The notes below the pieces were generated by a model. The model searched no databases and had not been told where the DNA came from. It worked only from the letters and a program-made list of their open reading frames with translations. A stretch of DNA of 64,000 nucleotides from Bacillus sp. HSf4 (GTDB lineage: Bacteria; Bacillota; Bacilli; Bacillales; Bacillaceae): contig NZ_CP120679.1 of the NCBI RefSeq assembly GCF_029537375.1, positions 4,359,397 through 4,423,396 of the forward strand, read 5' to 3'. Positions 1 through 64,000 of the stretch are shown here, piece by piece; the stretch's first letter is position 1, and every line of letters begins with the position of its first letter. The position numbers and the translations under genes were made by a program.

Positions 1-235
1 AGATAGTTTCTTTGGGAAGATCTCTTCTTATAATCTCCTTACCTTCTACATTGAAACGAGTAAACCTACCAACTATAGGCGGAAACATTGCTTGTCCAGC
101 TTCGAAAGCAGGGAAACCTATCTTTTCTATTTTCTCTTTGTTTTCATTCGTAATTTTCACTCCTAATCGAAAAACACCATCAACTGACTTAATATATTTC
201 TCAATAGATCTAATGTAACTTTTACCTTGAATCAT
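1..235 (-). CDS. Unrecognised protein, N-terminal part, running off the left edge
   Basis: An ATG at 235, preceded by a GGGAG Shine-Dalgarno at suitable spacing, opens a frame that runs without a stop to the window edge, giving about 78 residues. It starts MIQGKSYIRSIEKYIKSVDG and later shows a Gly/Pro-containing stretch (GFPAFEAGQAMFPP). I do not recognise a family. It lies downstream of the restriction operon, on the same strand but behind a terminator, so it is probably separate island cargo. The rest of the protein is not visible. Confidence 0.6.
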   Translation of the reverse strand, partial: MIQGKSYIRSIEKYIKSVDGVFRLGVKITNENKEKIEKIGFPAFEAGQAMFPPIVGRFTRFNVEGKEIIRRDLPKETI

Positions 236-287
236 TTTTCACCATTCTCCCTTCGATAATATAAAATCTTTGGCTCTATTCTGATAA

Positions 288-325
288 AAAAAGACAGCTC
301 TAATCTAATTAGAAACTGTCTTTCC
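288..325 (-). terminator. Rho-independent terminator after the restriction operon
   Basis: On the minus strand a hairpin with arms AGACAG and CTGTCT, extended inward by TCTAAT/ATTAGA, is followed by a run of seven T. It lies just downstream of the metallopeptidase stop at 353 and would end the hsd transcript. Confidence 0.75.
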
Positions 326-352
326 TTCGTATCTTGTTGTCAGTTCGTGTTG

Positions 353-1087
353 TTAAAGTTCTTGGACAATCTCTTCATCGAGTATTGTTTTCCGTTTTTC
401 CCAATCGGGCATTAGAGTATATAACATTTTATAAAAGTTATCGCTGTGGTCGTTATATTTAAAATGAATCAGCTCATGCAGAACAACATAGTCGATGCAA
501 TGTTTGGGAGCTTTAATTAGTTCCGTATTCAAAAGTATTGTATTTTTATCTACTAAAGCTGAACCCCATCGTGCTTTCATCAAGCGTAAATCTAAAGCAG
601 GCTTTTCTACCCCATATTTCTGCATGCATAAGCTCATTTTGTCGAGGGATTCTTGAAATATTTTCAGAGCTTTTTCCCGATACCAACCATCCATCAACTT
701 CTCTTTTCGCTGATAGTTGTGCGGGTTTTGCACATATAAGTAAATAAATCCTCGCAAATATTTCACCATTTCTTCATCTTCTGTTTTTTCAACACGCAAA
801 CGGTATTGCTTTCCTAAATAACGAAAAGATTCCCCGCTTACATACTCTCGCTCACTTTGTTTATGTGGCATTACGTCTTCGAATGTTTTCACATTCTTCA
901 AAATCCAAGCACCTTTGCTTTTAACAAATTCATAAATAAAATCAATCGGTACTTGATCATTTGCTGATACTTGAATAGTCATATCAGGCTTAATGTTTAA
1001 ATTCACATTCTTAACGTTTTTACGTTCAAGCATAAAATCAATACATTTGTTGCCATAGTGGATTTGATGCCTTTCCATGTTGTTCAC
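353..1087 (-). CDS. YgjP-type (DUF45/SprT-like) zinc metallopeptidase of the type I RM operon
   Basis: This 244-residue protein carries the zinc signature HELIH with a third His/Asp cluster just after it (NDHSDNF), typical of YgjP/DUF45 metallopeptidases. Such genes are often the last gene of type I restriction operons in bacteria, but their role there is not settled; trimming or quality control of restriction subunits is speculation. It begins 4 bases after hsdR stops, so translation is probably coupled. The first start is GTG at 1087; an in-frame ATG three codons later (1078) is a reasonable alternative because AAGG sits very close to the GTG. Confidence 0.85.
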   Translation of the reverse strand: MNNMERHQIHYGNKCIDFMLERKNVKNVNLNIKPDMTIQVSANDQVPIDFIYEFVKSKGAWILKNVKTFEDVMPHKQSEREYVSGESFRYLGKQYRLRVEKTEDEEMVKYLRGFIYLYVQNPHNYQRKEKLMDGWYREKALKIFQESLDKMSLCMQKYGVEKPALDLRLMKARWGSALVDKNTILLNTELIKAPKHCIDYVVLHELIHFKYNDHSDNFYKMLYTLMPDWEKRKTILDEEIVQEL

Positions 1088-1091
1088 AACC

Positions 1092-4000
1092 TTAGTAACG
1101 TCTGATGGCTACCGTTTTTATTTGTTCAATCAATTTATCAATCGTGTCATAATCTAACTCAACGTTATGTTCTTTGGAAAAGTCATATAACAGATCATCC
1201 AAATCTTGTGCAATACGATTATGAATTTGAAGGTTATTATGCCAATCAACCTTCTGATGCTGTTTGATGATTTCATCCATCTTCAAGGCTAATTCTCCAA
1301 GTAAGTCCTCACCGTAACTTGCACGTTCTTCTTTCGTTTCAACTAAAATGTCTTTCGTCACACCATAAAATGCTTGTGCATCCTTATTTTCTTTTATGAC
1401 GTTTGGGTAATCTTCTTTAGATTCACCGTTTCTGTAATCGTTCATAATATCTTTCATCTTGTTCAAGTATTCTGCTTCAGAAATCCGCTTATCCTTATAT
1501 TCCTGAATCGCCTCTTGAATCCGTTCAGAAAACTTCTTATAGTAAGCAGGGTTTTCATCCCATTTCGCATGGACACTCTTCGTTAATCGTGTCCGAATGG
1601 CATCCGCTTTTGCCCGTTTCGAATCTAAACGCTCCAATTCTTCTTCAAAAGCCTTTTCGTTTAAGATGTCGACAGGATTTGTAATACGAATGACTTGCTC
1701 TGCTGAGATATATTGATCCATGAGCTTTTGCATTTTCGCCTCGTACTCTTTATGGTCAATTGTATCCGAATAACGTAATTTCACACTTTTTCTTAGCTCT
1801 TGGAAAAACTTCAAATCCCTTTTATACGTAGCAAGTTCTTCTGGCTGTAGTGCATTATAGATTCGTTCAGATTCCAGTGCGATCCCAAGGTTGCGACCGA
1901 ATTGACTTAATGTATCATAAAACGATTCTCTCTTCTCTTCATCTTCTAACAATACTTCATACTCTTCGACATCTTGCTTATTTTTAATTGATGAGAACAG
2001 TTGCAGTAAGTCAGAATGATGCTGACGAAGTGAACCGACTACGCTAATGACATCATGAATGGCTCCTTGCAGATCTTTCGGATCAAAATTCTCTAACCCT
2101 GCACCTGAATACATTTGCAGAGCTTCATCTAATTTTGATAACAACCCACGATAATCAATAATAAGTCCGTAGTCTTTTCCTTCGTATAGTCTATTTACCC
2201 TGGCGATTGCTTGTAAGAGCGTATGCTCTTTCATTGGTTTATCAATATATAAAAGTGACGCACGAGGGGCATCAAAACCTGTTAGTAGTTTATCAACTAC
2301 AATAAGTAAATCAATATCATCGCCATGAATAAACTCATCTTTAATGGCATCTTCATAGTCTTCTGCAGTTCCATAACGATTCATCATTCGTTGCCAAAAA
2401 CGTTGGATCTTATCATTCGATTCTTCATCTATCGCATCATGACCTTCTCGTTGGTCTGGAGGAGAAATAACGACTGCACAGTTTAAATCACCAAGTTCTT
2501 CAAAGGCTTCCAAATACCGAATCGCTTCCATCTTGCTATTAGTCGCAAGCATGGCTTTAAACTGGGACCCTTGCGTCTTGTAATTGCGATAAAAATGATC
2601 ATTAATATCAAAAGCAATCATACTAATACGCTGATCAGAAGATGCTATTCGTTCAAAATGGCTCCATTTTTTCATTACCTCGTCTTTTTGCTTATCGTTC
2701 AAATGACGAGTGATCATCGACAGTCGGTTATCAATCGCTGTTTTGTTGACTGTTTGATCAACCATTTTTCCTTCATAAAGCAACGGAACGATTGCACGAT
2801 CTTTTACGCCATCTGCAATTGTGTATTTATGAATGAGCTTACCGAATTTGATCATCGTGCTTTTCTCTTTTTTCATCAATGGGGTTCCTGTGAATCCGAG
2901 ATAACTTGCGTTTGGGAACACTTTTTTCATTTTAATGTGCAATTCACCATACTGGGTGCGGTGCGATTCATCAACAAGTACAAAGATATCTCTCGATTCA
3001 ATTGGCTGTTGTTTTGTTGATGCCGTATCGAATTTATGCACTAATGTCGTGACGATATCAGTATTCCCATCTTTAATCAGTGAAACTAAATGACTGCCTG
3101 ATGTCGCTCTACTTGCTTTTAATCTCGTGTGATTAAACGTTTTGTGAATTTGCTTATCCAGTTCTACCCTGTCTGTTACGACAATAATTTTAGGATGGTA
3201 GTCATTTAATTCCGATAAAATATAACGAGCAAGCATCACCATTGTGAGCGATTTCCCACTACCTTGCGTGTGCCAGATTACCCCACTCTGGCGATTTCCG
3301 TTTTCATCTCGCTCTTGGATTGTTTTTAATATCTCTTTTATCGCAAAATATTGCTGATATCGAGTCACCTTTTTTATATCTTTATCAAATAGTGTAAAGA
3401 AACAAGTCAATTCAAGAAGTCGTTCTGGGTGAAACAAGGAAATGATGTTTTTGTCTTGCATCGTTGGCAAACGGTTCGCAACGGTTTGATGTAACCAATG
3501 ATCTAACCATTCCTCATGCTCTTCTTTCCACACTGACCAGAACTTCTTCGGTGTTCCACATGTCGCATATTTTGTTTCGTTTTTATTTGTTGCCATCACC
3601 AACTGCACAAACTTAAACAGTTGGGGAACATAGTCGTTTTTTTGATTTCGAATCATTTGGCTAATTCCTTGTTCCATCGAAATCGAAGCCTTCTTGCATT
3701 CAATGACCACAAACGGAATGCCATTTACAAACAACACAATGTCTGGGCGAACTGTACCCCTGCCGTCTACACGTTCTACAGAAAATTCTTCTACAATGTG
3801 AAATACATTATTTTCAACATTTTCCCAATCAATATATTGAATCGTAAAAGACTTTTTCGAGCCGTCTGGAAGTAATTCTGTATAAGTTCTCCCTAACATC
3901 AACGTTTCATAAATGCTTTCATTCGCCTTTACAAGTCCATTTGTGAGTGGCTCATCCAAGTCACGCATCGCTTGTTGGATATTCGCTTCACTGAACTTAT

Positions 4001-4199
4001 ACGTAACATCTTTATACTGATAGGAATTTAACTCCTTCAATTTCTTTTCCAATACCGTTTTCAGCAAAACACTATAGAGATTCTCACGCATCGCCTCAGC
4101 TCGTTCTGCTTCTATGTACTGATAACCTAATTCTTGCAATACCTCGATTGCAGGCTGTTGACTAATATAACGTTCATCATAACTTTGCGGAATCGACAT
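1092..4199 (-). CDS. hsdR: Type I restriction enzyme, R (motor/nuclease) subunit
   Basis: At 1035 residues this is a full-length HsdR. The N-terminal nuclease core shows PDIVLFVNGIPFVVIECKK, a PD-(D/E)XK motif. A Walker A motif (TQGSGKS) follows at about residue 314, with a DEAH-like DESH box further on and superfamily-2 helicase motifs to about residue 700. The long C-terminal helical part would dock on the methyltransferase core. With HsdM and HsdS it translocates and cleaves DNA lacking the host methylation. ATG at 4199 has a GGAGGTG Shine-Dalgarno. No frameshift or motif loss is seen, so restriction is probably active. Confidence 0.95.
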   Translation of the reverse strand: MSIPQSYDERYISQQPAIEVLQELGYQYIEAERAEAMRENLYSVLLKTVLEKKLKELNSYQYKDVTYKFSEANIQQAMRDLDEPLTNGLVKANESIYETLMLGRTYTELLPDGSKKSFTIQYIDWENVENNVFHIVEEFSVERVDGRGTVRPDIVLFVNGIPFVVIECKKASISMEQGISQMIRNQKNDYVPQLFKFVQLVMATNKNETKYATCGTPKKFWSVWKEEHEEWLDHWLHQTVANRLPTMQDKNIISLFHPERLLELTCFFTLFDKDIKKVTRYQQYFAIKEILKTIQERDENGNRQSGVIWHTQGSGKSLTMVMLARYILSELNDYHPKIIVVTDRVELDKQIHKTFNHTRLKASRATSGSHLVSLIKDGNTDIVTTLVHKFDTASTKQQPIESRDIFVLVDESHRTQYGELHIKMKKVFPNASYLGFTGTPLMKKEKSTMIKFGKLIHKYTIADGVKDRAIVPLLYEGKMVDQTVNKTAIDNRLSMITRHLNDKQKDEVMKKWSHFERIASSDQRISMIAFDINDHFYRNYKTQGSQFKAMLATNSKMEAIRYLEAFEELGDLNCAVVISPPDQREGHDAIDEESNDKIQRFWQRMMNRYGTAEDYEDAIKDEFIHGDDIDLLIVVDKLLTGFDAPRASLLYIDKPMKEHTLLQAIARVNRLYEGKDYGLIIDYRGLLSKLDEALQMYSGAGLENFDPKDLQGAIHDVISVVGSLRQHHSDLLQLFSSIKNKQDVEEYEVLLEDEEKRESFYDTLSQFGRNLGIALESERIYNALQPEELATYKRDLKFFQELRKSVKLRYSDTIDHKEYEAKMQKLMDQYISAEQVIRITNPVDILNEKAFEEELERLDSKRAKADAIRTRLTKSVHAKWDENPAYYKKFSERIQEAIQEYKDKRISEAEYLNKMKDIMNDYRNGESKEDYPNVIKENKDAQAFYGVTKDILVETKEERASYGEDLLGELALKMDEIIKQHQKVDWHNNLQIHNRIAQDLDDLLYDFSKEHNVELDYDTIDKLIEQIKTVAIRRY

Positions 4200-4244
4200 T
4201 TCTACACCTCCATTGTTAAGAATAAGGGAAAAGGAGCAAAGGAA

Positions 4245-5363
4245 TTATACCTTCACTCGGACTTTCCCTGTTAGAAGAAGTTGAATAAGACCTTGTTTTT
4301 GTTTCTTTAAATAAGTTACTTCTTTAAGTAGAAGATCTAAATCCCTATCCATACTATTTAACACGTATGCAATTGCTTTTTGTTCCTCCATGCTCGGCAT
4401 TTTAACTTTATAATAATCCAAAAAATCTTTAGGTACGTGAGGTATGCCTGATCCTTCCCTTAACCTTTGAATTTTTTGTTCATTCATTTCAAGATGTTTC
4501 TGCAGAAATATATTGTGTATGGACTTACATTCCAATTTTACAAAAGTTGATCCAACAGCTCCTTCAACTCCCGTAAATGCCATTCCAGCCCTTGATCCAT
4601 CCCATAGAAGTAAAACATCATTTTTCTCTGCGAAAACCGTAGCATCATTAGAATAGTTTTTAAACGTTCCAGATTCTAAATAATCCATATCAATCGCAGG
4701 GAACTTTCCACCTTCTAAATACTCCACTGCTTTTCCTTTGATTTTTTTCACCACTTTTGCCAGCTTAACTTCCTTCCACTCTCCATCAAACCCAGGCAAT
4801 CTCACTTCACCCGTCAGCAACTTCTCCATTAATCCCTTTTTCTGCACTTTCTTCTGCTCGATTAGCTTTTCTTTTAGCTCAATTACCTTGTCCCAAGTGG
4901 AGAGGATGGAGGCGATTTTTTGTTGTTCTTCAAGAGTTGGAACTGCAAATATAACTTCTGACACATAACTCCAATCAGCTCTTGGCATTTTTGAACCAGC
5001 TGATTTGTTAGCATTTTGAGAAAACCTGTTTGATTGTATTAAATAATATAAGTATTCATTTAATACCTTTCCTTCAGTGCCTTCTAATACCCATATTTCA
5101 GAAGAACAAACTCCATGAAACTGAGGGAAGTGAAATTTTTTAAGGTACGGTCTCAATTTTCCAAACAACACTGAACCTGGCTTAAATTTATTTTTCACAC
5201 TCTGTTGAGTAATGCTATCCGTATAACCTATAAGTCTACCTGTTTCACTTTCTAAGTGTTCTAATTCAATACACTTAAAATTGTCCTTGTCTTTTTTTGG
5301 ATTATATTTTTCTTTTGATAAAGTCACAACCTCACCAAATTCATATTTCCTCCAGTCCTCCAA
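4245..5363 (-). CDS. hsdS: Type I restriction-modification specificity subunit, full length
   Basis: The 372-residue protein has two target-recognition domains, each followed by a conserved spacer helix: LEEQQKIASILSTWDKVIEL around residue 145 and MEEQKAIAYVLNSMDRDLDL near the C terminus. This is the classical duplicated HsdS layout that reads a bipartite DNA site and holds two HsdM and two HsdR. The start is TTG at 5363, supported by an AGGTG Shine-Dalgarno. It is the second specificity gene in this operon; a half-length one lies upstream of hsdM. Confidence 0.92.
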   Translation of the reverse strand: MEDWRKYEFGEVVTLSKEKYNPKKDKDNFKCIELEHLESETGRLIGYTDSITQQSVKNKFKPGSVLFGKLRPYLKKFHFPQFHGVCSSEIWVLEGTEGKVLNEYLYYLIQSNRFSQNANKSAGSKMPRADWSYVSEVIFAVPTLEEQQKIASILSTWDKVIELKEKLIEQKKVQKKGLMEKLLTGEVRLPGFDGEWKEVKLAKVVKKIKGKAVEYLEGGKFPAIDMDYLESGTFKNYSNDATVFAEKNDVLLLWDGSRAGMAFTGVEGAVGSTFVKLECKSIHNIFLQKHLEMNEQKIQRLREGSGIPHVPKDFLDYYKVKMPSMEEQKAIAYVLNSMDRDLDLLLKEVTYLKKQKQGLIQLLLTGKVRVKV

Positions 5364-5393
5364 AGTTGCACCTACTTTCTAATCTGTTAATGA

Positions 5394-6383
5394 TTAAAGT
5401 TTCTTTTCCTCTAAATACTTTTGAAAATCATCTCGCTTCGGTTCTGCTAATCGTTGTTGATGAAACACTTCATATTGTTCGTTTGCAAATTGTTCCGCTA
5501 CTTTTGCTTTAATTTTCCCAGCGTTAGTTAATATTTCATGTTCATTAAACTCTAAAAATGCATCTAATTTTTCTGCCCAATCTTTCATATACATCGGCTT
5601 TTTCTTCTTTGCTTGCGATTCGGCATAGTCTAAGTACATCGTAACAATACGGTTTAAATCGCTGAGTTCTTCTTGTGATAGATAATTTTTCGCTACTGTT
5701 ACATCTTGCTTTCGTACCTTATCACCTTTCCAACTCGTTAAGCCCATGTTTGGCTTTGTTGCATCCGCTCGTTTCATTATCAGTTCCGAAGCAGTATGTC
5801 CATGGATTGCAAAGTGAAGTTTGTTTTGAACGGTTGCAAAGAATTCTCTTGCAATTGGTGTATTCGGATCGTAATCAATAGATGTAGCATAAATATCTGT
5901 TATTTTGTAATAAAAACGTCTTTCGGAAGCACGAATATCACGAATACGTTCCAATAATTCATCAAAATAATCTGCCCCAATATTCCGCATTTCTTTTAAG
6001 CGTTCGTCATCCATCGTAAATCCTTTTACCATATATTCATTTAAACGCTCTGTTGCCCATTGACGGAATTGTGTACCACGATGGGATCGTACACGATAGC
6101 CGACTGCAATAATCATTTCAAGGTTGTAAAAGGTCACTTCACGTTCAACTTCACGAGAACCTTCAAGTTGAACTATCCGGTTTTTCCGGATAGTTAAACT
6201 TTCCTCTAACTCTTTTTCTTCGTATATGTTTTTTATATGCTCATTGATTGTTTTAACACTTTTCTGAAACAACTCTGCCATTGCCTTTTGTGTCATCCAA
6301 ACCGTTTCACCTTCTAAGCGAACCTGAATTTTCGTATCTCCATTTTCGGTTTGGTACATTAATAAATCAGAAGTATTGCTCAT
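5394..6383 (-). CDS. rhuM: RhuM-family protein within the hsd operon
   Basis: The 329-residue protein matches the RhuM family, first named from a Salmonella pathogenicity island. It has an N-terminal winged-helix-like segment (VWMTQKAMAELFQKSVKTIN), the family hallmark GYRVRSHRGTQFRQWA around residue 100, and a C-terminal part resembling Fic/Doc-neighbour proteins. RhuM genes are common between hsdM and hsdS or hsdR, but their function is unknown. ATG at 6383 follows AGAGGTG. The coding region contains a perfect 10-base inverted repeat at 6171-6195. Family assignment is firm; any role in controlling restriction is a guess. Confidence 0.88.
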   Translation of the reverse strand: MSNTSDLLMYQTENGDTKIQVRLEGETVWMTQKAMAELFQKSVKTINEHIKNIYEEKELEESLTIRKNRIVQLEGSREVEREVTFYNLEMIIAVGYRVRSHRGTQFRQWATERLNEYMVKGFTMDDERLKEMRNIGADYFDELLERIRDIRASERRFYYKITDIYATSIDYDPNTPIAREFFATVQNKLHFAIHGHTASELIMKRADATKPNMGLTSWKGDKVRKQDVTVAKNYLSQEELSDLNRIVTMYLDYAESQAKKKKPMYMKDWAEKLDAFLEFNEHEILTNAGKIKAKVAEQFANEQYEVFHQQRLAEPKRDDFQKYLEEKKL

Positions 6384-6403
6384 GTAAACACCTCTCTTGC
6401 TAT

Positions 6404-6427
6404 CATTTTGTTGACCTCAACAAAATG
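6404..6427. repeat. Inverted repeat between hsdM and rhuM
   Basis: Ten-base arms CATTTTGTTG and CAACAAAATG are separated by 4 bases, immediately upstream of the rhuM Shine-Dalgarno. No T-run follows on the minus strand, so it looks like an mRNA hairpin or protein-binding site rather than a terminator. Confidence 0.7.
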
Positions 6428-6441
6428 GTGTATTTTCTATC

Positions 6442-7971
6442 CTACAGCCCTAATTCCTTCAAATATTTCTCCATTTCTGCTTCAACTTCTTGTAGCTCCA
6501 GCTTAATGTTTGCGATATTCTCTTTCACCGCATCCATATCCACTGGCTCTTCTTCTTCAAATGTGTCAACGTATCGAGGAATGTTCAGGTTATAGTCGTT
6601 TTCTTTTATTTCATCTAAAGTGGCAACATAAGAGTATTTATCAATCGTTTCTTGCTTTTCATATGTGTCAACAATTTTAGCGATGTCTTGTTCTCTTAAC
6701 TGATTTTGATTTTTCCCTTTTTGATAATGTTCTTCACCAGAAGCATCTATGAATAAAACATCTTTACGGGTTCTATTCTTTTTGAAAACCATGATACAAA
6801 CTGGTATCCCAACACCATAGAATAAGTTTTCAGGCAATCCAATGACTGCATCCAGTAAGTTCATCTCAATAATTTGTTGACGAATTTTCCCTTCACTTGC
6901 ACCTCGGAAAAGAACACCATGCGGTAGAATTGTTGCCATTCTTCCGTTTTCCGCTAACGAATAGAGCATGTGTTGAACAAATGCATAGTCCCCTTTAGAA
7001 CTTGGTGGAACACCCCATTCAAAACGTCTATGTGGATCTAAACTTGCTTCCATTTTAAATTTGCTATCATTTGTTCCTTCTCCCATGAAGCCCATTGCCC
7101 ATTTGTCCAATGAGAATGGTGGATTCGCTACGATAGCCTGGAATTTCATCAATTTTCCATCTTCTAAGTGAAGTGGGTTCGCTAATGTATCACCCCACTC
7201 AATCTTTGCATCATCAATTCCATGCAAGTACATATTCATTAGTGCTAATGAATGGGTCGTACCATTACGTTCTTGACCATAAATAGCTACCTTTTTATTC
7301 GGTACTTGGTTAGCAACTCGAATGAGAAGTGAACCAGATCCACACGTAGGATCGTAAATACGGTCATTTTCTTGAGGTTTGACAAGTCGTGCTAACAGCT
7401 CGGATGCCATAGAAGGTGTATAAAATTCGCCACCCTTCTTTCCCGCATCAGATGCAAAACGTTCAATCATGTATTGATAAGCATCACCAATGACATCTTC
7501 ATTTCCTACAACAGAAGGCTTTAATGTCAGCTTATTAAAGTCCTCTAATAAAGAACGGAGCATTGTATTTCGTTCTTTTGCCTTCCCAAGAATCGCTTCA
7601 CTATTAAAATCAATGTTACGGAAGACACCACGAAGCTTACCTGTATTTTCGTTTTCCAGACGTTCCAATGCTTTATTGATAATTTCACCGATTTCTGCAT
7701 CATTCCGTTTGCTATACAAATAATCAAATGTAGACTGTTCATCTAACACAAAACGCTCTCTGGATAATGCACGTTGAATACGTTGCTCATCACCATCATA
7801 ACGCTTCGTATACTCTTCTAAATGCTCTTTATAAGCATCACTTAAATACTTGATGAACAGCATTGTCAGTATATAATCCTTGTATGTACTGGAATCAACC
7901 TTTCCTCTAAATGTATCAGCCGCTTGCCATAAAACACTGTTAATTTGATCTTTTGTTACTTTTTCACTCAT
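6442..7971 (-). CDS. hsdM: Type I restriction-modification methyltransferase subunit
   Basis: A 509-residue N6-adenine methyltransferase with an N-terminal HsdM helical domain, the AdoMet-binding motif DPTCGSGSLL near residue 215, and the catalytic motif NPPFSLDKW near residue 290. It methylates adenines in the sequence chosen by HsdS and forms the core of the restriction complex. ATG at 7971 overlaps the stop of the half-HsdS gene (ATGA) and has a GGGAGGA Shine-Dalgarno, so expression is tightly coupled to that gene. Confidence 0.95.
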   Translation of the reverse strand: MSEKVTKDQINSVLWQAADTFRGKVDSSTYKDYILTMLFIKYLSDAYKEHLEEYTKRYDGDEQRIQRALSRERFVLDEQSTFDYLYSKRNDAEIGEIINKALERLENENTGKLRGVFRNIDFNSEAILGKAKERNTMLRSLLEDFNKLTLKPSVVGNEDVIGDAYQYMIERFASDAGKKGGEFYTPSMASELLARLVKPQENDRIYDPTCGSGSLLIRVANQVPNKKVAIYGQERNGTTHSLALMNMYLHGIDDAKIEWGDTLANPLHLEDGKLMKFQAIVANPPFSLDKWAMGFMGEGTNDSKFKMEASLDPHRRFEWGVPPSSKGDYAFVQHMLYSLAENGRMATILPHGVLFRGASEGKIRQQIIEMNLLDAVIGLPENLFYGVGIPVCIMVFKKNRTRKDVLFIDASGEEHYQKGKNQNQLREQDIAKIVDTYEKQETIDKYSYVATLDEIKENDYNLNIPRYVDTFEEEEPVDMDAVKENIANIKLELQEVEAEMEKYLKELGL

Positions 7972-8564
7972 CTTAATTCCTCCCTTATTTCACCTTGCAC
8001 AATTTGTTTTGTGATGGCGTTGAACCATTTTTCCTTTTCCTCAATTAATCTGTTGTAAAGTGCTTTTTCTTGTTGATGTAACCTCCACAGTCTTATAAGA
8101 GCTTGTTGCTTGGATATAGGTATATCTTCAATCGGAATCGAATTTAATGCAGATTTATTTGTACTTGGTATACGAGTTCCAGCCTGCGAACGTTCCAATT
8201 CTTTTTTAACACTGTCTTTATTTAAGTACCATGCTACATATTCAGATAAGAATTTGGACTGATCCACTTTTATAATGGCAAAGTAAGATGGGACTAATAA
8301 GCCTGATTTTGTTTCATCTATAAAGACAGACGTATGAGGATAATTTAATCGAATTAGTACATCGCCTGCTTCCGTAAAGTGTTGATTATTTAACAGGTCA
8401 TTACTTTGGAACACTTCGAATGGTTCATCGTTAAAGACTCCATCTTCAGTAATATTTTTCAAGGTAATTAAGTTATATGTGGCTTTCACTTCGTTCCCCA
8501 CTTCTACTTTCTTCCTCGTTAAAACAAGTCCTGTTCGAATGTCTGCTATTTCTCCGAGATTCAT
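7968..8564 (-). CDS. Half-length type I specificity subunit (single TRD)
   Basis: This 198-residue protein contains one target-recognition domain (starting LGEIADIRTGLVLTRKK) and one C-terminal spacer helix (ISKQQALIRLWRLHQQEKAL), so it is half a normal HsdS. Half-S proteins can dimerise to give a palindromic specificity. It is the first gene of the operon, overlaps hsdM by 4 bases and has an AGGAGGTG Shine-Dalgarno. Because a complete hsdS lies further down, it may give a second specificity, modulate assembly or be a retained relic. The high coding quality argues against decay. Confidence 0.82.
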   Translation of the reverse strand: MNLGEIADIRTGLVLTRKKVEVGNEVKATYNLITLKNITEDGVFNDEPFEVFQSNDLLNNQHFTEAGDVLIRLNYPHTSVFIDETKSGLLVPSYFAIIKVDQSKFLSEYVAWYLNKDSVKKELERSQAGTRIPSTNKSALNSIPIEDIPISKQQALIRLWRLHQQEKALYNRLIEEKEKWFNAITKQIVQGEIREELR

Positions 8565-8585
8565 AGCACACCTCCTTCTAATTTG

Positions 8586-8648
8586 TCAAATCGAATATTT
8601 GATTTTATTTGTTAAATGAATTATATAACAAATATTAATTAAAAGTAA
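8586..8648 (-). promoter_or_regulatory. hsd operon promoter with two operator-like palindromes
   Basis: On the minus strand TTACTT (8643-8648) and TATAAT (8620-8625) are 17 bases apart. An inverted repeat ATTTGTTA/TAACAAAT (8607-8633) straddles the -10 box, and a second palindrome TCAAAT-5-ATTTGA (8586-8602) lies between it and the start codon. Both look like repressor sites, possibly for an island HTH protein. Confidence 0.6.
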
Positions 8649-8659
8649 ATAGATTCCAG

Positions 8660-8692
8660 AAAAAAAGAGCCTTGTTTTTTTAAACAAAGCTC
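8660..8692 (-). terminator. Terminator of the DUF4268-like gene
   Basis: Minus-strand hairpin GAGCTTTGTTT/AAACAAGGCTC followed by seven T, just downstream of the stop at 8705. It separates this gene from the hsd promoter. Confidence 0.8.
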
Positions 8693-8704
8693 ACACAAAT
8701 AATA

Positions 8705-9835
8705 TTAGCCGTTATATAGGTAGAAATCTGCCATTCCTTCTTGCCGTATTCGGTAACTGTCTTCCGTCTCCCATGGTTCTTCTTCCAAAAAGTCCTCCAC
8801 CAATCTATTGGGCGAATAATCCAATCTTGTTAAAATTGCAGATTGAATGCCTTTTGTAACCTTTTCTTCCTGTTCACGTATAACTTTTATATCTTTTCCG
8901 CCATAGAAGTATGGACTAAAGAATCGAATAAATCGCTCAAATATCTCAGCGATTTGTTCAAATGTTTCTTCATATGTTTGCAATGGTTGAAAATAAACAC
9001 CGATTCTTCGATTTTCAAAACAAATATGCGGATGTACTTTTTGTCGAATGGTTTGCTCCACCTTCTTAAATTCATCATATTCCTTTTCTCTCGATGAATC
9101 GAAATACAATTCTACAAACGCCAATGATTTTGCATTATTTGCCGAACAGCGATAAGAGATGTTGCTTCGACCAGATCCAACTGTAAGCACGTGATCGTGG
9201 AGGTTCGTTTTTTTTCGATAGTGAAAGTTTAAATAGTACGGCATTCTCTTTTGCAATACTTTTAATAGTGCCTTCTTTATATCATCTGGTCGGGAGAAAT
9301 CGTAAGTTGGAGGTTCAATCGCCACACTTCCACAATGCATTGGATGTAAATTAATCAGTTTATATTCCACCTGTAATAGATTATCTATGTCATTTAGAAC
9401 ATGCATCTTGTCATATACGTCAAGCTTGTACAATTTATTTAGACTATGCAGTTCTTTCAAGGCTTCATCAGAAATAGTGAGTGCGTAGAAGTCAATATAT
9501 AGTTTATTGTGTTTTGCCATCCAATCTTCTAACTCTTGCAATAACACTTTGTCGAAAGAACGAGCCACCCAAATAATGACCGATTCGGGGTATCTATTCA
9601 TCATGTTTTGTATTCGATCCAAATATTTTGTATTGGCTTTAGTCAATTGAATCTCCATGTAAACGCCCAGTTTACGTATACGGTTTACTGCTGATAAATC
9701 AATATTGCTATTTGCATGACGCTGTTCCAACACAATATTTGATAGTTCACAGTCTAATAGTTCCTTCCAACCTTTATAAAAATCCTTTAGATATATTGAT
9801 AGTATTGCTTCTCCGTTACTTCCTTTTTTACTCAT
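8705..9835 (-). CDS. DUF4268-like protein with possible PD-(D/E)XK nuclease domain
   Basis: The most likely start is ATG at 9835, preceded by GGGAGG at 9 bases, giving 376 residues; a longer frame opens at 9874 without such a site. The N-terminal third shows the pattern of DUF4268 proteins: a conserved Asp, then GVYMEIQLTKANTKYLDRI (ExQ motif) and ESVIIWVA, which resembles a PD-(D/E)XK nuclease core. The C-terminal half resembles the DUF4268 domain (LAFVELYFDSSREKEYDEF). It is a single-gene unit with its own terminator beside a restriction operon, so a defence role is plausible. Function is not established and the family call is moderate. Confidence 0.6.
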   Translation of the reverse strand: MSKKGSNGEAILSIYLKDFYKGWKELLDCELSNIVLEQRHANSNIDLSAVNRIRKLGVYMEIQLTKANTKYLDRIQNMMNRYPESVIIWVARSFDKVLLQELEDWMAKHNKLYIDFYALTISDEALKELHSLNKLYKLDVYDKMHVLNDIDNLLQVEYKLINLHPMHCGSVAIEPPTYDFSRPDDIKKALLKVLQKRMPYYLNFHYRKKTNLHDHVLTVGSGRSNISYRCSANNAKSLAFVELYFDSSREKEYDEFKKVEQTIRQKVHPHICFENRRIGVYFQPLQTYEETFEQIAEIFERFIRFFSPYFYGGKDIKVIREQEEKVTKGIQSAILTRLDYSPNRLVEDFLEEEPWETEDSYRIRQEGMADFYLYNG

Positions 9836-9874
9836 TTCTACATTCCTCCCATTATCGGTTAATATTTTTGTCAT

Positions 9875-10220
9875 TTATTTTTTACAAAGAAAAAGCACCT
9901 ACCATTTCTTCTCTGGTAAGTGCTGATTTTTTTCCGTATATACTTTTCGAAAGTGATAAATAATCGTCTCATTTCCCATACAACCCTTTCATTTTTATCA
10001 GATTATAAAAGAGAATGTTTGTTCTTGTCAAACAAGTTGGGAAGTTATATAACATGTATGTATTAAATGCATATGTTATCCATAAATCTTATATATATTT
10101 TGCAATAGTTCTTGGCGTTATTGTCCTAACCGTATATATATATGATATTTAAACTGTATTTACTTTGTACATATACGATATGTACAACGGAAAACCATTT
10201 CTGGCTCCGTTGGTGGTGAA
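9875..10220. other. Intergenic region with a bidirectional terminator
   Basis: A hairpin with arms around GCACCTACCA and TGGTAAGTGC (9895-9923) is flanked by T-rich and A-rich tails, so it can stop transcription both ways; it probably ends the XRE regulator transcript. The rest (about 9990-10200) is AT-rich with several TATA-like stretches; no gene is seen. Confidence 0.6.
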
Positions 10221-10655
10221 TCACGATTCTTGCAATTCGACAATTAATTCACCAATTCTCTTCAAGGCATCTAACAACTGTTCAACTGATGTTGCATCTG
10301 CCTCTAATACCTCTTGTAAAATATCTAATAAAACTTCTTTTTGATCTGCACTTAATAGTTTTCCTTCAAACTCGATTTCGTTTGTGAAGAACATTTCTTC
10401 CAATGAAAGTGGTTCATTTGTATCCTTTGCATCTAATCCAAGCAGAACATTTACGTCTACATCAAGTCCCTCAGCAATGTGTTCAAGCACCGAGAATGTA
10501 GGTCTCTTTCGTTCACCACGTTCGAGCCTATTCAAATACGAAGGGGTTACGTTACTGCGTTCTGCTAATTGTTTCAATGAATAACCTTTGGATATGCGAA
10601 GATTTTTCAACAACTTAGCAAAATCATCATTCATCTGTTTTCTACCTTTTCCCAT
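10221..10655 (-). CDS. XRE-family HTH transcriptional regulator
   Basis: Residues 5-65 form a Cro/CI helix-turn-helix (LAERSNVTPSYLNRLERGER), followed by an acidic helical tail likely to mediate dimerisation. AAGGAG is only 3 bases from the first ATG (10661) but 9 bases from the ATG at 10655, so the shorter 144-residue form is preferred. It resembles SinR-like and phage/ICE repressors. A perfect palindrome overlaps its own -10 box, so it is probably autoregulated, and it is a candidate controller of the island genes. Confidence 0.88.
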   Translation of the reverse strand: MGKGRKQMNDDFAKLLKNLRISKGYSLKQLAERSNVTPSYLNRLERGERKRPTFSVLEHIAEGLDVDVNVLLGLDAKDTNEPLSLEEMFFTNEIEFEGKLLSADQKEVLLDILQEVLEADATSVEQLLDALKRIGELIVELQES

Positions 10656-10678
10656 TTTCATCTACTCCTTATTTACGT

Positions 10679-10711
10679 TTTCCATTATGGAAACCCTTTT
10701 TTGTTGATCAA
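10679..10711 (-). promoter_or_regulatory. XRE gene promoter with overlapping operator
   Basis: Minus-strand TTGATC (10706-10711) and CATAAT (10684-10689) are 16 bases apart. The palindrome TTTCC-ATTAT-GGAAA (10679-10693) covers the -10 box, a geometry typical of autorepression by a Cro/CI-type protein. Confidence 0.6.
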
Positions 10712-10840
10712 GATAGATCTTTATATCATAGATAAAAATAGCAATTTGATAACGTAATATTTTAAAAAATTCATTAAAGTTTTACTGGTAACTACGTGTT
10801 GATGAAATACATTTATAGCTCAAACTAATATATAAAAAAT

Positions 10841-10867
10841 AGCCACTCAATTTGATTTTGAGTGGCT
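10841..10867 (-). terminator. Terminator of the small HTH gene
   Basis: Perfect 10-base arms AGCCACTCAA/TTGAGTGGCT with a 7-base loop, followed by an AT-rich T-run on the minus strand. It lies 10 bases downstream of the stop of the 48-codon HTH gene. Confidence 0.8.
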
Positions 10868-10877
10868 GATTTCCATA

Positions 10878-11024
10878 TTATATTTCCTTGGTCTTGTGTT
10901 CGTTTATGACTTTCCATACATAGTTTGTGTAAGTTTTTAACTCTCGTGCAATTTCCACCTGCTTCATCCCCTTTTTATGAAGACGAAGAATTCTCTCCTT
11001 CTTTGTCAACTTCTCTTGTAGCAT
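10878..11024 (-). CDS. Small HTH protein, 48 residues
   Basis: The frame from ATG at 11024 encodes a basic 48-residue protein (start MLQEKLTKKERILRLHKKGM) whose second half, MKQVEIARELKTYTNYVWKV, reads as a helix-turn-helix of the HTH_23/sigma-region-4 type. AAAGG lies about 8 bases upstream; another in-frame ATG at 11033 is too close to that site. A dedicated terminator follows, and a TATAAT at 11055-11060 (minus) may be its -10 box. It is probably a DNA-binding regulator of the island; the target is unknown. Confidence 0.65.
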   Translation of the reverse strand: MLQEKLTKKERILRLHKKGMKQVEIARELKTYTNYVWKVINEHKTKEI

Positions 11025-11132
11025 CAAAATCATCCTTTCAGCTATTTTGAGAAAATTATAACTTGAAAGCGAAACCTTCGAAAGTAAGCGTATATTGTGA
11101 TTAGGTATTGTGACTAATATGTATTTTAGACC

Positions 11133-11241
11133 TAAAAAAGAACCACCCGAAGCCTGGTAAGCGGAGTGGTTCTAATGGATCTACTTATTGCCGAACCGAA
11201 CTTCAAGTTCAGTTATGGTACACGATACTCGCAATATCGTG
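11133..11241 (-). ncRNA. Structured 3' region or small RNA downstream of the Rep-like gene
   Basis: Read on the minus strand there are three hairpins in a row: CACGATA/TATCGTG (11221-11241), GAACT-TCA-AGTTC (11198-11210), and a final stem with arms AGAACCAC/GTGGTTCT (11139-11173) followed by six T. The last is a good terminator. The first two could be part of a 3' UTR, a small RNA or a replication-origin-like structure. No promoter was identified within it. Confidence 0.45.
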
Positions 11242-11314
11242 CTTATCATTATTATAACCATTATTAACCATATATCAACTGTATTTTAATTCGAATTTCA
11301 CCATTCTAACTTAT

Positions 11315-12304
11315 TTACCATAAAAATTTATCAAGAGGATTGCTTAGAGTGTTTGGTGCTTTTGAGTAATTTTTAGGAATGGGGATTGGATTGATGCCAA
11401 GTTGACTCAACATTTCCAAGCGGTTTCGAAGTGTAGCTTTTGTCATGGATTTCAGTGGGGTATCAATGCTATGAGAAGAGACTTGTTTCAAAAATTCAAT
11501 TAGCTTATTTTTATTGGAATTAGAGAGGGAGGAGTGACGTATACGTTTTCTTGCTTCATCTAACTTATAAAATTCTCCAGGATGGTAAATGGGTGACATA
11601 TATTTGCGGAAATAACCTCGATAGACTTCCTCTTTCATATATTCTTTTAATTTCTTAGGTCGACAATTCCCTTTGTCTTGTCGAGCCATATAATTAATAT
11701 GATCTTTGAGAATCCGTACTTCAAATCTTAATACGTTTTTTTCATACTCCTGTATCCTTTCTTTTTTGAATAAGCGTTCTTCTTCTTTTGAATAAACTAC
11801 AGCCTGTGCAGAATCTGATGCATGGTAAACTGTTGTTTCATATTTTTGAAAAACACCTTCAGAATTACGCTTTCCTATATACTTTTTCTGATACCGATGT
11901 GATTTAGTAAGCTTCTGATACAAGTGAAGCAAAATATCTCGGTGGAGCTTTTCCTTTACAACTACATCGTATCGGTAATCAATTCTTTGTAGGATATGAT
12001 GTTTGAAATGCAAAAAATGTTTAAAGAGAATCCAAAGAATATTCATTATCTCTTGTTCCAACGAATTATAATCATCTTCTGTAATGTCTGACTTACCAAG
12101 AAGGAGAATTGCATCTATGAACATATATAACTTCCACTGTCCATTGCCTTTATTTGAAATTTGAAGCGTAATTCCTTTAAACTTACCACCGTAGTAATTA
12201 ACAAAGTAGTCATTCAGTTGCGTGTAAATAATATTAAATCTTTTTTGCAAATCCATAACTTCATAGTATTCAATGGGAAAATACAGCTTAATTGTATGGA
12301 TCAC
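11315..12304 (-). CDS. Putative replication-initiator-like protein (gene II/X-like)
   Basis: The 329-residue protein starts at GTG 12304 with a GGAGGTG Shine-Dalgarno. It has a central RIDYRYDVVV segment and a later VLRFEVRILKDHI segment, which recall the phage/plasmid gene II/X family of rolling-circle initiators, plus a basic C terminus. I do not see a clear complete HUH motif, so the assignment is tentative. Position between the regulators and the recombinases suits a gene for replication or transfer of the excised element. It could equally be an island-specific protein of unknown function. Confidence 0.45.
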   Translation of the reverse strand: MIHTIKLYFPIEYYEVMDLQKRFNIIYTQLNDYFVNYYGGKFKGITLQISNKGNGQWKLYMFIDAILLLGKSDITEDDYNSLEQEIMNILWILFKHFLHFKHHILQRIDYRYDVVVKEKLHRDILLHLYQKLTKSHRYQKKYIGKRNSEGVFQKYETTVYHASDSAQAVVYSKEEERLFKKERIQEYEKNVLRFEVRILKDHINYMARQDKGNCRPKKLKEYMKEEVYRGYFRKYMSPIYHPGEFYKLDEARKRIRHSSLSNSNKNKLIEFLKQVSSHSIDTPLKSMTKATLRNRLEMLSQLGINPIPIPKNYSKAPNTLSNPLDKFLW

Positions 12305-12528
12305 TTATACCACCTCCAGATTGACCTTGGGAGGCTGGAAACATCTATACACCAAGGGTTTAATGTCATATTTTTGCTCCCAGCCCCATTATATTTATCC
12401 TTCCTTGCCCCAAAATTAGATGGGCTACTGACAATATAGCGAAGAAGTCAAGTTGAAATAAATAGGTTTTGTGTTCGAGCTGGTTTGAGCTGTTGATTCC
12501 ATTAATTGTTGCAACATTCAATTAACTA
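12305..12528. other. Leader of the Rep-like gene and intergenic region
   Basis: On the minus strand a hairpin CCTTGG/CCAAGG (12325-12357) lies just ahead of the Rep-like Shine-Dalgarno and may fold in its 5' leader. A TTGACT lies near 12447 (minus), but I see no well-spaced -10 box. Nothing coding is seen. Confidence 0.4.
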
Positions 12529-12557
12529 TTGACATTAGGCAAAATATTTCTTATTAT
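12529..12557 (+). promoter_or_regulatory. Strong sigma-A promoter reading toward the recombinases
   Basis: A perfect TTGACA (12529-12534), a 17-base spacer and TATTAT (12552-12557). Transcription should begin near 12564 and enter the nested hairpin at 12601-12720 before reaching the 57-codon gene and the recombinases. Confidence 0.8.
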
Positions 12558-12600
12558 AGTTTATAGAAATTTTTATATAACACATATTTTGATAGATTAT

Positions 12601-12720
12601 AGACTGTTTTACTTAGATACATGAACAATTCAATAGGTGTACTTGTTTCAAGGGGGAGTATGCCCTCTTGCTTAACTACCTATTGTGTTTTTTGTATATC
12701 TAAGTAAAGCAGTCTTTTTT
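12601..12720 (+). ncRNA. Nested-hairpin RNA ending in a T-run, ahead of the recombinase genes
   Basis: Three stems are nested. The outer arms are 12601-12619 and 12697-12715, 19 pairs with a single G-U. The middle arms are CAATAGGT (12631-12638) and ACCTATTG (12678-12685). The inner arms are CAAGGGGG (12649-12656) and CCCTCTTG (12663-12670). A run of six T follows at once. The promoter at 12529 is about 35 bases from the structure. It could be an independent small RNA of about 155 nt or a transcription attenuator for the recombinase operon. I recognise no T-box or known riboswitch motif. Confidence 0.65.
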
Positions 12721-12776
12721 GTTGTTTTAGATGCATTCAGGTTCCTTTTCGGAACAAATCTCCTCTTTTTCTACAT

Positions 12777-12809
12777 AGGTTAATGACACTTTCCTCATGT
12801 CATTAACCT
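12777..12809. repeat. Perfect 12-base inverted repeat
   Basis: Arms AGGTTAATGACA and TGTCATTAACCT flank a 9-base loop, 40 bases before the 57-codon gene. A smaller hairpin GTTCC/GGAAC lies at about 12741-12754. Neither has a T-run, so protein binding or leader folding is more likely than termination. Confidence 0.7.
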
Positions 12810-12848
12810 TGATAACCTCAAAAATTCACTACGAAAGGAAGATCCCCA

Positions 12849-13022
12849 ATGAAAGAATCCCCTACTTTAAATCTCCATGAAGAAATTGAAAAACAATTAT
12901 TAATTGGAGCAGAGCTGGAAAAATACAATGCCCGAAAATTTCTTAACTTACTGTCCGATATGATTGTCAAATATGAATCTACTATTTACGACAAATTTAA
13001 GGAAAGCAGATTAGGAGCGTGA
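12849..13022 (+). CDS. Small protein of 57 residues upstream of the recombinases
   Basis: ATG at 12849 follows AAAGGAAG and opens a 57-residue frame (MKESPTLNLHEEIEKQLLIG at the start) ending at TGA 13020-13022, 7 bases before the first recombinase. It is predicted to be mostly helical and mixed-charge, without a recognisable domain. Its coupling to the recombinase suggests a directionality or accessory factor, but this is inference only. Confidence 0.6.
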   Translation: MKESPTLNLHEEIEKQLLIGAELEKYNARKFLNLLSDMIVKYESTIYDKFKESRLGA

Positions 13023-13029
13023 ATGATTT

Positions 13030-14499
13030 ATGCGAGCTGTTGGTTACGTTCGAGTAAGTACCGATAAACAATTAGACAATACTTCTATTGGAAAACAAAG
13101 AGAGGAAATTGAAAAATACTGCAAAAATAATGATATTTCCCTCGTTCACATCTTTGATGAGGGGGCGAAATCGGCTGAATCATTTAAAAATCGTACTGAA
13201 TTTAAAGAGTTGTACTCATTTGTTTTAGATAAAAAAAACAAAATAGATTACGTTGTTGTTTATGATTCTGATCGTATATCGAGGGATAATTTAGAATCCC
13301 TTTATATTTATAAGCGATTAACACAGGCGGGAATAAACCTTATCTGTATAGCTGACAATATTGATACAAGAGATCCAAGAGCGAAAATTCTTTACCAAAT
13401 CATGTCATTAGTTGCTGAATTAGAAAGAGATATGATTATTTTCCGAACAAACTCCGGCATGGAAAAAAGAGCTTCTGAAGGACATTTTAATGGAGGCGTA
13501 ATTTATGGATATGCATCAAAGAATAAGAAACTTAAAATTGTGCCTGAAGAAGCAAAAGTCATAAATTATATTTTTGAGAAGTATGCGATAAATCAGTGGG
13601 GTTATAGAAAAATAGCGTCACACCTAAATACTTTAGGTATCACTACTAAAAAAAATAATTTATGGTCAATAACTGCCGTAAAAACGATACTAAGTAACCC
13701 CATATATATTGGCAAAGTAAAGTGGCGGAATGAACTGAGAGATGGAAAACATGCTCCCATCATAGATATAGAATTATGGGAGAAAACACAGCAAGTAATG
13801 GATCTAAACAGTTATGTGCAAGAGAAGTTGCATCCTGGAAGCTTCCCCTTATCAGGTTTGTTAAAATGTCCAGAATGTGGTTCAGCCATGGTACAAGGAA
13901 ATAGCAGTCCAAAATACAAATACTACCAATGCTCCAGAAATAAGAACAGTGGTAGTAAGGCATGTTCCTCAAACCTTGTAAAAAAGGATTATGCTGAGCA
14001 ACATGTATTTGATCAATTATTTTGTGATTTGCAAAAATACAATGTTAAAGAGCCATTGATCAAAATGATTCACTCATACGCCATGAGTGAAATTGAGCCA
14101 TTGGAAACAACTATCAAGACGTATGAAGTTGAGTTAGAGGAATTAAAAACGAAGAGAAAAGAACTTATAAATTGGAGGCTAAAAGATATTATTTCAGAAG
14201 AGATTTTAAAAGAGGAAATGGAAGATTTACGAGAGGAAGAAAAATTAATAATAACTCGAATTGAAAAATTACAGCACCTCATTAAACTCAGAGATAAAAC
14301 CTTTTTAACCGATATCATTTCAACTTCACTACACGATCTAAAGAACTTTTTCAATATTATCGAAGATGATGACAAAAAGGAATTACTTCGTTCTCTCATT
14401 GAAGAGATTCACGTAAATCCAGGAAAAACTACTAAGGATAGAACAATCAAAGAAGTGATTTATAAGTTTGATTTAAAATATTTGAATCAATTGAACTAA
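13030..14499 (+). CDS. Large serine recombinase 1
   Basis: The 489-residue protein has a resolvase catalytic domain (residues 1-150) with the nucleophile in YVRVSTD (Ser10) and the conserved Arg pair in DRISR. A recombinase domain follows (about 160-265), then a zinc ribbon with Cys280, Cys283, Cys301 and Cys312, and a charged coiled coil (about 345-420). This is the layout of phage-type integrases and of staphylococcal Ccr proteins. It lies 66 bases ahead of a second, different serine recombinase, and a hairpin with a T-run sits between them. It is apparently intact and is expected to act on the rlmH att site together with, or instead of, its neighbour. Confidence 0.93.
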   Translation: MRAVGYVRVSTDKQLDNTSIGKQREEIEKYCKNNDISLVHIFDEGAKSAESFKNRTEFKELYSFVLDKKNKIDYVVVYDSDRISRDNLESLYIYKRLTQAGINLICIADNIDTRDPRAKILYQIMSLVAELERDMIIFRTNSGMEKRASEGHFNGGVIYGYASKNKKLKIVPEEAKVINYIFEKYAINQWGYRKIASHLNTLGITTKKNNLWSITAVKTILSNPIYIGKVKWRNELRDGKHAPIIDIELWEKTQQVMDLNSYVQEKLHPGSFPLSGLLKCPECGSAMVQGNSSPKYKYYQCSRNKNSGSKACSSNLVKKDYAEQHVFDQLFCDLQKYNVKEPLIKMIHSYAMSEIEPLETTIKTYEVELEELKTKRKELINWRLKDIISEEILKEEMEDLREEEKLIITRIEKLQHLIKLRDKTFLTDIISTSLHDLKNFFNIIEDDDKKELLRSLIEEIHVNPGKTTKDRTIKEVIYKFDLKYLNQLN

Positions 14500-14527
14500 G
14501 AGAAGGGGAACATCCTTTCTCTTTTTT
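14499..14527 (+). terminator. Terminator or attenuator between the two recombinases
   Basis: Arms AGAGAAGG and CCTTTCTCT (one bulge) are followed by six T. It would reduce read-through from recombinase 1 into recombinase 2, so the two may be expressed at different levels. Confidence 0.65.
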
Positions 14528-14565
14528 GTGTTTCATATTAAAATTACAAGGAAGGGAGGATTATT

Positions 14566-16281
14566 ATGCACGAAATAAAACGTGTCGCAATTTACTGTAG
14601 GGTTTCTACCGAAGAGCAGGCAACGGAAGGATACAGCATATCTGCCCAATTACAAACTTTACGTCAATATACTCAATTATATGGTTGGGAGATTGCAGAG
14701 GAATATGTAGATGAGGGAATAAGTGGAAAGAACATTAGCGGTCGCCCTGCAATGCAAAAACTTATTTCAGATGTTGAAAAGGATAAATTTCAAGCTGTTC
14801 TTGTTTGGAAGATCTCACGCCTATCACGAAATATGTTAGATACTCTCACTCTATTAGACAAATTCGAAGATTATGGAGTAAAGTTCATCTCTTACTCTGA
14901 AAACTTTGATACAGGCAGTCCAATTGGTCGTTTAGTTGTTCAACTAATGGCTTCCATTGCAGAAATGGAGCGTAATACGTTATCTGAGAACGTTAAGCTC
15001 GGAATGAAACAGAGAGCATTAGAAGGTTCATGGAATGGAGGCGTTGTATTTGGCTACGATACAATTGAAAAAGAGCTTGTGATCAACAAAAAGGAAGCTG
15101 AGATTGTACAACAAATCTATCAACTATATGCCAATGGTAAAGGCTTAAAGTCAATCGCAAACTACTTAAATAAAGCAGGTTACAGAACTAAACGGAATTG
15201 TTATTTTTCGATAAACGGTGTAGCTCAAATCTTAGACAATGTTATCTATAACGGGAAGATCAGTTGGTTAAAAGTTGAAAATTGGGATACAAAACGGAGG
15301 AGAGGGAAAAATCCAAATCCTATCCTTGTAGAAGGACAGCATGAAGCCATTATTTCCGATGAATTATGGAGTATGGTACAAGCAAGGCGGAAAAGTAAAT
15401 CATTTAAACAAAGGCAATCTAATGAACCATTTTTACTTAGCAGTCTTTTACGTTGCCCCGATTGTGGTCAAGGTATGGTTCCTGCCATTACAACAAATAA
15501 ACGAAAGGATGGAACAAAGAAGAAATATCGTTATTATGTTTGCTCTAACTTTCATAACAAAGGTTCATCTGCATGTAGAGCAAATTCAATAAAAGCATAT
15601 GATGCAGAATACGAAGTAATTAATAAGATTGAGAAGATCCTTTCCAACCAAAATCAGTTATTCTCTAAACTTCAATCTATAAATACTACTTCGATTGAAT
15701 CTTTAAACCAACTCAATAGTGAATTGAAACAATTAGAAAATCGCCTATCAGAAATACAAGAACTACAGAATCGTTACTTGGAAGCATTTGAGCAAAAGAC
15801 CTTACCAATAGCAATCTTGCAAGAACGATTACAGCATGTCTCTAAAGAAAAAGTAGAGTTAGAACAAAGGCACAATGAAATCACTGGGCAATTAAGCTCC
15901 AACGATGCAAGAGTAATCCAACCAGAGCTTATCCAAAAGCTTTTAGACAAATTCCTTTTAGTCTATAAACAATCATCAAGAGAAAGACAAAAACATTTAC
16001 TTCAACTCTTGCTTAACAAGGTTACAGTAAAACACCCAATTGGGCAATCACGAATGGTCGATCAAGTTGAACTCGACTTTGACTTTTCAGAGGTCAATAT
16101 TTCTAAGTCCTTTACACTTATCCACATGTTGTATCGAGAAACGGATAATGCAAATGGTTTTCCACAGCCAATACCCGCTTCCGACAACAAAATACCACCT
16201 TATTTACATCATTTTTTGCCTCTATTTATGGTACGGTTCCCCCCGATTAATCCGAAACGCCCGATAAACCTGCTCGAGTAA
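14566..16281 (+). CDS. Large serine recombinase 2, with its C terminus encoded across the att site
   Basis: The 571-residue protein has catalytic Ser14 in YCRVSTEE, the motif KISRLSRN, a recombinase domain and a zinc ribbon starting at Cys297 and Cys300 (CPDCG), followed by a coiled coil to about residue 455. ATG at 14566 has a GGAGG site. The last 19 residues, from the codon at 16222, are read from the antisense strand of rlmH, so the two genes overlap tail to tail by 60 bases. On excision the C terminus would change to whatever lies at the other end of the element. It is probably the integrase for the rlmH target. Confidence 0.93.
16213..16245. other. Attachment site (rlmH side) of the island
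   Basis: The last rlmH codons encode EPYHK-stop, read on the minus strand as GAACCGTACCATAAATAG. This corresponds to the SCC attB core in staphylococcal rlmH, which encodes EAYHK. The island sequence starts immediately after. The exact crossover bases cannot be defined without the other end. Confidence 0.7.
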
Positions 16282-16701
16282 AATCAGCCTCATCAGCTGA
16301 TGTGGAAACGTCATCCGTGAAAACGACAGCTTTTCATCTGCGCGCTTCAGGACGGCGTCGCTCAAGCCGAGTGAGCCGCCGATGACGAAGGTTACCTTGC
16401 TCTTTCCATATGTGGCGAGTCTATCCATATTATCGGCTAATTCTTCTGAGCTTTTCATTTTTCCTTCGATCGCCAAGGCGATGACGTGGGCGTCGGGGCT
16501 GATTTTGGAGAGGATTCGTTCGCCTTCTTTGTCTTTGATGATTTTCATGTCCTGGTCGCTTAAGTTCTCCGGCGCTTTTTCGTCCGGGAGTTCGATGATG
16601 TCGATTTTGGCGTAGGCTGAAAGCCGTTTGCTGTATTCGTCGATTCCTTGTTTTAAATATTTTTCTTTCAGTTTTCCGATTGCTACGATTGATATATTCA
16701 C
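16222..16701 (-). CDS. rlmH: 23S rRNA (pseudouridine-1915 N3)-methyltransferase
   Basis: A full-length 159-residue SPOUT-class methyltransferase (YydA of B. subtilis), with the knot region [20 protein letters not shown] and the invariant C terminus INRGEPYHK. It methylates pseudouridine 1915 in helix 69 of 23S rRNA using AdoMet. The start codon is GTG at 16701. The coding sequence is complete despite the island inserted at its stop codon, so integration is silent for the protein, as in SCC-bearing staphylococci. Confidence 0.97.
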
Positions 16702-16739
16702 AGGTCATCCCCACTTTAAGAACAAGTTATTCAGATAGA

Positions 16740-16940
16740 TTATCCACAATTGTGGATAAAGGTTGTGTATTTAGTATCCGATCATTCGTTCCCCACTATA
16801 TATATTGCGGGCTTATCGCACAATTCACAGGTTGTGGATAAGCTGTGTGTATGTTCGATTTTTCTGATTTCCGGGGCTAATTCTTCCTCATCCACATACA
16901 TGTCAATGACGGTCTCAATATGTTCTTCGCAAGACTTCAT
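16740..16940 (-). CDS. yyzF: CxxH/CxxC small protein YyzF
   Basis: A 66-residue protein from ATG 16940, with GGAGGGA just upstream. It contains CEEH near the N terminus and CELC at residues 38-41, with HNCG at the end, fitting the CxxH/CxxC (YyzF-like) family of predicted zinc-binding proteins of unknown role that lie next to rlmH in Bacillus. Three consensus DnaA boxes lie inside or at the end of its coding sequence. Confidence 0.85.
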
Positions 16941-17071
16941 GAAAGTCCCTCCAATATCTGTATCATTGGGCTCTTTTATGAAAAAGCTCCCTATTCAATA
17001 TACCCTATTTATTCACATGTTAATAGGTTTTACCCTTCTTTAGATCATTTATCCACAAGCCCTTTGGATAA
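16740..17071. other. DnaA-box cluster at yyzF/rlmH
   Basis: Consensus TTATCCACA occurs at 16740-16748 (+), 16751-16759 (-), 16833-16841 (-) and 17049-17057 (+), with a one-mismatch copy at 17063-17071 (-). The first two form a near-continuous palindrome. A DnaA-box cluster near yydA (rlmH) has been described in B. subtilis as one of the sites titrating DnaA; this appears to be its counterpart. Confidence 0.8.
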
Positions 17072-17081
17072 CTTTCCACAC

Positions 17082-17109
17082 AAAAAGCACTGGCCTCCTG
17101 GCCAATGCT
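17082..17109 (-). terminator. Terminator of the membrane protein gene at 17136
   Basis: Minus-strand hairpin AGCATTGGCC/GGCCAGTGCT followed by five T, about 27 bases after the stop. Confidence 0.8.
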
Positions 17110-17135
17110 GAATGTCTCCGCTGTCTGCTTTTCAT

Positions 17136-17639
17136 TTATACCGCTTCGCTTTTCACACCTTGATGATCTTCTGATATCTGTTTGTTGATGAGATGCTGCA
17201 AATAAGTGACGTTGAACAAGAAGGTCATCACCCCATTTGTCTTCAATTGCCGCTTTAGAAGAGCCTTCCGAATCCTGAAACAGCTTCTGATGTTTACAAA
17301 GCAGAATAAAAGGAATGAAACTTGAGGCAAAAAGCTGTGCGCTGGGTACAGAGCGCGCAGCAGGATGTTGTCGCCATAAGGGAGAACATCTTCTAAGACA
17401 TAATGTAGGCTTGCCCAAAACGATTCCAGCATTGAAAAAGCAAATAAGAGCACCGTCACTTTTATCGCAATGTACGGGAGCTTGATCTGATATCTCTCGA
17501 ACAGCTGTCTTCTCGACAGAAACCAAAATGGAATATACATCCCGAAGGTTACGAGCGTTAACAAAAGCGCGTGATCAGCTCGAATCTTCGGAAATTCCGC
17601 AAATTCTTTCATTGTTAAACCAACTTCTTTCCTTGCCAT
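17136..17639 (-). CDS. Membrane protein, DUF4234-like, copy A
   Basis: The 167-residue protein has four likely membrane segments and the motif FGMYIPFWFLSRR near residue 35, shared with the protein at 18540 (LGIYIPYWFLSRR). Both end in a short segment FLFNVxYxQHxINK. The motif resembles DUF4234-type membrane proteins, for which no function is known. The two paralogues flank an acetyltransferase gene. The start is uncertain: ATG 17639 has no clear ribosome site, and an ATG nine codons later (17612) is possible. Confidence 0.65.
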   Translation of the reverse strand: MARKEVGLTMKEFAEFPKIRADHALLLTLVTFGMYIPFWFLSRRQLFERYQIKLPYIAIKVTVLLFAFSMLESFWASLHYVLEDVLPYGDNILLRALYPAHSFLPQVSFLLFCFVNIRSCFRIRKALLKRQLKTNGVMTFLFNVTYLQHLINKQISEDHQGVKSEAV

Positions 17640-17994
17640 CTATACTTTTCCACTTTCCATATAAAAAGGTACTATAACGCAATTGATAAATCAAAACCAA
17701 ATCTAGCTATTTAATGGAATTTTTTTAGGTATATCAGTTCCTTTTTTTGATGACGATAAATAAATCGGGTCTTTTGGATCGAGTCAAATTTCGTGCTTTT
17801 TCTTTGGGAATCGACAATCAATAGGGCGAAAATCGTCATTTTTTTCATCCTGTAATATTAAATCTCACTTTCTGTAACATAAAGAGGTTCGATATGATCA
17901 TTTTGACTTTTTTTCGACACGTTTCTTTCAACATGAATAGGAACAAAGAACTGCTCCAAAAAAGGATCAAAGCTTAAAGCTTTGATCCTCGTGT
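17640..17994. other. Intergenic region with the GNAT gene terminator
   Basis: A nearly perfect 12-base palindrome (GGATCAAAGCTT and its complement, 17964-17988) with a T-run on the minus strand (17958-17963) terminates the acetyltransferase gene. The remaining bases, about 17640-17955, are AT-rich and presumably hold the promoter of the 17136 gene; no other structure is evident. Confidence 0.7.
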
Positions 17995-18510
17995 TTACAG
18001 CCGCTTGCTCATATGCAAATCAGTTGTTTCAAAATTCATTTTCTCATACAGCCGTTTCGCCGTCTTATTATGGGCGAATACATGAAGGGAAAGCTTTTTG
18101 ATACCCAATTGCTTTGCTTCCTCTTCCAATGCCTTTAAAGCCTGCTGGCCGTTTCCTTGTCCGCGATAGGCCTCGTAAAGGCCGAAATCATAAATGAACG
18201 CTTCCTTTTGCGGGTGGTAGGGATCTGCGTAAAGCCAAAGCCAGCCGATGACATCCTTGTTTTCATTCACAATCGACCAGAGATAATGATTGATGGTTGC
18301 CGTTCCATCGGGCAAAAGCGTTTTCAGTTGTTCTTCCGATTTCTCCATTGCTTCCGCTATCGTCCATGTGCCGGCTTTCACTTTTGCCATGGCGTAATGT
18401 TGGATTGAGTATGTTTGATAGGTTCTAAAATCGTCTTCCGACATCGGTGTCAGAAAGACCGGATTTCTTTTCTGCTTGCTTAAGTCTATTTTCAATTTCG
18501 TCTTTAACAT
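17995..18510 (-). CDS. GNAT-family N-acetyltransferase
   Basis: A 171-residue single-domain GNAT protein. The acetyl-CoA loop appears as YRGQGNGQQALKALEEEA around residues 115-132, followed by the typical LHVFAHNKTAKRLYEKMNF strand-helix near the C terminus. Substrate is unknown; similar Bacillus proteins act on small molecules or protein N termini. It lies between two paralogous membrane protein genes, and no operon link is clear. Confidence 0.88.
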   Translation of the reverse strand: MLKTKLKIDLSKQKRNPVFLTPMSEDDFRTYQTYSIQHYAMAKVKAGTWTIAEAMEKSEEQLKTLLPDGTATINHYLWSIVNENKDVIGWLWLYADPYHPQKEAFIYDFGLYEAYRGQGNGQQALKALEEEAKQLGIKKLSLHVFAHNKTAKRLYEKMNFETTDLHMSKRL

Positions 18511-18539
18511 CGATTATTTTTTCACTTCCTTTTTCGTTC

Positions 18540-19010
18540 TTATGATGCCCTGGTCAAATAAGGCCGCTTGGGCTCTGCCAGTTTATTGATTCTGTGCTGT
18601 ATGTATATCACATTTAAAAGGAATGCGAAAACAGAGCCTTTGGCAGGTTCTTTTCCCGACAGTTTATTCAATGAAGCCGTCACAACGAGCGCACAGTAAA
18701 TCAGAACACCAGCAGACAAAATCAAAATAATTCTATCCAGCAATAGATAAAGGCTGTAGTGCATCTCTGGAAATACGATTGCGGCTGATATTCTCATCGG
18801 AATAGAAAATAAATGATAAAATATAATGGCTTTTAACGTGGTGTAGGGAATATCATGATATGGCAGCAAATCGAAGCTTTTTCTTCTGGATAAAAACCAA
18901 TATGGAATGTAAATCCCCAGGGTAACAAGACACAAAACAACAACGGACACCGTACTTTTGTTCTTTTCATTAGACAGCGTTTTCATCGCCATCTGCAAAT
19001 TGTCGTTCAT
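18540..19010 (-). CDS. Membrane protein, DUF4234-like, copy B
   Basis: 156 residues from ATG 19010 with a strong GGAGGAA site. It shares the LGIYIPYWFLSRRKSF motif and the C-terminal FLLNVIYIQHRINKL segment with copy A, and has about four membrane segments. It is therefore a divergent paralogue. Function unknown. Confidence 0.65.
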   Translation of the reverse strand: MNDNLQMAMKTLSNEKNKSTVSVVVLCLVTLGIYIPYWFLSRRKSFDLLPYHDIPYTTLKAIIFYHLFSIPMRISAAIVFPEMHYSLYLLLDRIILILSAGVLIYCALVVTASLNKLSGKEPAKGSVFAFLLNVIYIQHRINKLAEPKRPYLTRAS

Positions 19011-19221
19011 ATCATTCCTCCGGATCTTCTTTTTCCAAACAAATGAATTGAATGAATATTTTCATTTTAGCGGCACACCCATCAATATATTCTTTTCCCA
19101 GTTGTTAGACAATAAGACTTAGGAACTAAGGTGACCTTAGGCTCATTTTTTAAACATTTATCCCTTCCTTTCTCATCAACTTCATCATTGATTTTTTCAT
19201 TTTTATGTATTTTGAACGAAC

Positions 19222-19255
19222 AAAAAACAACCTGGATTTTCCGCCAGGTTGTTTT
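19222..19255 (-). terminator. Terminator downstream of the adenosyltransferase pseudogene
   Basis: Minus-strand arms AACAACCTGG/CCAGGTTGTT followed by six T. Confidence 0.8.
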
Positions 19256-19267
19256 ATTATGGTTTTT

Positions 19268-20075
19268 TTATGCCGGTTTCTTGATTTTGCGAAGCGAGAT
19301 TCGCCAATCGTTTCCAGTTTCAATATCGTGTGACTCGGCAAAAAATCCCCGGTTGACGGCAACCCCCAAATTGTCCAGCGAATTCACGTAAACAAGCGGC
19401 TGGCCCACCGGGATTGCGGCAAATGAACGTACAAATGGCATGACCTGGTGATAGACTTTGTGTCCGTTATTCATCACCATGACTCCCAATGCAGCTCCGT
19501 AGTGAATATCTAACGTGCTAAACAGCGTCCTGCTGATATTCGTCCACAGATTGCCGAAGCGAATATCCAAAATATCGATTGTAGGCTTCCATGACAGGGA
19601 GCTTGATCACTGAATCCGCGGAGACCTCGGGGCCGATCTGCTCGAAGCCGATGATGCCTGCAGCAAGTCTGGCTCCTGTGTATGCATAAATATCACGATC
19701 GTAAACGTATGCGACTCGCCGGACTTTGGAAGTCTGTTTTGCCATTCATCGAGCTGACGGGCTTCGGCGATTCCAATTTTCCTGCTGATATGGGTGAGCG
19801 TCCCGTTATCCGGTGTGATGATATATTGATTTGTGGCGATCTTTACGGCAATGCTTCGCCGTTTTGAGCCGACACCGGGATCGACGACGGTCACAAATAC
19901 CGTTCCTTCAGGCCAATAAGAAACATTTTGCAGCAGGCGGTATGAGGCCTCCCAAATGTGAAACACGAGAATGTTGTGTGTTAAATCGAAAATCCGGATT
20001 GAACTGTCAACCGAATTTGACCGCCCCGTCGTCAATGCCAAAATCCGATTGCAATACAAGCGCATGCTGACTCAT
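19268..20075 (-). pseudogene. Broken SAM hydroxide adenosyltransferase (DUF62 family)
   Basis: Recognisable pieces lie in successive frames. ATG 20075 begins MSQHALVLQSDFGIDDGAV and meets a stop. A second frame carries SSIRIFDLTH, VDPGVGSKRRSIAVK and ITPDNGTLTHI. A third carries YVYDRDIYAYTGARLAAG. A fourth, from about 19570, carries the C-terminal LDIHYGAALGVMVMNNG part. Together they cover the DUF62 adenosyltransferase that converts AdoMet to adenosine and methionine. At least three frame breaks and an apparent small deletion after DDGAV mean no functional protein. The promoter-proximal GGAGA and the terminator remain. Confidence 0.85.
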
Positions 20076-20295
20076 CCCATCTCCGTTTCCTTGTCAAAAA
20101 TCATACAGCACGGCGAAATGAAACGCAATACGAGCCCTTGTCCGTTTTTTCCGTAGAATCGGTTTTTATCAATCAATATAAGAAAATTGCTTAGGTCAAA
20201 AATGTTCTTTTCGGTTCTTCTACCGTTGATTTCATTGCTAAAATTAAAAATTAACGCTTTGACGAAAATTTTTATCTCCTTCATCATAAAGGCAT

Positions 20296-20328
20296 GCAAA
20301 AACAGCCTGGCTCGATTTGCCAGACTGT
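20296..20328 (-). terminator. Terminator of the walRKHIJ-htrC operon
   Basis: Minus-strand hairpin ACAGTCTGGC/GCCAGGCTGT followed by five T, just after the htrC stop at 20335. Confidence 0.8.
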
Positions 20329-20334
20329 TCCTGA

Positions 20335-21549
20335 TTAATTGCCCAATTTGGACCGCGACAGTTTCACTTCTGTTGTTTTTTCTTTTCCGCCGCGCATATA
20401 TTTCAATTTCACTGTGTCGCCAACATGTTTCGTATAAAGCTCTTTGCGCAGGTCGACGATGTCGTATACCCGCTCGCCGTTGAACTCAATGATAACATCA
20501 AGTTCATTCAGATCCGCTCTTCCTGCAGGCGACATTGGGGCAACGCCCATGACAACAACGCCTGAAGTGACATTGTCCGGCAGTTTAAGCGTTTCCTGCC
20601 AATGGTAGCTGGCGATATCGCCAAGGGACTTCATCTCGATTCCGAGATACGGGCGTCTCACTTCACCGTATTTCTCCAAATCATTAATAACAGGGATCGC
20701 GAGGTTTGCCGGAATGCTCAGTCCAATCCCTTCTACGGCTGATTCTGCGATCTTCATCGAATTGATGCCGATCACTTTGCCGTCGATATTAAACAGTCCG
20801 CCGCCGCTGTTTCCCGGGTTAATGGCGGCATCTGTCTGCAATACCTCGGCATTCCAGTCCGGCTGTCCATCTCCATTCGAATCAACTGGAACAGCCCGCT
20901 CTGTTCCAGAAATGATGCCCTGTGTGACAGAACCTGAGAACTGCAGGCCGAGAGGGTTTCCGATTGCAATCACAGGCTCGCCTGTCTTGACCTTATCGGA
21001 ATTTCCAAACTCGGCAGCCGCTTTTATTTTATTGCTGTTGACTTGAAGAACGGCAAGATCCATTAGCCTGTCGCTGCCGATCAGTTTTGCCGGAAGTCTT
21101 GTCCCGTCATTCAAGCTGACTTCAATTTGCGTCGCTCCTTCAATCACATGATGGTTTGTCACAATGTGTGATGTGTTGCCGTCCTTTTTATAAATAACAC
21201 CTGATCCGGTTCCCGCTTCACCGTCTTCATCCCATACCCCTGTTTTTTGGATATTGATGACGCCGACCACGGCATCAGATACTTTAGAAACGACTTGTGT
21301 AACCTCATTATTGACATTGACTGAGACATTGCGCACCGTTCCGGTTTGTCCTGTTGCCGTCCGTCCCCCGTTCGATTCAATGACCTGGAGGTTGTACGGC
21401 AAGAGCCCCTGTTCGGAAAGATACGGCAGCGCAAAGACTGTCAGCAAAGCGCCGATCACGGCACCGATCAAGCTGGAAAACAAAAAGCTTCTCCAATTTC
21501 TTTCCGGCTTTTGACGAACGTACTTTTCCTCATCATGATTAAAATCCAC
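20335..21549 (-). CDS. htrC: HtrA-type membrane serine protease (HtrC/YyxA)
   Basis: About 404 residues with an N-terminal cytosolic tail, one membrane segment ([15 protein letters not shown]), a trypsin-like domain with His in TNHHVIEG, Asp in MDLAVLQV and Ser in GNSGGGLF, and a C-terminal PDZ domain. It degrades misfolded secreted proteins at the membrane. It is the last gene of the wal operon, as in B. subtilis. Two starts compete: TTG at 21558 is almost on top of AAAGGA, while GTG at 21549 is 8 bases away and preferred. Confidence 0.93.
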
Positions 21550-21631
21550 TATATTCAAATCCTTTCAAGGAACGATATATGTATATAGTGTGGATCATAT
21601 CCTTTCAGATTAATCATTGAACAAGAAAAAT

Positions 21632-22426
21632 TTATACGGCTGCAAGAGGTGTTGGCTTTTTGGGATCCGTATCGAATAAATCAAAGGCTTCTCCGGCCAG
21701 CAATCCCTTGGCGGCAAGGGTTTGCTGAACCGACATTCTCGCCAGCTCCTTCATATTGTTGTCCTGGCTTAAATGAGCCAAGTAAATTCTTGATGTCTCG
21801 TCTCCGATGACATCTTTCATCGCCAATGCGGCATCTTCATTTGAAACGTGGCCGATGTCGCTCAAAATCCGCCTCTTAATATTCCATGGATAGCGGCCCA
21901 TCTGCAGCATCCCGACGTCGTGGTTGCTTTCAAAAATAAAGACGTTGGCCGAGCGGATAATGCCTTTCATTCTGTCGCTGACATAGCCGGTATCCGTAAT
22001 CAGCGCAAGCTTTCGTCCATTATAGTGAAAAACGTAAAACATCGGTTCTGCAGCATCATGAGAGACGCCAAAAGATTCAACATCAAGGGAACCGAACGAC
22101 TTTACCGACTCCATCGGAAACACGAACTTCTGACCGCTGTCTATTTTGCCGATATGGCCTTCCATCGCCTTCCACGTTTTTTCATTGGCATAGACGGGAA
22201 GCTCATATTTTCTTGCCAGCACACCGAGACCTTTAATATGATCACTGTGTTCATGAGTGACAAAAATTCCGTCCAGCTGGTCCAAACTCCGGTCAATTTG
22301 CGACATCAGACCTTCGATTGCCTTCCCGCTAAGCCCTGCGTCAACAAGAAAAGCGTGGTCATCCGTTTCCAAATAAAATGCATTTCCGGTACTCCCGCTC
22401 GCAAGTACGCTAAATTGCAGGCTCAT
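21632..22426 (-). CDS. walJ: WalJ (YycJ), metallo-beta-lactamase-fold exonuclease-like protein
   Basis: 264 residues with the metal-binding motif [10 protein letters not shown] near residue 60 and further conserved His/Asp residues (DTGYVSD, ESNHD, HVSNED). This is the YycJ/WalJ branch of the metallo-beta-lactamase fold, linked in Firmicutes to DNA metabolism and to the wal cell-wall operon. It begins 14 bases after walI, with GGAGTGAG as the ribosome site. Confidence 0.95.
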
Positions 22427-22440
22427 GGTTTCTCACTCCA

Positions 22441-23283
22441 TTACGATTTTTCCTTTTTCTCCTGTGATTGAAGAACAGCGCCGTCCCGTGCATCCACGAT
22501 AAATTCTTCTTTTATCGTTTTGTCGTCCGTTTTGCGTTCTACTTCGATTCTCCAGACCGGTACGAAAATCTGGGCGCTTGCCAAAGGATACTGTGTGAAA
22601 TATCCAAGTTCAGCCGATTTGACTTTGCTGTATTTTTTCAGAAAATCCGGATAGTATAACGCTTCAACCGCACCAACCGCCGAAATCAGATTTTCTGTTT
22701 TGACCTCTTTTATGTCCTGCAGCATCGACTGTTTATAAGAAACGACTTCATTTTTATCATTAAAATAAAGAACGACTTCTCCCATTTCATTGTTGGTATT
22801 ATCTTGTCGATCCTGAAAAATGTAGCTTCCTTTGTACGTTTGGAAGAAGATGATCTGCTTTTGAGACTTGTCGATCTTCCAGAACTTATACTTGCTGCCG
22901 TCAATGATTTCCTCATCGACGATTTCCCTTGCTTTTGTTTTCATATCCGTTTTCGGCAGCACAATGGGATCATCAAATACCATTTTGATTTCTGTTAAGG
23001 GGTCTGTTTTCGACAGATCTGTTTTCGGCTTTTGCCCTTTTAACGATTTAATTTCGCTCGGTTTAAAGATCCTTTTTTGCGCGGAGATTGAAGAGCCTTT
23101 TGATGTCTCCTTCGACAAGTTGCCGTAGGAAATATGGTCTGCTTTCATATCTTCCTGCAGTGTCGACTTTTCTAAAATCGGGAACTGGTTGATTTTCCGT
23201 TTATCAAAGTATTGATACGCCAAAAAGATATCAAGGATCAGGAAGACGATGATGAAGATTGTTTTTGTTCTATTCCACTCCAC
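22441..23283 (-). CDS. walI: WalI (YycI), negative regulator of WalK
   Basis: From GTG 23283, preceded by AAGGAGGG at 8 bases, the protein has 280 residues, the same as YycI of B. subtilis. One N-terminal membrane helix (IFIIVFLILDIFLAY) anchors an extracytoplasmic YycI domain. With WalH it forms a membrane complex that restrains the WalK kinase. It overlaps walH by 14 bases. Confidence 0.93.
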   Translation of the reverse strand: MEWNRTKTIFIIVFLILDIFLAYQYFDKRKINQFPILEKSTLQEDMKADHISYGNLSKETSKGSSISAQKRIFKPSEIKSLKGQKPKTDLSKTDPLTEIKMVFDDPIVLPKTDMKTKAREIVDEEIIDGSKYKFWKIDKSQKQIIFFQTYKGSYIFQDRQDNTNNEMGEVVLYFNDKNEVVSYKQSMLQDIKEVKTENLISAVGAVEALYYPDFLKKYSKVKSAELGYFTQYPLASAQIFVPVWRIEVERKTDDKTIKEEFIVDARDGAVLQSQEKKEKS

Positions 23284-24637
23284 TTTCCACGCCCTCCTTG
23301 ACCACTGCATCCTTTTCGGAAACCGGCTGCACCTTCCCGTTTATTTTAATGCACCATGTCGGCACAAGTTTAACAAGCGGGTCTTGTTCCGCTGATACTG
23401 AAACCATTTCATAAGCGGGGAAAATTTGTTCAATCTTGTCAAAGTTGTATTCTTCATTGTCCTTCAAATATTGAATCAGCTCTTGTCCGCTCATGATTTC
23501 TTTCTCTTTTTTGCTGACCGGATTTGCATTCGCTCCTAAGACATATGTCGGGTGTTTATAATCCAAAATGTCATTGTTCGCCCAGCGAAGCTCAATGGAT
23601 GTCGTTCCAAAAGGCTGGCTCTGGCTGTTGACGACCGGCATCTGATCCATGAATAAATTAAAGGTGACCTGCTGGTTTTCATTCAAGCCGAAAAACTGAT
23701 AATCGTCCGTCCAGCTTCCGGTATCATTTAAATATTTAAAGCTTTTATTGATCAGTTCTCCATTTTGGTAGGAAGAACTCGGCTCTAAATTTCGATGCTG
23801 GAACTTCACTTCTCTATTGTTTGAGTAAACCTCTAAAAGGCTTGTTCCATCCGAATATACCGGCCTGTTTAAGTTCGTTTCCTGCCGCACGGTTTGAGGG
23901 TCATCAAACAGGGCATTTTTAAAACGCGTCGGGCTGATTGTTTCGGTGAAATACTCTTTTTCAAACATCTTCAGCTTATTAACCGGCAGCAGCACATCTC
24001 TTCTTGCATTAATTTCATAATCCTTATAAAGCGGCATCTGCGACTTTTCTTTCTCAATATCTGAGAGGATGTTCCGGTAATTGGCCGATTCGATTTCCGC
24101 TTCAACAACCGTCTCTTTGCTGAAGGAGACAAAATAAATTTTTTTCGTGCCGCTTCCTCCATTGAAAGGAAGAATGACCCGGTCAAATGAGTTATACTCA
24201 TACGAATTGGCTGACCATTTAAACAGCGGCTGCAGCACATCGATTGGAATATTGTCGCTAAAAACGAGATCCAATTTGGAGGCGAATTTGTTTTTCGCGT
24301 ACAGCCAGTTTTTGAACTTCTGCTTATCAAATTCGTCTGAGATGTCTCTCAACGACTTGACTTCCCAGTGGCTCATATCATCCCAGAGCTGTGAATAGAG
24401 CGTCATATCATTCAGCAAATAATGTTTCCCATTGTCATGAATAAACATCTGCTGCGGCTTTACGGCTTCATTTAACAGCTTTGTCTGGTTTGTAATCGGC
24501 TGCTTGTCGCTGACCTGTGCCTGAGAATCTTCAACTCTTTCGTAATTCCCCTGAAATCCCCAAATATTGAAGGTGAAAAGGAGACTGATCACAATCAGTA
24601 GGGACAGTATTATCGTTTTCATTGTCTCACGCTTCAT
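23270..24637 (-). CDS. walH: WalH (YycH), negative regulator of WalK
   Basis: The start is placed at ATG 24637 (MKRETMKTIILSLLIVISLL), which overlaps the walK end by 11 bases and gives 455 residues, the usual YycH length; an upstream ATG at 24760 lies deep inside walK. A single N-terminal membrane helix precedes the extracytoplasmic YycH domain. It works with WalI to inhibit WalK. Confidence 0.93.
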   Translation of the reverse strand: MKRETMKTIILSLLIVISLLFTFNIWGFQGNYERVEDSQAQVSDKQPITNQTKLLNEAVKPQQMFIHDNGKHYLLNDMTLYSQLWDDMSHWEVKSLRDISDEFDKQKFKNWLYAKNKFASKLDLVFSDNIPIDVLQPLFKWSANSYEYNSFDRVILPFNGGSGTKKIYFVSFSKETVVEAEIESANYRNILSDIEKEKSQMPLYKDYEINARRDVLLPVNKLKMFEKEYFTETISPTRFKNALFDDPQTVRQETNLNRPVYSDGTSLLEVYSNNREVKFQHRNLEPSSSYQNGELINKSFKYLNDTGSWTDDYQFFGLNENQQVTFNLFMDQMPVVNSQSQPFGTTSIELRWANNDILDYKHPTYVLGANANPVSKKEKEIMSGQELIQYLKDNEEYNFDKIEQIFPAYEMVSVSAEQDPLVKLVPTWCIKINGKVQPVSEKDAVVKEGVESGVE

Positions 24638-26471
24638 CCCAATCATCCTCTTGCTCCTCTTTATATGGCAGGGTAAATGTGATCGTCGTTCCTTTGCCTT
24701 CGATACTGTCGGCCCAGATATCTCCGCCGTGGGCCTGTACCATTTCTTTTGCAATCGCAAGACCCAGGCCGGTTCCGCCTAGCTTTCTTGTTCTCGCTTT
24801 ATCCACCCGGTAAAAACGCTCGAAAATCTTTTCCACATCTTTTCTCGGAATACCGACACCCTCATCTTTTACGCTGATATAAAGGAGTTCTTCCTCCTCA
24901 TTGACATCAACGGAGAAGGTGATGTGGCCGCCTTCAGGCGAATATTTCAGCGCGTTTGAAATAATATTGTCCAGCACTTGTGTAATTTTGTCCGGATCTA
25001 TTTCAACATATAAATTTCTGTCAGGCAGATGGGTGATAAAATCAACGTGCTGCTCCTTTGTCATTTCAAAGCGCTCAATGATAAGTGAAAAGAAGCGGAT
25101 GAAATGAACCCATTCCTTGTTGAATTGATAATCCTTGCTGTCAAACTTTGAAAGCTGCAGCAAGTCGTTGACAAGCCTGATCATGCGCTCTGTTTCATTC
25201 TGCGTCACATTCAAGAACCGCGGCGCAATATTTGGATCTTCCCAGGCGCCTTCCGCAAGCGCTTCTAAATAGCTTCGCATCGTCGTCAGCGGCGTTCTGA
25301 GCTCGTGTGAAACATTTGCAACAAACTCTCTGCGCTCTTGATCAATCTGCTCCTGTTCTGTGACATCGTAAATAACCGCAATTAACCCATCAATTTTCCC
25401 GTGCTCTTTTTGAATCACCGAGAAATTGACGCGAAGCACAGATGTCCGTTCTTCCTGGTCAATCTCCAGAAGAAGAGAGTCCTGCTGCTCGACCAAGTCT
25501 TCAAACGAGTATTCATCTTCAATACCGAGCAATTTGGTAATCGGCATTTCCAAAGCCGTTTCACGTGAAACATTTAAAAGCTCTAAAGCCGGTGAATTTA
25601 ATAATATAATGGCGCCGTTGCGGTTTGTCGCAATTACTCCGTCCGTCATATAGGCGATAACAGAAGATAATTTTTTCCGTTCTCCTTCTGTCATCGATTG
25701 AGCTTCTTTCAGCTCTCTTGTTAAATAATTAAAAGTCGTGGCCAATTGACCGATCTCGTCGTTTCCATACTTCCTGACTTTTCTCGAGAAATTCCCTTTT
25801 GCCAGCTCAATGGCCTGCTTTCGCATATCTGAAAGCGGATGGGTGATCGTCCGCGCGACAAAAATGCCGAGGAAAGCTGTGATCCCGAGAGCGATAAGTG
25901 TTCCGGACGCTAAAATCGTATTGATCGTCCGGATTTGCGTATAGACATCATCCATCGAGGCGACGACATAGATGGCCCCGATCGTCTCTTGATTGGATTT
26001 TTTAATTGGTGTGACGGAAATCCGCACCCTGCTGTCCCGTTCCGGATCAAAAAAATTGTTTCCGTACGGGATACCGACTAGCAATGTTCGTTTGATGATG
26101 CCCTCTGTTGTCTTTTTACCGGCTACTTCCCGATTGTACGGGTTGGAAGTTGCGATGACTTCATAGCTTTTATCAATCAAGCTGACTTCAAGGATTTCGC
26201 CTTCCTTGCTAAAATCATTCAAAATCCGCTCTGCATCGTCTTTCAAAGTAGTTGAAGAATCGGTGCTTCTGTCTTTCGTCATCTCCTGCTCAAGATAGTA
26301 GGAGAGGTTGTTCACCCGCTGGTCAAGTGAATCTTTGTAAGAGTTCAGAAGGGACTCCTCCATCTCCCTGACAAAGTAGACACCGATGATCTGCATGGCG
26401 ACGATGATCAGCAGGATGTATATTAAAGTAAACTTAAAATGTATGGAGCGAAAAAAACCGACTTTATTCAT
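24627..26471 (-). CDS. walK: Essential cell-wall sensor histidine kinase WalK (YycG)
   Basis: 614 residues. Two membrane helices (about 15-35 and 183-205) enclose an extracytoplasmic Cache/PAS domain. A HAMP domain (about 206-258) and a cytosolic PAS domain (about 265-370) follow, then the phospho-acceptor motif FVANVSHELRTPL with His389 and a HATPase domain (DEGVGIP, GTGLGLAIAKE). It senses cell-wall turnover and phosphorylates WalR. A parS site lies in the codons for residues 300-305. It starts 7 bases after walR ends. Confidence 0.98.
   Translation of the reverse strand: MNKVGFFRSIHFKFTLIYILLIIVAMQIIGVYFVREMEESLLNSYKDSLDQRVNNLSYYLEQEMTKDRSTDSSTTLKDDAERILNDFSKEGEILEVSLIDKSYEVIATSNPYNREVAGKKTTEGIIKRTLLVGIPYGNNFFDPERDSRVRISVTPIKKSNQETIGAIYVVASMDDVYTQIRTINTILASGTLIALGITAFLGIFVARTITHPLSDMRKQAIELAKGNFSRKVRKYGNDEIGQLATTFNYLTRELKEAQSMTEGERKKLSSVIAYMTDGVIATNRNGAIILLNSPALELLNVSRETALEMPITKLLGIEDEYSFEDLVEQQDSLLLEIDQEERTSVLRVNFSVIQKEHGKIDGLIAVIYDVTEQEQIDQERREFVANVSHELRTPLTTMRSYLEALAEGAWEDPNIAPRFLNVTQNETERMIRLVNDLLQLSKFDSKDYQFNKEWVHFIRFFSLIIERFEMTKEQHVDFITHLPDRNLYVEIDPDKITQVLDNIISNALKYSPEGGHITFSVDVNEEEELLYISVKDEGVGIPRKDVEKIFERFYRVDKARTRKLGGTGLGLAIAKEMVQAHGGDIWADSIEGKGTTITFTLPYKEEQEDDWDEA
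25557..25572. other. parS site in walK
   Basis: CGTTTCACGTGAAACA matches the ParB site consensus TGTTTCACGTGAAACA at 15 of 16 bases and contains a 14-base perfect palindrome. Confidence 0.85.
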
Positions 26472-26478
26472 TTGGGCA

Positions 26479-27186
26479 TTATTCCTGTTCTGGGTTTCTC
26501 AAGTAATAGCCGACGCCTCGTCTTGTGACGATCCAGCTTGGATGGCTCGGATTATCCTCAATCTTTTCGCGAAGGCGCCTTACGGTTACGTCAACTGTGC
26601 GGACGTCTCCAAAGTAGTCATATCCCCACACGGTCTGCAGCAAATGCTCGCGGGTCATGACTTGTCCGATGTGTTTTGCAAGGTAGTGCAGAAGCTCAAA
26701 CTCCCGGTGTGTCAGTTCGATTGTTTCATCGCGTTTGGAAACGACATAGGCATCCGGAAAAATAACGAGCGACCCGATTTGTATTTCGTTTGAAGATGTT
26801 TCTTCTTCGGCCGGCACCGCTGTGTTCTGTCTTCTCAGGTTGGCTTTCACCCTGGCCAGCAGTTCGCGCGTGCTGAACGGCTTTGTCACATAGTCGTCGG
26901 CACCGAGTTCCAGACCGATGACTTTATCGATTTCTGAATCCTTTGCGGTCAGCATAATGATCGGCATGTCGTATTTTTTTCGGACTTCGCGGCACACCTC
27001 GACACCGTCTTTATTTGGAAGCATGATGTCGAGCAGGACTAAATCGGGATTCAGCTCCTCGACCATTTGCAGCGCTTCAATGCCGTCGTATGCGCAATGG
27101 ACTTCATAGCCCTCTTTTTTCAGATTGAATTCTAAAATATCAGCGATCGGCTGTTCATCATCTACAACAAGTATCTTTTTTTCCAT
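26479..27186 (-). CDS. walR: Response regulator WalR (YycF)
   Basis: 235 residues: a receiver domain with phospho-acceptor Asp in LVLLDIMLP near residue 53 and Lys in VTKPFS, followed by an OmpR-type winged helix ([33 protein letters not shown]). It controls autolysins and cell-wall genes and is essential in Bacillus. It is the first gene of the six-gene wal operon and begins after a clear AGGAGG. Confidence 0.98.
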
Positions 27187-27550
27187 TATCCATTCCTCCT
27201 GGTTCAGAGTTATCGTACAGCGCTCAGGGAGAGAGCTGTTTGTGTTTTATATCAAGTCGTCATAAAAAGCTCATTCATGAAAATAGATTTCTTATACATT
27301 ATAACGTTAATGAGACAAAAATTAAAAAAATAGTTCAAGGGAAAAGTTTTGGAAATGTCATCCGAATAGAATGGCGCTGACTCGGACCCCTTCATTAAAT
27401 TTTCATTACTTTTTTTACTGAAAAATGAAACATCTTTCATGATGAACACGTCTATATAGTAACGTCTTCTTCTTCGGCCGGGTCCTCCGGCCTCCCTTTT
27501 TTTCCTTTCTTGTTCCCTTTCTCGTTTATTCTATATTTCAACCTATAAAT
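27187..27550. other. walR upstream region
   Basis: No gene is seen. A GC-rich stem GGCCGG/CCGGCC at about 27477-27493, followed by seven T on the plus strand, looks like a plus-strand terminator with no obvious client gene. The walR promoter is at 27291-27318. Confidence 0.6.
27291..27318 (-). promoter_or_regulatory. walR operon promoter
   Basis: Minus-strand TTGTCT (27313-27318) and TATAAG (27291-27296) with a 16-base spacer; an alternative TATAAT lies 7 bases upstream of the -10 box. The leader to walR is about 100 nt. Confidence 0.55.
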
Positions 27551-27580
27551 AAAACGCATCTGTTCCATTAACAGACGCGC
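27551..27580 (-). terminator. Terminator of the tRNA operon
   Basis: Minus-strand arms CGCGTCTGTT/AACAGATGCG with a short loop, followed by TTTTATTT, just downstream of tRNA-Phe. Confidence 0.8.
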
Positions 27581-27590
27581 TTTATTAAAG

Positions 27591-27663
<73 letters not shown>

Positions 27664-27682
27664 AAATATTCATATTTTAAAA

Positions 27683-27759
27683 TGGCGGTCCGGACGGGAC
27701 TCGAACCCGCGACCTCCTGCGTGACAGGCAGGCATTCTAACCAACTGAACTACCGGACC
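27683..27759 (-). tRNA. tRNA-Asp (GTC)
   Basis: 77 nt including an encoded CCA. Acceptor GGTCCGG/CCGGACC, anticodon loop CTGTCAC with GTC. Confidence 0.97.
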
Positions 27760-27844
27760 TCTATTTTACAGTACCTGCTTCGGGAAGGAATCGTGGTCCT
27801 TCCGAAGCAAGCGGGGATTTAGCAATAACGCTAAAGTAAATCAA

Positions 27845-27916
27845 TGACCCGTACGGGATTCGAACCCGTGTTACCGCCGTGAAAGGGCGGTGTCTTAACC
27901 GCTTGACCAACGGGCC
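27845..27916 (-). tRNA. tRNA-Glu (TTC)
   Basis: 72 nt, CCA not encoded. Acceptor GGCCCGT/ACGGGTC (one G-U), anticodon loop CTTTCAC with TTC. Confidence 0.97.
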
Positions 27917-27926
27917 ATAGAGAAAA

Positions 27927-28002
27927 TGGTGAGCCATGAAGGACTCGAACCTTCGACCCTCTGATTAAAAGTCAGATGCTCTACCAACTGAGCTAATGGC
28001 TC
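27927..28002 (-). tRNA. tRNA-Lys (TTT)
   Basis: 76 nt including an encoded CCA. Acceptor GAGCCAT/ATGGCTC, anticodon loop CTTTTAA with TTT. It is first in transcription order, Lys-Glu-Asp-Phe, the order of B. subtilis trnY. Confidence 0.97.
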
Positions 28003-28107
28003 AAAATTAAATGACACCCTTAGATTTAATCTAGCATAACGACGTCCACATCTCAGAAAGCTTTTTCAAGATGCCTCTCGATGTGTACGCTGAAGCGTAT
28101 TCGGGCG

Positions 28108-28133
28108 TGCTCTGTCAACTGAGCTAATGGCTT
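28108..28133 (-). pseudogene. 5' fragment of tRNA-Lys
   Basis: 23 of 26 bases match the 5' third of the nearby tRNA-Lys (acceptor strand and D arm), after which similarity stops. No anticodon or T arm follows, so it is a remnant, not a tRNA. It sits about 105 bases upstream of the intact tRNA-Lys on the same strand. Confidence 0.8.
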
Positions 28134-28222
28134 TAGCGATGCAAATTCTTTTTCGCAACAACGAGATTTATATTATCATAGAACGAACAGAGGTGGCAAT
28201 ATATTTTTTATATTTTTTCTAT

Positions 28223-28636
28223 TTATTTTTCCCCTTCATGAAAATACTCCGCTCCTTCGGTGTTTACCCAGTGCATGATTCCGTGCGGGTGAAATACCGA
28301 CAACAGCCGATTCGCCTCATCTATGGGCATCCACTTCGCTTCAAGAATGTTCTCATCGAATGTGAGAGTGTCAGGACGGTCTGTCACCGTTGCTTTGAAC
28401 ACGATAAAATAGACGTGCTCGTCACCGATCACCGCTTCATTTAATGCTAAAATCCCGAGGGGTTCAATGCCGCAGCCCGTTTCTTCCTTCATTTCCCTTG
28501 AGGCCGCTTCCGGCAGGGACTCTCCCGCTTCAACCTTGCCGCCCGGCAGCGTCCATGATTGATTTTTTCTGTTTTTCACCATCAGGACTTGCCCGTTTTC
28601 TTCTGCGAATGAATAGACGACATCAACTCGTTTCAT
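28223..28636 (-). CDS. Nudix hydrolase
   Basis: 137 residues from ATG 28636, which has an AAAGGAGG site at 8 bases; an upstream frame extension lacks one. The Nudix box is complete: GGKVEAGESLPEAASREMKEETG. The substrate is probably a nucleoside diphosphate derivative, but cannot be told from sequence. It lies between purA and the tRNA cluster and is separated from purA by a terminator. Confidence 0.92.
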   Translation of the reverse strand: MKRVDVVYSFAEENGQVLMVKNRKNQSWTLPGGKVEAGESLPEAASREMKEETGCGIEPLGILALNEAVIGDEHVYFIVFKATVTDRPDTLTFDENILEAKWMPIDEANRLLSVFHPHGIMHWVNTEGAEYFHEGEK

Positions 28637-28661
28637 TTGTTTGCCTCCTTTTGATAAAGAA

Positions 28662-28686
28662 AGCCTCTGCAACAACGGCAGAGGCT
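28662..28686 (-). terminator. purA terminator
   Basis: Minus-strand arms AGCCTCTGC/GCAGAGGCT followed by TTTCTTT, right after the purA stop. Confidence 0.85.
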
Positions 28687-28694
28687 TGGATCAG

Positions 28695-29987
28695 TTAGTT
28701 CGGACGGTACACGCTTCTGATCACATTTGTCTGAGATCTGTCAGGGCCGACGGAGAAAATGGACAGCGGAATGCCTGTCAGCTGGGAAACCCGCTCAAGG
28801 TAATGGCGCGCATTTTCAGGCAGATCGCTCAAGTTTTTCGCTCCTGTGATGTCTTCAGTCCAGCCCGGCATTTCTTCATAGACCGGCTCACATTCGGACA
28901 ACGCTTTTAAGCTTGCCGGAAACTCCTCAAGAATTTCTCCGCGGTATTTGTATGCGACACAGATTTTCAGTGTTTCGATTCCGGTCAATACATCGATTGA
29001 ATTGAGAGAAAGATCCGTAATTCCGCTGACGCGGCGGGCATGGCGGACAACGACGCTGTCAAACCAGCCGACGCGGCGCGGGCGGCCGGTCGTTGTGCCG
29101 TATTCGCGGCCGACCTCGCGGATTTGATCTCCGATCTCATTTTCAAGTTCCGTCGGGAAAGGGCCGTCTCCGACACGTGTCGTATACGCTTTTGAGACGC
29201 CGACGACATGCTGGATTTTTGTAGGGCCGACACCAGATCCAATCGTAACGCCCCCCGCGACAGGGTTTGAAGACGTGACAAACGGATATGTCCCCTGATC
29301 GATGTCAAGCATGACCCCTTGCGCCCCTTCGAACAGGACGCGGCGTCCGTCGTCAAGCGCGTCGTTTAAGACGACCGACGTGTCGCAGACGTATTGTTTA
29401 ATTTGTTGACCGTACTCATAATATTCATCCAAAATATCTTCTATTTTAAATCCTTCCGCTTCATACATTTTTTCAAGCAGACGGTTTTTTTCTTCCAGAT
29501 TGCGGGCGAGTTTTTCTTCAAAAACGTCACGGTCCAAAAGATCGGCGATGCGGATGCCGACGCGTGCCGCTTTATCCATGTAGGCCGGGCCGATTCCTTT
29601 TTTCGTCGTGCCGATTTTGTTTGCCCCTTTCCGTTCTTCTTCCACCGCGTCAAGCTTTAAATGATACGGAAGAATGACATGGGCTCTGTTGGAAATTCTC
29701 AAGTTTTCAGTTGTGACATTGCGTTCATGTAGATAGGCAAGCTCTGTCACCAATGCCTTCGGATCAACGACCATTCCGTTGCCGATCACACATATTTTAT
29801 CCTTATAAAAAATACCGGATGGAATCAAGTGCAGCTTGTACGTAACCCCGTTAAATTTAATCGTATGTCCTGCGTTATTTCCGCCTTGGTACCGTGCGAT
29901 CACTTCCGCGTTTTCTGAAAGGAAATCGGTAATTTTTCCTTTTCCTTCGTCACCCCACTGGGTACCGACAACAACTACTGAAGACAT
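28695..29987 (-). CDS. purA: Adenylosuccinate synthetase
   Basis: 430 residues, normal length. It has the GTP/IMP-binding N-terminal [14 protein letters not shown] loop, the NAGHT motif and the [13 protein letters not shown] segment. It joins IMP and aspartate, with GTP hydrolysis, to adenylosuccinate in AMP synthesis. Its promoter carries PurR boxes, and the gene is monocistronic with its own terminator. Confidence 0.98.
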
Positions 29988-30039
29988 ATCCGTCCACCTC
30001 CGTTAACCTTTTCAAACGATATCAATATCAAACATAATC

Positions 30040-30116
30040 AGTTTATCAGTGTCACGCTTTAAAGTCAATTGTAAATCCGAACATTAATTTTACAACGTAA
30101 CATTTTCGTTCGTTAT
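30040..30116 (-). promoter_or_regulatory. purA promoter with PurBoxes
   Basis: Minus-strand TTGACT (30063-30068) and TAAACT (30040-30045) are 17 bases apart. Upstream, AAATCCGAACATT (30073-30085) matches the PurR box consensus AWWWCCGAACWWT at every position, and a weaker inverted copy centred on CGAAC lies at 30107-30116. PurR would repress purA when purines are plentiful. Confidence 0.85.
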
Positions 30117-30270
30117 TATAAAATTAATTTTACAATTTTCCTTTTTGAGAAACGGTTTTTCACTTAAAAACTCAAAAACTAGCGAACATGCAAATTTTTG
30201 GACAACGGCACATATGTGGACAATCAAGGCGCCTATTCCGCCCCATAGCTTCGCAGACAGGTAAGAACGC
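30117..30270. other. dnaC-purA intergenic remainder
   Basis: The rest of the 313-base gap between purA and dnaC, AT-rich near purA. A further CGAAC motif lies near 30182. No gene is seen. Confidence 0.5.
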
Positions 30271-30302
30271 AAAAAATCCCTAAGAACATGTCTTAGGGAT
30301 TT
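30271..30302 (-). terminator. dnaC terminator
   Basis: Minus-strand arms AAATCCCTAAGA/TCTTAGGGATTT with further T, overlapping the dnaC stop codon. Confidence 0.85.
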
Positions 30303-31665
30303 ATGCACCAGGCGGAACACCCGCGTCATCAAAGCGGCGCTCCAGGTTCACGAATTTATTGTATTCCTTGACAAATGCGAGTGAAACGGTGCCGACCGGG
30401 CCGTTCCGCTGTTTTGCGATAATAATTTCGATAATGTTTTTATTCTCCGATTCTTTGTCATAGTAATCATCGCGATATAAGAAAGCGACAATATCGGCAT
30501 CCTGCTCGATACTTCCCGATTCCCGGATGTCTGACATCATCGGGCGCTTATCCTGGCGCTGCTCGACGCCGCGGGAAAGCTGGGAAAGGGCGATGACCGG
30601 AACTTCAAGCTCCCTCGCCAGCGCTTTCAGCGCACGGGAAATTTCCGATACTTCCTGCTGGCGGTTGTCCGATGAACGGCCGCTTCCCTGGATGAGCTGC
30701 AAATAGTCGATTAAAATCATGCCGAGTCCGTTTTCCTGCTTCAAACGTCTGCATTTTGAACGGATTTCGCTGACGCGGATGCCGGGTGTATCATCAATGA
30801 AAATGCCGCTGTTTGACAGGCTTCCCATCGCCATCGTCAGCTTGCCCCAGTCTTCTTCCGTCAAATTTCCGGTACGGAGATTTTGTGCGTTGATGTTGCC
30901 TTCTGCACAAAGCATCCGCATGACAAGCTGTTCGGCTCCCATCTCAAGACTGAAGATCGCGACGCTTTCGTCCGTTTTCGTCGCCACATTTTGAGCGATG
31001 TTCAGAGCAAAAGCGGTTTTCCCCACAGATGGACGCGCGGCAACGATGATCAAATCATTTCTCTGAAAGCCGGCTGTCATTCTGTCAAGCTCCGTAAAAC
31101 CGGTCGGAATTCCGGTAATATCCCCTTTGCGGTTGTGAAGCTGTTCGATATTGTCATAGGTTTGCACAAGAACATCTTTAATATTTTGGAAGGCCCCTGT
31201 ATTTTTGCGCTGGGCGACTTCCATAATCGTTTTTTCCGCTTCGCTTAAAAGATCCTCGACCTCATCTTCCCGCGTATATCCGTCTTGGGCAATCGTCGTT
31301 GCCGTACGGATCAAGCGGCGCAGAATCGATTTTTCTTCTACAATCTTTGCGTAATATTCTATATTAGCCGCAGTCGGCACAGAATTTGCAATATCCGTCA
31401 AATAAGAAATTCCGCCGACCTCTTCCAGAAGATCCGTATTCGCAAGCTCTGATGTGACTGTCACCAAATCTACAGGCTCGCCGCGGTCCCCGAGAACAAG
31501 CATGGCGTTAAATATTTTTTGGTGCGACATTCTGTAAAAATCATCTGGAATCAAGACTTCTGACGCCAAAGTTAATGCCGATGGTTCTAAAAAAACAGCA
31601 CCTAACACGGCCTGCTCAGCTTCAATATTTTGCGGCGGCAGCCTGTCATTCAGAAGATCTGTCAT
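30301..31665 (-). CDS. dnaC: Replicative DNA helicase DnaB-type (DnaC of Bacillus)
   Basis: Start at ATG 31665 gives 454 residues, as in B. subtilis; a GTG three codons upstream is nearer to GGGAGG and cannot be excluded. N-terminal helical hairpin domain, then a RecA-like domain with Walker A ARPSVGKTAF near residue 213 and DYLQLI. It is the hexameric 5'-3' fork helicase loaded by DnaI at oriC. Confidence 0.97.
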   Translation of the reverse strand: MTDLLNDRLPPQNIEAEQAVLGAVFLEPSALTLASEVLIPDDFYRMSHQKIFNAMLVLGDRGEPVDLVTVTSELANTDLLEEVGGISYLTDIANSVPTAANIEYYAKIVEEKSILRRLIRTATTIAQDGYTREDEVEDLLSEAEKTIMEVAQRKNTGAFQNIKDVLVQTYDNIEQLHNRKGDITGIPTGFTELDRMTAGFQRNDLIIVAARPSVGKTAFALNIAQNVATKTDESVAIFSLEMGAEQLVMRMLCAEGNINAQNLRTGNLTEEDWGKLTMAMGSLSNSGIFIDDTPGIRVSEIRSKCRRLKQENGLGMILIDYLQLIQGSGRSSDNRQQEVSEISRALKALARELEVPVIALSQLSRGVEQRQDKRPMMSDIRESGSIEQDADIVAFLYRDDYYDKESENKNIIEIIIAKQRNGPVGTVSLAFVKEYNKFVNLERRFDDAGVPPGA

Positions 31666-31889
31666 GTTAAGCACCGTCCTCCCATAAAAAATAACCCAAC
31701 GTCTATTTTACCATTTTCACAGAAAAAAAATAGACTCTGGAAGAAACCCTTTATTCGGAAATATTTTCATAGAAAGCTTCGCGGAAAGGAAGTGTTGACC
31801 TGTACAGGAGAAAAAGGAGTGACGGGTATAACGGGGGCGGCCGCACAGCCGCAGGTGGTAAAAACGACAAGCTTAAAGGTGTTTGACCT

Positions 31890-32108
31890 TCAGTCCAGCC
31901 TGCCGTTCCAATTGTTTTTAAACAGCATGCTGACCATCAGATCGGTCGCATGTTGATATAAATCCCATTCCTCATAAGCTGCAAACCTCATCCTCAGCGT
32001 TTGCAGCACATTGCGCATATCTTTGTATTCTTCAAATGTGTAAAGGCCTTTTGATCTGACCTGAAGGTCATACAATTTCTTTTTCAATGCCGATAATGTC
32101 GTATTCAT
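31890..32108 (-). CDS. Small hypothetical protein, 72 residues
   Basis: ATG 32108 has a strong TAGGAGGTG site 6 bases upstream. The product (start MNTTLSALKKKLYDLQVRSK) is helical and charged, with no domain I recognise. It is a single gene divergent from yycB. The coding sequence ends in the gap before dnaC. Confidence 0.65.
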   Translation of the reverse strand: MNTTLSALKKKLYDLQVRSKGLYTFEEYKDMRNVLQTLRMRFAAYEEWDLYQHATDLMVSMLFKNNWNGRLD

Positions 32109-32267
32109 GCGCAGCACCTCCTATTTCATTTATAGTCTCTTTCTCTTTTTCTTCCAACTCATTTGTTATATGATGTTACAATAAATGTTGTCACTCATAT
32201 TTACTGTTGCGTCCCTCGGACGCTCGGGTACAATAGAAAATGGAGGAAAAGAAGAAGTCTTTATAAT

Positions 32268-32400
32268 ATGAGCCGAAGCGGCGCAAAACCTTTCGGAATC
32301 CTTAAATCTTCCTGTCCGAACAAACCATGCCATATGCCGCAGCATATTCCGCTTGAAAACTTGCCGTCATACAGAAGCAGGATCGCCAAAAGTAACCTTG
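32268..32400 (+). pseudogene. yycC: Remnant of yycC, frameshifted
   Basis: Two frames carry pieces resembling the short YycC protein: AEAAQNLSESLNLPV in one, then HMPQHIPLENL in the next. In intact YycC these form one roughly 45-residue chain. Here a frameshift splits them, and the first piece has a stop directly upstream instead of a start. It lies directly upstream of yycB, where yycC sits in B. subtilis. The identification rests on remembered family sequence and should be confirmed by alignment. Confidence 0.5.
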
Positions 32401-32462
32401 GACCGCGTTCCGGGTTTCTTTTTCATGTCACTTTTTCACCTGAAAGCAAAGGAGAATACAGC

Positions 32463-33668
32463 ATGCAATACAATGACGCTCGACGCACCCGTATACACAA
32501 TATCTTATTGATTGCCGGAATTATTTTTATCGCTTTTAATTTAAGACCCGCCATTACATCAGTCGGACCATTGATCAGTTCGATCCGCTCCGACTTGGTC
32601 ATGACAAACGGGATGGCAGGTTTTTTGACGACTTTGCCGCTATTGTCTTTCGCGTTTCTTTCTCCAATCGCTCCAAAGCTCGGACAGAAACTGGGCAATG
32701 AAAGAACCCTTTGGGTGGGATTGGTCGTTCTGTTGATCGGCATTTTGCTGCGTTCCTATGGGGATCGTTTTACATTGCTTACAGGAACCGCTCTGATCGG
32801 AGTCGGGATCGCCATCTGCAATGTGCTGCTGCCAAGCCTCATCAAACACAAATATCCCGATAAAGCGGGCATCATGACAAGTTTGTATACAACGTCCATG
32901 TCGATATTTGCGGCGCTCGCTTCCGGAATCAGCATTCCGCTTGCTCACGGCTTGCAGTGGGGATGGAGCGCTTCACTGATGGTATGGGCGGGATTGGCGT
33001 TTATCGCCATTTTGCTCTGGGTTCCGCAGCTGCGCTATCATGACACGGCCAACAGCACCGTCCGCGTCAAAACGGAGGGACAAACCGTCTGGCGTTCCAA
33101 AATCGCCTGGCAGGTCACCTTCTTTATGGGCATTCAGTCTTTCTTGTTTTATTGTACGATCGCCTGGCTGCCTGAAATCCTCCGCTCCCACGGGATGAGC
33201 ATGTCGCTTGCCGGCTGGATGCTGTCGCTGATGCAATTTGCCAGCCTTCCGTCGACATTTTTAACACCGGTGCTCGCCGGTCGTTTCCGAAATCAGAGAA
33301 GCATCGTCCTTGCTCTCGGCATTCTTTACTTAGCCGGGATGTCAGGCCTTTTATACGGAGGCAGTACGGCCATGCTGACTTTCTGGGTGATTCTGATCGG
33401 AATTGGACAAGGTTCAAGCATCAGCTTGGCGCTGGCTCTCATCGGACTGAGAAGCGAGAACGCCGATCAGGCGGCAGCTTTATCAGGAATGTCGCAATCC
33501 GCGGGTTATTTGCTGGCGGCGATCGGCCCTAGTTTTGTCGGATTTTTATATGATCATATGCATTCATGGAACGGACCGATCCTGCTTTTCGTCGCCGCGC
33601 TTGTCGCTCTCATTGGTGCAGGGCTTGGCGCGGGCAGAAATCAGTATATCTACGCCAAACCAGCATAA
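32463..33668 (+). CDS. yycB: MFS transporter, CynX/NimT type (YycB)
   Basis: The start is ATG 32463, with AAAGGAG nine bases upstream, giving 401 residues; the longer open frame runs through the yycC remnant. Twelve membrane helices are expected, beginning ILLIAGIIFIAFNLRPAITS, a segment typical of the cyanate/nitroimidazole MFS branch. Substrate unknown; position agrees with yycB of B. subtilis. Confidence 0.88.
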   Translation: MQYNDARRTRIHNILLIAGIIFIAFNLRPAITSVGPLISSIRSDLVMTNGMAGFLTTLPLLSFAFLSPIAPKLGQKLGNERTLWVGLVVLLIGILLRSYGDRFTLLTGTALIGVGIAICNVLLPSLIKHKYPDKAGIMTSLYTTSMSIFAALASGISIPLAHGLQWGWSASLMVWAGLAFIAILLWVPQLRYHDTANSTVRVKTEGQTVWRSKIAWQVTFFMGIQSFLFYCTIAWLPEILRSHGMSMSLAGWMLSLMQFASLPSTFLTPVLAGRFRNQRSIVLALGILYLAGMSGLLYGGSTAMLTFWVILIGIGQGSSISLALALIGLRSENADQAAALSGMSQSAGYLLAAIGPSFVGFLYDHMHSWNGPILLFVAALVALIGAGLGAGRNQYIYAKPA

Positions 33669-33701
33669 AAAAAGCTGCCGGGATTTCCCGGCAGCTTTTT
33701 T
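33667..33701. terminator. Bidirectional terminator between yycB and the AraC gene
   Basis: Arms AAAGCTGCCGGG/CCCGGCAGCTTT flanked by A-run and T-run, serving the two convergent genes. Confidence 0.9.
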
Positions 33702-33705
33702 CCCT

Positions 33706-34587
33706 TTATAACTCTTCCTCAAATGATAAATTAACCGGTTCTTCTAAGAGTTCACCGTGTATTTCCATATTCGTTGACGGAACACTTTCGTCAACCTCTT
33801 CAAATGTGACATGATCGATCCACACATGACCGGGGCCGGATAGCTGAATCCCAAATGAAATGACCGCGCTGTTTTCAGGCACATCTAATACTACGGCGTA
33901 ACGATTCCAATTCGTCGTTCCCGTAATCGGCCTATTGCTCATATTATCAAATTGAAGCACATCCTCCGCCGCACTGTCGACCCGCATCCAAAGAGAAGAA
34001 AAATGCTGCACTCCTTTCGTTTTGATAAAGCAGGACAGACGCAGCCTTTTCCCGCGGTAGCGGTCAGCCTTAAACTGCTGCATCATCGTGGCAAACTCAC
34101 CGATATCCTGAACCATGATTGATTTTAAATAGCCTGAAGCTTTGCCGTGAAGTACATGTTCCCGATCTATCCCCATTTCGAATTGAAACGGGTGGCTTCC
34201 GCTTAGTACCCAGCCTTTCATGTTTTTCTCCATCCAAGATTCCTCCTTTTTTGAAGCGATCGGCCTCATCAATGTCCGGTATGCGCCCGGCGGCATGTGA
34301 TACAGCTTTTTAAACGCCCTTGTAAACGCTTCTTGTGACTCGAACTGATAGTGCAGCGCAATATCGATGATACGGTGATCTGTATAAAGCAGGTCTGTAG
34401 CAGCATGGGCAAGACGCCTCATACGAATATAGGAAGCGGCTGACATCCCGACTTCCGCTTGAAAAATACGATGAAAATGAAATTTGGAAAATCCCGACAC
34501 ACCGGCAATATCCTCGATTGAAATCTGCTCGTGCAAATGTGATTCAAGCCAATCGATCGTTTTTTGAACCGCCCTTTCATAATGCAT
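33706..34587 (-). CDS. AraC-family regulator with a C-terminal ligand-type domain
   Basis: 293 residues. The DNA-binding double HTH is at the N terminus (about 1-105: ISIEDIAGVSGFSKFHFHRIF and IIDIALHYQFESQEAFTRAF). A C-terminal beta-rich segment (about 125-285) resembles carbohydrate-binding or jelly-roll domains. This order, HTH first, is the reverse of AraC itself and resembles Rob/SoxS-like fusions. Ligand and targets unknown. It is convergent with yycB. Confidence 0.85.
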   Translation of the reverse strand: MHYERAVQKTIDWLESHLHEQISIEDIAGVSGFSKFHFHRIFQAEVGMSAASYIRMRRLAHAATDLLYTDHRIIDIALHYQFESQEAFTRAFKKLYHMPPGAYRTLMRPIASKKEESWMEKNMKGWVLSGSHPFQFEMGIDREHVLHGKASGYLKSIMVQDIGEFATMMQQFKADRYRGKRLRLSCFIKTKGVQHFSSLWMRVDSAAEDVLQFDNMSNRPITGTTNWNRYAVVLDVPENSAVISFGIQLSGPGHVWIDHVTFEEVDESVPSTNMEIHGELLEEPVNLSFEEEL

Positions 34588-34732
34588 GTTGGCCGCAGTC
34601 TCCTTTCACCTCTAGAATACTGGATTCCGCATCGCCTTTTTTGATTTTTTTTGCGATGTGGATATAACCTGACAAAAAAGCCGGCAAACGGTGTGTCATG
34701 ATGTATGATTGGATAGAAGAAAAATATTTTTG

Positions 34733-34788
34733 TTAATGGTCTAGACAACTAGAACTATAATGTTCTATACTGATGATAACGTTTTCAA
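34733..34788 (+). promoter_or_regulatory. nag operon promoter with NagR operator and CcpA cre
   Basis: A -10 TATAAT (34756-34761) is 17 bases from a weak TTAATG (34733-34738). The operator AATGGTCTAGACAACTA (34735-34751), typical of NagR/DasR-type GntR regulators, fills the spacer. ATGATAACGTTTTCAA (34773-34788) matches the cre consensus WTGNNARCGNWWWCAW at every position, just past the start point. The operon should be induced by amino sugar and repressed by glucose. Confidence 0.85.
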
Positions 34789-34804
34789 GAAAGGACTTTT
34801 GGCT

Positions 34805-36004
34805 GTGAAAACTAACCAAACTAAACGCTATATTTTAAAACATCTTCGTATTTACAGTGAAAATGGAATGATAGAAAATGGATTTGTCCTGACAAATGGA
34901 GAAACAATTGAGGCTTGCGGATCAATGTCAGAGCTTCCCGAAGCTGCACAGACCGCTGAGCCGCTGACATTTCCGGAAAACTTTAAAGTGCTCCCCGGGA
35001 TGATTGACGTTCATATTCACGGTGCAAACGGCGCGGATGTCATGGATGGAACGCCCGAAGCTTTAAACACGATGGCTGAAGCCCTTCCGAAAGAAGGGAC
35101 GACAAGCTTTCTCGCAACAACGATGACCCAGGATGCAGCCAGCATCGAACAAGCCTTGGCAAATGTCAAACGCTATATGGAGTCAGACATTCGTCCGGGC
35201 ACTGCCGAAGTTTTAGGGATTCATTTGGAAGGCCCTTTTATTTCAGAAAAGCGGTGCGGGGCCCAGCCGCCCGATGCCATCATTCCGCCTGACTTATCTT
35301 TATTCAAAGCATGGCAGGAGCTTTCAGGGAACCATATTAAACAGGTGACGATCGCGCCTGAGCTGGAAGGCTCTTTAGAGCTCATCTCTTATTTGAATAA
35401 AACCGGTGTTGTCGCTTCAGCCGGCCATTCTGATGCAGGGTTAAAGGAAATGGAGGCAGGGATCGAAGCGGGCTTATCACATGTCACCCATTTGTTCAAC
35501 GGCATGCGGGGTCTGCACCACCGGGAGCCCGGGGTAGCGGGCAGCGCCCTTTTACATCGTGAATTGATCGCTGAGCTGATAGCAGACGGGATTCACGTCC
35601 ACCCAGCCGTCATGAAACTGGCCTTCCGGCAAAAACAGAAAGAGGGCATCATTTTAATCACCGATGCGATGCGCGCAAAGTGTCTTAAGAATGGAACTTA
35701 TACATTAGGCGGCCAGGAGGTGTTTGTAAAGGATGAGAAAGCCGTGCTTCAGAACGGCACATTGGCCGGCAGTATTTTGAAGATGGATCAGGCTGCCCGG
35801 AACATGATGGAATTCTCTGAATGTACACTGGAAGACATCGTCCATATGACAGCGGTGAACCCTGCCAAACAGCTTCAGATCTTCGACCGCAAAGGCAGCA
35901 TCAAAAATGGAAAGGATGCCGATTTGATCGTTTTGAACGAAAAAAGCGAAGTTGTGATGACGCTGTGCAAAGGGGTTATCGCGTTCAACAAAAGGGAGGT
36001 TTAA
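34805..36004 (+). CDS. nagA: N-acetylglucosamine-6-phosphate deacetylase
   Basis: Start GTG 34805, with AAAGGA 9 bases upstream, gives 399 residues; the frame is open upstream into the promoter. Amidohydrolase fold with the metal site DVHIHGANG near residue 60, HLEGPFI, the His in AGHSDAG and the catalytic Asp in ITDAM. It deacetylates GlcNAc-6-P to GlcN-6-P. First gene of nagA-nagB-nagR-murQ-nagP. Confidence 0.96.
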   Translation: MKTNQTKRYILKHLRIYSENGMIENGFVLTNGETIEACGSMSELPEAAQTAEPLTFPENFKVLPGMIDVHIHGANGADVMDGTPEALNTMAEALPKEGTTSFLATTMTQDAASIEQALANVKRYMESDIRPGTAEVLGIHLEGPFISEKRCGAQPPDAIIPPDLSLFKAWQELSGNHIKQVTIAPELEGSLELISYLNKTGVVASAGHSDAGLKEMEAGIEAGLSHVTHLFNGMRGLHHREPGVAGSALLHRELIAELIADGIHVHPAVMKLAFRQKQKEGIILITDAMRAKCLKNGTYTLGGQEVFVKDEKAVLQNGTLAGSILKMDQAARNMMEFSECTLEDIVHMTAVNPAKQLQIFDRKGSIKNGKDADLIVLNEKSEVVMTLCKGVIAFNKREV

Positions 36005-36006
36005 CC

Positions 36007-36753
36007 ATGAATATCATTGAAGCTAAAGATTATCAGGATATGAGTCAAAAAGCCGCCCGATTCATCATCGACAAAGTGAATCGCTTCTCTGCACCCGTGC
36101 TTGGCCTTGCGACAGGAGGAACGCCTCTTGGGACGTATCAAACCTTGAGGGAAAATTTCGTGCGAAATGGAACGTCCTATAAGCATGTATACACTGTGAA
36201 CCTGGATGAGTATGTCGGGATTTCACCTGATGATGAGAACAGCTATACGCGCTATATGAAAAACCAGCTGTTCGACCATATCGACGTTCCCCTAAGCCAT
36301 ACCTATTTGCCTGATGGCATGGCGGAAGATTTGGCCGTCGAATGCAGACGCTATGAGCAGTTGATCGAGCGGCTGGGAGGTGTTGACCTGCAATTGCTCG
36401 GCCTCGGCTTAAACGGTCACATCGGCTTTAATGAACCGGGGACACCGTTTTCGTCTCAAACACATGTCGTCACACTGACAGAATCAACGCGAAAAGCCAA
36501 TGCCCGCTATTTCGATGATCTTTCGTCCGTCCCGTCCCAGGCTGTGACTATGGGTATTTCGACAATCATGAAAAGCAAACAGATTCTGCTGCTCGTTTCA
36601 GGGGCGAAAAAAGCCGGCATTCTGGCCAAACTGCTCAGTGAAGAACCGAGTGAAGACATCCCCGCTTCCATATTAAAAAAACACCAGGATGTCGTCATCA
36701 TCGCTGACAGTGATGCGCTATCGATTGTGAAAGAAAGGGGTATGATCGATTGA
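36007..36753 (+). CDS. nagB: Glucosamine-6-phosphate deaminase
   Basis: 248 residues from ATG 36007, with GGAGG overlapping the end of nagA. Motifs LGLATGGTPLGTY, NLDEYVG and GLGLNGHIGFNEP are the active-site loops of NagB. It converts GlcN-6-P to fructose-6-P and ammonia, feeding glycolysis. Confidence 0.97.
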   Translation: MNIIEAKDYQDMSQKAARFIIDKVNRFSAPVLGLATGGTPLGTYQTLRENFVRNGTSYKHVYTVNLDEYVGISPDDENSYTRYMKNQLFDHIDVPLSHTYLPDGMAEDLAVECRRYEQLIERLGGVDLQLLGLGLNGHIGFNEPGTPFSSQTHVVTLTESTRKANARYFDDLSSVPSQAVTMGISTIMKSKQILLLVSGAKKAGILAKLLSEEPSEDIPASILKKHQDVVIIADSDALSIVKERGMID

Positions 36754-37481
36754 TAAAAAAAGATTCCCACATCCCCATCTACTACCAGATTGAAACTGAA
36801 ATCAAAAAGATGGTCGAAACAAAAGACTTAAAGCTCGGGGACTTGATTCCTTCGGAAAGGGAGTTTGCCGAGAAATATGAAGTAAGCAGAATGACCGTCC
36901 GGCAAGCGGTCAACAACCTTGTCAACGAAGGCATCCTCGTACGGAAGCGGGGGAAAGGAACATTCATTGCCAAGCCGAAGATTGAGCAGCCTCTCAAAGG
37001 GTTGACAAGTTTTTCTGAAGACATGAAATCAAGAGGCATGACACCCGGCACGAACATGCTCGGATTCGGCATTATCGCTTGTGATCAGCGAACGGCGCAC
37101 AAATTGGAGATCGCGGAAGGCTCACCCGTCTACGAAGTGAAACGGATCCGCCTTGCCGACGAAATTCCCATGGCATACGAAATCTCATATTTGCCGGCCG
37201 ATTTGATAAAAGGTCTGACAGAGGATATTATGAGCGCCTCACTGTACGACTATGTTGAAAACACGCTGTCTCTCACCATCGACCGCGCGGCACAGACATT
37301 GGAGCCGTCTATCGCGACCCAGGCAGAAAGCGAACCGCTCGACATTGATGTGGGCGCGCCCGTTCTTTTGATTGAGCGATGCAGCTATTTGGAAGACGGC
37401 AGACCGTTTGAAATGGTGAAATCCGTCTACAGAGGCGACCGCTACAAATTCGTCATCGATATGAAGAGGAAAGAAACATGA
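36750..37481 (+). CDS. nagR: GntR/HutC-family regulator NagR (YvoA)
   Basis: 243 residues from TTG 36750, overlapping nagB by 4 bases. N-terminal winged helix (SEREFAEKYEVSRMTVRQAVNNL) and C-terminal UTRA domain that binds GlcN-6-P or GlcNAc-6-P. It should repress the operon at the operator near 34735 and be released by amino-sugar phosphates. In B. subtilis the orthologue is encoded with nagAB. Confidence 0.93.
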   Translation: MIKKDSHIPIYYQIETEIKKMVETKDLKLGDLIPSEREFAEKYEVSRMTVRQAVNNLVNEGILVRKRGKGTFIAKPKIEQPLKGLTSFSEDMKSRGMTPGTNMLGFGIIACDQRTAHKLEIAEGSPVYEVKRIRLADEIPMAYEISYLPADLIKGLTEDIMSASLYDYVENTLSLTIDRAAQTLEPSIATQAESEPLDIDVGAPVLLIERCSYLEDGRPFEMVKSVYRGDRYKFVIDMKRKET

Positions 37482-38374
37482 AGAAGACAGAGGAAACCAA
37501 TGAAAAAAGCAGAGCGCTCGATGAGATGAGCGCGTTGGAAATCGTCACTTTGATGAATGAAGAAGACCGTTCGCTTCCGGGCGCCATCAAGCCTCACCTC
37601 CCCCAAATTGCCGATGCCGCCGACGAAATTGTCAGCTGCCTGCAGAACGGCGGAAGGGTGTTTACAGCCGGAGCCGGTACAAGCGGCAGAATAGCTGTCC
37701 TTGACGCCGCGGAATTGCCGCCGACATTCTCCATCGATGAAAATCAGTGGGTCGGCCTTATCGCGGGGGGACATGAAGCAATGTGGAAGCCGCTTGAAGA
37801 AAATGAAGATGACCCGGAAAAGGTCGTCGCCGAATTGCAGGCGCATTCGTTTTCAAAAGACGATCTGTTCATCGGCGTGACGGCCAGCGGTTCAACTCCC
37901 TATGTCCTTGGCGCCTTATCCTATGCCAAAGAGATGGGGGCCGTCTCGGTATCGATCAGCTGCAATACAGGGACAGAAGCAGGCAAAAACAGCGCAATCG
38001 CGATTGAGGTGCAAACGGGACCTGAAATCATCCGCGGCTCAACCCGCCTCAAAGCCGGAACCGCGCAAAAAATGATTCTGAATATGCTGTCAACCGCTGC
38101 AATGGTGCGGCTCGGGCACGTTTATCAAAACGAGATGGTCAATATGAAATTGCTCAATCAAAAGCTGTCCAACCGGGCCATCAGCATATTAATGAATACA
38201 ACCGGCGTCTCGCGGGAGGAAGCTTTGCAGGCTTTAAAAGAAAGCAGCTTCGACATTAAGGCTGCGATCTTTATCGTGCTGACAAACGGATCTTCGGAAG
38301 ATGCCGGACGCTGTTTAGCCCATGTAAACGGCCATTTAAAAAAAGCAATTCACTATTATCGAAAGGGGTTTTAA
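37478..38374 (+). CDS. murQ: N-acetylmuramic acid 6-phosphate etherase
   Basis: 298 residues, overlapping nagR by 4 bases. A SIS domain with AGTSGRIAVLDAAELPPTF near residue 65 and the conserved segment GSTRLKAGTAQKM. It cleaves the lactyl ether of MurNAc-6-P to give GlcNAc-6-P, the substrate of NagA. In B. subtilis murQ lies in a different operon; here it is inside the nag operon, linking peptidoglycan recovery to amino-sugar use. Confidence 0.96.
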   Translation: MKKTEETNEKSRALDEMSALEIVTLMNEEDRSLPGAIKPHLPQIADAADEIVSCLQNGGRVFTAGAGTSGRIAVLDAAELPPTFSIDENQWVGLIAGGHEAMWKPLEENEDDPEKVVAELQAHSFSKDDLFIGVTASGSTPYVLGALSYAKEMGAVSVSISCNTGTEAGKNSAIAIEVQTGPEIIRGSTRLKAGTAQKMILNMLSTAAMVRLGHVYQNEMVNMKLLNQKLSNRAISILMNTTGVSREEALQALKESSFDIKAAIFIVLTNGSSEDAGRCLAHVNGHLKKAIHYYRKGF

Positions 38375-38376
38375 CA

Positions 38377-39750
38377 ATGTTGGGATTTCTTCAAAACATC
38401 GGCCGCGCCCTGATGCTGCCGATCGCCGTTCTTCCTGCCGCGGGACTGCTCCTTGCCTTAGGAAGGGAAGACCTGTTTAACATTCCATTCATTGCCGCTT
38501 CAGGTCAGTCGATTCTCGATCAATTGCCGATCATCTTTGCGATAGGTGTCGCCATCGGCCTGTCAAAGGACGGACACGGCGCCGCCGCCCTATCCGGAGC
38601 CATCGGCTATTTTGTGCTGACAGGCGGCCTTGCAGCCATTAATGAAGACCTCAATATGGGGGTTCTCGGCGGGATCATCTCAGGCGTCGTCGCCGCCGTC
38701 ATGTATAACCGCTTTAAAGATGCAAAACTGCCGGACTGGCTTGGATTTTTTGGCGGAAAACGCTGCGTTCCGATCATGACGGCCTTTTCTTCCATCATCC
38801 TCGCGGGCATTTTCGGGTTTGTCTGGATATACGCACAGCAAGCAATCGACGCCGTCGGCACCTGGATCATTCATGCTGGGGCATTAGGAGTCGGAATATT
38901 CGGTCTTTTGAACAGGCTGTTGCTTCCGCTCGGTCTCCATCATATTTTAAACAACATGGTTTGGATGGTCTTTGGCGAATTCGCCGGCAAAACGGGTGAT
39001 ATGAACCGCTTCTTTGCCGGAGATCCGAATGCGGGCGCATTTATGACCGGTTTCTTCCCGATCATGATGTTCGGTCTGCCAGCGGCGTGTCTTGCGATGA
39101 TCGCCGCCGCTAAAAAACACCGCCGTAAAGCAACGGCCGGTTTATTAATCGGACTCGCGTTTACATCGTTTTTAACAGGGATAACAGAGCCAATTGAGTT
39201 TACATTCATGTTCCTGTCACCGCTCCTTTTCGGTATTCACGCCATTTTAACGGCTAGCGCGATGACCGTGACCAACATGCTCGGCATCCATCACGGCTTT
39301 ACCTTTTCAGCGGGAACGATCGATTATCTCTTAAACTATGGAATCGCCACAAAACCGCTATTGCTGCTTCCGGTCGGACTGGTGTACGGTATCATCTATT
39401 TCATCATCTTTTACTTCTTAATTACAAAGCTGAATTTGAAAACACCGGGACGAGAAGATGAAACCGAGCAGGAGGCCGCGCCGGTGAGCGTGGAAACGGG
39501 GTCTTCCAAATACGAATCGCTTGCGGTCCAATACCTTGAAGCGCTGGGCGGAAAAGAAAACATCGACACATTGAACAATTGCGTCACCCGGCTGCGCCTT
39601 AAGATCCGCGACGCATCCAAATTGGATGAACAAACATTGAAAGCGCTGGGCGCCAAAGGCATCGTGAAGCTCAACCAGCACGAGCTCCAGGTCATCGTCG
39701 GCACAGATGTCGAGTTTTTGGCAAATGAAATGAGAAAACATACGGAATAA
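38377..39750 (+). CDS. nagP: PTS transporter, N-acetylglucosamine-type EIICB
   Basis: 457 residues: an EIIC membrane domain (about 1-350, with GFFGGKRCVPI and GFTFSAGTIDYLLNYGIA) followed by an EIIB domain with phosphocysteine in NNCVTRLRL near residue 405. The EIIC-EIIB order and motifs fit the glucose/GlcNAc family rather than MurP, whose order is reversed. No EIIA is fused, so it would use a separate EIIA. Last gene of the operon. Confidence 0.88.
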   Translation: MLGFLQNIGRALMLPIAVLPAAGLLLALGREDLFNIPFIAASGQSILDQLPIIFAIGVAIGLSKDGHGAAALSGAIGYFVLTGGLAAINEDLNMGVLGGIISGVVAAVMYNRFKDAKLPDWLGFFGGKRCVPIMTAFSSIILAGIFGFVWIYAQQAIDAVGTWIIHAGALGVGIFGLLNRLLLPLGLHHILNNMVWMVFGEFAGKTGDMNRFFAGDPNAGAFMTGFFPIMMFGLPAACLAMIAAAKKHRRKATAGLLIGLAFTSFLTGITEPIEFTFMFLSPLLFGIHAILTASAMTVTNMLGIHHGFTFSAGTIDYLLNYGIATKPLLLLPVGLVYGIIYFIIFYFLITKLNLKTPGREDETEQEAAPVSVETGSSKYESLAVQYLEALGGKENIDTLNNCVTRLRLKIRDASKLDEQTLKALGAKGIVKLNQHELQVIVGTDVEFLANEMRKHTE

Positions 39751-39753
39751 AAG

Positions 39754-39781
39754 AGAATCCCCTTCACTAGAAGGGGATTCT
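39754..39781 (+). terminator. nag operon terminator
   Basis: Arms AGAATCCCCTTC/AAGGGGATTCT with 5-base loop and six T; it also faces the convergent rplI stop. Confidence 0.9.
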
Positions 39782-39784
39782 TTT

Positions 39785-40234
39785 TTACGATTGCTCTTTC
39801 ACATGAACTTTCAGTGTCGCTTGAACTTCCGGATGCAGCTTCACCGGAACATTTGTATATCCTAACGAACGAATCGCATCGTTCAATTCAATTTTACGTT
39901 TGTCTATTTTTAATTGATGGGCCTTTTGGAGCGCATCGGCAATTTGTTTGCTTGTGACAGAACCGAAGAGACGGCCGCCTTCCCCGGATTTTGCGGAAAG
40001 CTCCACCGTAATGGTTTCAAGCTTTTTCTTCAGCTCCTGCGCTTGCTTTAATTCTTCAGCCGCTTCTTTTTTCTCTTTTTTCTTCTGTCCTTCAAGCGCG
40101 CTGATATTAGAAGATGTCGCCTCAACAGCAAGCCCTTTTTTGATCAGAAAATTATGAGCGTAACCATCCGCTACATTTTTCACTTCGCCTTTTTTCCCTT
40201 TGCCTTTAACATCCTGTAAGAAAATTACCTTCAT
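39785..40234 (-). CDS. rplI: 50S ribosomal protein L9
   Basis: 149 residues with the conserved N-terminal domain ([20 protein letters not shown], then [13 protein letters not shown]), a long helix and a C-terminal RNA-binding domain. Overlaps gdpP by 4 bases, the same arrangement as in B. subtilis. Confidence 0.98.
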
Positions 40235-42213
40235 TTTTGAATGCCTCCTTCAAAATACTCGTCTATCGCTTCCTTGAGGCGGCTGAGCGTCTCCTCAACA
40301 GAGATATCCGTCAGCTGTGTGGCGGCGTTTGTTAAATGCCCTCCGCCTTCAAGAGCCTCCATGATGATTTGAACATTCACTTCGCCAAGCGATCTGGCGC
40401 TGATGCATACCGTGCTGTCATCCCTTCTCGCTACAGCGAAGGAAGCTTCCACATCACTCATGGAAAGAAGGGAATCCGCGGCTTGCGCAATGATGACCTG
40501 GTCAAAATATTCGTCCGCCTCACCGTTCGGCAGAGACGCGATGGCGATGCCGTTTTTATAAAAAGACGTGTGCTGAATGAGCCTCGCCCTTTTAATAAAA
40601 TGATCAGCTGTTTCTTTTAAAAACTTTTGCACCAATACGGTGTCAGCCCCCTTCGCACGGAGGTATGACGCCGCATCGAATGTACGGGAACCGGTGCGCA
40701 GCGAGAAGCTTTTCGTATCCACAATAATTCCCGCCAGCAGCGCGGTCGCTTCGATCATATTGATTTTCAGGCGCTTCGGCTGGTATTCAAGAAGCTCTGT
40801 CACAAGTTCTGCCGTAGATGAAGCATACGGCTCCATATAAACAAGCAGCGGGTCTTTAATAAACTCTTCCCCTCTTCTATGATGATCGATCACGACGACA
40901 TTTTCAATTTTATTGACCAGCCTTTCTTCGATGACAAATGAAGGCCTATGTGTGTCAACAACGACAAGAAGCGTGTCATCGTTAGCGATCTCCAGCGCCT
41001 CTTCCGGCGTTATAAAGCGTGACCAGAGGTCTTCGTATTTTTTGATTTCCTCAATCAAACGCTGGACGCTGGCGCCTATCTGACCGGGGTCGATGACGAC
41101 AAATCCGTCTTTTCCATTGGCCTGTGCGACTTTTAAAATCCCGATGGCTGAACCGATCGAATCCATATCGGGAAACTGGTGCCCCATGATGATCACATTG
41201 CTGCTTTCAGAGACGATTTCCTTGAGAGCGTGTGAAATGACTCTGGCCCTGACGCGCGTGCGTTTTTCCATCGGATTTGTTTTCCCGCCATAAAACTTCA
41301 CTTTTCCGTTTGGCTGTTTGATCGCCACCTGGTCCCCTCCGCGTCCGAGCGCCAAGTCAAGGCTTGATTGCGCTAAATCGCCAAGCTCCTTCAAAGATGC
41401 AACAGATGCACCAATCCCGATGCTCAGTGTCAGTGAAATTGTATGAACGGACGTTTTTTCGCGGACTTCATCCAGAATCGAAAACTTCGATGCTTCCAGC
41501 TCGCTTAAAATATGCTCATTCAAAACACCGATAAACCGCTCGGAAGATACCCTTTTCAGGAAGATCCCGTACTGCTTAGCCCATTGATTCAGAAGGGATG
41601 TCACTTCACTGTTCATCGTGCTTCTCGTCTGATCATCAAGCCCTTGTGTCACATCATCATAATTGTCTAAAAATATGTAGGCGAGAACCGTTCTTTCATT
41701 CTCATATTGCTTTTCAATCTGTATTTGCTCTGTGACATCAAAGAAATACAGCAGCTTTTCTTCTCTTTTGATGACAACGTTGAATTTACGGTCATTCAGC
41801 GTAATCGTTTCTGTATCCACTTCCTGCTTAATCAAAGGAACGACAGACTCGCAGGTATCGTAAAGAGAACGCCCGACAAGCGTGCTTTCATTAAAACAAG
41901 ACGCCATAAACGGATTGGCCCATTCGATGTAGTATTGATCATTAAAGAGCATGATCCCGATCGGCATTTCCAGAAGCGCCTCTTCTCCGACTTTTTTCAG
42001 CCGGTAAGACAAAGTGGATATATAGTCGTCCAGCTCTTTTCTGATTTGAGAGTCGGCGCGTTTTAAAAAGTATAAAATGACGCCAAGAATCAAGATGCCG
42101 GCCGCTCCTGCCATCCAATTAAAATAAAGGTTGATGAGGACAGAAATGATTGTGACGATAATTAATGAATAAATGGGATATCGAAATAACGGTTTTTCAT
42201 AAAAATTTGGCAC
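40231..42213 (-). CDS. gdpP: c-di-AMP phosphodiesterase GdpP (YybT)
   Basis: 660 residues from GTG 42213: two membrane helices, a PAS domain (about 70-150), a degenerate GGDEF-like domain, and a DHH/DHHA1 phosphodiesterase domain with [13 protein letters not shown] and DHHRRGEEF. It hydrolyses c-di-AMP and so affects potassium and cell-wall homeostasis. Middle gene of yybS-gdpP-rplI. Confidence 0.97.
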
Positions 42214-42244
42214 TCAAATCAACTCCTCACCATGGAGAGAACAT

Positions 42245-43177
42245 TTACTTTTTTTTAATTTTCTCTCTCAAGTTAAAACCTATGTCCATTATACCTAAGA
42301 TGCGTACAAGGTACACCAAGGGTGAAAACAGCGCAATAATCAAAAAAATAACCGGCAGAACCGTTGGCATCTTCTTCGCGTGGCAAAAATAAAACACAAA
42401 TGAAAAGCCTTGGATGGCCATGATGAATCCCAGGAGCATACTCGCATTTAATAAAATGGAATAGAACACGCTTCCCTCTTCAGCAGGAGCGAGCGAAAGA
42501 AGAATCGTCAGCAAGTAGACCCAGATGATGCTTTGCGGAAGCCTCAGCTCCCTAAACGGTTTTAAAGACGGCATCTTCACTGCGGTACGCCGAAGGATCG
42601 GTTTTGCAATCAGATGATTCAAAAAAGCGGCAATGCCGGAAAACATCACAATCATCGTCGGATATAAATAGCGCATCTGCTGCAACTGTTCCTTCATTTG
42701 CTCCATCTGTTTTACCGTCTCTTTATCATTTCCAAACTGTTTTAAACTCGATTCAAACATGTTGAATGTTTCATTATATGTTTGATTAGCCGTTTCTATT
42801 AAGTTTAACCCGAAAAATTGAATGCTGACGAAAAGCAGCAGAACCATTGAAACCATGTATGTAACAGCTGCTGAAGTAATCGCATATCCGGGCTCTTTTT
42901 TCCTATAGTGAAAGCCCATCATAATTCCGGCAGCACTGACCGGAAATGCCAGAATCAGGCCGCTCAAAGAACCGGCCACCATAGAAACCGGCAAACTGAC
43001 AAGGCCCATGAAAAGGCCGGGCTTCACCCCATGCCTGATCGTCAGCATCATCACAGGCAACGGCAATGCAAATAAGAGAAACGTTCCGATTAACGGAATA
43101 TAGAGGCTGATCATCATCAAAACGGCAAAAAGACTGAGCAGTATAGCGCCTTCTACCAAAGCTCTTGTTTGTTTCAC
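42245..43177 (-). CDS. yybS: Membrane protein YybS
   Basis: 310 residues from GTG 43177 (GAGGTGG nearby), with about eight membrane segments and a DUF2232 profile (EGAILLSLFAVLMMISLYIPLIG). Upstream partner of gdpP in Bacillus; function not established. Confidence 0.93.
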   Translation of the reverse strand: MKQTRALVEGAILLSLFAVLMMISLYIPLIGTFLLFALPLPVMMLTIRHGVKPGLFMGLVSLPVSMVAGSLSGLILAFPVSAAGIMMGFHYRKKEPGYAITSAAVTYMVSMVLLLFVSIQFFGLNLIETANQTYNETFNMFESSLKQFGNDKETVKQMEQMKEQLQQMRYLYPTMIVMFSGIAAFLNHLIAKPILRRTAVKMPSLKPFRELRLPQSIIWVYLLTILLSLAPAEEGSVFYSILLNASMLLGFIMAIQGFSFVFYFCHAKKMPTVLPVIFLIIALFSPLVYLVRILGIMDIGFNLREKIKKK

Positions 43178-43487
43178 TTGTCCACCTCGTATTTTTTGTT
43201 TTCATGAATCAAAAAGAGCAGCATAAACGACTGCTCTTTTTTACGTCGCATTTCCGTTTTCAATCAAACGAAGCATGAGCAGGTACTCGACCTTCTCTCA
43301 CTGTTTCTTTATTTTAACATAAGGGCAAATCTCAAGTAAAACGATCCCAAGACACAGATGTCTGCTGTCATACCCACTGTTGTTCCATGTGAAACATCCA
43401 ATATATTGGGACCTCGTTGCCGCTTCACGAACCATTTTCCCGCTTTGGGCATATGTTACCTTTGAAAAAACGCGGAGGAGAATCGAT
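43178..43487. other. yybS-cotF intergenic region
   Basis: A hairpin AAGAGCAG/CTGCTCTT (43206-43243) with T-runs on both strands lies in the yybS leader region; it could act as an attenuator. A parS site is at 43382-43397. No gene seen. Confidence 0.6.
43382..43397. other. parS site upstream of cotF
   Basis: TGTTCCATGTGAAACA matches the ParB consensus TGTTNCACGTGAAACA at 15 of 16 bases. Confidence 0.8.
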
Positions 43488-43964
43488 ATGAATACAAAAA
43501 CATTGGCTTGGCATGAAACAATGGAATTGCATGAATTGATTGCAGCCCAGTCGGTTGGCTTGGTAAAGCTGAAGAAAAGCCTTAAAAAGATCAGTGATCC
43601 CCAATTAAAACAGCTATACAGCACATCTGCAAAAGCGCTGGAACAGAATTTAAGAGAACTGCTTCCCTTTTTGCCCAAGACACCGGCTTTTCAGCGGGAA
43701 GAAGAACGGGCGGACGTCTATTTTGAAGCAGGAGATTTATTAGTCTTAGCGAAAACGACCGTTCGGAACTATGCGATTGCCATTACGGAAACGGCAACCC
43801 CTGAGCTGCGCAGAGTGCTGGTGAAACAAATCAACGCGGCCATCAAACTGCATGAACAAGTATTTAATTATATGTACCATAAAGGATTGTACCCATCCTA
43901 CAACCTTGTGGAGCTCTTGAAAGGCGATGCCATGCACGCGCAAAAAGCGATCTCGATGCGTTAA
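43488..43964 (+). CDS. cotF: Spore coat protein CotF
   Basis: 158 residues from ATG 43488, with GGAGGAG upstream; the longer open frame runs back across the parS site and lacks a start signal. The segments [33 protein letters not shown] and [18 protein letters not shown] are typical of the CotF family. Deposited on the forespore coat late in sporulation. It is at the same locus as in B. subtilis. Confidence 0.93.
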
Positions 43965-43993
43965 AAAGCCGGCAAGGATTGATCCCTGCCGAC
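43963..43993. terminator. Bidirectional terminator between cotF and the UspA gene
   Basis: Arms GCCGGCAAGG/CCTGCCGAC with A and T tails; serves convergent genes. Confidence 0.75.
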
Positions 43994-44010
43994 TTTCTCA
44001 TCATGTTCTG

Positions 44011-44430
44011 CTATTTCACGATTAAAACGGGGCATTTCACCCTTTTGGCGACTTTATGGCTGACACTTCCGAGTACCATTTCTTGCAACGTGTTCAGCCC
44101 CCTGCTTCCTACAATCACGATATCAATATCATGATCGTTTGCATATGCGACAATTGTCGGGCCCGGATCTCCGTGTTTCATCGTCATTTTATACGGAACG
44201 GCTGAATGCTTCAATTTTCTTTCGACTGCCAAGATCCTGCTGCGCCTCTCGCGTTCCAGTTTTGCGCGATTTTCACTATGCAGCACTTCGCTTTTCGCTT
44301 TATCATAGTCCAATACATAAATGACCTCGACCATCGCCTGATCTGTGAGAGAAGCAAGACGAATCGCTTCATCTGCCGCCCTTTCTGAATGAATCGATCC
44401 ATCCGCAGCCAACAAAATGTTTTTGTACAC
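44011..44430 (-). CDS. Universal stress protein, UspA family
   Basis: 139 residues from GTG 44430. N-terminal strand with Asp (ILLAADGSIHSE) and the C-terminal ATP-binding loop GSRGLNTLQEMVLGSVS, so a nucleotide-binding Usp. It follows the SulP transporter gene by 18 bases, suggesting co-transcription; SulP-UspA pairs recur in bacteria. Confidence 0.93.
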   Translation of the reverse strand: MYKNILLAADGSIHSERAADEAIRLASLTDQAMVEVIYVLDYDKAKSEVLHSENRAKLERERRSRILAVERKLKHSAVPYKMTMKHGDPGPTIVAYANDHDIDIVIVGSRGLNTLQEMVLGSVSHKVAKRVKCPVLIVK

Positions 44431-44448
44431 CCTTCATCACCCGTTTTC

Positions 44449-45915
44449 TTAGTGATTTGATACTGAACGATGAGGCTGATCATAAGTTGCCAATTTTTTG
44501 ACGAGCTGAAAGCTTGATTCATTCAAGCCGAACAACTCAACATCAATTCCCTGATCCTTAAACTTCAAAGCGACTTTATCGATCGCCGCCACAGCAGAAT
44601 CATCCCAAATATGGGCTTCTGAAAAATCCAGGACAACCTTTTTCGTATTTGCATCCACATTGAAGGAATTGATGAAATCCTGTACAGACGCAAAGAAGAC
44701 TTGCCCTTTGATCGTATACTTCATTTCGTTTCCTGTCGATGTTTGCTCAATTTTCACTTTGGAAATTTTCGCGACAAAGAAGATTGCGCTTAAAATGACT
44801 CCGGCAAATACACCTTTGGACAAATCATGTGTAGCCACAACCGTAATGACGGTCACCAGCATCACGACCGAATCTGTAAGCGGCACCTTCCTTAACATGT
44901 TAAATGAGGACCAGTCAAATGTGCCGATCGATACCATAATCATCACGCCGGCCAAAGCGGCCATCGGAATTTGCACAACCCAGTCACCGAGCACCATGAT
45001 GAGAAACATGAGGAAGACTCCGGCCACCAACGTGGACAAGCGACCTCTTCCGCCTGACTTGACATTGATCACCGATTGGCCGATCATCGCACAACCCGCC
45101 ATGCCCCCGAAAAACCCGGCGACGATATTAGCGATTCCCTGTCCGCGGCTTTCCCTGTTTTTATCACTTTCCGTATCTGTCATATCATCGACAATCGAAG
45201 ATGTCAATAATGACTCAAGCAGACCGACGATGGAAAGCGCAAAGGCTGTCGGAAAAATGATCGACAATGTCTCAAAATTGAAAGGAATATCAGGAATCAT
45301 AAAAGCAGGTAATGATTGCTTTATTTCTCCCAAATCCCCGACAGTGCGCAGATCGAAATGGCCGAAAATCGCAAATGCCGTCATCGCAATAATGGCAACA
45401 AGTGCGGACGGAACGGCTTTTGTAAAACGGGGGAGAATATAAATAATCAACAATGTTATACCGACCACAACATACGTCATATACGAAACTCCAACAAAAT
45501 GAGGAACCTGGGCCATAAAAATTAAAATGGCCAGCGCATTTACGAAACCTACCATAACCGACCGCGGAATAAATTTCATAAAGCGTGCGATTTTCAGTAC
45601 CCCAAATATCAATTGGATCATTCCGGTCAAAATTGTCGCTGCAAATAAATACTCAATCCCGTGATCCTTCACCAATGTACCCATTAAGAGAGCCATCGCT
45701 CCTGTTGCCGCTGATATCATCGCCGGACGGCCTCCTGCAAACGAAATCACAACGGCAATACAAAATGACGCGTACAACCCAACCATCGGGTCGACACCCG
45801 CAATGATGGAAAACGCAATGGCTTCGGGAATGAGAGCTAGCGCTACGACGATACCCGAAAGGATATCCCCCCGCACATTTGAAAACCATTCACTATTTAA
45901 TTGTTTAACACTCAA
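44449..45915 (-). CDS. SulP-family anion transporter with STAS domain
   Basis: 488 residues from TTG 45915 (GAGGTG 8 bases upstream). About eleven membrane helices with the SulP core ([27 protein letters not shown]) and a C-terminal STAS domain. It probably carries sulfate, bicarbonate or another anion; the substrate cannot be told here. Linked to the UspA gene. Confidence 0.92.
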
Positions 45916-46114
45916 AGAATCAACACCTCGTTTGGATATATTTGCTTCTAACTCTCATAGAAGCCGTCTGTTTTTAACATGTTTCACTTTAGCAAACATG
46001 TATACAAATGTCTATAAGGTTTTTTTGCCACATCTGTTGGCGTGAGGGTCATCATCTTAAAAGAGAATGGAATTTCAAAAAGAGCCCATTCTAAGTGGAA
46101 GAGGAGGTTTCATC

Positions 46115-47413
46115 ATGACGCAAGAGCTCGAAAAACGCCCGGGACATACGAGATGGTATATTTCATCCTTATTAAGCAGCATGATTATTTTAAATTACTT
46201 TGACCGTGTCACCATTTCAGTTGCGGCTCCTGCGATACAGGATTCCTTTCAATTGACGGCAACACAATTAGGCGTTGTCTTTTCAATTTATACGTATTCC
46301 TACACGCTGATGCAGATTCCGGTGGGCAGTCTTTTGGACAAGTACGGCGTTGCCTGGGTGACACGAATCGGAATGGCGGTTTGGAGCGTTTTAACGATCT
46401 TTTTAGCTTTTTTGCAGGGAAAACTGCTTTTATATATCGTTCGCTTTTTAATCGGTTTAACAAGTGCATCAGCTTTTCCAGCCGCTTCGAAAGCCACGGC
46501 CTTATGGTTTCCAGCAAATGAACGGGGGCTTGCCAACTCGCTGTTTGATTCGGCTGCGAAATTCGCAAACGTGATCGGCGCTCCTCTCATTGCATTTTTA
46601 GTTACCACGTTTGACTGGCGGGCTGCTTTTCTGACGATCGGGATCATCAATGTGCTATTTACGGTTTTTTTCTGGGTGTATTATGAACAGCCTGAACGGC
46701 ATAAGCGGATATCAAAAGAAGAGCTTCATTATATTCAAAAACACAATGCCGTTTCCAGTGAAGAGATATCAGAACGGACAATAACCGCTCTGAAAACGAT
46801 GCTGACAAATCGAAAAGCGTGGGGGCTGATGATCGGATTTACGGGCTATGGCTATACATTTAACCTGCTGCTTACATGGCTTCCGACGTTCTTTAAAGAA
46901 ACCTATGGGATGGACATCATGTCTTCAGGGCTGTTTACGGCCGTTCCCTGGCTGATTTCGACGCTTTCCGGGATCATCGTCGGCGGATGGCTCGTCGATT
47001 TCTTCATGAAAAAGGGCTATTCAAATACAAAAGTATATCAAACGATTATCATCATCGGAATGAGTCTCGGCTTTGCTTTTTTAGGCGCCGTTTTCACAGA
47101 CCATATCATCATCGCAGTCATCTGTATTTCCGTCGGTTTGGCCGGAATTTCCGCAACGGCGCCCGTCGGCTGGTCCATCTCGGCGGACATTGCACCGGCG
47201 GGCTCAATCTCGCTCCTCAGCTCCATGGTCAATTTGGCGAATAACCTGTTCGGCGGCATCATCGCGGTATCGTTGACAGGTTATTTGGTGGATGTCACCG
47301 GCTCGTTTACGCTCAGCTTTTTAGCGGCGGGCTTTGTTTTATTGCTGGGGCTGATATTTTATCTCGTTGTCCTTGGCGACATTGAGCGGATTCAGATTAG
47401 GATACATGAATAA
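46115..47413 (+). CDS. MFS transporter, ACS (sugar-acid/anion symporter) type
   Basis: 432 residues from ATG 46115, with GAGGAGG upstream. Twelve helices, with YFDRVTISVAAPAIQDSF and the ASAFPAASKATALWFPANERG loop typical of the anion:cation symporter subfamily (hexuronate, glucarate, galactarate). Substrate unknown. A weak hairpin (AGAATGG/CCATTCT, 46064-46095) lies in its leader. Confidence 0.9.
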   Translation: MTQELEKRPGHTRWYISSLLSSMIILNYFDRVTISVAAPAIQDSFQLTATQLGVVFSIYTYSYTLMQIPVGSLLDKYGVAWVTRIGMAVWSVLTIFLAFLQGKLLLYIVRFLIGLTSASAFPAASKATALWFPANERGLANSLFDSAAKFANVIGAPLIAFLVTTFDWRAAFLTIGIINVLFTVFFWVYYEQPERHKRISKEELHYIQKHNAVSSEEISERTITALKTMLTNRKAWGLMIGFTGYGYTFNLLLTWLPTFFKETYGMDIMSSGLFTAVPWLISTLSGIIVGGWLVDFFMKKGYSNTKVYQTIIIIGMSLGFAFLGAVFTDHIIIAVICISVGLAGISATAPVGWSISADIAPAGSISLLSSMVNLANNLFGGIIAVSLTGYLVDVTGSFTLSFLAAGFVLLLGLIFYLVVLGDIERIQIRIHE

Positions 47414-47414
47414 A

Positions 47415-47435
47415 AGAGCCGTTATGACGGCTCTC
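47415..47435 (+). terminator. Terminator of the MFS gene
   Basis: Arms GAGCCGT/ACGGCTC with a 4-base loop, then CCTTGTTTG; a moderate terminator overlapping the end of the opposite MFS fragment. Confidence 0.55.
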
Positions 47436-47682
47436 CTTGTTTGATAGGCTTTCGGGCAAGCAAGGCGCAAATAAAACCCGCCCCGGGCAAAATCATCAGC
47501 ATCACTAAAACGGGCGTATAGCTTTGGAAGATGTCAAATCCCACACCGAACGGCAGCGGGCCAAACGCGGACCCGACGACAGTTACAGCCATCGCGATCC
47601 CTTTGATGCCGCCGATATAACGGCGCCCAAAATAGTTCGGCCAAATGATATTGAGCGTAATTCTCTCAAGGCCGCTGGCCAC
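47422..47682 (-). pseudogene. C-terminal fragment of an MFS transporter
   Basis: 86 residues encoding the last three membrane helices of an MFS protein (MAVTVVGSAFGPLPFGVGFD and a following segment). Upstream of 47682 the similarity stops and unrelated sequence begins, so the first 300 or so residues are gone. It is a truncated relic next to an intact MFS gene. Confidence 0.8.
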
Positions 47683-47702
47683 TCCCCAGACAACACCGAA
47701 AA

Positions 47703-47789
47703 GACAAAAAATACACCATTGCCCAAATCACTGAGGAGACGGGAATCAGCAAAACTACGCTGTACCGCTATTTAGAATATGGGTCCTAA
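47703..47789 (+). pseudogene. C-terminal HTH of a resolvase/invertase
   Basis: The frame DKKYTIAQITEETGISKTTLYRYL ending at TAA 47787-47789 is the DNA-binding helix-turn-helix of small serine recombinases. It has no start, and the catalytic domain is missing. It abuts the MFS fragment, so it marks an old insertion/deletion. Confidence 0.75.
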
Positions 47790-47807
47790 AAATTCATCAT
47801 AATAAAC

Positions 47808-47841
47808 AAAAAAGAACAAGAACCTCATAGGCTCTTGTTCT
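47808..47841 (-). terminator. rpsF-ssbA-rpsR terminator
   Basis: Minus-strand arms AAGAACAAGAGCCT/AGGTTCTTGTTCTT (imperfect) and six T. Confidence 0.8.
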
Positions 47842-47856
47842 TTTGCTAATCACGGC

Positions 47857-48123
<267 letters not shown>

Positions 48124-48141
48124 TTATTCGTCCGTCATCCA

Positions 48142-48654
48142 TTAAAATGGCAAGTCGTCGTCTGAGATGTCAATCGGCTTTCCATCATTGGCAAATGGAT
48201 CATCATTAAAGCTGTTGCCTTGATTGCGATTCTGGTTGTTCTGACTGCTTCCGAATGGATTCGGTTCGTTTTGTCCGCCGCCAAAGTATTGGCCTCCCTG
48301 GCCTCCGCTGTAACCGCCGGAACCAGAACCGCCGCCTTTAGGCTCCAGGAATTGAACACTTTCAGCTTGAACTTCTGTGACATACACACGCTGTCCCTGC
48401 TGGTTTTCGTAGTTCCTCGTTTGCAAACGTCCGTCAACACCTGCAAGGCTTCCTTTTTTAAGGAAATTCGCTACGTTTTCGGCTTGTCTTCTCCAAACGA
48501 CACAGTTGATAAAATCCGCTTCACGTTCGCCCTGCTGATTCGTAAACGTACGATTCACAGCGAGCGTGAAGGTCGCAACAGCTGCACCGCTTGGGGTATA
48601 ACGAAGCTCTGGGTCCTTTGTCAGTCTGCCGACTAAAACAACTCGGTTAAGCAT
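48142..48654 (-). CDS. ssbA: Single-stranded DNA-binding protein
   Basis: 170 residues from ATG 48654 (AAAGGATGG upstream), with the OB fold ([20 protein letters not shown]), a Gly/Asn-rich linker and the protein-docking tail DISDDDLPF. Replication-associated SSB. Confidence 0.98.
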
Positions 48655-48700
48655 ATTGAGAGACCATCCTTTTGCTTTAGAGTATATCAATCAATTCTGT

Positions 48701-48988
48701 TTATTCTTCTTCTTTAACCACGATGTGGCGAATGATGTCATCACTGATTTTAGCTAAACGGTCAAATTCTTGAACTGCTTCAGCTCCAGATTGAACGTAT
48801 ACGATTTGGTAGAATCCGTCGCGGAAATCGTTGATTTCGTAAGCAAGACGGCGTTTTCCCCAATCCTTCGTTTCAGTGATCTCCGCACCGTTTGTCGTCA
48901 GAATGTTGTTGAAACGTTCAACAATAGCCTTTTTAGACTCATCATCAACGTCCGGGCGGATGATGTACATGATTTCGTACTTTCTCAT
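48701..48988 (-). CDS. rpsF: 30S ribosomal protein S6
   Basis: 95 residues from ATG 48988, whose AAGGAGG site lies in the leader hairpin; the longer frame enters the leader. Begins [20 protein letters not shown]. First gene of the operon. Confidence 0.97.
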
Positions 48989-48996
48989 TTGTATTT

Positions 48997-49040
48997 GCAC
49001 CTCCTTTTGGACTAAGCGGCCCATTACCTGGGCAAGGAGC
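48997..49040 (-). promoter_or_regulatory. S6:S18 ribosomal leader
   Basis: In the leader, CTCCTT pairs with the Shine-Dalgarno AAGGAG, and GCCCA pairs with TGGGC, with an asymmetric bulge between that contains CCG. This matches the S6:S18-binding leader known in rpsF operons and would hide the ribosome site when bound. Confidence 0.65.
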
Positions 49041-49066
49041 AATAATCCTATTACTCACAATTTTAT

Positions 49067-49095
49067 ATTATATCAAAGCTCTTGTCCCTTTTCAA
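49067..49095 (-). promoter_or_regulatory. rpsF operon promoter
   Basis: TTGAAA (49090-49095), a 17-base spacer and TATAAT (49067-49072) on the minus strand, about 80 bases ahead of rpsF. Confidence 0.85.
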
Positions 49096-49100
49096 CTGTG

Positions 49101-50201
49101 TTATACATTGAAACGGAAATGAATGACATCGCCGTCTTTCACGATGTATTCTTTTCCTTCAAGGCGGACTTTTCCCGCTTCTTTTGCAGCGGACATGTTT
49201 CCGGCTGCAAGCAGGTCGTCATACGCCACCGTTTCCGCGCGGATAAAACCGCGTTCGAAATCGGTATGGATGATGCCCGCACATTCAGGAGCCTTCATTC
49301 CCTTTTTAAACGTCCAGGCTCTGACTTCCTGTTCTCCCGCCGTAAAATAAGTCGCAAGACCGAGCAGAGAGTAGGATGCTTTAATCAGCTGGTCGAGACC
49401 TGATTCTTCAATGCCAAGCTCTTCAAGGAACATCGCCTTTTCCTCACCCTCAAGCTCGGCAATTTCGGATTCAATTTTAGCGCAGACGACGATAACCTCG
49501 GCTTTTTCGCCGGCGGCGAATTCCCTGACCTTTTGGACATATTCATTTCCTGAAGGATCAGCCACTTCATCCTCACTGACATTCGCTACATATAATACAG
49601 GCTTTGTCGTCAACAGGTGAAGCTGCTTCAGCACTTTTTGCTGCTCTTCCGTAAATTCAACGGAGCGGGCAGGCTTTTCCTGTTCAAACGCTTCTTTCAG
49701 CTTGGTCAAAATCTCAAATTCAAAAACTGCTTCCTTATCCTTCTGCTTCGCCATCTTACCTACGCGTCCGATACGCTTTTCAACGGTTTCCAGATCAGCC
49801 AAAATCAACTCCAGGTTGATCGTCTCAATATCGGAGATCGGATCTACCTTTCCGGAGACATGTGTAATGTTGTCATCAGCAAAACAGCGGACAACATGAC
49901 AAATGGCATCCACTTGGCGAATATGTGAAAGAAACTTGTTTCCGAGTCCTTCACCTTTGGACGCTCCTTTTACGATCCCGGCAATATCGGTAAATTCAAA
50001 TGCAGTAGGAATCGTCTTCTTCGGGTTGACGAGCTCTGTCAATTTTTGCAGCCGCTCATCAGGCACTTCAACGATCCCGACGTTTGGATCAATCGTACAA
50101 AACGGGTAGTTGGCCGATTCTGCCCCGGCCTGTGTAATCGCATTAAACAAGGTTGATTTCCCAACGTTTGGCAAACCAACAATCCCAGCTGTTAAAGCCA
50201 T
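49101..50201 (-). CDS. ychF: Ribosome-binding ATPase YchF
   Basis: 366 residues from ATG 50201; the preceding GAGGAG fixes this start. Obg-type G domain with GLPNVGKST, a coiled-coil insertion and C-terminal TGS domain ([19 protein letters not shown]). YchF hydrolyses ATP rather than GTP and acts on ribosomes under stress. Confidence 0.97.
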
Positions 50202-50381
50202 TCTTTCATCTCCTCTATCATTAAACATGCGTGTCTTAGTCGCGTAATGTAAACCTGCAACAATTATAAGGATGATTAAAATAAAAGACAAGCTGACAAA
50301 ACTTGCTTTTCAATAACAAAAGCAGTGTGAAAATCCAATTTTACCCTTAGAACGATAAAAAACATGAGGGTCCGCTTTGGA

Positions 50382-50588
50382 TTAAGAATCGGACTCCTCA
50401 TGCTTGACCAAGATTTTTTTCATCTTTCTTTGAAAATCTTTGCGTGGAATCATGACGCTGTGAGAACAACCTTCACATTTTATCCGGATGTCCATTCCCA
50501 TCCGAATGATCTTCCAGCGATTTGTCCCGCATGGATGCGGCTTTTTCATTTCAACCACGTCATTCAGGCCAAATTCTTTGTCGGCCAA
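50382..50588 (-). CDS. yyzM: DUF951 protein YyzM
   Basis: 68 residues with CxxxxxW and CEGC motifs (KKPHPCGTNRW, IKCEGCSHSVMIP), the DUF951 signature of a small putative zinc/RNA-binding protein. Conserved neighbour of ychF in Bacillus; function unknown. Confidence 0.9.
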   Translation of the reverse strand: MADKEFGLNDVVEMKKPHPCGTNRWKIIRMGMDIRIKCEGCSHSVMIPRKDFQRKMKKILVKHEESDS

Positions 50589-50707
50589 GCTCGTTCACCT
50601 CTTTGCTTCCTTTATCGTGATCTTATTGTACAAAAAACGACATGGAAAGAGCAATTATTCAATAAAAAACTTTTTATATACTATATACCAATTAAATATA
50701 AAAAATA

Positions 50708-51724
50708 TTATGTCTTCCATTTACTCAACAACGGATAAAGTAAAATATTGACTAATAGATATAGGTTTAACAATCCATAAATAGGATATAAAAAGGCGAT
50801 TAAATTGGAAAATCCAAACGTTGTAAAAGGCAGCATGATGAAAAGAAGAAGGAAAACCATGATCCATCTCGGCCAGTTCACAACTGACAGAAAACGGCTT
50901 GAAAGACCGAGGATGCTTGAAATCGTCGTCGTATAAATCGCCACGCACAGCACCGCTGTCATGAATAAAAAGATAGGGAAAGGAGCTCCCTCCAAAACCG
51001 CAAATAAAGGGATTTCATAATGGGATAATTCACCGGCGAGCTCCACGAGCGTCTCATTGTACATATACGATATTGCACCGAAGATCAAACCGCTTAAAAT
51101 GCTTGCAATCCTTGCCTCACCGACTCCTTTGATTTCTTTTCCGACCGCAGATAACACGGCCACGACGGATAAAATGTTGAGGGAAGCGAACGCGATGCCG
51201 GCGGGCCAGTTATACTGCTGGTTTAGGTTGAGAAGCCATGGCTGGTGGTGAGCTGTTTGAAAGGAAATCAGCACGTACAAAAGCCCCGCAACCAAAACCG
51301 GAATCAAGTAGCTGTTGACCGATAAAATCCCTTTGATTCCCCATAGAAAAAGCAATCCGGCACACAGTGAAAATAAGATGACACCGGCCCAAAACGGAAT
51401 ATGGAATATTTGCAGTGTGACACCCCCGCCGGCAATCATCACAATCGTCGTCGTGAACAAGTAGAGGATGATCAAAAAATCATATACTTTCGCCAGGAGC
51501 GGTCCGATCAATTTTTCCAGAACGGGCAGAAAATGCACCGATTTTTCTTCATAACTGATCCTCATGACAATATAAGTCGACAGGCTGAACATCATCGTGA
51601 ACAGGAGGATAGCCAGTCCGCTTTCATCACCAAAAAACTGCCATATCTCCTGGCCGGATGCATATCCTGCGCCTATTAAGCTTCCTAAAATGAGAAGCAT
51701 CCACTTCATTCCGGCTCTCCACAC
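50708..51724 (-). CDS. yyaD: YkvI/YyaD-family membrane protein
   Basis: 338 residues from GTG 51724 (the B. subtilis length), about ten membrane helices starting MKWMLLILGSLIGAGYASGQ. The glycine-rich first helix recalls amino-acid permease-like folds. Role not established, possibly linked to sporulation. Confidence 0.8.
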   Translation of the reverse strand: MWRAGMKWMLLILGSLIGAGYASGQEIWQFFGDESGLAILLFTMMFSLSTYIVMRISYEEKSVHFLPVLEKLIGPLLAKVYDFLIILYLFTTTIVMIAGGGVTLQIFHIPFWAGVILFSLCAGLLFLWGIKGILSVNSYLIPVLVAGLLYVLISFQTAHHQPWLLNLNQQYNWPAGIAFASLNILSVVAVLSAVGKEIKGVGEARIASILSGLIFGAISYMYNETLVELAGELSHYEIPLFAVLEGAPFPIFLFMTAVLCVAIYTTTISSILGLSSRFLSVVNWPRWIMVFLLLFIMLPFTTFGFSNLIAFLYPIYGLLNLYLLVNILLYPLLSKWKT

Positions 51725-51974
51725 GATTTTTCACCCCATCAGCAGCAGTTTTTAATGCTTGTTTACGCATTCACTGACACTATATTGTCCTTACTTGATA
51801 AAAATTCATGAATTCGCCGAAAGTGTTTTTTTGCAAGAGACTTTTAATTATATTGATATAACAAAACATCCAAAGCATAAAAAAAGAGACTGCTGGATAT
51901 ACTGTAAACAACCATTGATTACTAAAAAACACACCAAAGCAATGCTGTTACCACGATGACAAGGATGTGAACCT

Positions 51975-52592
51975 ATGAATCGCAAAGGCGGGATTTTCTC
52001 TCAAGAACCGATAAAAGAATACATCTCTCATTCAGATCCGTTGGCAGTAAAACAAATTGAGAAAGTTCTTAGCGTTTATTTAAAAGAGGCAGCCGGACGG
52101 CCCATTGTCGTCGTTTGTATCGGCACAGACCGCTCAACAGGTGATTCTCTCGGTCCTCTCGTTGGCATGAAGCTTGCCGCCAAACAGCCGGCTCGTTTTC
52201 ACGTTTATGGAACACTGGCTGATCCGGTTCATGCCGTCAACTTAAATGAGAAGCTGGAGAACATTTACCTGGAGCATGACAACCCTTATATCATCGCCAT
52301 TGATGCTTGTCTGGGACGGACAAAAAGCGTCGGTTCTTTTCAAATCGGCAAAGGACCTTTAAAGCCCGGAGCCGGCGTCCAAAAAAGCTTGCCGGAAGTC
52401 GGCGATATACACATCAACGGGATAGTCAATGTCAGCGGTTTTATGGAGTATTTTGTTTTGCAAAATACCCGTCTCAATCTTGTCATGAGTATGGCAACTG
52501 TTCTCGCCGAAGGTTTATCACATCTGGAGAAAGCAGGAGGGTGGCATCAGCGCCATGTCACACCGATTCAGCGGATGACAGGAAGAATGTAA
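51975..52592 (+). CDS. yyaC: Spore protease-like YyaC (DUF1256)
   Basis: 205 residues with the GPR-related fold: VVCIGTDRSTGDSLGPLVG and VHAVNLNEKLENI, plus IIAIDACLG. Forespore protein of unknown substrate, under sporulation control in B. subtilis. Divergent from yyaD. Confidence 0.9.
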   Translation: MNRKGGIFSQEPIKEYISHSDPLAVKQIEKVLSVYLKEAAGRPIVVVCIGTDRSTGDSLGPLVGMKLAAKQPARFHVYGTLADPVHAVNLNEKLENIYLEHDNPYIIAIDACLGRTKSVGSFQIGKGPLKPGAGVQKSLPEVGDIHINGIVNVSGFMEYFVLQNTRLNLVMSMATVLAEGLSHLEKAGGWHQRHVTPIQRMTGRM

Positions 52593-52599
52593 CACGAAA

Positions 52600-52632
52600 A
52601 AAACCATCTGTATCCATTCAGATGGTTTTTGC
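52600..52632. terminator. Bidirectional terminator between yyaC and spo0J
   Basis: Arms AAAACCATCTG/CAGATGGTTTT with A and T tails. Confidence 0.9.
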
Positions 52633-52635
52633 ACT

Positions 52636-53484
52636 TTATGACTCTTTTTCTGATAAAAGTTCAAGAATGCGGTCCAAATCTTCATTTGAATAAAATTCGA
52701 TTTCAATTCGGCCCTTTTTCTTTTGCTTTTTAATGGTGACAGGTGTTCCAAAGTAATTTTGCAAGTATGACTCCCGCTCTTTAATGACGGCATCTTTTGC
52801 TTGTTTCGGCTTCTTTGTTTCACGTGGAACATCAGCATTCAGCTGTTGAACCAACTTTTCAAGCTGACGGACGTTCAGCTGTTCCGATACAACCTTTTGA
52901 ACCAATGGCTCGAGCTTTTTCTTATTTTTCAGCCCCAGTAACGTTCGTCCATGCCCCATTGATAATGTACCGTTGTCAATTAACTTCTGAACCTTTTCAG
53001 GCAGCGTCAGCAATCGCAAATGGTTGGCGATGTGAGGTCGGCTTTTTCCAAGCCTTTTCGCCAGCTGTTCTTGTGTCATATCAAGATGTTTTAGCAAAGA
53101 TTCGTACGCTTTGGCTTCCTCAAGCGGAGACAGGTCTTCACGCTGAAGATTTTCCAGTAGGGCAATCTCCATCATCAGGGATTCTGACAGCTCTCGGACA
53201 ATCGCAGGAATCGTTTCTAAACCGGCTTTTTCAGCAGCTCGAAAGCGGCGTTCTCCGGCTACAATGTCATAGCCTTTGATAGACTTTCGAACGATAATGG
53301 GCTGCAATACTCCATGCTGTAAAATGGACTCCTTTAAATCTTTTAACGATTGGTCATCAAACGTTTTTCTTGGCTGATAAGGATTGGGCCGCAAATCGTG
53401 CAGCTTGATTTCCTCAACCGTCTCTTCGGATAAATCAACATTTGAAAACAGTGCATTAATCCCTTTTCCGAGACCTTTAGGCAT
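52636..53484 (-). CDS. spo0J: Chromosome partition protein ParB (Spo0J)
   Basis: 282 residues: CTP-binding ParB domain with GERRFRAAEKAGLETIPAIV, HTH (TQEQLAKRLGKSRPHIANHLRLL) and C-terminal dimer domain. It loads at parS, spreads and recruits SMC. A parS lies inside the gene. Overlaps soj by 8 bases. Confidence 0.98.
   Translation of the reverse strand: MPKGLGKGINALFSNVDLSEETVEEIKLHDLRPNPYQPRKTFDDQSLKDLKESILQHGVLQPIIVRKSIKGYDIVAGERRFRAAEKAGLETIPAIVRELSESLMMEIALLENLQREDLSPLEEAKAYESLLKHLDMTQEQLAKRLGKSRPHIANHLRLLTLPEKVQKLIDNGTLSMGHGRTLLGLKNKKKLEPLVQKVVSEQLNVRQLEKLVQQLNADVPRETKKPKQAKDAVIKERESYLQNYFGTPVTIKKQKKKGRIEIEFYSNEDLDRILELLSEKES
52816..52831. other. parS site in spo0J
   Basis: TGTTTCACGTGGAACA matches the parS consensus with the usual degenerate position; this is the well-known B. 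subtilis spo0J site. Confidence 0.92.
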
Positions 53485-54238
53485 TCGCAGCCACTTCCTT
53501 TGCTAAATCTAAATAGACTTCCGCTCCCCTGGAACGCGGATCATATAAAATAATCGGCTTTCCATGACTCGGTGCTTCACTAAGTCTGACGTTCCGAGGA
53601 ATCACCGTTTTGTATACTTTATCGCGGAAATACTTTTTCACTTCTTCAATGACCTGTATGCCTAAATTTGTTCTTGCATCGAGCATTGTCAGCAATACGC
53701 CGTCAATCATGAGATCGGTATTTAAATGTTTTTGGACGAGCCGCACCGAATTAAGCAGCTGGCTCAATCCTTCTAAAGCGTAATACTCACATTGAACAGG
53801 GATCACGACAGAATCTGAAGCCGTCAGTGCATTGATTGTCAGCAATCCAAGTGAAGGAGGACAGTCAATGATCATAAAATCATAATTTTGTTTGACGGAT
53901 TCCAAAGCCCGCTTTAATCGCACTTCCCGGGAAATGGTCGGAACCAGTTCAATTTCTGCACCTGCAAGCTGAATCGTTGCAGGAATGACATCCAAGTTTT
54001 CTACAGATGTTGTTTTGATGACATCTTTGACATCTGCATCATCTACTAATATATCGTACACACAGTGATCGACATCAGCTTTTTCTACGCCGATTCCGCT
54101 TGTTGCGTTTCCTTGCGGGTCTATGTCGACTAGCAAAACCCTTTTCCCGATATAAGCCAAGCAAGCTCCGAGGTTAACAGAGGTTGTTGTTTTGCCAACG
54201 CCCCCTTTTTGGTTTGTGATCGCAATAATTTTCCCCAC
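53477..54238 (-). CDS. soj: Chromosome partition ATPase ParA (Soj)
   Basis: 253 residues from GTG 54238, matching Soj; a longer frame upstream lacks support. Deviant Walker A KGGVGKTT near residue 12 and DIDPQGNATSG. With Spo0J it controls origin segregation and DnaA. A Noc-binding site lies in the gene. Confidence 0.97.
   Translation of the reverse strand: MGKIIAITNQKGGVGKTTTSVNLGACLAYIGKRVLLVDIDPQGNATSGIGVEKADVDHCVYDILVDDADVKDVIKTTSVENLDVIPATIQLAGAEIELVPTISREVRLKRALESVKQNYDFMIIDCPPSLGLLTINALTASDSVVIPVQCEYYALEGLSQLLNSVRLVQKHLNTDLMIDGVLLTMLDARTNLGIQVIEEVKKYFRDKVYKTVIPRNVRLSEAPSHGKPIILYDPRSRGAEVYLDLAKEVAANA
53922..53935. other. Noc-binding site in soj
   Basis: ACTTCCCGGGAAAT matches the NBS consensus ATTTCCCGGGAAAT at 13 of 14 bases. 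Confidence 0.8.
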
Positions 54239-54433
54239 AATGTCACCTACTTTCACATTGAACAAGTTTCTCTCATTTCTCTATTTTAACAAAAAAAGAA
54301 TCAGACGTTTGCTTTTTTTGAATTTTTGTTTTGTCTATTCTGCATATGTTGACATCCATGTAAAATAAAAGGGAATTTTGACGAAATGAAAATAATATAA
54401 AAATTATTTTAGTATAATTAAAAAAGGATAAAA

Positions 54434-54464
54434 AAACCCCTGAAACATCTCATGCTTCAGGGGC
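54434..54464 (-). terminator. Terminator of the AhpD-like gene
   Basis: Minus-strand arms CCCCTGAAGC/TTTCAGGGG followed by a T-run. Confidence 0.8.
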
Positions 54465-54470
54465 TGTCGC

Positions 54471-54914
54471 TTAATCGGCTGCAGGCATCTTCCGGGTGGC
54501 AATGGCGATGCGGTTCCAAGCATTGATCGTCACGACCGCCATGATAATTTCAGCCGTTTCGCTTTCGCTGAAATGAGCCCTTACTTCGTTGTAGATATCA
54601 TCCGGCAGCCCGGCATCTGCAATTGTTGTTACAGCTTCGGTCAAGGCTAATACGGCCCGCTCCTTTTCCGTGTAAAAAGGGGCTTCACGCCAAGCGTTGA
54701 GAGCGTATATCCTCTGTTCTGACTCTCCGTTTTGCCGCGCATCCTTCGTATGCATATTCAGACAGAAGGCGCACCCGTTTAATTGTGACGCGCGGATTTT
54801 GATAAGCTCTTTTAACACCGGATCAAGGCTTGAAGAGGCCTGTGCTTTTTCAAGCTCAACCATACCGGCATAGCCCGCCGGATTTACTTTTTCCATTAAA
54901 AATCTCGTTTCCAT
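54471..54914 (-). CDS. Carboxymuconolactone decarboxylase/AhpD-like peroxidase
   Basis: 147 residues with the redox motif CAFCLNMHTKDAR (CxxC with His), typical of AhpD-like alkylhydroperoxidases. ATG 54914 has GGAGGA. It follows the SigJ-type sigma gene; the two often occur together, which suggests that the sigma factor controls it in oxidative stress. Confidence 0.9.
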   Translation of the reverse strand: METRFLMEKVNPAGYAGMVELEKAQASSSLDPVLKELIKIRASQLNGCAFCLNMHTKDARQNGESEQRIYALNAWREAPFYTEKERAVLALTEAVTTIADAGLPDDIYNEVRAHFSESETAEIIMAVVTINAWNRIAIATRKMPAAD

Positions 54915-54979
54915 ATCAATTCCTCCTTTGCTGATTCATTTATATAACAAATGAGGCGTTCGGTTTGTGACAAAAAACA

Positions 54980-55837
54980 CTATATTATGATGCGTTTTAG
55001 TTTATCCGGATTGGAAACGATATAAATATGTTTGACAGCATGCCCTTCAGGATCCCAGGCAAAACATAGAGCGTAAACCGGGCGGTTGTTCCGTGTGATC
55101 AGCACACCGTTTTGTCCATTGATATCGGCGGAAATAAAACGGCCTGAAAAGCTCCCTTTTTTGACCACTCCCGTAAAGAAAGCAGAGATTCGACTTCTGC
55201 CATAGATTGGTCTTAAGGCGCTGCGCACTTTTCCGCCGCCGTCCGTAAATAATATCGCCTCTTCTGCCACTCTTCTTGAAAACTCTGCAAAATTCCCTGT
55301 TTTTGCTGAATGGATAAACAGCTCTGCCAGCTCCTGTTCTTTATTCGGTTTGGATAAAACAGAGACTTCTCCGCCCAATTTATGTTTCAGCCGGCTGTAG
55401 ATTTTCCGGCAGCTCGCTTCCGATTTTTCAATAATGGACGATATTTCCTTATACTGATAGCCAAACACATCCCTGAACATGAACACCGCCCTTTCTACAG
55501 GATTGAGCCGGCTCATCATCACCATGAACGCATAGGAAACCATTTCTTCTTTTTCAATGAATACAGCCGGGTTCTCCTCAGAGAGTGTCACCTGCGGTTC
55601 AGGAAGCCACTCTCCGACATACATTTCCCGTTTGTTCCGGGCTGAGTTCAAAAAATTAATGCAGCGGTTTGTGATCGATTTTGTCAAATAGGACTGAACA
55701 TGATCCATTTGACTGATATCTTTCTCCTGCAGGTCAGCGAATAAATCATGCACCATATCCTCGGCATCTTGAAATGTTCCAATCATCCGATAAGCAATTG
55801 ATAGTAGCAATGAACGATATTTTTGATAATATTCCAT
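54980..55837 (-). CDS. ECF sigma factor, SigJ family
   Basis: 285 residues. Sigma2 (DAEDMVHDLFADL) and sigma4 (YQYKEISSIIEKSEASCRKIYSRLK) regions are followed by a SnoaL-like C-terminal domain, the SigJ layout that needs no classical anti-sigma. ATG 55837 has GGGAG. Confidence 0.9.
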   Translation of the reverse strand: MEYYQKYRSLLLSIAYRMIGTFQDAEDMVHDLFADLQEKDISQMDHVQSYLTKSITNRCINFLNSARNKREMYVGEWLPEPQVTLSEENPAVFIEKEEMVSYAFMVMMSRLNPVERAVFMFRDVFGYQYKEISSIIEKSEASCRKIYSRLKHKLGGEVSVLSKPNKEQELAELFIHSAKTGNFAEFSRRVAEEAILFTDGGGKVRSALRPIYGRSRISAFFTGVVKKGSFSGRFISADINGQNGVLITRNNRPVYALCFAWDPEGHAVKHIYIVSNPDKLKRIII

Positions 55838-55875
55838 AGCTGCTCCCTTTCTGGATATTTTCTTTCAAAAAAAAA

Positions 55876-55901
55876 ATAAAAGCTCCCTTTAGAGCTTTTA
55901 T
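55876..55901 (-). terminator. noc terminator
   Basis: Minus-strand arms ATAAAAGCTC/GAGCTTTTAT and a T-run; overlaps the noc stop. Confidence 0.75.
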
Positions 55902-56749
55902 TTCGGTATCCTGATCGTAAACTGAATGTATTCTTCAAATTCCTCTTCTTCTGTATTCAGTTTGACGCCGCTGTCTTCGACCATTGACAGGGACTGGCGG
56001 ATCGTATTCATCGCGATTCTCGCGTCTCTGCTGAACGCTTTTCTCTTTGGCTTAGGCTTTCGTTTGCCCTGTTCAAGCATTTTGACGACACGGTCTTCGG
56101 TTTGTTTAACATTTAAATTCTTTTCAATGACCTCGCTTAACAGCTTAACCTGGAGTTCGGGCTGTTTTAACGGGATGAGCGCTCTGGCGTGACGCTCGGA
56201 AATTTCTTTTTTTAAAATCGCTTCCTGAACCTCTTCCGGAAGCTTTAACAGCCTGAGTTTGTTGGCGATCGTGGACTGCCCTTTGCCCAGCCTTTGTGCG
56301 AGGGCTTCCTGGGTCAAGTCATGAAGCTCAAGCAGCCTTGCATATGCATGCGCTTCTTCAATCGAAGACAATTCCTCCCGTTGGAGGTTTTCAATCAGTG
56401 CGACAGAAGCCGTCTCTGTATCTGAAAAATCTTTGATAATGGCGGGAACCTTCTCCCAATTGAGCGTTTGAACCGCCCGCCAACGCCGCTCTCCTGCAAT
56501 CAGTTCATATTGTCCTTCACGCTCTGTTTTTCTGACGACAATCGGCTGAATGATGCCGTGTGTATGAATGGTTGCGGCTAATTCTTGAATTTTTTCTTCA
56601 GAGAAAATGGTGCGCGGCTGAAAACGGTTAGGAATAATATCGCCTACTGGTATATCTTGAATTTCTTCTTTATTCGTATCATGTTCATTAATCTCTGCTT
56701 CTTCTTCCTTCTCACCAATGCCGAAGAGACGAGAGAATGAATGCTTCAT
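55898..56749 (-). CDS. noc: Nucleoid occlusion protein Noc
   Basis: 283 residues, ParB-like: amphipathic N terminus ([17 protein letters not shown]) for membrane binding, ParB domain ([20 protein letters not shown]) and HTH (TQEALAKR-like [20 protein letters not shown]). It binds NBS sites and blocks division over the nucleoid. Confidence 0.97.
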
Positions 56750-56846
56750 GTACCTACACCACCTTTAAACACTGCCATTTTTATAATTCTATTTTCTCAT
56801 GAATTTTCCTTCTGTGTCACCGCGAATTTTGAAGAAAACGAATATT

Positions 56847-57566
56847 TTAACCTTCAATAGGAGATTTATTAGGTGTTCCAGGTTTTCTTGGAAATTTCTT
56901 CGGTGTCTGCGACTGTTTTTTAATGACAATGATGTTTCTGTCGCTTTCTTCGATCGGCAGCTGAAAGGAATGTACGGCTTCAATTTGGCCGCCCAGCGCT
57001 TTTATGGCTTTTTTGCCCGTCTTTATTTCCTCTTCGGCGGAAGCTGCTTTTAAGGCTACGAATAAACCGTTTTTCTTGACGAGCGGCAGGCAAAGCTCAC
57101 TGAGAACGGAAAGCCGTGCGACCGCCCTGGCTGTTACAATGTCAAAGCTTTCCCGCTTGTCTTTCAATCTCCCGAATGTTTCCGCACGGTCATGGTAAAA
57201 AGCTGTGCTTTCCAATTTTAAAGCAGCGGAAAGCTCGTTTAAAAATTGAATACGCTTGTTTAATGAATCGACGATTGTCACGTGAAGGTGAGGAAAACAG
57301 ATCTTGATCGGAAGGCTGGGAAACCCGGCGCCCGCCCCAACGTCACACAAACTGTCCAGCTTGTTGAAATCAACATAAAAAGAAGCGGTGATCGAGTCGT
57401 AAAAATGCTTTAAGTACACTTCTTTTTTCGCAGTAATGGACGTTAAGTTCATCTTCTCATTCCATTCAACAAGCCATTCATAATAGGTTTCAAACTGCTC
57501 CAGCTGGAAGGGGGAAAGGGAGATGCCTTTCTCCTTCAGGCTGGCTGTAAATTGCTCAATGTTCAT
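56847..57566 (-). CDS. rsmG: 16S rRNA (guanine-527 N7)-methyltransferase
   Basis: 239 residues from ATG 57566 (AAAGGATG), as in B. subtilis. AdoMet fold with [15 protein letters not shown] and [12 protein letters not shown]. Starts 13 bases after mnmG ends. Confidence 0.97.
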
Positions 57567-57579
57567 GCCGTCATCCTTT

Positions 57580-59466
57580 CTATTCCGCAACCTTGGCGAT
57601 CCGGCCCTGTTCAAGGTAAACAAGCAGAATCGAAATATCAGCAGGGTTTACACCGGAAATCCTTGAGGCTTGTGCAACTGACAGCGGTCTGACCTCTTTT
57701 AGCTTTTGACGCGCTTCGGTCGCAATGCCTTTAATCGCATCATAGTCGATTCTGTCAGGAATCTTTTTGTTCTCCATTTTCTTCAGCTTTTCGACCTGCT
57801 GTAAGGATTTTTCAATATAACCTTCATACTTAATTTGAATTTCAACCTGTTCGGCCACGTCGGCGGGGACTTTTTCTTCCGCCGGTGCAAGCGCTGTAAC
57901 GGTTTCGTAATTCATTTCCGGCCGCTTGATGAGATCGGTGGCGCGGATGCCGTCCTTCAGCTCGCTTCCGCCAAGTGAGCGAATGTATTCCTGATTTTCC
58001 TTGGACGGTTTGATAATAACAGAATGCAGGCGTTTTTTCTCTGCTTCAATGGCCGCTTTTTTCTCCTGAAACTTTTGATATCTCTCTTCAGAAATCAGAC
58101 CGACTTTATAGCCGATCTCCGTCAGGCGCAGGTCGGCGTTGTCATGACGCAGAAGCAGGCGGTATTCCGCGCGGGAAGTCAACAGCCGGTATGGTTCGTT
58201 CGTTCCCTTGGTGACAAGGTCGTCAATCAGCACGCCGATATAGGCATCAGAGCGGCTGAGAATGACTTCCTCTTTGCCAAGCGCTTTGCGGCCCGCATTA
58301 ATGCCGGCCATGATTCCCTGTCCGGCCGCCTCTTCATATCCTGACGTGCCGTTGATTTGTCCCGCGGTGAACAGTCCCGGTATTTTTTTCGTTTCCAGTG
58401 TCGGCCAAAGCTGTGTCGGTACGATCGCATCATATTCAATCGCATACCCGGCACGCATCATCTGCACGTTTTCAAGTCCCGGTATGGTTGACAGCATTTT
58501 TTTCTGTACATCTTCAGGAAGGCTTGTTGACAATCCCTGGACATAGACTTCCTGTGTGTTGCGTCCTTCCGGCTCGAGAAAAATTTGGTGTCTCGGTTTG
58601 TCGTTAAAGCGGACGACTTTGTCTTCAATGGACGGGCAGTATCTCGGCCCCGTTCCTTTGATCATTCCGGAATACATCGGTGAACGGTGCAGATTGTTAT
58701 CGATGATCTCATGTGTTTCCGGGCTCGTATACGTCAGCCAGCAAGGCAGCTGGTCTGTAATGTATTCGACCGTCTCATAGGAAAAGGCCCGCGGCACTTC
58801 ATCACCAGGCTGGATTTCCGTTTTGCTGTAGTCGATTGAATGGCTGTTAACCCGCGGCGGTGTGCCTGTTTTAAAGCGGACTAGGTCAAATCCGAGCTCT
58901 TCGAGATGTTCAGACAGCTTAATAGAGGGCTGTTGGTTGTTCGGTCCGCTTGAATAAGACAGGTCGCCGAGAATAATTTTTCCCCGCAAAAATGTCCCTG
59001 TCGTCAGGACAACCGTTTTGGAACGGTATTCCGCACCGGTTTGGGTGATAATCCCGCGGCATTCGCCGTCTTCAATCAAAAGGCGTTCAGCCATCCCTTG
59101 CAGCAATGTCAAATTCGGTTCGTTTTCAAGCGTTTTTTTCATTTCATGCTGGTATTGGAATTTGTCGGCCTGTGCACGAAGGGCTCTTACGGCCGGGCCT
59201 TTCCCCGTATTTAACAGCCTCATTTGAATGTGGGTTTTGTCAATATTTTTAGCCATTTCTCCGCCCAACGCGTCGATTTCGCGGACGACAATCCCTTTCG
59301 CGGGGCCGCCGACAGACGGATTACACGGCATGAAAGCAACCATATCAAGGTTGATGGTTAAGACAAGCGTTTTGGCGCCTTGTCTGGCTGATGCCAGCGC
59401 CGCTTCAACACCGGCGTGTCCGGCGCCGACGACAATAACATCATATTGGCCTGCTACATAGCCCAT
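57580..59466 (-). CDS. mnmG: tRNA uridine-34 modification enzyme MnmG (GidA)
   Basis: 628 residues with the FAD motif [20 protein letters not shown] at the N terminus and the [11 protein letters not shown] loop. With MnmE it makes the cmnm5 modification of wobble uridine. Confidence 0.98.
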
Positions 59467-59482
59467 ATGCTTTGTTCCTCCT

Positions 59483-60862
59483 TTATTTTCCTAAGCAAAA
59501 TTGGGAAAAGAGCTGGTCGATCAGGCTTTCGTGTACAGCGTCGCCAATGATCTCCCCTAGTACTTCCCAACATTTTGTTAAATCGATTTGCACCATATCA
59601 ATCGGGACATCGTTTTCAATTCCCTCAAGTGCGTCGGTAATGGCGCGCTTTGCCTCATGCAAAAGCGAGATGTGCCTTGTGTTGCTGACATATGTCAAGT
59701 CGCCGCTCTCGATCGCCCCCGTAAAAAACAGCGATTGAATCGCTTCCTCAAGCTCGTCAATTCCTTCTTCTTTCAACAGCGACGTCGTGACGACAGGACG
59801 GCCGCTTGCCAATTCCGCGACACGGTCGAGATCGAGCTGTTGCTCGAGGTCGGTTTTATTGACGATGACGATCAAATCCATCCCCTTCGTCGCTTCGAAA
59901 AGCTTGACATCTTCTTCTGACAAAGGCTCGCTGTAATTGAGGACGAGCAGGATCAGATCCGCTTCTTTTAACACCTGTCTGGAGCGTTCGACACCGATGC
60001 GCTCGACGATATCCTCTGTCTCACGGATTCCCGCTGTATCAACAAGACGCAGAGGCACGCCTCTGACATTCACGTATTCTTCAATGACATCCCTCGTCGT
60101 ACCGGGGATGTCCGTTACAATGGCCTTCGTTTCATGGACGAGGCTGTTTAACAGCGATGATTTGCCGACATTCGGCCGCCCGATAATCACCGTTGAAATG
60201 CCTTCTCTTAATATTTTACCCTGTTCTGATGTCGTAAGGAGCGCTTCGATCTCTTTTTTGACTTTTGTCGCCTTTTCAATCAGCATGTTGTGCGTCATTT
60301 CTTCAACATCATCGTATTCCGGGTAGTCAATATTTACTTCAACATGCGCCAATGTCTCAAGAATCTCGGCTCTCAATCGTTTGATCAGTGAAGAAAGCCT
60401 TCCTTCCATCTGATTCATGGCGACATTCATCGCGCGGTCCGTCTTGGCTCTGATCAGATCCATAACAGCCTCAGCCTGGGAAAGGTCGATTCTTCCGTTT
60501 AAAAAGGCTCTTTTCGTAAATTCTCCAGGCTCTGCAAGTCTCGCTCCTTCTCTTAAGACAAGCTGGAGCACTTGATTGACCGTCACGATTCCGCCGTGGC
60601 AGTTGATTTCCACGATATCTTCTCTTGTGAAAGTTTTCGGCGCTTTTAATACGGAAACCATGACTTCTTCAACGACCTTTTCCGTTTCCGGATCGACAAT
60701 ATGGCCGTAATTAATGGTATGTGAATCAACAGAGCGCAAACGTTTTCCGCTCGGGCCTTGATATACTTTATCGGCAATCGAAATCGCTTCAGGGCCGCTC
60801 ATCCGTACGATCGCAATCGCTCCTTCACCCATCGGCGTTGAAATCGCAGCGATTGTATCCAT
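59483..60862 (-). CDS. mnmE: tRNA modification GTPase MnmE (TrmE)
   Basis: 459 residues from ATG 60862; a GTG three codons upstream overlaps the AGAGGTG site. N-terminal folate-binding domain, helical domain and G domain ([19 protein letters not shown]), ending with the CLGK C-terminal motif. Confidence 0.98.
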
Positions 60863-61154
60863 GGCTTTCACCTCTCTTTTTCATTCCTTTATCTATTATC
60901 CCCATTTGACGGATCATCTTCCAAACATCATAAATGGATAAAAACTTTTATTGTAATCAAAATTTAAAGATAACATAGTTTCAATTGAAGTGAAAGTGAC
61001 TTGAATCGTTATCCACAACTGCAGAAAGCCACCATTACTTACTTTAACTTATCCACATGTGAATAACAATTAAATTTGTTTTTCATCAACAGCTTACACC
61101 TAAAAATAAGGAACTTAAACCGACAGGCGCAGCATAAATCATTTTTGACAATAC
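60863..61154. other. mnmE-jag gap with DnaA boxes
   Basis: TTATCCACA at 61009-61017 and 61049-61057 (+), with TTATTCACA on the minus strand at 61058-61066, form a cluster between jag and mnmE. No gene is seen; the mnmE promoter should lie nearer 60863. Confidence 0.75.
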
Positions 61155-61192
61155 AAAAAACCGAAGTCCCGTTTTTCAGAACTTCGGTTTTC
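61155..61192 (-). terminator. jag terminator
   Basis: Minus-strand arms AACCGAAGT/ACTTCGGTT followed by a T-run, right after the jag stop. Confidence 0.85.
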
Positions 61193-61195
61193 ATG

Positions 61196-61819
61196 TTATT
61201 TTTTATATGAGATGACGAGGTGACGGTTATGATCTTCACCGGTTGAATACGTTTCAATTTCACTGGAATAGCCCGAAAGCGTGTCATGGATCACTTTGCG
61301 CTCACTGGAAGGCATCGGTTCAAGATGAATGTCTTTTTTCTGCCTTCTCGCCTGATCGGCCAGCTTCATGGCCAGCTGCGCCAAGGTTTCCTTCCGCTTT
61401 GCACGGTACCCTTCAGCATCGACTACCACATGAATATAGCGGTCGGAGTGCCGGTTGATGACAAGCTGTGTCAACGTTTCAAGAGCGTTTAACGTTTGTC
61501 CTCTTTTTCCGATCAAAAGCGCCGTTTTGTCACCTTTTAACAGGAAGGTGACCTTTTTCGGCTCAACTGTCGCCGTCACCTGCGCTTCTATCCCCATGTT
61601 CTTCACAACATTTTCCAAATACTGTTTCGCTTCTTTTACAGGATCTATTTTTTCTCGAATTTTGACAACTGCAGGCTGATGTCCGAAAATGCCGAATAAT
61701 CCCTTTTTGCCTTCATCGATTATGGCGATTTCAGCATCGTCTGCTTGGAGTTCCAGCTGTTTAAGCCCGGATTGCACTGCTTCATCGACGGTACGTCCAG
61801 TAGCAGTCAGTTCCTTCAC
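61196..61819 (-). CDS. jag: RNA-binding protein Jag (KhpB)
   Basis: 207 residues: Jag N-domain ([20 protein letters not shown]), KH domain with [16 protein letters not shown], and R3H domain with [14 protein letters not shown]. Overlaps spoIIIJ by 4 bases. Regulates cell-wall synthesis in Firmicutes. Confidence 0.96.
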
Positions 61820-62616
61820 TTTTTCTTCCCTCCGGATTTTTTTCCTCCGGCTGTCGCTTCCTGCCTCTCCGCCTTCAAATCAGGTCCTTTGATAAAGAAG
61901 GTTTGAGCAATCATAAACAAGTTTCCGACTACCCAATACAGAGAAAGAGCCGCCGGGAAATTGATGGCAAATATGACGATCATAATCGGCATCAGCCAAA
62001 GCATCATCGCCATTTGCGGATTTTGCTGAGCGTTTCCGGCCATCATCAGCTTTTGCTGAATGAAAGTGAACACTCCCGCCAGAATCGGCAGGATGAAATA
62101 TGGATCACGCTCTCCCAGGTCAAACCATAAAAAGCTGTGCTCTGCGATCTCCCGCGTTCTCATAATGGCATGATAGAATCCGATTAAGATCGGCATTTGA
62201 ATTAAAATAGGGAAACATCCCGCAAGCGGGTTCACGCCGTGCTTCTGCATGAGAGCCATCGTTTCCTGCTGAAGTTTTTGCTGTGTTTTCTGATCTTTTG
62301 AGCTGTATTTCTCGCGAAGTTTTTGCATTTCAGGCTGCAGCGCCTGCATCGCTTTTGAGCTTCTCGTCTGCTTGATCATCAGCGGCAAAATCAAAAGTCT
62401 GATTAAGAGCGTGACGATGATAATTGCAAGCCCGAAATTTTCATTCATCAAATTGGCAACATACGTAATCAGCTGTGACAAAGGATAAACGATGTAGCTG
62501 TTCCAAAATCCTTCACTCTCTGCAGTGATCGGCTGGTTGATTTGCGTACATCCAGCTAACAGCACGAGAACGCCGATCATACTGAATAATAATAAAATTC
62601 GCCTCTTCAACAACAT
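61816..62616 (-). CDS. spoIIIJ: Membrane insertase YidC1/SpoIIIJ
   Basis: 266 residues: lipoprotein signal with LAGC lipobox, then five membrane helices of the YidC core ([20 protein letters not shown]). It inserts membrane proteins and is needed for sigma-G activation in sporulation. Confidence 0.96.
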
Positions 62617-62782
62617 TTCCTCCTAAATCTTCATTCTTCAACCGTTTTTTTCATTCGGTTATGAACATTAAAAAGACATACTTTCTCGTATTTTATCATC
62701 TTTCCCCCTAAAATGGGCGCCGACATTTTTCAACCAAAAGGAAGCGCTTAAAAATGTCTGAACTCTCCCTTATATAATCGGG

Positions 62783-63142
62783 TTATGATGGCTTATTCGA
62801 TTGTTTTCGGTACACAAATGACTTTCTGAAAAGATGCTGCAGACTTTTCTTTGTTTCTTCATATGTCAAATCAGCAGCGGGTTTTCTCGCAATAATGATA
62901 TAGTCATTTTCCTGTTTTAATTGATCCCGCTCTTCTTGGATGACCTGGCGAATCAGCCGTTTTACCCGGTTGCGCACGACGGCGTTCCCGATTTTTTTGC
63001 TGACCGACAGCCCGACCCGAAACTCCTTCGCTTCAGGCTGGTGAAGCACATATAAAACATACTGCCGGTTTGCCATCGATTTGCCTTTTTTAAATACCTT
63101 TTGAAAATCTTCATTTTTTTTTAATCGATTTCGCTTTTTCAT
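62783..63142 (-). CDS. rnpA: Ribonuclease P protein component
   Basis: 119 residues from ATG 63142 with AAGGAAGAG immediately upstream; a GTG four codons earlier is too close to any site. RNR motif region [14 protein letters not shown]. Protein subunit of RNase P. Confidence 0.96.
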
Positions 63143-63198
63143 CTCTTCCTTCACTCCGATAACAAGCTGGCAAAAAAGGCCTGGTCATTCCTTTATGT

Positions 63199-63227
63199 AA
63201 AAAAGACCACTGACATTATTCAGTGGC

Positions 63228-63228
<1 letters not shown>
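63199..63228 (-). terminator. Hairpin between rpmH and rnpA
   Basis: Minus-strand arms GGCCACTGA/TCAGTGGTC followed by six T, at the rpmH stop. Confidence 0.8.

Positions 63229-64000
<772 letters not shown>

Follow-up and report, generated by a model that had tools for sequence, protein, structure and literature searches.

An SCC-like island of Bacillus whose recombinase gene ccr2 and target gene rlmH probably exchange 3′ ends at each move

Introduction

SCC elements insert at the 3′ end of rlmH, carry large serine recombinases, are bounded by att sites with inverted repeats, transport restriction–modification (RM) and defence genes, and occur in composite arrays, according to the available text of PMC10061031 and PMC6222049. 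ECC has the same rlmH target, a ccrAB-like pair of recombinases and att sites with a TATCATAA core (PMC6222049, in its accessible portions). In the Bacillota, Bacillus among them, islands with one or two large serine recombinases and RM cargo are found mostly downstream of rlmH, and those rlmH islands that have PolA-SSB primases carry a helicase and primase pair, as described in the portions at hand of PMC10061031.

Recombination sites that fall inside a gene are known from other systems. The archaeal suicidal integrases of the SSV type have the recombination site within the integrase gene; they are tyrosine recombinases that become split into inactive parts, and the text available from PMC8371274 calls them exclusive to archaea. 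In the integration-dependent immunity of mycobacteriophages, attP lies near the 3′ end of a gene, and integration alters the C-terminus of the protein (PMC4557955 and PMC6109161, as excerpted).

The island described here appears to be an SCC-like integrative element that works like SCC and ECC, and Bacillus islands of this sort were already known; the surprise is in the arrangement of the genes. We propose that its recombinase gene ccr2 and rlmH probably exchange 3′ ends each time the island moves, with an effect that is mainly structural. To our knowledge, the staphylococcal ccr genes do not span att, and the choice between integration and excision in SCC-type islands is poorly understood. 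A recombinase that rewrites its own end makes it testable whether the tail decides the direction of recombination.

Extent and Ends of the Island

The window, that is, the whole stretch of 64,000 nucleotides that was analysed, is the final 64 kb of a 4.42-Mb single-contig genome. The island has a size of 20,528 bp (~20.5 kb), with the TC positions of its two ends at contig 4355106 and 4375634. Its far (left) end was located by comparison of island ends at contig 4355106-4355107 (L006 15107-15108), 4.3 kb beyond the window. At the right end, where the core match in G000 is at 4375609-4375635, the features are the following:

16213..16239 (unstranded): right-end att core, 27 bp, a single stretch that serves as the 3′ part of ccr2, as rlmH's final codons with their stop, and as one half of attP; near-fixed across the 41 right ends
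16238..16239 (unstranded): TC (GA when read along rlmH), the dinucleotide at which crossover is inferred, from the onset of host variation, from being the sole bases common to both sides in this genome, and from an empty site in a genome related to a different carrier
16211..16223, + strand: right arm of the attP inverted repeat, 13 bases, with an exact inverted copy at the left end, near L006 15121-15133
16222..16701, − strand: rlmH, the target gene, with its last codons and stop in island DNA, overlapping the end of ccr2

A scan of the named genomes gave 49 loci. The 41 right ends adjoining rlmH comprise 39 of the loci L008-L050, the window and L087. Across them, positions -25 to +1 relative to TC are invariant or almost so, apart from an A/G at -10, and strong variation begins at the very next base. 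A search of 44 genomes gave left ends of the type GGT-TC-ACCGTGGTTATTTAAGAGGCAAAAA in 32, against 0 for the reversed control. The presence of a repeat at the other end, which the earlier note had proposed as a test, is borne out: the right-end arm, ATTTTTTGCCTCT, recurs there exactly in inverted form over its 13 bases, and the core is repeated imperfectly, with 11 of 15 bases by a count made by eye. No second exact copy of the 15-base core is found in its own genome. The sequence beyond the left end resembles the right end at 12 of 15 positions, which suggests an older neighbouring element.

From the arms, the centre of the dyad would fall on GA/TC, giving a crossover of 2 bp, the length established for serine recombinases. 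In this genome, the bases flanking GA differ between host and island, and the common part is GA only. The exchange point would be this 2-bp GA within rlmH, five sense codons before the end of the gene. The boundary had earlier been placed exactly at the rlmH stop codon; it lies instead at TC 16238-16239, the GA of the Glu codon in E-P-Y-H-K-stop.

All 41 right ends (41 of 41) have rlmH closing with GAA CCG TAY CAY AAA TAG (EPYHK-stop). Among these codons, only TAC/TAT and CAT/CAC vary, changes that are silent in RlmH and read as V/I and M/V in Ccr2. In genomes of the genus that have no island right end, the rlmH endings differ, for example GAGCCTTATCATAAGTGA. The last codons and stop of rlmH are supplied by the island. 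The 27-bp core is under three constraints together, as an att site, as rlmH codons and as ccr2 codons.

The Recombinase Pair

The two recombinase genes, for which the names ccr1 and ccr2 are used for convenience, and the small ORF before them are laid out as follows:

12849..13022, + strand: ORF of 57 aa directly upstream of ccr1; in a cluster of 23 loci, with 21 sets extracted
13030..14499, + strand: ccr1, large serine recombinase, 489 aa, from its domains and the tree
14566..16281, + strand: ccr2, large serine recombinase, whole frame of 571 aa, from the ORF and its domains
14566..16239, + strand: island-borne part of ccr2, 558 codons without a stop, from the domains; 40 of 44 relatives are open to the core
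16240..16281, + strand: host-supplied end of ccr2, 13 residues and a stop, antisense to rlmH, from the ORF and the comparison of tails

Both genes have Resolvase, Recombinase and Zn-ribbon domains, and their products are 28% identical; two intact, dissimilar large serine recombinases are indeed side by side at the rlmH boundary, as the earlier note had claimed. Intact sets of the small ORF, ccr1 and ccr2 could be extracted from 21 of the 44 ccr2 loci, and elsewhere ccr1 is missing from the stretch examined, broken, or lost at a contig end. The pairing of ccr1 and ccr2 is common, not universal. The 57-aa ORF matched no known family; from its position, it is possibly an accessory or directionality factor. 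At six loci (L023, L029, L030, L043, L048 and L049), two different genes are found upstream of ccr2, and by the reading of their sequence they appear to be a metal-efflux pair.

ccr2 Runs Through Its Own Attachment Site

At 39 of the 43 loci L008-L050, ccr2 runs at its end into a match to rlmH, and the four exceptions, L009, L040, L041 and L043, are ccr2 loci away from rlmH. Of 44 ccr2 genes, 40 have an uninterrupted frame up to the att core (L042, L043, L044 and L047 are the others), and all Pfam domains of ccr2 lie before the core. Since the stop is supplied from outside the island, the total length of ccr2 ranges from 565 to 716 residues across loci, and the host-coded tail varies widely among them. 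Of 1956 proteins passing the E limit, 120 homologs were listed; among these, 115 match the core pattern and 120 of 120 a slightly looser one, and 105 have a tail like antisense rlmH by a pattern of our own, the other 15 having other tails. Taken together, these comparisons indicate that ccr2 spans its own attachment site and that, when integrated, it lacks its own stop and finishes within rlmH read in antisense. A ccr2 annotated on a chromosome includes, in that case, a host-coded tail that is foreign to the island's own protein. As far as our searches show, the arrangement is new: the literature covered, to which most subscription journals did not belong, describes no bacterial serine recombinase gene spanning attP.

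In P0023, P0031, P0084, P0090 and L041, ccr2 is joined to a different end, FTVMYLNEVF or similar; each of these is probably where another rlmH element of an array has its left end. The large serine recombinases P0226 and P0230, both distant, end in LPLTMIRF followed by an antisense-rlmH-like tail, and given these, the gene-through-att arrangement may be older or wider than the ccr2 family.

What holds the frame open over the core? In the nine core codons of ccr2, synonymous differences amount to 0.007 per site versus 0.746 in the catalytic domain, and pN/pS is 4.6, as expected if the DNA and rlmH, not Ccr2, hold the core. The 20 codons ahead of the core, codons 524-543, are near neutral (pN/pS 0.73). 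A core frozen as DNA, preceded by a near-neutral linker, would fit an alternative in which the ccr2 residues after ~540 are functionless, the frame is open since the core lacks a stop there, and the overlap with rlmH is incidental. However, despite the neutral linker, the 40 open genes reach the core without a stop or frameshift, and the PPYL just upstream of the core is conserved as protein, with changes that are mostly synonymous (588 synonymous versus 40 other pairs at the Leu codon). These observations, together with the in-frame stop and hairpin at the other end of the island, make a functionless tail unlikely.

The Stop Codon and Hairpin at the Far End

Read in the ccr2 frame, the left ends have a stop at the fifth codon in 34 of 34 unique sequences (32 TAA, 2 TGA), a count that is partly by construction, since the left ends were gathered with patterns containing the stop triplet (3 mismatches allowed). 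A search of the DNA examined that put no condition on this triplet gave 38 matches; 35 of them had the stop, and the other three are unlike island ends. The five codons read exactly FTVVI in 24 of the 34, with 9, 7 and 21 variants by codon position. A hairpin with a T-run follows the stop in 26 of the 34, at -10 kcal/mol or below in 25; the same search found one in 52 of 340 random windows and 45 of 340 shuffled ones, of which 3/340 and 0/340, respectively, at -10 kcal/mol or below. The stem sequences of the left-end hairpins differ among loci.

Three natural closed junctions were found, all of them in genomes other than this one. L162 reads ..PPYLQQFLPLFMIRFPVVI-stop, with 100 open residues; L217 reads ..PPYLQLFFPLFMIRFTVVI-stop, with 39; and L218 has 17. 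All three are on truncated ccr2 copies, so that no ccr2 of full length was observed to end in a stop belonging to the island.

The presence of a stop and hairpin in frame at the far end raises the question of whether the swap of tails acts as a switch of the integration state. In that case, the FTVVI form of the circle and the rlmH-tailed form of the chromosome would differ in activity or stability, and this difference would set the direction of recombination or limit excision. The counts for FTVVI and its codon-position variants, and the PPYL kept as protein before the core, are in its favor. In addition, CcrB proteins end, by alignment, in SLFLPQTLFLQI, which is somewhat like a 13-residue sequence compared, a likeness that is suggestive only, and attP within a repressor gene is a known switch, as the accessible parts of PMC4557955 and PMC6109161 describe. 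On the other hand, the 21 third-position variants are confined to two codons, in sequences that are related to one another, and the host tail is as variable as described above. The core, moreover, is held as DNA and by the rlmH codons, and its conservation need not stem from the Ccr2 protein. We consider such a switch possible but doubtful. Equally tentative is its extension to a Bacillales-wide family of serine recombinases in which the gene spans its own attP and the two C-termini would be a built-in integration sensor that sets direction.

Proposed Mechanism

The reading that we prefer is an exchange of 3′ ends with a mainly structural effect. Ccr2, probably with Ccr1, would recombine attP of the excised circle with attB in rlmH at the 2-bp GA; the recombination sites come from sequence comparison, and the circle and the roles of Ccr1 and Ccr2 are what we infer. 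The attP site lies inside ccr2, five codons ahead of its stop, as the comparison of island ends and the three natural closed junctions show. On the circle, the gene would end in F-T-V-V-I-stop, with a terminator-like hairpin immediately after. On integration, the stop and hairpin would be shifted to the island's far end, and ccr2 would be fused to antisense rlmH, which would give it a host-coded tail and a stop; in return, the island would supply rlmH with its last codons and stop. Since the stop and hairpin are displaced and the rlmH end is supplied, ccr2 and rlmH would trade 3′ ends whenever the island moves.

We judge the main effect to be structural, in that the recombinase and attP would form one travelling unit, the catalytic protein would be complete in both states, and the end of rlmH would keep working. 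The scheme is built on what the sequences themselves establish, namely both ends, the crossover region, the open frame over att, the far-end stop with its hairpin, the island-supplied end of rlmH, one empty site and the three closed junctions.

Cargo and Other Parts of the Island

The remainder of the island contains the following features:

12601..12715 (unstranded): long inverted repeat whose 38-nt arms are 82% complementary, in the gap that separates the Rep-like gene from the small ORF
11315..12304, − strand: Rep-like gene (Phage_CRI, phrog_702), from weak matches
10221..10661, − strand: HTH regulator, from its domain
8705..9874, − strand: PDC-S11-like gene, with DUF4268 below cut-off; perhaps the nuclease-like gene of the earlier note
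4245..7971, − strand: part of a type I RM operon, with hsdM, RhuM (PDC-S05) and hsdS
1092..4199, − strand: hsdR
353..1087, − strand: YgjP-like metallopeptidase, from its domain
L006 15282-18047, just inside the left end of the island: SIR2 (PDC-S25), NADAR antitoxin and DarT1, side by side

The cargo had been given earlier as a type I RM operon and a nuclease-like gene. The type I RM operon stands, and the set was too narrow, as the island also carries RhuM, the PDC-S11-like gene, the YgjP-like peptidase, SIR2, and DarT1 with the NADAR antitoxin. In L008 and in L017, the segment that runs from the Rep-like gene to the small ORF and contains the long hairpin has 92% identity, yet the ccr1 of L017 is only 36% identical; because of this, Rep and the hairpin look like a separate module that is exchanged independently of ccr1. 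The two may form an origin of replication or transfer. The loci L026, L027, L031, L034, L036, L040 and L045 have in common, upstream of their small ORF, CTTAAAATATTAA..AAGTACTATGT or AAGGTACTATGT, followed by CAACCA..GCCGGC; an Rfam search that included five loci with this stretch returned tRNAs only.

Relationship to SCC and Other Systems

Against the CcrB model, ccr2 scores 375 bits and ccr1 217, with a cut-off of 900; against CcrC, the scores are 328 and 138 (cut-off 900), and against CcrA, 134 and 103 (cut-off 700). In a tree of 89 proteins made by a quick method, with no bootstrap and with long branches, the ccr2 sequences form a clade of their own (34 rows, 100) in the vicinity of CcrB and CcrC, from which other recombinases separate it, and those of ccr1 form another (21 rows, 91) that does not adjoin CcrA. 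No SCC-type helicase, or helicase/primase operon, was found among the 16 island ORFs scanned with Pfam, which are the longer ones.

Might the island be a true SCC element, with orthologous ccrAB or ccrC, in another genus? The same target gene, the paired serine recombinases, a TAYCAY core, the RM cargo and the place of ccr2 in the tree would all be in keeping with it. With scores far under the three cut-offs, other recombinases among the clades, ccr1 away from CcrA, no SCC-type helicase in the ORFs scanned and ccr2 at the very end of the island, we regard this as highly improbable. The likeness to SCC consists in the insertion at the rlmH 3′ end, the att sequences at both ends with repeats (imperfect direct and exact 13-base inverted), the one or two large serine recombinases, the RM and defence cargo, and the composite arrays. 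The island differs from SCC in that it misses the curated CcrAB/CcrC family cut-offs (at best 375 bits against 900 for CcrB), in that its ccr2 is at the extreme end and spans att, and in that a Rep-like gene takes the place of the SCC-type helicase among the 16 ORFs. The suggestion in the earlier note of a system parallel or related to SCC is thus upheld for the rlmH target, the paired serine recombinases and the att sites at both ends, and fails for SCC proper. The possibility it raised that phylogeny would make these recombinases unrelated phage integrases, with no conserved partner, has mostly fallen away: in the tree, ccr2 is a clade among CcrB, CcrC and other recombinases and ccr1 a separate one, and ccr2 has no phage match at E 1e-60 or better.

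ECC is alike in its rlmH target, paired recombinases and att sites, a likeness of description and not of sequence, and the available text of PMC6222049 does not mention a recombinase gene crossing att. The Bacillota rlmH islands with PolA-SSB primases share the site, the type of recombinase and the RM cargo, but the scanned ORFs of the present island include no helicase or primase; an att site inside the recombinase gene is not mentioned in the accessible portions of PMC10061031. With the suicidal integrases, the island has in common a recombination site inside the recombinase gene, ccr2 being open through the core with its stop at the other end. Unlike them, ccr2 is a bacterial serine recombinase whose domains are kept, and only its end changes. 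In the mycobacteriophage immunity systems, the gene concerned is the repressor, whereas here it is the recombinase.

Empty Sites and Distribution

An empty site was found for the island at L045, in Cytobacillus oceanisediminis 2691. The flank outside its left end is matched in 20 of 36 relatives, and 12 loci were inspected, one of them the carrier itself, to give one clean empty site. In this genome, G526, the flank (99.4% identical) comes directly after rlmH, and its rlmH agrees with that of the L045 carrier at each of the 75 bases compared up to the crossover. In L174, this flank comes after a different left-end type. For the island of the window, no empty site was found among 44 genomes of its genus; its left flank is matched in 7 of the 44, including its own genome, and in the other six only by short parts.

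Within the order, the right end is present in 47 of 397 genomes (37 of 135 genera) and the left end in 40 of 397 (28 of 135 genera), with 0 in the reversed control of each. Thirty right-end loci were drawn from the order, and 29 were matched; 12 of these, among them the present island, are open over 508 residues or more ahead of the core, a lower bound set by the DNA examined, and the remaining 17 are shorter or remnants. A search of viral contigs for the closed or right-end patterns gave 0 matches, and the ccr2 protein found no phage record at E 1e-60 or better. Against plasmids, it found 4 records at E 1e-80, each with less than 60% identity. In L097 (G014) and L092 (G036), a second, partial rlmH lies several kb downstream of the intact copy, with 259 and 127 bases matched, respectively; these copies are perhaps leftovers of earlier elements.
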